Shown in pieces: positions 1 to 34,792 of a stretch of DNA of 34,792 nucleotides. The DNA comes from Opitutaceae bacterium (GTDB lineage: Bacteria > Verrucomicrobiota > Verrucomicrobiia > Opitutales > Opitutaceae): contig JAPKDW010000015.1 of the NCBI GenBank assembly GCA_028822375.1, positions 1 through 34,792 on the forward strand, written 5' to 3'. The position numbers and the translations under genes were made by a program. How positions within the stretch are numbered: position 1 is the stretch's first letter; each line of letters starts with the position of its first letter. The notes beneath the pieces are model-generated. The model saw only the letters and a program-made list of their open reading frames with translations, ran no database searches and was not told the origin of the DNA.

Positions 1-1450
1 TAAACGCTTCGCGCTCTTTTTCGAGCGATGCGAGGGCTTCTTCCTCTGAGACGGTGTTTGCTGGAGTGAGGAGGCTGACGAGTATGCAGAATACCGTGGA
101 TACGACGACCGATGGGATTGTGACTCCACCGTAGATCGCTTTCCATTCTGAGTTGAATACGATAATAAGAGCGGTGGCCGATCCTGTGATCATGGCGGCG
201 ACTCCGCCTTGCCAGGTACAGCGCTTCCAGAATCTGCCAAACATGCAACAGACGAACATTCCGCTCATTACGATTCCGACCATGTCTTTGATGTAATCGA
301 AGATGTTGTCAGATAAAAGGGAGAATAGAACGGCGCACACTGATGTGAAGGTGGCTCCATAACGGGAGTAGGTAATTGCTTTTTCCTTAGGTGGCATCCT
401 GCCGGTGAAGAGGATAAAGAGGTCGCGCAGTAGGATTGAGGTGCCGGCAATCGCATCGGAACTGGCAGATGAGATGACCGCGCTTAATCCTGCTATCAAT
501 ACGATGATACCGATGCTGGCCGGAAGAATCGTGGTGACGAGTTCGGGGAATGCATGATCTGCTTTTGTTAATCCTGGTACGAGATTGAAGGCGGTGATTC
601 CGATGATGACCGGAATGATGGCAAACAGCAGGTACATGAACCCTGAGATGTAGAGGCTCTTCTGGGCCGTGCCTTTATCTTTGGATGAATAGATGCGCTG
701 TCTGAATGAAGGGACAGTCACCACGCTAATAAAGATGCTTATCACCACGGTTAACGAAGCAAGGATGTTGTCGGAATCCAAAAACGCGAAATAACGTCCG
801 TTGAAAATTGCGTCTGAATGGTTCCACGCATCGATCTTATTGAGGCAAAGAAAACCCATCAGGATAAATCCGAAAAACAGAATGACCGCTTGAATTGTAT
901 CGGTCCAGACGACTGCGGTATAGCCGCCGATGATCACGTAGATAGTAAATGCCGAGGCTACGATAATTTTGGCGGTTGTCATATCGATTCCGGCAATCCA
1001 GTTCAAATAAAGACTTCCGCCCAAGATATGAGTGCCAAGCCAGCCAACCGATGCGAAGAAAATGATGAGGGCGACGATGCCTTTGATTAAGCGATTTCCG
1101 CCGTAGTAAAACGAAATCTCTTCCGAGAGTGTCATGAAATTATACTTACGTACGTCTGCGAAGAATTTGGCTAAAAAGAAAAGCCCCGCTGCTCCGCCGA
1201 TTGCAAACAAGGCGCCAGCCCAGCCGTGTGTGTAGGCTTTTCCGACCGCTCCCATGCTAGAGCCTGTTCCGACCATTGTCGCGATAGTGGTTCCCAGTAT
1301 TAAGAGGAACGGGACGCTACGGCCTCCGAGGAGAAAATCGTCGCCAGTTTTTTGTTTTCGCGAAACCCACCAGCCGAGTACGACCATTGCTACGATGTAG
1401 ATGCTAAAGCATATCAGGAAGAGATCTTTGTCGAAATTCGATTCATTCAT
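1..1450 (-). CDS. Sodium:solute symporter (SSS family), C-terminus cut by window edge
   Basis: Open minus-strand frame from ATG at 1450, hand-translated as MNESNFDKDLFLICFSIYIVAMVVLGWWVSRKQKTGDDFLLGGRSVPLLILGTTIATMVGTGSSMGAVGKAYTHGWAGALF...; typical SSS N-terminus and many TM segments. Not in the ORF track because no stop lies inside the window. Confidence 0.88.
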   Translation of the reverse strand, partial: MNESNFDKDLFLICFSIYIVAMVVLGWWVSRKQKTGDDFLLGGRSVPFLLILGTTIATMVGTGSSMGAVGKAYTHGWAGALFAIGGAAGLFFLAKFFADVRKYNFMTLSEEISFYYGGNRLIKGIVALIIFFASVGWLGTHILGGSLYLNWIAGIDMTTAKIIVASAFTIYVIIGGYTAVVWTDTIQAVILFFGFILMGFLCLNKIDAWNHSDAIFNGRYFAFLDSDNILASLTVVISIFISVVTVPSFRQRIYSSKDKGTAQKSLYISGFMYLLFAIIPVIIGITAFNLVPGLTKADHAFPELVTTILPASIGIIVLIAGLSAVISSASSDAIAGTSILLRDLFILFTGRMPPKEKAITYSRYGATFTSVCAVLFSLLSDNIFDYIKDMVGIVMSGMFVCCMFGRFWKRCTWQGGVAAMITGSATALIIVFNSEWKAIYGGVTIPSVVVSTVFCILVSLLTPANTVSEEEALASLEKEREAF

Positions 1451-1548
1451 AGTCTATAGAGAAGATGGGTATTGGGTTGAGGAAAAGGGGAGGGAGCTGA
1501 TCGTTGGTTGGGTTGCTCGGCATAGCGCTTAACACGCGACAACAGGAT

Positions 1549-2457
1549 TCAATCGCTTGAAGTTATGCTAAAAATGTTTTCTAGAGCAGCTTTGGTTTCG
1601 GCGTCGAGGGTGACGCTTTTGCAGGAAGCAGCGGCTTCTGCTTGGCTTGGGGTGCGGCAGCCTAAGATCGCCGCGGTGACTCCGGAAATCGAAGTGACCC
1701 AGGCTACGACGAGTTGTTGGAGTGTGAGGCCCTGAGATTGGGCGAGCTTTTGCGTGGCTTGGACTTGTTGGTTGATAACGCCCAGGTGGGGTTCTTGGAA
1801 ATTAGGATCGGCTTTTCGGTGATCGTCGCTTGGAAGCGAATTGACATAAGCGGGAGTGACTTTACCCAGGAGGAGTCCTTTTTGCATGGGACTATAGGCG
1901 AGGACTTGGATGTTTTGCTCGCGGCAAAAAGGAACGATGGAGTCGAGTAGTGATGGTTCTAGAAGACTCAGTGGCGATTGAAGCGTATCGATCGACATGA
2001 TCGGCTGACAGCGTTTGAGTTGTTCTACGCTGAAATTGGATACGCCCGCGTAGCGAAGCTTTCCGGCTTGTTTTAAGTCCGCAACCGTACTCCAGGCTTC
2101 TTCGATGCCTTCGTCGGGAATTGGCCAATGGACTTGGTAGAGATCGATGACGTCCGTTTTCAGTCGCCGGAGACTGTCTTCGCATTCTTTGCGTTTTTCG
2201 TTCCAGCAGCGACCAAGTTTGGTGGCAACGAATGGTCTCTCGGCGAGTCCGGCGAGCGTGTTGCCGACAACGGTTTCGGCGACGCCTAGACCGTAGGCAG
2301 GAGCTGTATCGATCCAGTTGATACCAGAATCGAGGGCTTTGCAAATGGTAGCAATGGAGGTTTCGTCGTCTTGCGGCCCCCAGCTGGCTTTCCAGTCGGC
2401 TCCACCCATGGCGAATGTGCCAAGACCGATGGAGCTGATTTCAGATTCGATAGGCAT
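1549..2457 (-). CDS. Aldo/keto reductase
   Basis: ORF 302 aa; motifs GLGTFAMGG, GINWIDTAPAYGLGVAETVVG, DLYQVHWP, AGVSNFSVEQL, AYSPMQKGLL typical of the AKR superfamily. Confidence 0.92.
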   Translation of the reverse strand: MPIESEISSIGLGTFAMGGADWKASWGPQDDETSIATICKALDSGINWIDTAPAYGLGVAETVVGNTLAGLAERPFVATKLGRCWNEKRKECEDSLRRLKTDVIDLYQVHWPIPDEGIEEAWSTVADLKQAGKLRYAGVSNFSVEQLKRCQPIMSIDTLQSPLSLLEPSLLDSIVPFCREQNIQVLAYSPMQKGLLLGKVTPAYVNSLPSDDHRKADPNFQEPHLGVINQQVQATQKLAQSQGLTLQQLVVAWVTSISGVTAAILGCRTPSQAEAAASCKSVTLDAETKAALENIFSITSSD

Positions 2458-2458
2458 G

Positions 2459-2557
2459 GGTGAAGGGAGGATGAAGGATGAAGGGAGAAGGGTGAAGGGT
2501 GAAGGGTGAAGGGTGAAGGGTGAAGGGAGGATGAGGGGTGAAGGGAGGATGAAGGAT
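2459..2557. repeat. Degenerate 7-bp tandem repeat (GGGTGAA / GGATGAA units)
   Basis: GGGTGAAGGGTGAAGGGTGAAGGGTGAAGGGTGAAGGG core flanked by ATGAAGG variants, directly upstream of the AKR start codon. Confidence 0.9.
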
Positions 2558-2582
2558 GAAATGTGTTTTTGAAAAAAATAAA

Positions 2583-2609
2583 AAAGGAGGACCGGGTTGG
2601 TCCTCCTTT
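2583..2609 (-). terminator. Rho-independent terminator of the alpha/beta hydrolase gene
   Basis: Perfect 11-bp stem AAAGGAGGACC-GGGTT-GGTCCTCCTTT; on the minus strand it is followed by TTATTTTTTT, 21 nt after the hydrolase stop. Confidence 0.85.
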
Positions 2610-2629
2610 GGTGAAGTTTGGGCTGGTGA

Positions 2630-3433
2630 TTAGTGGGCGTTAAGCCATTCGAGGATTCTCGGATTGAAGTCGTCCATTTTCTCGAAGTGGAATGCGTGGC
2701 CGGCGTCGTCGTAGAAATGAGTATCGCAGTTCGGGATGGCTGCGGCTACTTCTTTACCCATCCAGATAGGGGTGAAGATGTCGTCCTTGCCACCGATGAC
2801 CAGGCACGGTTGGGAGATCTTTCCGAGCTGATCGTACACGTTGTGATTGATACAGGCGGCGGCTTGACCTTCGAGGCCGTGAAGCGGTTGAGGAGTTGGT
2901 CCGTTTGCGAAACCTTGGCGACCTTCTAGCAATCCTTCGTGAAAACCGTCATCGTCCCAAGCTGGCTTCGTGAATATGAGTAGCTGTATCCATTCCATGA
3001 ATTGAGCAGGAGAAAGGTGGGCGAAGCATGCCTTCATGTGTTCGAAGGTCGACTTCGCGTAGCGGTCGCAACGAGCCCAAGGACACATGAGCACTGCGCT
3101 TTTCACTTTTTGAGGATGACGCAGGCAAAGTTGTTGGGCGATGATGGATCCCATGGAAACGCCGACGACGCGCGCGGATTCGATTCCAAGCGCATCCATA
3201 AGGCCAGCGTAGTCATCGGCCATCGTGGCGCTGTCGTAGTCGCCTTCAGGTTTGTCGGTGAGTCCAATGCCGCGATTGTCGACCAGAATGCAGCGATAGT
3301 TTTGGCTCCAGAGATCGGCATGGGCTTCCCAAACGCCGCCAGGCGCAGTGATGCCCATGATGAGAATGAGAGGATCGCCGCTGCCGCGTTCCTCGTAGTT
3401 CATTTGGATTCCGTTAGATTGAATGAGTGGCAT
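2630..3433 (-). CDS. Alpha/beta fold hydrolase
   Basis: 267 aa; VDNRGIGLTDKP, nucleophile elbow GVSMGSIIAQ, terminal DDAGHAFHFE. Confidence 0.9.
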   Translation of the reverse strand: MPLIQSNGIQMNYEERGSGDPLILIMGITAPGGVWEAHADLWSQNYRCILVDNRGIGLTDKPEGDYDSATMADDYAGLMDALGIESARVVGVSMGSIIAQQLCLRHPQKVKSAVLMCPWARCDRYAKSTFEHMKACFAHLSPAQFMEWIQLLIFTKPAWDDDGFHEGLLEGRQGFANGPTPQPLHGLEGQAAACINHNVYDQLGKISQPCLVIGGKDDIFTPIWMGKEVAAAIPNCDTHFYDDAGHAFHFEKMDDFNPRILEWLNAH

Positions 3434-3718
3434 AGTGATGAGAGAATGAAGGTTCGTTAAGGTGGTAAAGGATGAGTCATTTTCGAGGACTCAAGTAATG
3501 AACGGATTTTGGAAACTTGCTCGATGGCTATCAAGGATTTAAATGATAAACTTTGGGCGTTCAGAGAGAGGGATTAAAATGACCTCGGTGAACGTGTTTT
3601 ACGATTTTGCGCTTTCATTTTTGTAAAAAACGCGATTGGGTGTTGCTTTGAATCCAACACGTGTAGGGACTGGAGCTTTTCTTCGTTTTTTTCACTCTGG
3701 ATATTTGGCAATTTTTCT

Positions 3719-5584
3719 ATGAAACCCATCAATCGATTTCTTTTAGATAATAATATCCGGATTGCTCGGAATCCCTGCGTCAGTCCTGACTTTTGTTTGG
3801 ATTGGGATGAGTTAAAAGGCCATTTGGCAACAGGCGAGGGAATCGTTGTTCACGATAAAAGCGTGTTCGAGACGACTGCAGGCAAGTGGGCGGTTGTTGA
3901 GAACGCTAATGGCGATCACGCTTGGCGCTTGAGCGTAGGTTCGGGTGACGGTTCAGAAACGGGACTTTCGGATAGAGCGGAGATTGGTGAGTTTATTTAT
4001 TTTCCGGCAAGCTTGGAGAATCTGATTGCGATCAAGAATCGAGTACAGGAGGTCAATCCCAGGAGCGCTATCTTTCCCAGCGCAGGTGGCAATCTCGGGA
4101 AAAGCACATTGGGGATCGGCGCCCGTTTCACGACGTTACATTGGCCGGGCGTCGATTGGGCGATGGCTAATTTGGGTATCGGAATGACCGCAAATCAAAA
4201 CAGCATTCCGCGGGAGTTGGTATACGACGTGGATGTGATGCTCGCTGACGAGTTGGACACGGTGCCATTTCCGTTTATCGGAACGAATGTTCCCGAAGGA
4301 CACCAGGGTCAATCAGTTGAAGGAATGAGCCATGGTTGTGTGATGGCGAAGTTGAAGACCGGATTTCATCAACGTGGGATAGCGTGGAGCTTTAATGCGG
4401 ACCATCAGCCGATCGGCGGAAAGTTCGATGTGAGGGAAGACCAATTGGTTACCGGTTGTTTGTTCGCGTCGTACATTACTTTCGATATCTCGCCAGAGTT
4501 GGCATTAACGCAATCGCCTGAGTCCGCTGCGGATCGACGCTCGTCCGTCGAATCGGAAATCGCTGCGAATTTAGTCTCGAATGTAGCTAAGCGGGTCGAA
4601 GGCGCTGGCTTGAGTTTGGATCAGGCAGAGTTGGATGCATTGCTGTGCTACGTTTGGCCGGCGATGAAGAAGATGAAGGTTCGCGATGAGAAGTATCGCC
4701 GAGCCCGCGAAGCAGCGTTTACGACGGAGGCGGGTTGCTCGTATTTACGCGAGTTGTCTATAGACGAACTTCCCGGACTGACCACACCGGAAACGACAGC
4801 AATCATGTTGGCCTTGTGCATCGAGATGGACATGCCGGTTCAGTTCGTGGCGCCGGCGTTTGGCTTTCAAAAGAACATGCCGTTTCCGAGTAACGATCGT
4901 TTGCGCGAGTTAGCGACAGCCCAATGGGAAGTTTGCAAGGCATTCGACGTTAGCATCGGCTTTCACTCGGGATCCGGAAAGTCGGCTGAAAACTATCAGG
5001 TAATGGGCGAGGTCACTGGAGGTAATCTGGAGATCAAGACCAGCGGCCGCTACACGTACGAAATGGGAATCGCTTTGCACGGGTCTGAAAATGCAGCGGA
5101 CCAGGTTTTGTGGAAGGATTGGCATGCGTTCACTTTAGAGCTAGCAGTAGCGGGCGCGTTTAGCGCTGAAGAGACCGAGCAAAAAATGGCTCGTGAGTTT
5201 ATCGTCGATGCTCTCGAATTCGAGAAAGTATCGACCGATGTGTTCGAGTCGCCTGATTCTTGTCGCGCTGCTCTGGAATCGTTGGTCCCGAATCCGGATC
5301 ACATGTTCTGGTTTGAATACAATTTCCTCTATGTTCTTGCAGCTAACGGAAAAGCTGAAAAAGCGTCGCTGGGCGATCACTCGGGAGCAGGCTACCGTCA
5401 ACGGGAACGTTTTTACACAATCAGCGACGAAGGGCAATTGCGTTTCGCTCGAAGAGTTGCTGAGTACATTGTGTTCTTGGCTCGCAATACGGGCTTGGCG
5501 AGCGCTGAGACCTGCGATGCGGCGATGAGTCGCTTGGAGGGTTATGCGAACTGGGATGCGTTTCTCGCAGATATCGCTGGTTAG
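3719..5584 (+). CDS. uxaE: Tagaturonate epimerase (UxaE-like) family protein
   Basis: 621 aa ORF resembling the UxaE family as remembered (no search run); immediately upstream of uxaC with a 44-nt gap, the expected partner in hexuronate catabolism. Confidence 0.72.
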   Translation: MKPINRFLLDNNIRIARNPCVSPDFCLDWDELKGHLATGEGIVVHDKSVFETTAGKWAVVENANGDHAWRLSVGSGDGSETGLSDRAEIGEFIYFPASLENLIAIKNRVQEVNPRSAIFPSAGGNLGKSTLGIGARFTTLHWPGVDWAMANLGIGMTANQNSIPRELVYDVDVMLADELDTVPFPFIGTNVPEGHQGQSVEGMSHGCVMAKLKTGFHQRGIAWSFNADHQPIGGKFDVREDQLVTGCLFASYITFDISPELALTQSPESAADRRSSVESEIAANLVSNVAKRVEGAGLSLDQAELDALLCYVWPAMKKMKVRDEKYRRAREAAFTTEAGCSYLRELSIDELPGLTTPETTAIMLALCIEMDMPVQFVAPAFGFQKNMPFPSNDRLRELATAQWEVCKAFDVSIGFHSGSGKSAENYQVMGEVTGGNLEIKTSGRYTYEMGIALHGSENAADQVLWKDWHAFTLELAVAGAFSAEETEQKMAREFIVDALEFEKVSTDVFESPDSCRAALESLVPNPDHMFWFEYNFLYVLAANGKAEKASLGDHSGAGYRQRERFYTISDEGQLRFARRVAEYIVFLARNTGLASAETCDAAMSRLEGYANWDAFLADIAG

Positions 5585-5628
5585 TTTTTCGATCACTTAG
5601 ACCTTCGTTAATTAGTATCCAAAATTTT

Positions 5629-7032
5629 ATGTCATTTATTCACGACGATTTTCTTTTACAAAGCGATGCCGCGAGCGAGCTGTATCACAACTACGCGAAA
5701 GACGAGCCAATCTACGACTACCACTGTCATTTGCCGCCGCAGGATGTCGCTACCAATCGTCGGTTTTCAAATTTGTATGAGATTTGGCTAGAGGGCGATC
5801 ACTACAAGTGGCGAGCTATGCGAGCGAATGGCGTGCCCGAAGAGCTCTGTACCGGCGATGCGGATCCGTTCGACAAGTTCATGGCGTGGTGCAAAACGGT
5901 ACCGCATACTCTGCGGAATCCATTGTATCATTGGAGCCACTTGGAGCTTAAACGTTATTTCGGTATCGATTTGTTGATCAACGAAGATACGGCCAAGGAA
6001 ATTTGGGATACGACGAGCGAGCTTCTTAAATCGGAAGCTCTAAGCGCTCATGGAATTTTGAAGGACTTCAAGGTAAAGGTGATCGGTACGACCGATGATC
6101 CGATTGACAATTTGGAGCATCATCAGGCAATTCAGTTATTAGATTTGGATACGAAAGTCGTTCCGACCTTTCGCCCTGACAAGGGGTTGATGGTTGATAC
6201 TCCGGAGGCGTTTAATGCCTGGACGGATCGTTTGTCCGAAGTGTCGGGAGTTTCTGTGAGCTCTTTCGATGCATTCTTGGAAGCTCTCAAGTCGCGTCAT
6301 GATTTCTTTCATGAAATGGGAGGTCGTTTGACGGATCATGGGCTCGAGCGTTGCTTTCATGCGGAAACGAGTCTGAGCGCGGTCAGTGTGATCTTTTCGA
6401 AGGCTCGCGGGGGCGTGGCGGCTTCGGTTGACGAGAAGGAGCAGTTCGCGTTTTACGTGATGCGCGAGCTTGGTCGTTGGAATGCGGAGAAGAACTGGAC
6501 GATGCAGCTTCATTTGGGAGCAATGCGGGCTAATAATACACGCATGTTCAAGGAGCTCGGTGCTGATACGGGATTCGATTCGGTTGGCGATCTTCCGCAA
6601 GTGGCGAAGTTGAGGAGCTTTTTCGATAGTTTGGAACAGACTGGGCAATTGCCGAAGTCGGTCGTCTATAATTTGAATTGGTCGGATAACTACGCGATCG
6701 CGACAATGTTGGGAAATTTCCAGGATGGCATAACGCCTGGCAAAATGCAGCTCGGGTCCGGGTGGTGGTTTTCGGATCAGAAGGAAGCGATGGAAGCTCA
6801 AATGAATGCGCTCTCGAACTTGGGGTTGATGTCTCGATTCGTGGGGATGTTGACCGATTCGCGTTCATTTCTGTCGTACCCGCGTCACGAGTATTTTCGC
6901 AGAGTCCTTTGCAATCTGATTGGCACGGATGTTGAGAACGGCGAGTTGCCGCGCGATATGGAATTAGTTGGAGGAATGGTTCGAAATATTTGTTTCGCGA
7001 ATGCGGAGAATTATTTTGGGATTACGAGCTGA
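5629..7032 (+). CDS. uxaC: Glucuronate/uronate isomerase
   Basis: 467 aa; PIYDYHCHLPPQDVATNRRFSNLYEIWLEGDHYKWRAMRANGV, LYHWSHLELKRYFGI, GTTDDPIDNLEHH, WTMQLHLGAMRANNTRMF are UxaC hallmarks. Confidence 0.96.
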   Translation: MSFIHDDFLLQSDAASELYHNYAKDEPIYDYHCHLPPQDVATNRRFSNLYEIWLEGDHYKWRAMRANGVPEELCTGDADPFDKFMAWCKTVPHTLRNPLYHWSHLELKRYFGIDLLINEDTAKEIWDTTSELLKSEALSAHGILKDFKVKVIGTTDDPIDNLEHHQAIQLLDLDTKVVPTFRPDKGLMVDTPEAFNAWTDRLSEVSGVSVSSFDAFLEALKSRHDFFHEMGGRLTDHGLERCFHAETSLSAVSVIFSKARGGVAASVDEKEQFAFYVMRELGRWNAEKNWTMQLHLGAMRANNTRMFKELGADTGFDSVGDLPQVAKLRSFFDSLEQTGQLPKSVVYNLNWSDNYAIATMLGNFQDGITPGKMQLGSGWWFSDQKEAMEAQMNALSNLGLMSRFVGMLTDSRSFLSYPRHEYFRRVLCNLIGTDVENGELPRDMELVGGMVRNICFANAENYFGITS

Positions 7033-7043
7033 GTATTTTCGAT

Positions 7044-7123
7044 GTATGAGCGGGTTTATCCCGCGATAGTTTAGCCTCTCAAAAGATAGAATTAGAAGAA
7101 TCGCGGGATAAACCCGCTCCTAC
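7044..7123. repeat. Family A inverted repeat (24-nt arms, GTAGGAGCGGGTTTATCCCGCGAT)
   Basis: Left arm 7044-7067 and right arm 7100-7123, one mismatch; second copy at 16462-16538. Confidence 0.92.
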
Positions 7124-7220
7124 AGGTTGGGGACATGGCGATTTCCAAATTATTGGAAACTCAAAAAGTTGTCCAAAGATCACCTTTTCAGGACCGATTG
7201 ATGTTGAGAGGGGTTGACGC

Positions 7221-7246
7221 GGCTCTCTCGGCGATAGAGCCCTACC
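7221..7246. repeat. Hairpin GGCTCT...AGAGCC followed by CCTACC (related to family F)
   Basis: GGCTCTCTCGGCGATAGAGCCCTACC. Confidence 0.6.
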
Positions 7247-7289
7247 TTTGGATAGAAATTCAAACCTTCTTTGGCGACGTAGGAGCCAT

Positions 7290-7416
7290 CCTTATTTGTC
7301 TCGGCTCGCCGAGGCATCCTAGCGAAGCGATGACTCTTTTGCATTTTGAATGGCCTCACCGGCCTTCGGCCTAGGAGTCTCGCTTCGCGAGCCAATAAGG
7401 ACTCCCGACCAGTCGG
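7290..7416. repeat. Long interrupted inverted repeat with nested short palindromes
   Basis: CCTTATTTGTCTCGGCTCGCC...GCGAAGCGATGACTC pairs imperfectly with GGAGTCTCGCTTCGCGAGCCAATAAGG; nested CCGGCCTTCGGCC and CCCGACCAGTCGGG. Confidence 0.7.
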
Positions 7417-7464
7417 GTGAATAAGGTTTTTTAGTTTTTCTTGAGGAATGTGAGGATTCAAATA

Positions 7465-7488
7465 CGCGGCGCAAGTGCCGGCCCTACG
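7465..7488. repeat. Solo half of family B repeat
   Basis: CGCGGCGCAAGTGCCGGCCCTACG matches the right arm of the family B copies at 13185-13265 and 15331-15403. Confidence 0.8.
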
Positions 7489-7503
7489 CAATCCAACGAG
7501 CGT

Positions 7504-7767
7504 CTAAAAGCCACGACCTTTAACCTTTGTTTGGACACGGCAGAGATACGTATCTGCCGTAATGTAAAGGACGGAGCCATCGCTCCAGGTGAAGCCGGAA
7601 GAAAGGACTTCGATTTTAGCGTCTGAGGCGACGAGCGAATCCATCTTTTTGTCAAATCGAAGCACTTCCCCAATCGATGGAAAATTGATCGAATCTTGAG
7701 CGTGGAGAAAACAAGGGAGGGCGATTATGATAGAAAGAAGGAATTTTGGTTTTGAAAACATAAGCAT
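7504..7767 (-). pseudogene. N-terminal remnant of SMP-30/gluconolactonase-like secreted protein
   Basis: Signal peptide then INFPSIGEVLRFDKKMDSLVASDAKIEVLSSGFTWSDGSVLY, like the start of gluconolactonase-type proteins (…GFxWsEGPvw…); ORF ends at 87 aa next to a family B half repeat. Confidence 0.65.
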
Positions 7768-7987
7768 CGAATAACCTTTGATTATTGGGATGTTAAGCCA
7801 ATTTTAGTGATTCGAAACGGTTGTATTGTACTAATATTGCCAATCCCGCTTTTTTTATTGGCGAATATTTAGTAGAAGTAGTACTTTGACTCATTCTTTG
7901 GTTCTGGTAAATGGCTATTAAGCACTTAGCCAGTTACTAATTGTTCTTAATAATAACTCCCTCGAAAAAATAAAAATCCCCTATAAA

Positions 7988-8301
7988 TTGTTTGCTGCGA
8001 TAATCCTAATCTTTCTATCGGCTTCAGTTGCCTCGGCGGATTTGGTGCCGGGGCCGCCAAGAGAAAGGGCAAGCAAATGGGAGCAGCTACTGCGATCGGC
8101 GGTATGGCGTTTATCAAGAAGACGACTGATCGGTCTTTGAGTAATGTGGACGACTATATCGTGTATTTGCAGGTCAAGCACAGCGGTAGTCTTAAGTACC
8201 AAAAAGCAATGGCTTCGGCGATGGCGCTTTACCCAGAGATGGAAGGCCGGACGGATATCGCGATGAAGAACGCTGCTAGAGCTGCTAAGAAGAAAAAATA
8301 G
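7988..8301 (+). pseudogene. Small secreted protein gene, apparently frameshifted near 8042
   Basis: LFAAIILIFLSASVASAD (signal peptide) in one frame from TTG 7988, then FGAGAAKRKGKQMGAATAIGGMAFIKKTTDRSLSNVDDYIVYLQVKHSG... in another. One extra T at the TTT run (GCGGATTT) would join them. The tracked ORF 8077..8301 is only the 3' part. Confidence 0.5.
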
Positions 8302-8310
8302 AATTTTTTT

Positions 8311-8418
8311 GCCCACGATGCAGCGAAGCGAAGATGGCAAAGCAATAGCACCAATTCTCACGAATCAAAATTATATTCTTCACTAGATTATTCGTGAAGA
8401 TTCGAGTGATTCGTGGGA
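8311..8418. repeat. Family C element (CACGAAT flavour), left arm disrupted
   Basis: T7 then GCCCACGA...ATTCTCACGAAT; intact right arm 8390-8418 ATTCGTG-AAG-ATTCGAG-TG-ATTCGTGGGA. Confidence 0.75.
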
Positions 8419-8460
8419 GTTCTTTTAGCCTATTCTAAATGGATCAGATCGCGGCCCGTC

Positions 8461-10005
8461 TTAGTGGATCGCGAATGCTCTTTGGGGAATCTGCTCGACG
8501 AAGGGGCAGTCGGTTCGGCGGAGTTCGGCTAGTAGCTCCCGTCGTAGTTGAACGACCGTCTTTTGGTATTCAGGATAGAATGCCAAATTGGTTATTTCGT
8601 CGGGATCGGCGGTTAGGTCGTACAGTTCGTCGATTTCGCCTGGGATCAGGTTGACGATGTACTTGTAATTATCTTTTCGGTACGAAGTCCACCAAGGAAT
8701 GTTGGAGTTTTCATCTTCTGCCGCTGGGAGCGTGTTGGTGTCCGCTCCATAGGAGCGAGCGGTGTAGGCCATCAATACGGTATGGTCGCTTTTGGCCTCC
8801 GGATTTTCGAGAAGCGGAGTAATGTCGCGTCCATGCATTTTCCAGGGCATTTTTACGCCCGCAAAATTGAAAATAGTAGGGACGAGATCGTGTCCTCCAA
8901 CTGGAGTCTCGCAGACTCGATCTTCGGGAATTACTCCGGGGAATGAAACAATGAGCGGGCAGGATATGTTTGCGTCGTAGGGAGCGATTTTGTGTTGAAA
9001 ACCGTGTTGTCCCCAGGCGAATCCCTGATCGGAGGTGAATATGATTAGGGTGTTGTCGAGTTGTCCGCTAGCTTTGAGGCTTTCAATGAGAGTGCCGACG
9101 GATTCATCCAAGCTCATTGCGGTTTCCTGGTACCGTCTTGAGCTTTCGTAGAATTCGCCGTCTTTTGGGGGACGTTTAGTGTAGAGTTTTCCGTCGTCCG
9201 CGCGGTTCCAGGCTTGGCGTCGTTTTACGTACTGAGGTTTGCCAGGACGCGGACCGAACATATCGGAGGGAAGGGGGATGTTTACGTTTTCATCAAGTGT
9301 GCCTTCGTGACGTTTTGCGGGGGTAAATGGACCGTGCGTTCCTGCGTAGCAAAGCCAAAGGAGCCAGGGCTTTTTTTCGTCTCGTCCTTCGCCCTTGATG
9401 TATTCGGTTGCCCACTTCGTGTAGTTGTCGGTGGTGTAGCCCTTGGTCATTTTGGCTTCTCCTCCGTTGAAGGAGATCATTTGATCGTCGTAATAATTGC
9501 CGGAATTCTTGGGGAACTTGGGGCGATTCCATACGATTTGATGATCCCAGTCGCGTCCGTACCCGGTATCCGTGCCTGTATGCCATTTTCCGATATGAGC
9601 GGTCGTGTATCCGGCTTTCTTGAACGATGACATCCAGAAGGGCGCTTTTTGGGGATTGTATTCGCTGCCGGGATAGTCGCCTTCCATTCGCATGGACTGC
9701 ACTCCGTATTGTAGTTTTCCGGTTAGGAAAGTCGCTCGAGCAGGCATGCACCAAGTACCGTTGTATGCATGTTTGAAACGCACGCCGCTCGATGCGAGCC
9801 GATCGATGTTTGGCGTTTCGACCCATGCTCGCGACCGTTCGTAACTGCTTACCGTCCGATCTGATTGATCGTCCGTGTAGATGTAGAGGATGTTAGGCTT
9901 GTCTGCTGCGCCCACTCGAGAGACGAGGAGCAGGAGTGTCGTGACGACCGTAAGAATGGCGAAGAACGATCTCGATGTTATGTGAAATTTAGCGGAAGGA
10001 TTCAT
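8461..10005 (-). CDS. Sulfatase (arylsulfatase/type I, CxPxR formylglycine site), secreted
   Basis: 514 aa; signal peptide, ADKPNILYIYTDDQ, sulfatase signature CMPARATFLTGK, IIFTSDQGFAWGQHGFQHK. Confidence 0.95.
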   Translation of the reverse strand: MNPSAKFHITSRSFFAILTVVTTLLLLVSRVGAADKPNILYIYTDDQSDRTVSSYERSRAWVETPNIDRLASSGVRFKHAYNGTWCMPARATFLTGKLQYGVQSMRMEGDYPGSEYNPQKAPFWMSSFKKAGYTTAHIGKWHTGTDTGYGRDWDHQIVWNRPKFPKNSGNYYDDQMISFNGGEAKMTKGYTTDNYTKWATEYIKGEGRDEKKPWLLWLCYAGTHGPFTPAKRHEGTLDENVNIPLPSDMFGPRPGKPQYVKRRQAWNRADDGKLYTKRPPKDGEFYESSRRYQETAMSLDESVGTLIESLKASGQLDNTLIIFTSDQGFAWGQHGFQHKIAPYDANISCPLIVSFPGVIPEDRVCETPVGGHDLVPTIFNFAGVKMPWKMHGRDITPLLENPEAKSDHTVLMAYTARSYGADTNTLPAAEDENSNIPWWTSYRKDNYKYIVNLIPGEIDELYDLTADPDEITNLAFYPEYQKTVVQLRRELLAELRRTDCPFVEQIPQRAFAIH

Positions 10006-10012
10006 CGGGAAA

Positions 10013-10082
10013 AGCAGCTCAAAGCTTCAGCCTGAGCATTTTGCATATTGGTTCACTACTCAGGTTGAAGCTCTGAGCTGCT
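10013..10082. repeat. Family H inverted repeat (24-nt arms)
   Basis: AGCAGCTCAAAGCTTCAGCCTGAG (10013-10036) pairs with CTCAGGTTGAAGCTCTGAGCTGCT (10059-10082), two mismatches; lies between co-directional gntP-like and sulfatase genes. Confidence 0.88.
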
Positions 10083-10089
10083 GATTAAA

Positions 10090-11751
10090 CTAAACCATGG
10101 GGAGAATTGCAGCGCCGATCATGCAAACGATGAGGCCAACGGTTCCCATGATGATGCCCATGATTGTGTTGGTCTTGAGCATTTCCTTTTCGGTTAGGCC
10201 ACTCATCTTGGAGATAACCCAGAAGCCGGAGTCATTCATCCAGCTAATCGGTTTGGATCCACAGCCTATTGCGAGAGCGATGTAGATAGGGTGATAGCTT
10301 AGGTCTTGGGCGGCGATAATGGGTGCGACGATTCCGATCGCTGTGATCATGGCAACAGTCGAGGAGCCTTGCGCTGTCCGGATGAGCATGCAGATGAAAA
10401 ATGCGAGCGGAATTAGGCTGGATTGAGCTGCGGGCATCCTGTCCGGGATTGTGAATGCGATTCCTGTTTGACGTAGTACATGGCCAAAGGTGCCGCCGGC
10501 AGCCGTGATGAGAATAATGATACCACCGCTGGAAAGCGCAGACTGAACCTGATCCTTGATGGGTTTGCTGGAGGTGTTGGAACGAAGGAGCAGTAGCATC
10601 GCGAATATGGCTGAAATAGTCATGGCGATGTTCTTGTCGCCAAGAATTCCCATTACGGAATTAAATGAAACGAGAGCCGCGGATGGATTTTCGCTAGATC
10701 CTAAGAACATCGAAAGAGCAGTCGCTCCGCCCATCAAGAGCACGGGTAACAGGATCGGAATCAATGAAAAGGTTAGTCCGGGCAATACGGATTCATCGCG
10801 GTTGGCAATTGCTTCGAGGTCCTTTTGACTCAGTTCTTCCGAGGCGCGTAGGGGGACTTCCCAGCGACTATTGGCGTAGAGGGCCCAGAGGTAACCCGAG
10901 CCAACCGTGAAAATGCCGACTAGGATACCGCCGATCATCATCAATCCGACGTCGATCCCCATTTCCAATGCTACGAAAAGGGGCCCAGGAGTTGGGGGGA
11001 CGAGGGAGTGAGCCATCGTTCCGCCAGCGATAATGGTCAGCACGTAGAGCAAGTAGTTCTTGCCTGTTTTGACGCGCATTGCCTTGCCGAGCGGTATGAG
11101 CAGGTAGAATACGGTGTCGAAAAACACGGGAATGCTTAAAGTGAAGCCACTTCCAATGAACGCTAGGGGGAGTCGCTTTTCGCCGACCGCTTTAGCAATG
11201 CTGAGAACGATACGTTCCGCTCCGCCACTATCCATCAGGCATTTTCCGATAATGGAAGCCATCGCGATAAGCAGGGCGATTTTGGTGAGTGTGCTGCCGA
11301 GGCCATCGGCGATTCGTTGTCCCCAGTTCTTATTGGATTCTTTATTCGCTGCGGCTAGCTGAGTGTTGTGGATGATCCGATCGGAAGCTTGAAAGCTCGT
11401 TTCGGAGCCACTGATGCTTAGACGGGCATTTACAAGGTCCCCATCGCCTTGGGAATCGGTTAATGCAATATCGCCTGAGCCGATGACTTCGAGGAGCCCT
11501 TGGGAGTTCTCTCTCAGGATGCTCGACCTGCCTTCAATGGGCTTTTTCTTTAAGTTTACTAGGTCTCCATCGGCTTCGAGGATTTCAATGGCGTAAGTGT
11601 TGAGCGAATACTCGAGGACCTTTTGCTGGGAAGTCAGTATGCTCACGCAGAAAGCAGCTAGGATTAGGGCGAGGAATGCGTGCATTCGCAAAGCGAGGAT
11701 TCCGCTTACGACGATGCCCATTCCAATGAGGGCGATGAGGAGAGGATTCAT
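10090..11751 (-). CDS. GntP-family permease with an approx. 90-residue extra-membrane insertion
   Basis: GSTLTKIALLIAMASIIGKCLMDSGGAERI, SGFTLSIPVFFDTVFYLLIPL, SLVPPTPGPL, RTAQGSSTVAMITA are GntP motifs. True start probably ATG at 11751 (MNPLLIALIGMG), not 11823. Confidence 0.92.
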   Translation of the reverse strand: MNPLLIALIGMGIVVSGILALRMHAFLALILAAFCVSILTSQQKVLEYSLNTYAIEILEADGDLVNLKKKPIEGRSSILRENSQGLLEVIGSGDIALTDSQGDGDLVNARLSISGSETSFQASDRIIHNTQLAAANKESNKNWGQRIADGLGSTLTKIALLIAMASIIGKCLMDSGGAERIVLSIAKAVGEKRLPLAFIGSGFTLSIPVFFDTVFYLLIPLGKAMRVKTGKNYLLYVLTIIAGGTMAHSLVPPTPGPLFVALEMGIDVGLMMIGGILVGIFTVGSGYLWALYANSRWEVPLRASEELSQKDLEAIANRDESVLPGLTFSLIPILLPVLLMGGATALSMFLGSSENPSAALVSFNSVMGILGDKNIAMTISAIFAMLLLLRSNTSSKPIKDQVQSALSSGGIIILITAAGGTFGHVLRQTGIAFTIPDRMPAAQSSLIPLAFFICMLIRTAQGSSTVAMITAIGIVAPIIAAQDLSYHPIYIALAIGCGSKPISWMNDSGFWVISKMSGLTEKEMLKTNTIMGIIMGTVGLIVCMIGAAILPMV

Positions 11752-11881
11752 GTGGCCAGTAGGATTTGCAGTAGGATTGGATGTTCGGTTATCGGGGAGA
11801 AGATCGAAACAGCTAAAAACCAAGGTTTCTTGATTTTAAGATAATGTCGAGCGAGAGATGGGGTTAGGAAGGGGTTTGATG

Positions 11882-11907
11882 GGTGGTTCGAGACCTCCGG
11901 GCTCGGA
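11882..11907. repeat. Solo half of family E repeat
   Basis: GGTGGTTCGAGACCTCCGGGCTCGG resembles AGGTGGATCGAGGCCTCTGGACTCGG at 24869-24894. Confidence 0.65.
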
Positions 11908-12158
11908 TTAAGGATTTGCTCGAGTTGGCTTGGGCAGTTTGTCGGCGGACGTGGTTGGTGTGGGCACTTGCCTTACTCTGCGCTTAGCGGGATACACATA
12001 TACGATTGGTAATTCCACTAGTTGTAGGATCGCAGGATCGCAGGATCGGCTCGATAGGTCGTTTCGGAGCGGTGATAATTGGTTCGCAATTCCCTGTTCT
12101 CCCATTTTGGTAGGGGGCTTCTTTTGATCTCCCTCTTTTAAAGATCTCTGTAATTAAT

Positions 12159-13181
12159 ATGAAACGTACTCTTTTGACCGTCGCCCTCTGCTCTCTAACT
12201 GGTTTTTCGTTAGGGGGTCTCACTCTTTCCGCTCAGCCTCCGAAGCCAACGATTTGGGAAAAGCGTGCAGAAGAACGTTTCAAACCGATCAGTCGCACGA
12301 CGAAGATGGAGATCAGCCAGGCTCAACCATCGAGTTCGGGATTGAAGAAGAAAAAACTCAAAAAGCCCAAGCGCATATTGGCTTTTTGGCGTAGCGAAGG
12401 ATTCATCCATACGTCGATCCCAACAGCTAATTTCGCATTGCAGGAAATGTCGCGCAAGACACATGCCTTTACGGTTGAGTTAGCGGATGACTATAAGGTC
12501 TTCGATAAGAAGTACCTTAAGGGATTCGATGCGATTCTTTTTAATAGCACGACGCATTTGAAATTTCCCGAAGCCAGCCAGCGCGAAGCGATCCAGAAAT
12601 TCGTCGAAGGTGGCGGAGGGTTGATCGGTATTCACGCGGCGAGCGACAATTTCTATGAATGGGATACCGGTGTCTCGTTGATGGGAGGACAGTTTAATGG
12701 TCACCCTTGGGGAGGCGGCGGAAATTGGGCGTTCAAGCTCGATGATTCCGAGCACGTATTGAACCGGGCTTTCGAAGGAAAGGGCTTTTGGCATTCGGAC
12801 GAGATTTATCAGTACAAGCCGTCGAACTTTGAGGGTGAAGACAATCTTCGCATTCTCGTGAGTTTAGACATGAGCAAAGACGTGGTTAGCGATCGTTTGA
12901 CGGATCCGAAGAACGTAGAGAAGTTCGGGAAAGTCTATGGATCTGGAAGTCGTGAAGTGCCCGTTTCTTGGATACGCGATATCGGAAAGGGTCGTTTGTT
13001 CTACACGAATTTAGGTCATCGCGAAGAAACTTACGAGAACCAGGCGATCATGCAGCATATGTACGACGGAATTCTCTATGCTCTCGGTTACGTTAAAACG
13101 GATGCGACTCCAACTGCGGAAGCGGGTTTGTTGAGAAGCGCTTTGGCTCCAGCTCCTGTAGTTGCGAAAGAGGCGAAATAG
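12159..13181 (+). CDS. ThuA-domain (trehalose utilisation-like) secreted protein
   Basis: 340 aa; signal peptide; FDAILFNSTTHLKFP, FVEGGGGLIGIHAASDNFYEW, HSDEIYQY, GKGRLFYTNLGHREETYEN. Confidence 0.9.
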   Translation: MKRTLLTVALCSLTGFSLGGLTLSAQPPKPTIWEKRAEERFKPISRTTKMEISQAQPSSSGLKKKKLKKPKRILAFWRSEGFIHTSIPTANFALQEMSRKTHAFTVELADDYKVFDKKYLKGFDAILFNSTTHLKFPEASQREAIQKFVEGGGGLIGIHAASDNFYEWDTGVSLMGGQFNGHPWGGGGNWAFKLDDSEHVLNRAFEGKGFWHSDEIYQYKPSNFEGEDNLRILVSLDMSKDVVSDRLTDPKNVEKFGKVYGSGSREVPVSWIRDIGKGRLFYTNLGHREETYENQAIMQHMYDGILYALGYVKTDATPTAEAGLLRSALAPAPVVAKEAK

Positions 13182-13184
13182 GTT

Positions 13185-13265
13185 CGTAGGGCCGGCGCTT
13201 GCGCCGTGCCGCGATGTACAAATCCTTATCTTCCTACGCGGCGTGGCGCAAGCGCCAGCCCTACG
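13185..13265. repeat. Family B inverted repeat (29-nt arms)
   Basis: CGTAGGGCCGGCGCTTGCGCCGTGCCGCG (13185-13213) with CGCGGCGTGGCGCAAGCGCCAGCCCTACG (13237-13265), three mismatches. Confidence 0.92.
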
Positions 13266-13284
13266 TTGAATACACGATAGCGAG

Positions 13285-13404
13285 CTACTCGTCCCCGTAG
13301 ATTTCCAGATTGTTGATCATCCAGGCGGTCCAGCCGTTCTTTTCGGTCATCGTGATTCGAGCACGCCTTTGGCAAGCTGGAAGCAAGGAGGGGATTGAGT
13401 CATA
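13285..13404 (-). pseudogene. C-terminal remnant of a discoidin/CBM-like secreted protein
   Basis: VYDSIPSLLPACQRRARITMTEKNGWTAWMINNLEIYGDE* resembles C-terminal beta-strands of F5/8 type C-like domains; the upstream part of the ORF (13285..13476) is translated family E repeat. Confidence 0.4.
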
Positions 13405-13410
13405 GACAAC

Positions 13411-13480
13411 CGAGTCCGGAGGCCTCGATCCACCTTTATCAAGCTTGAGAAAGGTGGCGCGAGATGACCCGTCCAAGGGC
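13411..13480. repeat. Family E inverted repeat
   Basis: CCGAGTCCGGAGGCCTCGATCCACCTTT ... AAAGGTGGCGCGAGATGACCCGTCC. Confidence 0.8.
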
Positions 13481-13488
13481 TTCGAGAA

Positions 13489-15231
13489 CTACCTATGCGA
13501 TTCACTAGCGGAACTCGTCACTAGACGGGCTACGGTTTCGTTGCTTAGGGGAGTTTCAATCGGGTTATCAGATCGGTAGGATACGTAGGCAGTTTGGCAG
13601 TTTGGATCAATAGCGCTAATTCGAATCGATTGTTCGCGGATCGCTTCTCGAATGCTCTGCGCGCGATTCGTGGCATCTGTTCCGACTACGGATATTGATG
13701 GATCGATGCCGAACTCGAGAAATGGAATAGCGACTTGAAGTAGTGATGAAACCTCGTTCGCTTGCGATGGATTATTAACTACGAGAATATCCAATCCGCC
13801 GAAAGTTTCGATGGCTTGCTCCATGGCGAGCTTGAGGGAATTGGTGTTGCCGATTGCGCATTGCAGGGCAAGGCACGCATTCGATTCGAATATCGATTCA
13901 ACTTTCGAATCGCTATCCAAGGCGATCACCGCAGCGCCTTGCTCGAGAAGTCTGCGGACGCAGTTTAATCCTATTTCGCTGGCGGCTTCCGTTACCAATG
14001 CGATTTTGCCTTGAAGGGGTGGCGAGGCCTTGTTGGATTTTAGTTTCGCTTGTTCGAGCTCCCAGTATTCAACTTCGAATACGTCGCTTTCGTCGAGCGG
14101 CTTCCATCCGCCGAGGGCTTGACTCATTTGGACGACTTGCGACGTGTGGATAGCGATGTCGCCGATGACTGAAGCGTTTTTAGCATTGAGGCCAAACGAC
14201 AGAATGCCGTGACTTGGCCAAATGGCCCAACGTGGAGCTTGGTCGAGGCAAGTGAGGCCTTTGCTTGCATTGCGCTCGAAATAGGCTCGATATTCGGTTG
14301 CGTAGGAATCGAGGTCTTCTGTGGCAGCGCTTTCTAGGATCGCGGGAATACGTTTGGCGAAGATTGAATGATCCGGCGTTAAAGGGCCTTGGGCAGCGAA
14401 GGATGCGAGGTCGGGCAAATTGGAGTAGCCGACCGCTTCGGGGCTCCGGTTGCATTTGGCGATGACGGGGAGTCCTCGGATATTGGATACGTGTTGGCGA
14501 ATTAAAGCAAGTTCGAGCGCCTTGGGGGCGCCTTCTGCAATTGCAGTTTGAGTGGCGCCGTGTTCTTCGAGGTATACTTCGGCTTCGCCGACCAGATTGA
14601 TCATTCGTTCGTACGATTCTCGGGCATCATCGGAGAAAGTGAATACGCCGTGATTCATGAGGATCATGCCTTTGTAAGCATTCCAGTCCACGTCCTTGGT
14701 TAGTTGGTAAACGAGTTTGGCTAAGGCAAAGCCTGGCATGACGTAAGGAATGACAATGACACGGTCGCCGTAGAGCTCGCGGATGCGCTGCTCGCCGTTT
14801 TCCGTGTTGCAGACCGCGATTGCTGCATTGGCATGGGTGTGGTCCACGTAACGAAAAGGGATGAGGGCATGGAGTATGGCTTCTACTGAGGCGTTGGGAG
14901 CTTTTGAATCGAGCAATGCGATTCGTTGCTGCTCGACCATATCGGAATCGGAAAGCGAATCGAATTCCGCCAATCGATTTAGTACGTCCAAGCGTTCGGG
15001 AGCGAATCCTGCCTCTTCAATCGTTCCCAAATCCCAGCCACTGCCTTTGACGAACAAGGTTTCTACGGTGTCGCCAAAGAAATCGGTTGTCGTCATTTTG
15101 ACGGAAGTGTTGCCGCCACCATGAAGCACGAGCTCTGGTTCTTGTCCCAGTAGTCTCGACGTGTAGACTCGCATGCCCTTTGGGTCGTTCGCGAATTGGG
15201 CGGCGTCGTTTTCGTTCCAACGGTTCTTCAT
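13489..15231 (-). CDS. Class II aldolase/short-chain dehydrogenase fusion (rhamnulose-1-phosphate aldolase/dehydrogenase-like), SDR part degenerate
   Basis: 580 aa; ELVLHGGGNTSVK, LFVKGSGWDLGTIE, FRYVDHTHANAAIAVCN (aldolase/adducin); GKIALVTEAASEIGLNCVRRLLEQGAAV and GGLDILVVNN (SDR). Confidence 0.88.
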   Translation of the reverse strand: MKNRWNENDAAQFANDPKGMRVYTSRLLGQEPELVLHGGGNTSVKMTTTDFFGDTVETLFVKGSGWDLGTIEEAGFAPERLDVLNRLAEFDSLSDSDMVEQQRIALLDSKAPNASVEAILHALIPFRYVDHTHANAAIAVCNTENGEQRIRELYGDRVIVIPYVMPGFALAKLVYQLTKDVDWNAYKGMILMNHGVFTFSDDARESYERMINLVGEAEVYLEEHGATQTAIAEGAPKALELALIRQHVSNIRGLPVIAKCNRSPEAVGYSNLPDLASFAAQGPLTPDHSIFAKRIPAILESAATEDLDSYATEYRAYFERNASKGLTCLDQAPRWAIWPSHGILSFGLNAKNASVIGDIAIHTSQVVQMSQALGGWKPLDESDVFEVEYWELEQAKLKSNKASPPLQGKIALVTEAASEIGLNCVRRLLEQGAAVIALDSDSKVESIFESNACLALQCAIGNTNSLKLAMEQAIETFGGLDILVVNNPSQANEVSSLLQVAIPFLEFGIDPSISVVGTDATNRAQSIREAIREQSIRISAIDPNCQTAYVSYRSDNPIETPLSNETVARLVTSSASESHR

Positions 15232-15330
15232 CGGCGAGAATTCCTTGGCGGATCGGAAGGATTGGTCAATCTTGAAGCTTTGTATGATCTTCGCGATTCT
15301 TTGGAGGATTAAGATCTTTGGGTTTGGATT

Positions 15331-15403
15331 GTAGGGCCGGCGCTTGCCCCGTGCCGCGTTGATTGGAGATGGAGTTGCCTACGCGGCGCAGCCCCGGCCC
15401 TAC
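15331..15403. repeat. Family B inverted repeat, second copy
   Basis: GTAGGGCCGGCGCTTGCCCCGTGCCGCG (15331-15358) with CGCGGCGCAGCCCCGGCCCTAC (15382-15403). Confidence 0.85.
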
Positions 15404-15527
15404 GGTAAAGGGATCGCTCGGGTTATCTATGTGGCTTACGATAAACTTCTAAAATGCATCGCATGAACTTCTTTTCTAACTAGGTTATCCGTTTCCACAG
15501 CCTGCATTGCATGTACGAAATCATTTT

Positions 15528-16421
15528 ATGAGCGCTAGAATAATTTTTCCTGATTGTCCCACCGAGTTGAGCAAGGAGCAGCTTTCGACCTATTGGAGCG
15601 AAGGCTTTTTGGCGTTTGAGAATGCGCTCAGTTCCGCCGAAGTGGAAGAAGCTCGCCAGGGTTTGATCGATATAACGCGGTCTTACGCTTTTAATGACGA
15701 AGTAGCGGAGTATCGACCTATGACGGATGGTGATTCGAATTACGGAGGCGCTTCATTTCGATCCAAAAAGAGTAAGTGTTTCGTTCAGTTGGAACCAGGA
15801 TACGAACCGAGTCCGGATAAGTTGGACGAATTGGTGCTGAAAGTTCGGAAGACGCAGGATTTTCAGGATGAGGCTCCCGTCTTCAATCGGATATACACCA
15901 CGCATCCTCGCATACAAGGAGTCGTTAAGAGCATTCTTGGGCAAGCAATTGAGCGTTATCAAACGATGGCTTTAGTGAAGGCTGCAAGCGGTGGTGTTGA
16001 GAAACCGTGGCATCAGGATAACGCGTATTTTGCCGTCGAAAACCTGGACCAAGTTGTTGGTACATGGATTGCCTTGGACGATGCGACTGCCGAAAATGGA
16101 TGCATGCGAGTTTTGGCTACGGCTCATGCGAAAGGACCGCTGAAACACTATCACACATTCGACTGCGAAATTGTATCGGGTCGAATCGATCCCGATTTGG
16201 CTATCCCCATTGAGTTACCGGCCGGAGGTATGCTGGTTTTTCATGGTAATCTACCGCATCAGACTCCCGTAAATACGTCGCCAAATAGCAGGCGCGCTTT
16301 GCAGTATCACTATCGCAGCTCGAGTAATGCTGTCGTTTCCAAGGAAGCGTATTATGATGTGTTCAAAGAAGCGGATGGTACCCCAGCATCTTGCGTCGCT
16401 GCATTGCCGGAGAATTTCTGA
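15528..16421 (+). CDS. Phytanoyl-CoA dioxygenase (PhyH) family protein
   Basis: MSARIIFPDCP...; EKPWHQDNAYFAVENLDQVVGTWIALDDATAENGCMRVLATAHAKG ... MLVFHGNLPHQTPVNTSPNSRRALQYHY (HxD...H and R of the Fe(II)/2OG fold). Confidence 0.92.
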   Translation: MSARIIFPDCPTELSKEQLSTYWSEGFLAFENALSSAEVEEARQGLIDITRSYAFNDEVAEYRPMTDGDSNYGGASFRSKKSKCFVQLEPGYEPSPDKLDELVLKVRKTQDFQDEAPVFNRIYTTHPRIQGVVKSILGQAIERYQTMALVKAASGGVEKPWHQDNAYFAVENLDQVVGTWIALDDATAENGCMRVLATAHAKGPLKHYHTFDCEIVSGRIDPDLAIPIELPAGGMLVFHGNLPHQTPVNTSPNSRRALQYHYRSSSNAVVSKEAYYDVFKEADGTPASCVAALPENF

Positions 16422-16461
16422 AGCAAGAGGAATCGTGCGGGATGCTGTTTGATGGATTGGT

Positions 16462-16538
16462 GTAGGAGCGGGTTTATACCGCGATATTTCGGTTACTTAT
16501 TGGACACCTACACAATCGCGGGATAAACCCGCTCCTAC
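16462..16538. repeat. Family A inverted repeat, second copy
   Basis: GTAGGAGCGGGTTTATACCGCGAT (16462-16485) with ATCGCGGGATAAACCCGCTCCTAC (16515-16538), one mismatch. Confidence 0.93.
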
Positions 16539-16558
16539 ATTTTGAGCTAAGCTCACGA

Positions 16559-16767
16559 TTAATCGTGCGTAGAGATAAGGTGATTGTGTCCTTCGGAACA
16601 GGCCTTCGATTGCGTTTCGAATTCCAAGGTTGAGTGGCTGATGTCGAAGCGCTCTTTAAAGAGGGTTTCAATGCCGATTTAATGGTATCCATTTGTTGGA
16701 CCTTTTTATCGAATATGACTATGTGGGACTCGAAGCGCGAAGACGGTTGCTCAGGGGTGGCAAACAA
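16559..16767 (-). pseudogene. C-terminal remnant of a cation diffusion facilitator (CDF) transporter, frameshifted
   Basis: ESHIVIFDKKVQQMDTIKSALKPSLK in one frame continues after a -1 shift as ERFDISHSTLEFETQSKACSEGHNHLISTHD*, like CDF C-termini (…LxERFgIxHsTlQxE…). Confidence 0.5.
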
Positions 16768-16814
16768 AGGGCGCAGATATTCACTACGCGCTCGATTGGT
16801 TGAACAAGAGCGGT

Positions 16815-17096
16815 TTAATCCAGTTTTCCGATCGCTTTGATTACTGAATCTTCGGCACCCGCCTCGATTCGGATGAATAGTTCTTGGAGGCCTTTTGCCG
16901 ATTGTGTCACCGCCTTGAGTCCGCCGGACTGTTTTCGTTGAATTTTAATAGCTCCCGTGCGACTCGTTTTTCCCAAGGATTTCCCTCCATAAGAGCGACC
17001 GATAATGACGCCGATAACACCCTTCATCGCTTCGATCTTTTTCATTGTTTGGAGGCATTCTTTGGATGTGCTTTGATGTCGTCCGCGGGATGGCAT
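16815..17096 (-). CDS. Small conserved-looking hypothetical protein (possibly DUF2103-like)
   Basis: 93 aa basic protein GRHQSTSKECLQTMKKIEAMKGVIGVIIGRSYGGKSLGKTSRTGAIKIQRKQSGGLKAVTQSAKGLQELFIRIEAG; coding-like composition, no overlapping gene. Family assignment is a guess. Confidence 0.5.
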   Translation of the reverse strand: MPSRGRHQSTSKECLQTMKKIEAMKGVIGVIIGRSYGGKSLGKTSRTGAIKIQRKQSGGLKAVTQSAKGLQELFIRIEAGAEDSVIKAIGKLD

Positions 17097-17109
17097 AAGG
17101 GAGCGATTT

Positions 17110-17337
17110 TTAGAAATGAGTATATGGTTGAAAGGTCTTTGTGGATTTTCGAAGGAAAGATATGATTCGATTAGCGCTTGGGTTTTCTATCCGTAGAGGA
17201 CTTGAGCGATGGCAACCCATTAATAGAAGAAGCGAAGCTGAAAAGGGGAGGAGCCACCAGCCTGCAAATAGGATGACGATGCCGATTTGGGCAACGGCTT
17301 CGAAAACGGTGACGAAATTGCTGAGTAAGGTATCCAT
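17110..17337 (-). CDS. Putative small membrane protein or gene remnant
   Basis: 75 aa with one hydrophobic stretch IGIVILFAGWWLLPFSASLLLLMG; 13 nt upstream of the 16815..17096 ORF. Confidence 0.3.
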   Translation of the reverse strand: MDTLLSNFVTVFEAVAQIGIVILFAGWWLLPFSASLLLLMGCHRSSPLRIENPSANRIISFLRKSTKTFQPYTHF

Positions 17338-17503
17338 GCTTGGAATTCGACGGATAGGTTGGGGAGCGAGTCAGGATTTGGCAAGCGCGGGGCTTTTCAG
17401 TGCGGGCCGGGTGGTTTCTTTCTGACGGTTGCTTTTCTGGGGCGACATTTGCTAGGGCTGCTTGTACCCAAGAAGCCGTGGAAGTTGCATCCAAACCTAT
17501 ACG

Positions 17504-17528
17504 TTGGCCTAGGGACAGGCAACCCTAC
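17504..17528 (-). repeat. Family F hairpin (GGTAGGG + stem + GTCCC loop)
   Basis: Minus strand GGTAGGG-TTGCCT-GTCCCT-AGGCCAA. Confidence 0.7.
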
Positions 17529-17622
17529 CATGAGACAGAAGGAAACGCACCTGTGGTGGGCTTATACCTTTGGTTTGAGCTGGACGGGGGGAGAGGCATG
17601 TATCAGTTGTTGCGGTTGAGCC

Positions 17623-19212
17623 ATGAATGAACCGAGTTTCCATACAATTAACCTAACGCTTTCCCTTGAACAGTCGGATGACGAATCGCTTTGGCGGGAA
17701 GAAGCTGCGAAGCAGTTAGAGATCGATGTTGCCGATATTAGCGAGATTCGATTGAAAAAGCATTCCATCGACGCTCGCCGGGCGCGTATCAAGGTTCAGC
17801 TTCGACTGGATGTTTCGATTGGCGGTCCTTTGCCTCCGGAAAAGGAATATGCGCCGGACTATCCGAATGTGAGCAGCGAAGCCAAGCGGCTTGTGATCGT
17901 GGGAATGGGTCCGGCCGGCATGTTCGCAGCCTTGAAGGCGATCGAGTTAGGCTGGAAGCCGGTTTTGCTCGAACGTGGAAAAGACGCGATCGCTCGACGT
18001 TTCGATTTGGCTCCCATTTTGCAGGAAGGAAAGGTTGGCGAAGATTCTAACTATTGTTTCGGCGAAGGGGGAGCGGGTACGTTTTCAGATGGAAAGCTCT
18101 ATACTCGCGCTACTAAGCGAGGACCGGTTCGCAAGGTCTATGAGGCATTTGTCGAACATGGAGCTCCGGCTCGGATATTGACTGATGCGCATCCGCATAT
18201 CGGGTCGAATCTACTTCCCAATGTTGTGCGTTCGATGCGCGAGACGATTTTGAAGAGTGGTGGCGAGGTTCATTTCGAAGCTCGCGTAGAAGGTTTGATT
18301 CGCGATGCGCAAGGCAAGCGCTTGCGTGGCGTGACCACTCAGGATGGGCGAGAGTTCGTAGGTGATGCGGTAATTTTGGCGACGGGCCATAGCGCGAGAG
18401 ATATTTATCGCTTACTCGTCAAAGAGGGCGTGCGACTCGAACAGAAGGCATTTGCTATGGGAGTGCGGATCGAACATCCACAAGCGCTTATCGATAGTAT
18501 CCAGTACTCAATTAAGCGAGTAGCGACGCGTCATGCGATGCTTCCTGCGGCAAGCTATAGCTTGGCGACGAAGATTGACGATCGCGGAGTCCATTCGTTT
18601 TGCATGTGCCCTGGCGGGTTTATCGTGCCGTCGGCAACGGAGAACGATGAAGTCGTTGTCAATGGCATGTCCCTGGCTCGTCGTGACTCGCCATTCGCTA
18701 ATAGCGGTTTCGTCGTGACGGTTGAACCAGAGGATACCGAGTTTTTTCAGGAGGAGCATGGCGTATTGGCGGGAATGGCTTACCAAAAGCAATTGGAGCA
18801 AATCGGCTCTCAAGCTGGTGGGGGTATGCAAAAGGCTCCTGCTCAGCGGATGCGGGATTTCTTAAAGAATCGCGATTCGCAGGATTTGCCGGAATCGAGC
18901 TACGTACCTGGATTAACGCCTGCGCCGATACACGATCTTTTGCCGAGGGATATTGCTGTTCGAATTCAAGGAGGCTTTAGGGAATTCGGAAAACCGATGA
19001 ATGGTTTTGTGACTCAGGATGCGATCTTGGTCGGCTTCGAAACGCGAACGAGTTCACCTGTCCGAGTGCCACGGGATCCCGATACCTTGGAGCATCCAGA
19101 ATTGGAAGGCTTGTATCCATGTGGCGAGGGCGCTGGTTTCGCTGGCGGAATCGTATCGGCCGCTTTGGATGGGATGCGTTGCGCAGAAGCTGCTATTGGA
19201 ACTCCGGATTAG
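17623..19212 (+). CDS. FAD-dependent dehydrogenase (COG2509-like)
   Basis: 529 aa; RLVIVGMGPAGMFAALKAIELGWKPVLLERG, FGEGGAGTFSDGKLYTR, LATGHSARDIYRLL, GLYPCGEGAGFAGGIVSAALDGMRCAEA. Confidence 0.92.
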   Translation: MNEPSFHTINLTLSLEQSDDESLWREEAAKQLEIDVADISEIRLKKHSIDARRARIKVQLRLDVSIGGPLPPEKEYAPDYPNVSSEAKRLVIVGMGPAGMFAALKAIELGWKPVLLERGKDAIARRFDLAPILQEGKVGEDSNYCFGEGGAGTFSDGKLYTRATKRGPVRKVYEAFVEHGAPARILTDAHPHIGSNLLPNVVRSMRETILKSGGEVHFEARVEGLIRDAQGKRLRGVTTQDGREFVGDAVILATGHSARDIYRLLVKEGVRLEQKAFAMGVRIEHPQALIDSIQYSIKRVATRHAMLPAASYSLATKIDDRGVHSFCMCPGGFIVPSATENDEVVVNGMSLARRDSPFANSGFVVTVEPEDTEFFQEEHGVLAGMAYQKQLEQIGSQAGGGMQKAPAQRMRDFLKNRDSQDLPESSYVPGLTPAPIHDLLPRDIAVRIQGGFREFGKPMNGFVTQDAILVGFETRTSSPVRVPRDPDTLEHPELEGLYPCGEGAGFAGGIVSAALDGMRCAEAAIGTPD

Positions 19213-19290
19213 GGAGAGCCAGGGGGGTTAGATAAACGCGTCGGGACGCCACGTTCCACCTTGATTGGCTTGTGCGGCATGGCGGGAGAT

Positions 19291-19316
19291 GGTAGGGTTC
19301 GTTGTCCCAACGAACC
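19291..19316 (+). repeat. Family F hairpin
   Basis: GGTAGGGTTCGTT-GTCCC-AACGAACC: perfect 8-bp stem GGTTCGTT/AACGAACC with loop GTCCC. Confidence 0.85.
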
Positions 19317-19340
19317 GTGGAATTCACTGCGGTTGCGCGC

Positions 19341-19367
19341 GGCTGTTTAGGGACAAACAGCCCGACC
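19341..19367 (-). repeat. Family F hairpin
   Basis: GGCTGTTT-AGGGAC-AAACAGCC then CGACC; minus strand GGTCGGGCTGTTT-GTCCCT-AAACAGCC. Confidence 0.85.
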
Positions 19368-19379
19368 AAATAGCCTCTT

Positions 19380-20159
19380 TCACGCGTGCGAGCGTTTGAA
19401 GACGGGTTGGTCTTCTTCGGAAAGCTTGGCGTCGAAGCGGTAGCGGTCGGCGTTGAATTCAGTGATTTGATCTGGGCTGTCGATTCGGTTTTGGATAACC
19501 CATCGAGTCATTGCTCCACGAGCGCGTTTGGCGTAGAAGCTAATGACCTTGTAGGTCTTTCCGTCGTTTGAATCGAGGAAGCGCGGGGTGATGACAGTCG
19601 CTTTGAGCGCTTTGGGTTTGATGGATTTAAAGTACTCTCCGGAGGCGAGGTTGAGTAGCTTAGAGGTGTCGTGGCTTTTGAGCTCGCGATTTATGAAGCG
19701 TGTTTGAGTGTCGCCCCAGAATGCGTAGAGCGAACGACCCTGTTCGTTTTGGAGGGAGGTTCCCATCTCTAGGCGATGGGGAGCTATTAGGTCGAGCGGC
19801 TTGAGGATTCCGTAGAGTCCGGAAAGTATTCGGAGCTTGTCTTGAGCGAAGGTTATGTCGCTGGATTTCAATGACGCAAAATCGAGACCTTGATAGACGT
19901 CACCCATGAAGGCATAGACTGCTTGTCGAGCCGCGGTGCCGAGTTTGGCGGGAGCCTTCCATTTACGGTAGCGGTTGACGTTGAGTTCGGCCAATGCGTC
20001 ACTGAGCGCCATTAGGGCCTTTATTTCTTCGTTTGTTTTCGTACCCAATATTTGAATCAGCTTTCGCGACTGCGATAGAAATTGTGGTCGGGTGAAATCG
20101 GAACAAGTGCTGGGAGAGTCGAAATCCAGCGTTTTGGCAGGGGAGATAACAGTGAGCAT
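19380..20159 (-). CDS. yaaA: Peroxide stress protein YaaA (DUF328/UPF0246)
   Basis: MLTVISPAKTLDFDSP, YRKWKAP, AVYAFMGDVYQGLD, LSGLYGILKPLDLIAPHRLEMGTSL, YAKRARGAMTRWVI. Confidence 0.96.
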   Translation of the reverse strand: MLTVISPAKTLDFDSPSTCSDFTRPQFLSQSRKLIQILGTKTNEEIKALMALSDALAELNVNRYRKWKAPAKLGTAARQAVYAFMGDVYQGLDFASLKSSDITFAQDKLRILSGLYGILKPLDLIAPHRLEMGTSLQNEQGRSLYAFWGDTQTRFINRELKSHDTSKLLNLASGEYFKSIKPKALKATVITPRFLDSNDGKTYKVISFYAKRARGAMTRWVIQNRIDSPDQITEFNADRYRFDAKLSEEDQPVFKRSHA

Positions 20160-20182
20160 AATTTGATTTTAATAGCGTTGAT

Positions 20183-21952
20183 CTAGCTGGATTGTTCAGT
20201 GGGAGAAAGGCGGACGGCGATGATGCAGACATCGTCTTCAAGCTCCTTTGCTCCGGCGACTTCTTTGAGCTCTTCGGCGATCGCTCGCAATTGTTCGGGG
20301 AGTTCGTCGCTTTCATGGTCTAGCACGGCTTCCTCGAGGTTTTCGACGCCCCATTCTTCGCCGCTTTTGGTTTTCTGCTCGATGATGCCGTCCGTGAAAA
20401 AGAGAAACTCGGTCATATCGGTGAGCGGGAACTGGTTACAGTTGAAGCTTTCTTCTGGAATGAGCCCGAGAGCCGGGCCTATTTTATCTACAGGGCAAAG
20501 TTCGAAGTGGGTGCCAGAGCTGTCTTGCACGCGCCAAATGGGGGCGGGGTGACCAGCGTTGGCAATATGGACTTCGCCTTTATCGAGATCTATGACGGTG
20601 TAGAGAGCAGTGACGAATCGCGGAAACTCTTCGTCTTCCGCTAGGGCGGTTAGGGCTTCGTTGAGGTGTTGAAGGACTTTGCCCGGTTCGCTGAGCAGGA
20701 CGTGTGTTTCGAGCATGAGGCCGCGAATGAGCATGGTGACGAGAGCGGCTTTGATGCCGTGGCCCATCACATCGCAAACGAGAATGCCGAGTTGGTTTTC
20801 GGAGATCGGAATGAGGTAAAAGAAATCGCCCGCTAAGTGATGGCTGGGAGTGTAGAGGTAGCTAGCCTCGAGGTTCCAGTGACTGCCATTTCGGGTGTAC
20901 ATAGGGCGTTCGTCGAAACCTATGGACATGAGTTGCTCTTGAAGCTGACGAGCGACGAATAGTTCGGTCTCGAATTGTTGATTCTTTTTAGCGAGCGCTT
21001 CACCGGTGGCATGGGCTCGTTCTTCGGCTAGTTTTTGCTCAGTGATATCGTGAGTCATCCCAACGATGCCTTCTGGCGTGCCATCGGGACCGATAAGGGG
21101 GACTTTCGAATTGAGTACCCAGCGCTGCTTCCCGAGAAGGCTTTGATTAAACTCGAGTTCGTTTATTACGGGCTCGCCGGTCCTGATTATCTCCGCGTCC
21201 ATGGCTTCGATACGACGAGCCTGATCGTTGTCGCGAATGTCAGAAATTTTCTTGCCTACGACTTCTTCCCGCGTTTTTAGGTCGAATGCTTTGCGATACT
21301 CTTCGTTAATCATGACGAAGCGGTCATCGGCGTCGCGCACGAATATACGACAAGGCATTATCTTGATGATTGCGTCCAGGAGGTGGTGTTGCCGGTCGAG
21401 TTCGAGCTCGGCTCGCTTTTGATTGGTGATGTCGCGGGAAAGTCCGAACGTTCCGCAGATTTCACCGTTTGCGTTGCGCAAGGGCAATTTGGTGGTGAGG
21501 ACCCATTTCTCGCTCCCATCGCTTTGCAGGTCGCGTTCCTCTTTGAAGTACCAACCTTTGCCGGTACGGATGATTTCCTGTTCGGCTTCGAATTTGGCGG
21601 AGGCGTATTCGTTTTGGAATTGGTCGAAATCAGATTTTCCTATCGCTTCACCTGGGTGCTTGAAGCCAAAAAAATGAGCGAGGGAATGGTTGATGCAGGT
21701 GAATCTGCTTTTCCGGTCCTTGAAGAAAACATGATCGGGCAGCGATTCCATAAGTTGCCAGAACAGGAGGTTAGACTCTATGCCTTCCTTTTGCTCGGCT
21801 TCGTGTCCGGTGTCATAGGCCATTTGGAGGGCTTGACGAAGATCGGAGACGGACATGTTTTCGAGCGTTGCTGCATCTTGGTTCAAATCGATGCCCAGTG
21901 TTTTTCGACCGATTAGCTGAAGCGGTTCAGAAAGCTCTTTGGATGGTTTCAT
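20183..21952 (-). CDS. PAS-PAS-PP2C (SpoIIE/RsbU-like) serine phosphatase
   Basis: 589 aa; two PAS domains each with GxxGMTHDITEQK/GTFGLSRDITNQK ends; HHLAGDFFYLIPISENQLGILVCDVMGHGIKAALVTMLIRGL; TDGIIEQK. Confidence 0.94.
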   Translation of the reverse strand: MKPSKELSEPLQLIGRKTLGIDLNQDAATLENMSVSDLRQALQMAYDTGHEAEQKEGIESNLLFWQLMESLPDHVFFKDRKSRFTCINHSLAHFFGFKHPGEAIGKSDFDQFQNEYASAKFEAEQEIIRTGKGWYFKEERDLQSDGSEKWVLTTKLPLRNANGEICGTFGLSRDITNQKRAELELDRQHHLLDAIIKIMPCRIFVRDADDRFVMINEEYRKAFDLKTREEVVGKKISDIRDNDQARRIEAMDAEIIRTGEPVINELEFNQSLLGKQRWVLNSKVPLIGPDGTPEGIVGMTHDITEQKLAEERAHATGEALAKKNQQFETELFVARQLQEQLMSIGFDERPMYTRNGSHWNLEASYLYTPSHHLAGDFFYLIPISENQLGILVCDVMGHGIKAALVTMLIRGLMLETHVLLSEPGKVLQHLNEALTALAEDEEFPRFVTALYTVIDLDKGEVHIANAGHPAPIWRVQDSSGTHFELCPVDKIGPALGLIPEESFNCNQFPLTDMTEFLFFTDGIIEQKTKSGEEWGVENLEEAVLDHESDELPEQLRAIAEELKEVAGAKELEDDVCIIAVRLSPTEQSS

Positions 21953-22043
21953 TGAGATCTAGTTTAGTGAAGCTTTTGCGTTAGCCAAGCTAGGATTTTG
22001 GTAATTCGGCGCTATCTTTAATGATGGATGACTTTCGGATAGC

Positions 22044-22083
22044 TTTATTCCCTTTGGGTCTAATACCCCGAAGCTTGCTTCGG
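22044..22083. repeat. Family G repeat
   Basis: TTTATTCCCTTTGGGTCTAATACCCCGAAGCTTGCTTCGG; 24 nt identical to 26617-26640. Confidence 0.85.
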
Positions 22084-22296
22084 CTTTGGTAGGGAGGACC
22101 GGCTCGGTTCTCCGTTTTGTTTGCGAAGAGGACCGGGACCAGTCCTGCATAACAGAAATGCGCCGATGAGGCAAAACCCCGGTAGACTGGAGGTCGAGAG
22201 CTAGCTTCTGTGATTCTTTACTTTCGAAACGGATTGTCAGCGAGAGGTGATTGGGCTTGGGTTTTTGCGAGTGAGTGAATTATCGAAAGGGGGGGG

Positions 22297-23004
22297 TTGC
22301 CGTGGACTAAAGATGTCCGTCTGGTCGCTTGCGACGAAAACGGCTTGATGGCGGTGGAGAAGTCGACAGGCGTATTGTCTCACCCGAATCGGAAGGGCGA
22401 TTTCGGAAGAGCATTGCTCGCGGCGACTTATGACGAGGGGGAAGAGGCTTATCGAGTTGAAACCGACGACGGCGAGCCCCGTTGGGTGTATTTGTTGAAT
22501 CGGTTGGACTCGGCGACTTCAGGTTTAGTTTTGTTAACGACGAATCCAGATGCCCGAACGGAGGTCTTGCGGGCATTTGAAAAGAAGCAGGTTCGGAAGG
22601 TTTACGCTGCTTTGGTATTTGGTTTCGTTCGCAAGGAGCCGCCGATTTGGAAAGACCGATTGACGATTAAGAAAGCGCAAGGCGGATTGAGGGCTTCGGA
22701 TGGCGGCGGGTTGAGCGCGGAAACCCGTTTAGTGACCTCAAAGTCGATTCAGGGAATTCCGGCGATGAGTTTGTTGACCTTGATGCCGTTGACCGGCCGG
22801 ACGCATCAATTGCGAATCCAAACTGCGAAGCGGGGGACGCCCATTGTGGGGGATCGGACCTATGGCGATTTTCAGAAGAACAAGTCGATCGCCCATTCTC
22901 GCGGGATTAAGCGTCTTTGTCTCCATTGCATGGATACGGAAGTTACGTATTCGATCGGTGGAAAGTCGTTTAGCTTTTCCGCGAAATCGAAGGTTCCGTT
23001 TTAG
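22297..23004 (+). CDS. RluA-family pseudouridine synthase (no S4 domain); start uncertain
   Basis: CDENGLMAVEKSTGVLSHP, YLLNRLDSATSGLVLLTTNPDA, KVYAALVFG, LTGRTHQLRIQTAKRGTPIVGDRTYG. TTG start directly follows a G8 tract. Confidence 0.9.
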   Translation: MPWTKDVRLVACDENGLMAVEKSTGVLSHPNRKGDFGRALLAATYDEGEEAYRVETDDGEPRWVYLLNRLDSATSGLVLLTTNPDARTEVLRAFEKKQVRKVYAALVFGFVRKEPPIWKDRLTIKKAQGGLRASDGGGLSAETRLVTSKSIQGIPAMSLLTLMPLTGRTHQLRIQTAKRGTPIVGDRTYGDFQKNKSIAHSRGIKRLCLHCMDTEVTYSIGGKSFSFSAKSKVPF

Positions 23005-23166
23005 GTAGAGCTGGCGAAGTCCGATGAGTCACCTTCAAGCCAGCATCTAATGCTGAGGAGCGATACGTGACAGGAATATTCGTATCCTGCCCGCAACGTT
23101 CGCATATTCTCGGATTGCCTTTGGGCGAGGCTATGCAAACGTCCAAACTGTCATCTCAATTGTATT

Positions 23167-24099
23167 ATGAAAAAAGCTTCCCCTATTTTGAAAGCGGCTC
23201 GTTGGTCTGTCGCAGCATTCCTGTCAGTTGTCATGTTATGCTCTTGCGCATCGAACTCAAGTGACTCGAAAGTCAAAGTGATGCTCATTACCGGGCAGAG
23301 CAGCAAGCATCACAATTGGGAGCTGAGCAGCGCGTTGATGGAGAAGTATTTGGCTGCGGTGAGCCAATTCGAGGTTACGAAGGTGGTCTCACCTGCGCAA
23401 GGCGAGGATATGTCGAATTTTAAGCCGGACTTCGATGGGTATGACGTGGTGGTTTTGGACTATGAAGGCGATGCCTGGACTGACGCGACGAAAAGCGCTT
23501 TGGAGTCGTGTGTTGGCGGTGGAGGCGGAATGGTTTCCGTGCATGCAACCAATAATGCTTTTGGCGATTGGCCTGGGTTCAACGAGATGATTGGCGTCGG
23601 AGGATGGGGCGGGCGAACCGATGATTTTGGCCCGAAGATCCACTGGTTCGAAGGGGGTATGAAATTGCTGCAAACTCCTGGTTCGGCGACGCACCCGGCG
23701 AAGCATGATTTCGAAGTCGTAACGCGTGCGCCGGAGCATCCGATAATGAAGGGGCTTCCTGAGAGTTGGTTGCACGCGAACGATGAGATTTACAGCCGCC
23801 TGCGCGGGCCGGCTAAAAACGTGACGATATTGGCGACTGCTAGCGCCGATCCGGATGAAATAGCTCGAGCAACGGGTAACAACGAACCGATGTTGATGGA
23901 TATCCGTTATGGTAAAGGTCGTATTTTTCACACGACATTGGGTCACTGCAATAAGAACGACGACCTGAACGTGAAAGCTCTCAATTGCGTTGGATTTATC
24001 GTAACGCTGCAACGCGGCACGGAATGGGCAGCGACTGGAGCAGTGACGCAAGCAATCCCAGGCGATTTCCCGGGATCAGACGCGGTATCAGTGCGGTAG
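23167..24099 (+). CDS. ThuA-domain lipoprotein
   Basis: 310 aa; lipobox LCSCAS; VKVMLITGQSSKHHNWE, CVGGGGGMVSVHATNNAFGDWPGFNEM, GKGRIFHTTLGHC. Confidence 0.9.
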   Translation: MKKASPILKAARWSVAAFLSVVMLCSCASNSSDSKVKVMLITGQSSKHHNWELSSALMEKYLAAVSQFEVTKVVSPAQGEDMSNFKPDFDGYDVVVLDYEGDAWTDATKSALESCVGGGGGMVSVHATNNAFGDWPGFNEMIGVGGWGGRTDDFGPKIHWFEGGMKLLQTPGSATHPAKHDFEVVTRAPEHPIMKGLPESWLHANDEIYSRLRGPAKNVTILATASADPDEIARATGNNEPMLMDIRYGKGRIFHTTLGHCNKNDDLNVKALNCVGFIVTLQRGTEWAATGAVTQAIPGDFPGSDAVSVR

Positions 24100-24123
24100 G
24101 AATGAATTGAGAATTTTTGTTTT

Positions 24124-24227
24124 GCCCACGAATCCCACGAATTTTCACGAATGACGAAAATTGCGACCGCTGATTCAAGTAATGGAAGGGTCTTATGAAT
24201 TCGTGAATATTGGTGGAATTCGTGGGT
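24124..24227. repeat. Family C element (CACGAAT flavour, 29-nt arms)
   Basis: GCC-CACGAAT-CC-CACGAAT-TTT-CACGAAT (24124-24152) and ATTCGTG-AAT-ATTGGTG-GA-ATTCGTGGG (from 24199). Confidence 0.9.
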
Positions 24228-24308
24228 AGTCTAATTAATAATGCGGACTTTTCCCCAAAGAATTCCCTTATTGCTTTCTTGGGATAGGGGGGTGAGGATG
24301 CGAGTTTG

Positions 24309-24746
24309 ATGAAAGATCAGCTTAAGCAACTTCACCAAAAAGCCCGCTTCGCCCGTGATGCGAACTCCACTCAAGCCTATGGAGCCGCATTGGCCGCAAT
24401 TCAGGAGGGAGAAGTCCGAGCAAACCAGGATTTCGATGAAGCGAAAATGCTGTCAGTAGTCGAGAAGGAAGCAGGCAAATTCAAGGAATCGGCCGAGGCG
24501 TTTGCGAAGGCGGGTCGGGATAAACAAGCTACCGAACTGACGGCTTGCATGGAATTACTAGTCGCTCTGTTGCCGTCCAAGCTCGATGAAGCAGCTTACC
24601 CGAAGCTCGTCGCGAATGCGATTGAGGCAACGGGAGCATCGTCGATGAAAGAGATGGGCTTAGTTATGGCGGCTTTGAAGAAAGAGCATGGTTCAGTTTT
24701 GGAGATGCGCATCGCTTCGGCTGCCGTTAAAAACGCTTTAGGGTAG
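24309..24746 (+). CDS. GatB/YqeY domain-containing protein
   Basis: MKDQLKQLHQKARFARDANSTQAYGAALAAIQEGEVR ... MLSVVEKEAGKFKESAEAFAKAGRDKQATEL...LLPSKLDEAAYPKLVANAIEATGASSMKEMGLVMAALK. Confidence 0.88.
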   Translation: MKDQLKQLHQKARFARDANSTQAYGAALAAIQEGEVRANQDFDEAKMLSVVEKEAGKFKESAEAFAKAGRDKQATELTACMELLVALLPSKLDEAAYPKLVANAIEATGASSMKEMGLVMAALKKEHGSVLEMRIASAAVKNALG

Positions 24747-24767
24747 GTTCGAGGCGCTGGGTTTATT

Positions 24768-24938
24768 GCCCACAGATAGCAGCGATATACATAGATGATC
24801 TGAGTGGGTCGATCTTTGCTGTCGAGAAATGCGCGCCGAGACGTCTTGCGCCACCTATCTAGCAAATAAGGTGGATCGAGGCCTCTGGACTCGGTTTTTA
24901 TCCATCAGTATCTGTGAACATCCGAGCAATCTGTGGGA
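24768..24938. repeat. Family D element (CACAGAT flavour, 29-nt arms) with family E nested in its loop (24836-24894)
   Basis: Arms 24768-24796 GCC-CACAGAT-AG-CAGCGAT-ATA-CATAGAT and 24910-24938 ATCTGTG-AAC-ATCCGAG-CA-ATCTGTGGGA; nested CCGAGACGTCTTGCGCCACCT...AAGGTGGATCGAGGCCTCTGGACTCGG. Confidence 0.88.
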
Positions 24939-24956
24939 AAAAGCTGAAGGCAGGCT

Positions 24957-25337
24957 TCAATTTTCAAGGATCTCGACTTCGTAGCCGTCGGGATCGGTTA
25001 TGAAGGCCATTTTTAATCCGCCGGAAGTGAATTTCGCTTTCCAATCGCTGGGCCAAAGCTCTGCGCCATTGTCTTCGAGCATTTGGCAATATTCGACGAT
25101 GTCGTCAACTCCGAGACAGGTATGCATGAGATCTTCGGGGAACTCGACCTTGAAGTCGGGCGAGTAGGTAAGCTCAAGAGTGTGGGCATTTCCGGGCAAT
25201 TCTAGGTGGACAACCTGATTGCCCGCAGGGCTTTTGTCGTTGCGTTTGAGAAGGGTGAATCCGCAGTTCTTGCAGTACCAATCGATGGAGGCTTCCAGGT
25301 TGCTTACGCGAATTCGGGTATGGAGAAATTTAATCAT
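24957..25337 (-). CDS. VOC/glyoxalase family protein (lactoylglutathione lyase-like)
   Basis: 126 aa; MIKFLHTRIRVSNLEASIDWYCKNCGFTLLKRND ... MHTCLGVDDI ... MAFITDPDGYEVEILEN. Confidence 0.9.
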   Translation of the reverse strand: MIKFLHTRIRVSNLEASIDWYCKNCGFTLLKRNDKSPAGNQVVHLELPGNAHTLELTYSPDFKVEFPEDLMHTCLGVDDIVEYCQMLEDNGAELWPSDWKAKFTSGGLKMAFITDPDGYEVEILEN

Positions 25338-25474
25338 GTGAAGGAGTAAAGCCGACCGACTTGATTTGCCAAGCGAGAATGCAGATAAGTCGTTTAACGA
25401 AAAATGATGTGATGGTTCTGTGTAACCGCTTTCGACTGCATCGAGTTGGCATTATTGAAGGGAAAACCAATATT

Positions 25475-25536
25475 CGAGTCCAGAGGCCTCGATCCACCTT
25501 AATTGGTAGATAGGTGGTACGAGATGTCCCGGCTCG
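25475..25536. repeat. Family E inverted repeat
   Basis: CGAGTCCAGAGGCCTCGATCCACCT (25475-25499) with AGGTGGTACGAGATGTCCCGGCTCG (25512-25536). Confidence 0.82.
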
Positions 25537-25577
25537 TGCAGAACAACGTGTTCAAAGTCGATTTGGAGAAGACATTT

Positions 25578-26582
25578 ATGAAAAAATCACTCGCGCTTAT
25601 AATCGCATTAGGGGGAATTGTTTGGCTCGTAGGTCAGGAAGATCGTCGCAGGGGTCCAGGTGGAGAAGGTAGAGGATCGGGAGGTCCGGTTCGAGGACAA
25701 CCGTCGCAGGCTGAAAAAGTCGACTTGCCGGATGCGCAATCGAAGATCTATGTGGAAGGCGAGTATCGCTTTATCGAAAGCAATGGGGTGCCGGATCACG
25801 ATCACGGCAAATTCCCAAGAAGGGGCAATCCGCATACGATTTTGCCGCAGACTTACAAGTGGCGCGTGCCGGCGAATCCAGAGGGTGCGAGTGAATTGAC
25901 AGAACTTGGGCGTCGCCCTTTCGGAACGGCTTTGAATGGAATTCCATTCGACCCGGGAACCGCAGAATATTGGAATAATGACCGAAATTCGGACTGGAGA
26001 TACGAAGCGCTTTCGGGGCACTTGAAATTAGGCGTCGACGATAACAATGCCCACGTCCAGCCAACAGGAGCTTATCATTATCACGGGCTACCAATCGGTG
26101 TAATTCTCAATCAAGGATCGCCCGATCGAATGACGATGGTCGGGTATGCCGCCGATGGATTTCCAGTGTATGCGAATTACGGCTACAAGAAGGCTGACGA
26201 TCCTAAAAGCGGGTTGAAAAAAATGCAGTCAAGTTGGTCGACAAAGTCGGGAACTCGTCCGGAGAAGCCCCAAGGACCAGGTGGTGCATTTGACGGACGA
26301 TTTGTAGCGGATTACGAATACGTCGAAGGCCAAGGCGACTTGGACGAATCCAATGGGCGATTCGGTCCGACGCCCGAATATCCAGATGGGATCTATCATT
26401 ACTATATAGTCGAACAGTTTCCATTCATTCCGCGTAAGTTTAAAGGAACCCCCGATGAGAGCTTCTCAGTTCGAGGAGCTGCCGGACCTCCTAGAGGAGG
26501 TGGGCCAGGAGGGCGTAGAGGACCAAGAGGAGGCGGACCTCGTCGCGGCGGAGAAGGTGGACCACCTCCGCGGGAAAGATGA
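25578..26582 (+). CDS. YHYH domain-containing secreted protein with Gly/Arg-rich termini
   Basis: ATG at 25578 (MKKSLALIIALGGIVWLVGQ signal-like); NNAHVQPTGAYHYHGLPIGVI, GYAADGFPVYANYGY, DGIYHYYIVEQFPFIPRKFKGTP; C-term RGGGPGGRRGPRGGGPRRGGEGG. Confidence 0.85.
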   Translation: MKKSLALIIALGGIVWLVGQEDRRRGPGGEGRGSGGPVRGQPSQAEKVDLPDAQSKIYVEGEYRFIESNGVPDHDHGKFPRRGNPHTILPQTYKWRVPANPEGASELTELGRRPFGTALNGIPFDPGTAEYWNNDRNSDWRYEALSGHLKLGVDDNNAHVQPTGAYHYHGLPIGVILNQGSPDRMTMVGYAADGFPVYANYGYKKADDPKSGLKKMQSSWSTKSGTRPEKPQGPGGAFDGRFVADYEYVEGQGDLDESNGRFGPTPEYPDGIYHYYIVEQFPFIPRKFKGTPDESFSVRGAAGPPRGGGPGGRRGPRGGGPRRGGEGGPPPRER

Positions 26583-26616
26583 AGTTGAGACCATCTACGA
26601 ATTAGAGGGTATGCTG

Positions 26617-26656
26617 TTTATTCCCTTTGGGTCTAATACCTCGAAGTTTGCTTGGG
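26617..26656. repeat. Family G repeat, second copy
   Basis: TTTATTCCCTTTGGGTCTAATACCTCGAAGTTTGCTTGGG. Confidence 0.85.
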
Positions 26657-26802
26657 CTTTTAAAGCAAGTCCTTTTTGTCCCGACGTATCCATAAATCTT
26701 TTATATGCAGCTATCATATTGTCTGTCAGTCATTCTCGTCATTCAAATTTTAGCGTTGAGATTATCCTATGTCTTGCTGTTGTCGATTGCGTCTGCAATC
26801 AA

Positions 26803-27450
26803 CTAAATAGCCTGTACTTGGGGGCGTTTGATTTGGCTTATCGCAGTCATTATATTGTTGGCTATTTGTTGGTAGCGCGCCTTTCCGGCGGACTTACCTG
26901 GATCGTAGTCCTCTGGGCGTAGAGGTTTTCCGTATACGATGTGAATGGCGATGTCGAAGTTGGGTAGCTTGGAGGCTTTGGAGAGCGCTTTATGGGCATT
27001 GAAAATGCGACAGGGCACGACGGCGGCTTGCGATTTGGCGGCGATGAGGCCGATGCCGGGTTTTGCGGTTTGCAAGGTGCCGTCGGGGCTACGTGTGCCT
27101 TCTGGGAAAAGAGTGAGGACGCCGCCATTTTTGAGAGCTTTTAAGGTGCTCTTCATGGCTTTGATATCGGACGCGCCGTCGCGGTCGATGGGGATTGCTC
27201 CTACGGCGGTCATCCACGTGGCGCCGAGGCCTGGTTTCCAGAGAGTTTTGCGGGCGAAGTAGGTTACTAGGCGAAAGACGTTGCAGCCTAGCAGTGGCGG
27301 GTCGAGGTGGCTAACGTGATTGGAGGCGAGAATGATGGGACCGCTTGTAGGGACGTTGTTGAGTCCTTGAATATCGCCTTTGAGGATTGTCCGATAGAAG
27401 GCTCGGATAATCCAAAAGCTGATCCAATAGATCTTTTTATCGAATTTCAT
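26803..27450 (-). CDS. plsC: 1-acyl-sn-glycerol-3-phosphate acyltransferase
   Basis: GPIILASNHVSHLDPPLLG, FARKTLWKPGLGATWMTAVGAIPIDRDG, GVLTLFPEGTRSPDGTLQTAKPGIGLIA, VVPCRIFNA. Confidence 0.93.
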   Translation of the reverse strand: MKFDKKIYWISFWIIRAFYRTILKGDIQGLNNVPTSGPIILASNHVSHLDPPLLGCNVFRLVTYFARKTLWKPGLGATWMTAVGAIPIDRDGASDIKAMKSTLKALKNGGVLTLFPEGTRSPDGTLQTAKPGIGLIAAKSQAAVVPCRIFNAHKALSKASKLPNFDIAIHIVYGKPLRPEDYDPGKSAGKARYQQIANNIMTAISQIKRPQVQAI

Positions 27451-28115
27451 GAAGAGCGGATGGAATCGATAATAGTGGCAACCTTGTCGATGACTTCGTC
27501 GAGCGTTAGTTCGGAAGAATCGATAAGCGTGGCGCCCTCGGGAACTTGGAGAGGCGCGGCTTTGCGAGAGGAGTCCATCTGGTCGCGTTTTTCAATGCTA
27601 TCGGCGATGCCTTCCTTGGCTCGACGTTGAGCGCGTTTTGCGGGATCGGCGAAGAGGTAGAGACGTAGGTCGGCGTTGGGAAAAATAACTGAACCAATGT
27701 CACGACCTTCCATGACGAGTCCATCGAATCCACGATCACGCGCGACATCGGCTAGGGATCGTTGATAGTCTAGGAGGAATGAACGCAGTTCGGGCAAGGC
27801 GGCATAGTGGGATACGTTGTCGTTGATCGCTTGGCTGCGTATCGATTTATCGGGTACCCAATCATTAATGGTGATTGAAGCGGTATTTCCTGAAAGAGCG
27901 GTGCCTAACTTTAAAGCGCTTAATTCGTCAGTTAGGGCAGAATTATTGGATGGCTTGATGCCGGCTTCCATGAGTTTGAGTGTGGTGGCTCGGTAGAAGG
28001 AACCGGTATCGACATGCATGAGGCGATAGCGGGCGCTAAGACCTCGCGAGGTGGAGGACTTTCCGGCAGCGGCCCCGCCGTCGATGGCGATGATGATGAA
28101 TTTGGATTGGGTCAC
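27447..28115 (-). CDS. cmk: Cytidylate kinase
   Basis: IIAIDGGAAAGKSSTSRGLSARYRLMHVDTGSFYRATTL, FDGLVMEGRDIGSVIFPNADLRLYLFADPAKRAQRRAKE. Likely GTG start at 28115; the longer ORF start (28160) lies in a family C repeat. Overlaps plsC by 4 nt. Confidence 0.94.
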   Translation of the reverse strand: MTQSKFIIIAIDGGAAAGKSSTSRGLSARYRLMHVDTGSFYRATTLKLMEAGIKPSNNSALTDELSALKLGTALSGNTASITINDWVPDKSIRSQAINDNVSHYAALPELRSFLLDYQRSLADVARDRGFDGLVMEGRDIGSVIFPNADLRLYLFADPAKRAQRRAKEGIADSIEKRDQMDSSRKAAPLQVPEGATLIDSSELTLDEVIDKVATIIDSIRSS

Positions 28116-28135
28116 GGAATTATGTTTAGATTTTT

Positions 28136-28248
28136 GCCCACGAATAACACGAATTTGCACGAATCAAATTGGTGTGTTGTGATGTTTGTGGAAGTGGTTT
28201 GATGTTTGCTCGCGATCAAATTTGTGAAGATTCGTGAGATTCGTGGGG
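28136..28248. repeat. Family C element (CACGAAT flavour, 29-nt arms)
   Basis: 28136-28164 GCC-CACGAAT-AA-CACGAAT-TTG-CACGAAT and 28220-28248 ATTTGTG-AAG-ATTCGTG-AG-ATTCGTGGGG. Confidence 0.92.
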
Positions 28249-28263
28249 AGAGTTTGTTTAATT

Positions 28264-29592
28264 TTAAGCTATAACGCTTTGCTCTCTGGCGGATTCCAGC
28301 ACTTCGAAATAGTTGGGGAAGGTTTTGCGGCAGCAAAGCGGGTCGGCGATTTGCATCCATGGTTCGCCGTTTCCGAGCGTGTCGTGACTGCCGAGGATGG
28401 CGAAGCTCATTGCAATGCGGTGATCTTCGAACGTATCGATTGTGGCGGGTCGAAGCGGAGCGGGTGCGATTTCGAGCGAAGCGCGTTTGTCGTGAGTGTG
28501 TTGACCGAGACGTTTGAGACCATCGACCATGGCCGCGATACGATCGCATTCTTGGTGACGGGTGTGTTCGATGCGTTCGATAAGCGTGGCGTCGTTCGCA
28601 AGCGGAGCGATTGCGGCACCGGTCATGAAGGTATCGCTGAACGCGTAGTAGTTCGCGCCGAGCGAACCGAGACGGTTATTTGTCCGGTCGAAGTTTACAA
28701 CGAGTGAGCTCGATGTCCATTCGAGGGTCGCTCCTGCTGACTCGGCTATATTGGCGAAGGCAATGTCGCCTTGCATCGAATTTTTGGTGACACCATCGAT
28801 CTCAATGATTCCGCCGACCGCGAGCGGCAGGGCGATGAAATAGCTCGCTGCGGAGGCATCGCTTTCGATTGCGTAGTTGGCGCTGGGCGCCTTGTAGGGA
28901 CTGGCTCCGATGTTATAGCTTGATTCGTTTGTCGTGAGCTTGTGGGCGGGGATGCCGAAGCTTTGCATCATCTTTAACGTGAGATCGATGTATCCGCGAC
29001 GAATGGTCGGATTGCTCAATCGAATTTCGATATCGCTTTGAGCGAGCGGCGCAGCCATGAGGAGGGCCGAGACGAACTGACTGCTTTCGGTGGCGTCGAC
29101 GGTGGCGGAACTACCGGAAAGTCCATGGGGACGAATTCGAATTGGAAAGTAGCCGTTGGTCGTTTCTATCTCGCACCCGAGAACGCTCAATGTGTCGGCG
29201 AGTTTTTGGATCGGGCGTCGACGCATCGCTTCGTCGCCATCGAGTTGATACTCGCCGCTGTCGCGGACTGCCAGCATCGCGGTAAGAAAACGGGCTGAAG
29301 TACCGGAGTTTCCGATGTCAATATCCGCTTGAGCATTTGGGATTATTCCGCCGCATCCGCGGACGCGTATGGTTTTAGCCGATACATTGGTTTCGACCTC
29401 GAAGCCCAAAGCGATTAGGGCTTGAACCATGATGTCGGTGTCACGGCTGAAAAGACAGTTTTCCAGGATGGTAGAGCCATCTGCCAGCGCGGCGAGGATG
29501 AGGGCTCGATTGGTGATGCTTTTCGATCCGGGTACGGAAACCTTGGCGGCTGCGGGAACGGTGAAGGGAGGGACTGGATAGGGATCCTGCAT
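28264..29592 (-). CDS. aroA: 3-phosphoshikimate 1-carboxyvinyltransferase
   Basis: VSVPGSKSITNRALILAALADGST, DIGNSGTSARFLTAMLA, GDEAMRRRPI, DTFEDHRIAMSFAI. Start ATG at 29592; the longer ORF runs into a family D repeat. Confidence 0.96.
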   Translation of the reverse strand: MQDPYPVPPFTVPAAAKVSVPGSKSITNRALILAALADGSTILENCLFSRDTDIMVQALIALGFEVETNVSAKTIRVRGCGGIIPNAQADIDIGNSGTSARFLTAMLAVRDSGEYQLDGDEAMRRRPIQKLADTLSVLGCEIETTNGYFPIRIRPHGLSGSSATVDATESSQFVSALLMAAPLAQSDIEIRLSNPTIRRGYIDLTLKMMQSFGIPAHKLTTNESSYNIGASPYKAPSANYAIESDASAASYFIALPLAVGGIIEIDGVTKNSMQGDIAFANIAESAGATLEWTSSSLVVNFDRTNNRLGSLGANYYAFSDTFMTGAAIAPLANDATLIERIEHTRHQECDRIAAMVDGLKRLGQHTHDKRASLEIAPAPLRPATIDTFEDHRIAMSFAILGSHDTLGNGEPWMQIADPLCCRKTFPNYFEVLESAREQSVIA

Positions 29593-29625
29593 GTGGATTG
29601 GAATCGGTGAGCTTAGATTTTTTTT

Positions 29626-29773
29626 GCCCACAGATTGCACGGTTTGTCACAGATGTTTTTGATCGGTCGGATATCTATAGATTGAGTTGATTGGTATAGA
29701 TTTGGATTCATCGAGCTTGGTTTAGTGGAAATATAAAAAATCTTATCAGTGTAAATCTGAGCAATCTGTGGGC
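29626..29773. repeat. Family D element (CACAGAT flavour, 29-nt arms)
   Basis: 29626-29654 GCC-CACAGAT-TG-CACGGTT-TGT-CACAGAT and 29745-29773 ATCAGTG-TAA-ATCTGAG-CA-ATCTGTGGGC; preceded by T8. Confidence 0.92.
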
Positions 29774-29797
29774 GAAATTTCGTTTATTATCGAATCG

Positions 29798-30661
29798 CTA
29801 ATCATCGAGCGAGTCGCGAAAGGTTTTGCCGTTGGCGAGTTTGACCAGTGTTTCGAAATCGTTTTCGTTGGCGATGACGGACCGAAGTTCTTGGAGTTCG
29901 TCTTGGAAGGCATCGATCGATCGGAGGATTTCAGTTCGATTTTGGGCGATGATTTCTCGCCACATTCCGGGATCGCCTGATGCGATGCGCGTCGTGTCTT
30001 TAAGTCCGTTGCCGCAGAATTTGGCGGCATCGGGGAAATCGTTCGAGAGATGGGTCGCTAGAGCGGAGGCTAACAAATGAGGCAGATGGCTGACATTGGC
30101 GACGATGGCATCGTGTCGCTCTGGGGTTTCGCTAATGGTAGAGGAACCGAGAGCTTGCCAAAATTTGGAGACGGATTGAGTGGCATCGGGATCGGTGTCT
30201 TCGAAAGGCGTGACGAAGCAAACGCGCTCGACGAAGAGTTCCGAGTCGGCGTTTTCCATGCCGGTCTTTTCGGATCCTGCCATCGGGTGGGAGCCTACGA
30301 ATCGAGCTTGGGAGCTCAGTGCGGACGTGCAAGCGCGGCTCAGTTCGCTTTTGACGCTGCCAACGTCGGTTACGATTGGGTTTGAATCGAGATGAGGGGC
30401 GATGGTCTTCGCGAGGTCGATGATGCGTTGGACGGGAGCGCAGAGGATTATGAACTCGCTGCCCGAGCAGGCATCCTCGATGCGTTCGGGAGCTTGGTTG
30501 CACCAGTCGGTTTGGGCGAGCTGCTCGCGCGCTTCGGGGCGTCGAGCCCAGACGCTGATACGTTTGGCGAGTCCACGATTGTGGGCTGCCATGCCGATGG
30601 AGGCTCCTAGAAGGCCGGGCGCTATGACTGTTATTTTTTCGAACACGAAGGAAGGATTCAA
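29798..30661 (-). CDS. tyrA: Prephenate dehydrogenase
   Basis: VIAPGLLGASIGMAAHNRGLAKRISVWARRP, VTDVGSVKSEL, RFVGSHPMAGSEKTG, FCGNGLKDTTRIASGDPGMWREI. Confidence 0.94.
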   Translation of the reverse strand: MNPSFVFEKITVIAPGLLGASIGMAAHNRGLAKRISVWARRPEAREQLAQTDWCNQAPERIEDACSGSEFIILCAPVQRIIDLAKTIAPHLDSNPIVTDVGSVKSELSRACTSALSSQARFVGSHPMAGSEKTGMENADSELFVERVCFVTPFEDTDPDATQSVSKFWQALGSSTISETPERHDAIVANVSHLPHLLASALATHLSNDFPDAAKFCGNGLKDTTRIASGDPGMWREIIAQNRTEILRSIDAFQDELQELRSVIANENDFETLVKLANGKTFRDSLDD

Positions 30662-31071
30662 AGACTTGTTGCGGCGAGGTCCAGCAAGCGTTTGAATTCT
30701 TTTGCCTCTACGGGCATCACCGAGAGGCGGGAATTGCGGACGAGATGCATGGACTGGAGCTCGGGATCGGCTTTGATCGTTTTCAAGGAGACTGTTTGGG
30801 CAAGCTCTTTGATGGGCTGGATATCGAATGCGGACCAGTCGCCTTCGGCGGCGGTGGGATCGGGATAGGCAGCTTTGGCGACCTTGGCGAGACCGACAAG
30901 CTCTTTGGCTTTGCCGCTGTGATAGAAAAGGACGAGATCGCCTTTGGCCATTTGCCGCATGAAGTTGCGTGCTTGGTAATTGCGGACGCCGTCCCAGATG
31001 GTCTTCTTTTCGGCGACTAGTTGAGACCAGGGATAGGTTTCGGGTTCTTGCTTTACGAGCCAGGAGCGCAT
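30658..31071 (-). CDS. EVE domain-containing protein
   Basis: MRSWLVKQEPETYPWSQLVAEKKTIWDGVRNYQARNFMRQMAKGDLVLFYHSGKAKELVGLAKV; start refined to 31071; 4-nt overlap with tyrA. Confidence 0.94.
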   Translation of the reverse strand: MRSWLVKQEPETYPWSQLVAEKKTIWDGVRNYQARNFMRQMAKGDLVLFYHSGKAKELVGLAKVAKAAYPDPTAAEGDWSAFDIQPIKELAQTVSLKTIKADPELQSMHLVRNSRLSVMPVEAKEFKRLLDLAATSL

Positions 31072-31103
31072 GGTAGTGTCCACGCTCGAAATGTGATTAA
31101 GCG

Positions 31104-31223
31104 ATGGACGAAACGCCAGAACAGACTGAAGCAGCACGCAAAGCCAAACGGATCATCTATATTGTGATGGCGATTTTTATCGTACTTCCGATTGCGATCT
31201 ACCTGATACGATTAGGGGTGTGA
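31104..31223 (+). CDS. 39-aa single-TM small protein
   Basis: ATG 31104: MDETPEQTEAARKAKRIIYIVMAIFIVLPIAIYLIRLGV*; charged N-terminus then one TM helix; not in ORF track (below length cutoff). Confidence 0.6.
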   Translation: MDETPEQTEAARKAKRIIYIVMAIFIVLPIAIYLIRLGV

Positions 31224-31229
31224 GTTGGT

Positions 31230-31323
31230 AAGGCCTGTTTGCGTGCGGGACGAAGCCTTGTCCCCAAACAGCTGCACACTGCCTAATTCAACTCCGCGAT
31301 TCATTGGGACAATGAACCCTACC
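31230..31323 (-). repeat. Family F hairpin pair
   Basis: CTGTTTGCGTGCGGGAC...GTCCCCAAACAG (imperfect 12-bp stem) and TTCATT-GGGAC-AATGAA-CCCTACC (31300-31323). Confidence 0.8.
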
Positions 31324-31450
31324 ACCCCAAGGCGGATCGGATTAGTCGTACCTGCCGTATGGGTGCGCTAGCTTGATCTTGCCATCGCGTCGCGGTCGGG
31401 TATCTAGATGTTGTTCGTTCCGGTTTGGGGCATTCGAGTTTGGAGAAACG

Positions 31451-32458
31451 ATGAATCAATCAATTTTAGTTATTCGCATCCTGATGGTGCTGTTTTGCGC
31501 GACAGGCGGTTTTGCGGCGTCTTATTTGTTTCCTGACATATCCGGCTCGACTGGAATGACGGTATTCGTGGGGATTTTGTTGGGCGCTTTCATGGTGCTG
31601 ATCGACATATTGTTGAAGGGATTTTCGCTCCGCGCTTTGTCCGGTTTGACGTTTGGTTTGGGCATGGGAGTGTTGGCGGCCCATTTCATTACGATATCGC
31701 CTTTGTTCGATGGCGGAGACCCGCAGGTCGTTTATTTGTCGCGATTGATCGTTTTTATTGGAGTGACCTATCTTTCTACGGTCATCGCTTTACGGGGACG
31801 CGATGAGTTTAATTTGGTGATTCCCTACGTTAAGTTCGAGCCGCAGAATGTAGAGGTTCCGCTAATCGTCTTGGACACGAATGCACTGGTGGATGGACGA
31901 GTGCTCAAGCTTGCAAGCGCTCGTTTGCTGAGCGATGCGGTTGTGGTGCCGAAGTTCGTTATGGACGAACTGCACGAGCTTTCAGGTTCTGAAGCAGAGG
32001 AAGAGAATAATCGGGGAGATCGTGGTTTGAAAACGGTTCGCGAGCTCAGGGATATGGGGCATCTGGATTTTCGAGTCGTCGATAGCGAGTTGAATAAAAA
32101 CGACAACCGAGACGAGAAAATGCTCTTTGTCGTATCTTCGCTGAAGGGGCGTCTCTTTACGACAAGCGAATCGCTATTGCAAAAGGCTAAGCATAGTGGA
32201 GTGCCCTATGTTGATGCGCTCAGTTTGGGCAAGGCGTTGGCGCATGATGTCGAAGTTGGCGGCACGGTGTCCGTGAAAATCGTCAAACTGGGCAAGGAAG
32301 ACAGTCAAGGCGTTGGATATCTAGAGGACGGATCGATGGTTGTGGTCAATCGCAGTGCCGACTTGATTGGATCGAACATTCTAGCTGAAATTGAAAGTAT
32401 CATCCCAACCAGTGGAGGTCGGATGGTTTTCGGCAAGCTGCTTGGCGAGGGAAAGTGA
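31451..32458 (+). CDS. PIN/TRAM-domain membrane protein (YacL-like)
   Basis: MNQSILVIRILMVLFCATGG..., 4 TM helices, LIVLDTNALVDGRVL, PKFVMDELHELSGSEAEEENNRGDRGLKTVRELRD, TRAM tail EDSQGVGYLEDGSMVVVNRS. Confidence 0.93.
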   Translation: MNQSILVIRILMVLFCATGGFAASYLFPDISGSTGMTVFVGILLGAFMVLIDILLKGFSLRALSGLTFGLGMGVLAAHFITISPLFDGGDPQVVYLSRLIVFIGVTYLSTVIALRGRDEFNLVIPYVKFEPQNVEVPLIVLDTNALVDGRVLKLASARLLSDAVVVPKFVMDELHELSGSEAEEENNRGDRGLKTVRELRDMGHLDFRVVDSELNKNDNRDEKMLFVVSSLKGRLFTTSESLLQKAKHSGVPYVDALSLGKALAHDVEVGGTVSVKIVKLGKEDSQGVGYLEDGSMVVVNRSADLIGSNILAEIESIIPTSGGRMVFGKLLGEGK

Positions 32459-32473
32459 GCTTTTAGGTTTTTT

Positions 32474-32580
32474 GCCTACAGATTGCTCGGATGCTCGCAG
32501 ATGTAAATGGGCAGTAACCGAGTCCTCCGGACTCGGTTGTTCTTCGTCAGTATCTGTGAAAATCCGCGCAATCCGTGGGC
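32474..32580. repeat. Family D element with family E-like hairpin nested in its loop (32517-32537)
   Basis: 32474-32502 GCC-TACAGAT-TG-CTCGGAT-GCT-CGCAGAT and 32552-32580 ATCTGTG-AAA-ATCCGCG-CA-ATCCGTGGGC; loop hairpin CCGAGTCC-TCC-GGACTCGG. Confidence 0.9.
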
Positions 32581-32598
32581 AGACTTTCTTAAGATCCT

Positions 32599-34395
32599 TT
32601 AGTCAGCCTTGGGCTTGAACTGCAATTTGCGGGACTCAATCGACTCGATGAGATCGGTTTTGAAGGTTTCGAGGCTCATGGTGCCGCGGTCGCTTTCGAA
32701 ACGGGAGCGTACGGATACGGTACCTTCCTCGGCTTCCTTGGCTCCGACGATTAGTACATTGGGCACCTTCTCGAGTTCGGCTTTGCGAATCTTGGCTCCT
32801 AGCTTTTCGGCGTGGAGATCGGCGGTCACTCGAATGCCGGCGGCTTTGAGTTCGGCCAAAATGGTTTTAGCATAGTCGGCGATCTTGTCGCTAATCGGAA
32901 GGATACGGACCTGCTCTGGCGCGAGCCAGGTTGGGAAGTCGCCGCCGAAGTGTTCGATCAAGAATCCGATGAAACGTTCGTGGGTGCCGAGCGGAGCGCG
33001 ATGAATGCACAATGGCGTTTCTTTGGTGTTCTCGCTCGTTGTGTATTCAAGCCCGAATCGCGCTGGCACAGCGAAGTCGACTTGGTTGGTGGCGATTGTG
33101 AATTCGCGGCCGATGGCGCTCCAAACTTGGACGTCGATTTTCGGTCCGTAGAAGGCTGCTTCGTTCGGAACTTCGACGTAGTTGATACCCGATTTCTCGA
33201 GAACGTCGCGTACCATGTTTTCGGTCTTTATCCAGAGCTCTTGATTGTCGACGAACTTCTTGCCCAGCTGCTTCGGGTCATGAGTCGAGAAGCGCATCAG
33301 GTACTTTTGGAAGCCGAAAAGCTTGAAGTACTTCAGATACATTTCGTTGACCGCATTGAACTCGGACTCGAATTGTTCGGCGGTACAGTAGATGTGGGCA
33401 TCATTCATTTGCATCGAACGAACGCGCATCAAACCCATGAGCTCCCCGGATTGCTCGTAGCGATAACATGTACCGTATTCCGCGAAGCGGAGGGGAAGGT
33501 CGCGGTAGCTACGTGGAGCTGCCGAGAAAATCTTGTGGTGATGCGGGCAGTTCATCGCCTTGAGGAAGTAGCGAACCTTGTCGCCGCCGGCTTCCTCTTC
33601 GAACTCCATTGCCGGGAACATCGATTCTTCGTAGTAGGGAAGGTGTCCACTGGTTAGATACAAGGATTCCTTAGCGATGTGCGGAGTGCGCACGCGGTCG
33701 TAGCCCGCTTCGAATTCCGTTTCCTTGGCCAGTTTTTCGAGCTCTTCGACAAGTACGGTTCCCTTGGGCATCCATAGCGGGAGGCCGGGGCCGACTTGTT
33801 CGGAGTCGAAAGTGAAAAGCTGCATTTCTTTGCCGATGCGGCGATGGTCGCGCTTTTTGGCTTCTTCGAGCATTTCGAGGTATTCGGCCAATTCGTCTTT
33901 GGTGGCGAAGGCCGTACCGTAAATACGTTGGAGCTGCTTGTTATTGGAATCGCCGCGATGGTAGGCTCCGGCGATGCTCAGAAGCTTGTAAGCCTTTATC
34001 TTTTTCGTGTAATTGACGTGGCTCCCGGCGCAAAGGTCGAGAAAATCGCCGTTCTTGTAGAACGAGATTTGTTCGCCTTCGGGGATATCGTCGAGGCGGC
34101 CGAGCTTATAATCGGTTTGGCCGAACTCGGTGATCATCTGCACGGCTTCTTCGCGGGAAACTTCGAGGCGGATGAATTTTTGGTTTTCCTTGATGACCTT
34201 CTTCATCTCGGCCTCGATGCGCTCGAGGTCTTCGGCAGTGAATTTATGCTCCAGGTCGAAGTCGTAGTAGAAACCGGTGTCGGTTGGAGGGCCAATGTCT
34301 AGCTTCGCTTTTGGGAAGAGGCGGAGGACTGCTGTGGCGAGAACGTGCGACGAGGAGTGTCGGATCTCTTCTAGGGGAGTCATTTGTGCTTTCAT
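32599..34395 (-). CDS. thrS: Threonyl-tRNA synthetase, lacking the N-terminal TGS domain
   Basis: 598 aa; RHSSSHVLATAVLRLFPKAKLDIGPPTDTGFYYDFDL, DLCAGSHV, FLKAMNCPHHHKIF, YGPKIDVQV, LGTHERFIGFLIEHFGGDFPTWLAPEQV. Confidence 0.97.
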   Translation of the reverse strand: MKAQMTPLEEIRHSSSHVLATAVLRLFPKAKLDIGPPTDTGFYYDFDLEHKFTAEDLERIEAEMKKVIKENQKFIRLEVSREEAVQMITEFGQTDYKLGRLDDIPEGEQISFYKNGDFLDLCAGSHVNYTKKIKAYKLLSIAGAYHRGDSNNKQLQRIYGTAFATKDELAEYLEMLEEAKKRDHRRIGKEMQLFTFDSEQVGPGLPLWMPKGTVLVEELEKLAKETEFEAGYDRVRTPHIAKESLYLTSGHLPYYEESMFPAMEFEEEAGGDKVRYFLKAMNCPHHHKIFSAAPRSYRDLPLRFAEYGTCYRYEQSGELMGLMRVRSMQMNDAHIYCTAEQFESEFNAVNEMYLKYFKLFGFQKYLMRFSTHDPKQLGKKFVDNQELWIKTENMVRDVLEKSGINYVEVPNEAAFYGPKIDVQVWSAIGREFTIATNQVDFAVPARFGLEYTTSENTKETPLCIHRAPLGTHERFIGFLIEHFGGDFPTWLAPEQVRILPISDKIADYAKTILAELKAAGIRVTADLHAEKLGAKIRKAELEKVPNVLIVGAKEAEEGTVSVRSRFESDRGTMSLETFKTDLIESIESRKLQFKPKAD

Positions 34396-34772
34396 TGATG
34401 GAAGGTGGTTTGACCGCGAATTTTAACGAAAAGGCTGAAATGTGAACTACGAAATTAGTTTTGCAAAAAATTGTGAGTTTCGCGGGAGAAATGAGGTCGA
34501 AATACGCCCGAGTGCAAGCGGGTTTTTGAGTTGTTCGTTCTAGGGACGCAATCTGAAGAGTATTTTGTTCGGAGATGTAAGAAACCTTTCGGAAAGCCAC
34601 TTGTTCTGGAGATTGAGTTTTTTTGGAAATGTGACTACTGCGGCCTTATTCCGTGATAGGCTTTAAACCGTTGAGCGATAATATTTCATTCCCGAGGATT
34701 CGCGCGATTGCGCTGCCATCTACACTTCGTTACTTAGTAGCCGCTAACGCTCCCTAGTTAATTGAGCCAAAG

Positions 34773-34792
34773 GGTAGGGCAACGACGTCCCG
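34773..34792 (+). repeat. Probable family F hairpin cut by the window edge
   Basis: GGTAGGG-CAACGAC-GTCCC-G at the last 20 nt, same layout as 19291-19316. Confidence 0.55.

Follow-up and report, generated by a model that had tools for sequence, protein, structure and literature searches.

The window, that is, the whole stretch of 34,792 nucleotides of Opitutaceae DNA that was analysed, corresponds to contig C358 of its own genome, G000 (4.56 Mb, 457 contigs, 93% complete). Six loci in it carry inverted pairs of arms, each arm consisting of three heptamers with start-to-start spacings of 9 and 10 nt, and the heptamer is CACGAAT in family C and CACAGAT in family D. All twelve arms are intergenic, and every element lies 3' of at least one gene. 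A preliminary description of this DNA had proposed one architecture shared by the six loci, and all six were found in the window; the left arm at 8311-8418 is disrupted and begins with AAGCAAT. The features are as follows.

8311-8318: disrupted GCCCACGA stub of element 1, followed by unrelated sequence before the left arm
8340..8365, + strand: element 1, family C (CACGAAT), left arm, disrupted, first heptamer AAGCAAT
8390..8415, - strand: element 1, family C, right arm
24127..24152, + strand: element 2, family C, left arm, three perfect CACGAAT heptamers at 9/10
24199..24224, - strand: element 2, family C, right arm; element not found at this site in the closest relative, G002
24771..24796, + strand: element 3, family D (CACAGAT), left arm, degenerate
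24910..24935, - strand: element 3, family D, right arm; the G002 site has about 50 nt without the element
28139..28164, + strand: element 4, family C, left arm, between cmk and aroA
28220..28245, - strand: element 4, family C, right arm; decayed relic in G002
29629..29654, + strand: element 5, family D, left arm, between aroA and tyrA
29745..29770, - strand: element 5, family D, right arm; absent in G002, where about 15 nt separates the aligned genes
32477..32502, + strand: element 6, family D, left arm, at a convergent end adjoining a threonyl-tRNA synthetase-like gene
32552..32577, - strand: element 6, family D, right arm; a decayed related element occupies the same site in G002

Three successive CACNNAT heptamers matched 11 times in the window at (9,10), and 0 to 2 times at any other spacing tested (7-13). 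The variant first heptamer AAGCAAT or TAGCAAT recurs in the genome (window 8311-8365; L285, L289, L293, L298 and L299) with GATGGC-like sequence 5' of the arm, and appears to be a composite that includes a further short repeat.

Across the whole of G000, 71 CACGAAT (9,10) arms were found at up to 3 mismatches, of which 22 are perfect, together with 53 matches to the CACAGAT (9,10) pattern at the same tolerance. About 9 of the latter belong to a third flavour, CACTGAT, leaving about 44 CACAGAT arms, only 8 of them perfect; family D is thus more degenerate than family C. The flavours thus exceed the two described earlier. In relatives the layout recurs with different heptamers, among them CACGGAT and CACGAAA, in agreement with the earlier mention of similar strings in environmental genomes, and neither random spacing nor a lack of further copies was seen in the scan of the genome and its relatives. 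The heptamers within one element change together, all three and usually all six, the middle one being the most variable (CTCGAAT, CTCAGAT). The 9/10 period holds in the window and in G000, but other genomes have spacings of 8/8, 8/9, 9/9, 10/10, 10/11 and 11/11, and it is a property of the lineage rather than universal. That spacing is conserved more than heptamer sequence was confirmed. The arms are bordered by GCC/GGC or AAC/GTT. Across 40 elements of the own genome the spacers vary strongly (1.6-1.7 bits in family C), whereas most positions within the heptamers hardly vary.

In some relatives the two arms of a pair lie hundreds of bases apart, and in G027 such a pair encloses an open reading frame of 124 aa that belongs to PF13366. 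The family is named GxxExxY in NCBIfam (TIGR04256 / PF13366 PDDEXK_3), and membership is clear at L055, with 127 bits against a curated cut-off of 35 for TIGR04256 and an E value of 9e-38 for PF13366. The databases used give no function for it, and no paper on GxxExxY together with repeats was found among the PMC open-access literature. The preliminary description overlooked this cognate gene because the window contains no GxxExxY gene. G000 has one intact copy, its sole full-length PF13366 gene, at C176:2020-2367 between leuB and alaS, flanked by CACGAAT arms at 1976-2001 and 2414-2439.

We searched for enclosed genes with a heptamer-blind detector, which required three mutually similar heptamers and a mirrored partner with equal heptamer and spacing; a gene was called enclosed when arms lay within 150 nt on both of its sides at a score of 4 or less. 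Among the GxxExxY genes of relatives, 46 of 90 were enclosed by arms with the same heptamer; among those of named GTDB genomes from at least 12 phyla including archaea, the count was 43 of 78. Both fractions are lower bounds, as many "negative" flanks hold further arms with irregular spacing. Culturable carriers with arms include Cerasicoccus frondis (L169), Tangfeifania diversioriginum (L201) and Mariprofundus EBB-1 (L203). The named genomes span Planctomycetota, Pseudomonadota, Chloroflexota, Verrucomicrobiota, Acidobacteriota, Bacteroidota, Methanosarcinales archaea and others. None of 504 shuffled flanks (270 and 234) passed, the best shuffled score being 9 against the threshold of 4; control genes were never enclosed (0/28 alaS, 0/7 aroA), and distant flanks had arms in 1/30 and 0/64 cases. 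Most units measure only 420-550 bp, the start and stop codons frequently lying no more than about 10 nt from the arms, and both arms of one element have a common heptamer and spacing (flavours such as CACGAAT, CGCGAAT and CACAGAG). There is thus firm support for the association of GxxExxY with arms of iterated heptamers. In relatives, one type of GxxExxY gene, with about 10 members, had no heptamer arms. Other small palindromes were noted in the flanks of armless genes (L095, L096, L098, L102, L103, L105, L107, L109, L121, L123 and L148), and at L137 (G015:C1:5002833-5004783) two adjacent PF13366 matches share one open frame of 277 aa, a tandem GxxExxY protein. Five relatives occurred on viral contigs, with arms at 1 of 4 tested, which does not show viruses to be main carriers; eight plasmid records carry a relative, as judged by gene presence alone.

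The AlphaFold2 model of the protein is a single domain with a pLDDT of 96. Its best Foldseek match was Cas4 SSO0001 (probability 1.00, E 3e-3, TM 0.52), and the other nearest solved folds were AdnAB, LHK-Exo, Bax1 and the Cas4-like ACE1; no structure match for the model reached E 0.001. A PDB profile search gave only weak matches to T7 endonuclease I (E 0.09), and PADLOC gave weak matches to Cas4. Residues D62, E72, K74 and Q86 are invariant in 35 sequences, as is Y90, in the pattern D...ExK...QxxxY. GxxExxY is modelled as a PD-(D/E)XK fold of the Cas4/RecB type with its catalytic residues intact, and this invariant pattern fits an active nuclease better than a mere binding protein.

We built a tree of 97 GxxExxY proteins (117 columns, weakly resolved) and mapped the features of the arms onto it. 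Spacing class required 39 changes against a shuffled minimum of 56, and the last heptamer base only 7 against 23; the corresponding numbers were 23 against 27 for heptamer position 4 and 16 against 18 for position 5, while position 2 and arm orientation did not differ from chance. Phyla were mixed on the tree (29 changes; shuffled mean 33.5, minimum 28). Since spacing and heptamer bases track the nuclease tree and phyla are mixed, the gene and its arms travel as a unit. Thr at domain residue 3 was always paired with G at heptamer position 5 (49/49), Gly, Cys or Val with A (12/12), and Ser with either; the association was not significant allowing for phylogeny (independent pairs p=0.25, an underpowered comparison), and residue 3 is a suggestive candidate for a specificity contact.

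In most genomes examined, the gene-less copies share their flavour with a nuclease of that genome, as counted with the nuclease's own arms included. The best case was G009, where 36 of 38 (10,10) arms were of the CGCGAAT type, in agreement with its alaS-linked nuclease in both heptamer and phase; CGCGAAT (10,10) was absent from G007, G004 and G023. Of 15 arms in G023, 11 were CACGGAT (10,10), matching L139, and the same correspondence was seen for CGCRGAG (9,9) in G007 (L035), CACAGAA (9,9) in G022 (L140) and CGCAAAG (9,9) in G031 (L050/L100). A prediction fixed beforehand, that CGCGGAT (9,10) counts would peak in G013 and G011, was partly met: G013 was highest with 21, but G006 (9) stood above G011 (7) at the threshold set beforehand, whereas at one mismatch or less G013 (9) was first and G011 (6) second. 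Family C is the flavour of the nuclease resident in G000 and has more perfect copies than family D. Family D has no intact cognate in G000, but in G018/G022 the orthologous nuclease at leuB-alaS has this flavour; we infer that it is the older flavour, and an overlooked D nuclease is possible because the genome is 93% complete. Abundant flavours without an intact cognate nuclease in the same genome were CACAGAT and CACTGAT (G000) and CACGAAA (G015).

Several observations indicate mobility. Duplicated pairs in G031 and G015 and differences in presence between species point to copying of the unit to new sites, and there are also relics in decay and a copy with an internal deletion. On G031:C92, two gene-bearing units separated by 2.3 kb are near-identical inside but differ completely in their outer flanks, the identity reaching about 12 nt beyond the left arm and about 8 nt beyond the right arm; this whole-unit duplication is a single case, and local duplication is possible at 2.3 kb. 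The gene-less copies L314 and L323 of G015 are likewise near-identical with unrelated flanks, and their borders fall at GCC/GGC. G002, with about 80% nucleotide identity, lacks the elements at 24124, 24768 and 29626 and retains those at 28136 and 32474 as decayed relics. At the aroA-cmk relic the heptamers are lost and the flanking bases survive, and it reads as a neutral relic rather than a maintained site. No counterpart of this element was visible in G001, G004, G007 and G009. On contig C189 of G000 (L339, C189:800-2200), CGCGGAG (9,9) arms surround an internally deleted GxxExxY gene of which the N- and C-terminal ends are left, an intermediate between gene-bearing and gene-less forms. No target-site duplication was seen by eye beside 19 copies in G015, and the empty sites of G002 are too diverged for exact borders. 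As separate observations, CACGAAA elements are nested inside CACGGAT elements at L316, L317, L326 and L330 of G015, and three of these nested elements follow the same GGATAAATTCC-like left flank; the decayed aroA-cmk heptamer element is adjoined by an inverted repeat of another kind, GGTAGCGGCCGATCTCC...GGAGATCGGCCGCTACC, at L265 / G002:C267 ~21640-21940.

The leuB-alaS interval (L234-L247) held GxxExxY units or relics in all 11 genomes examined within the genus. They belong to two nuclease clades that are distant from each other and differ in flavour, and several are pseudogenes; in some other genomes the leuB-alaS interval is free of such units. This recurrent presence across the genus looks like vertical inheritance, not frequent jumping.

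We consider it likely that the window loci are gene-less members of a tiny mobile-element family built on the GxxExxY nuclease. The best reading would be a REPIN/RAYT-like system in which a Cas4/RecB-like nuclease replaces the HUH transposase. From the sequences we infer that GxxExxY would bind the heptamers, cut, and mobilise the copies. The complete unit, of about 420-550 bp, would consist of an inward-facing triple-heptamer arm, one single-domain GxxExxY gene of about 120 aa and a mirrored arm. A multimer of the nuclease may read the heptamers directly, about one helical turn apart, in each arm, bring both arms together and cut at the outer GCC/GGC borders, and movement or copying in trans would then be open to any arm pair of the right flavour. 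Mobilisation would be limited to copies whose heptamers and phasing are good, and heptamers and spacing would be kept in this way while spacers and loops drift; a nuclease lineage that changes its specificity would spread a new flavour. The earlier alternatives for the period, selection or inheritance by copying, are each partly true, with heptamers seemingly constrained for mobilisation and not for function at each site.

On balance we also favour the broader view that these units form a previously unrecognised minimal class of mobile element in at least 12 bacterial and archaeal phyla, whose sole protein would be a stand-alone PD-(D/E)XK nuclease reading an iterated-heptamer code, and in which lineage switches of heptamer and phase would each spread a new dispersed repeat family. 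The newness of the class is judged from the presumed catalysis of movement and from a search of open PMC papers.

Conserved heptamers, free spacers and near-helical phasing would also be expected if GxxExxY were a domesticated host nucleoid or regulatory protein and the arm pairs its binding sites, selected locus by locus, and the retention of the gene at leuB-alaS throughout the genus is in keeping with this. We regard it as unlikely. The orthologous aroA-cmk copy of G002 has lost its heptamers while flanking bases survive, and because it has decayed, heptamers do not look constrained for function at each site. Moreover, most sites differ between species, each change in the protein would need six heptamers altered in every element, and the catalytic residues are invariant.

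It seems improbable that another enzyme, such as an HUH Y1/RAYT or DDE transposase, mobilises the arm pairs with GxxExxY as a frequent passenger. Some flavours do occur without an intact GxxExxY in the same genome, and G000 has four Y1_Tnp matches; however, GxxExxY is the sole gene of the unit, and spacing and heptamer track its tree. The Y1_Tnp genes were rejected as mobilisers, as no CACGAAT, CACAGAT, CACTGAT or CGCGGAG arms were found in the stretches around these loci in G000.

Selection of a folded form, as RNA or single-stranded DNA hairpins (terminators, mRNA stabilisers or REP-type repeats), is very unlikely and already largely refuted. Folding was better than in shuffles for the five elements tested (z -2.7 to -5.8), which is expected of any inverted repeat. 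In 28 CACGAAT elements, however, the spacer bases of the two arms matched no better (0.386) than those of arms paired at random (0.364; p=0.31), showing no covariation, and of 65 heptamer deviations only 3 were common to both arms, so that they are almost never compensated. These results speak for heptamers that are read directly, at a fixed phase, rather than for a hairpin whose folding is selected, and leave the RNA or hairpin reading implied by the preliminary description unsupported. None of the terminator-like sites listed coincides with an element, and their total is at background; the terminator reading was rejected on this count and on the lack of covariation, and an Rfam scan of the window matched no family. 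Chance or low-complexity repetition is hardly credible, short as the heptamers are, with reversed patterns giving 0 matches in the whole of G000 and shuffles and off-spacings at or near 0.

In REPIN/RAYT systems, REP-associated tyrosine transposases mobilise doublets of REP sequences (PMC3116915, PMC8049555, PMC2817692). The heptamer elements resemble them in being intergenic inverted pairs with a variable loop that represent a non-autonomous unit in tens of copies, in having a single-domain enzyme gene beside or between cognate repeats, and in showing several repeat-enzyme groups per genome with an enzyme gene that persists vertically for long. They differ in that the enzyme is a PD-(D/E)XK nuclease, whereas RAYT is an HUH Y1 transposase, and in that the arms are iterated at fixed phase without pairing constraint, whereas REPs are palindromes with a GTAG/CGTC tag; heptamer and spacing are also lineage-specific and extend over at least 12 phyla including archaea. 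The heptamer system is thus not a member of REPIN/RAYT, although it works alike: the enzyme class is wrong, and the tag and pairing constraint are missing. As in MITEs, gene-less derivatives share ends with the autonomous unit and an internally deleted intermediate exists (C189), but the unit has no DDE, serine or tyrosine enzyme, no target duplication was seen by eye, its ends are iterated heptamers, and loops are mostly unrelated among copies. GxxExxY shares the fold and the D...ExK...QxxxY motif with Cas4/RecB-family nucleases, but is a stand-alone domain (about 115 residues) that is bounded by repeats and not CRISPR-linked here.

The known enzyme classes of transposition include DDE, HUH, serine, tyrosine, DEDD and Cas1. 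If GxxExxY does mobilise the repeats, a further enzyme class would act alone in transposition. A common family with no assigned function and common unexplained environmental repeats become one testable system, and the flavours and spacings found in nature already provide a data set on how a nuclease of about 120 residues reads DNA.

S23 genes (PF05635, the 23S rRNA intervening-sequence four-helix protein) were dropped as a clean negative control, as they have period-7 arrays of their own, and were replaced by alaS, aroA and distant flanks. At 9/10 spacing, 0 of 30 S23 genes had arms. They were instead seen to be flanked by inverted, contiguous heptamer arrays with a period of 7, such as GGAGTCAGGAGTCAGGAGTC, and examples among the relatives (L064-L093) are L067, L074, L086 and L092. 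A strict (7,7) test was positive for 8 of 29 S23 genes, against none of about 170 GxxExxY genes and 0 of 28 alaS genes, and these arrays are possibly a second, parallel system of a small protein and heptamers.
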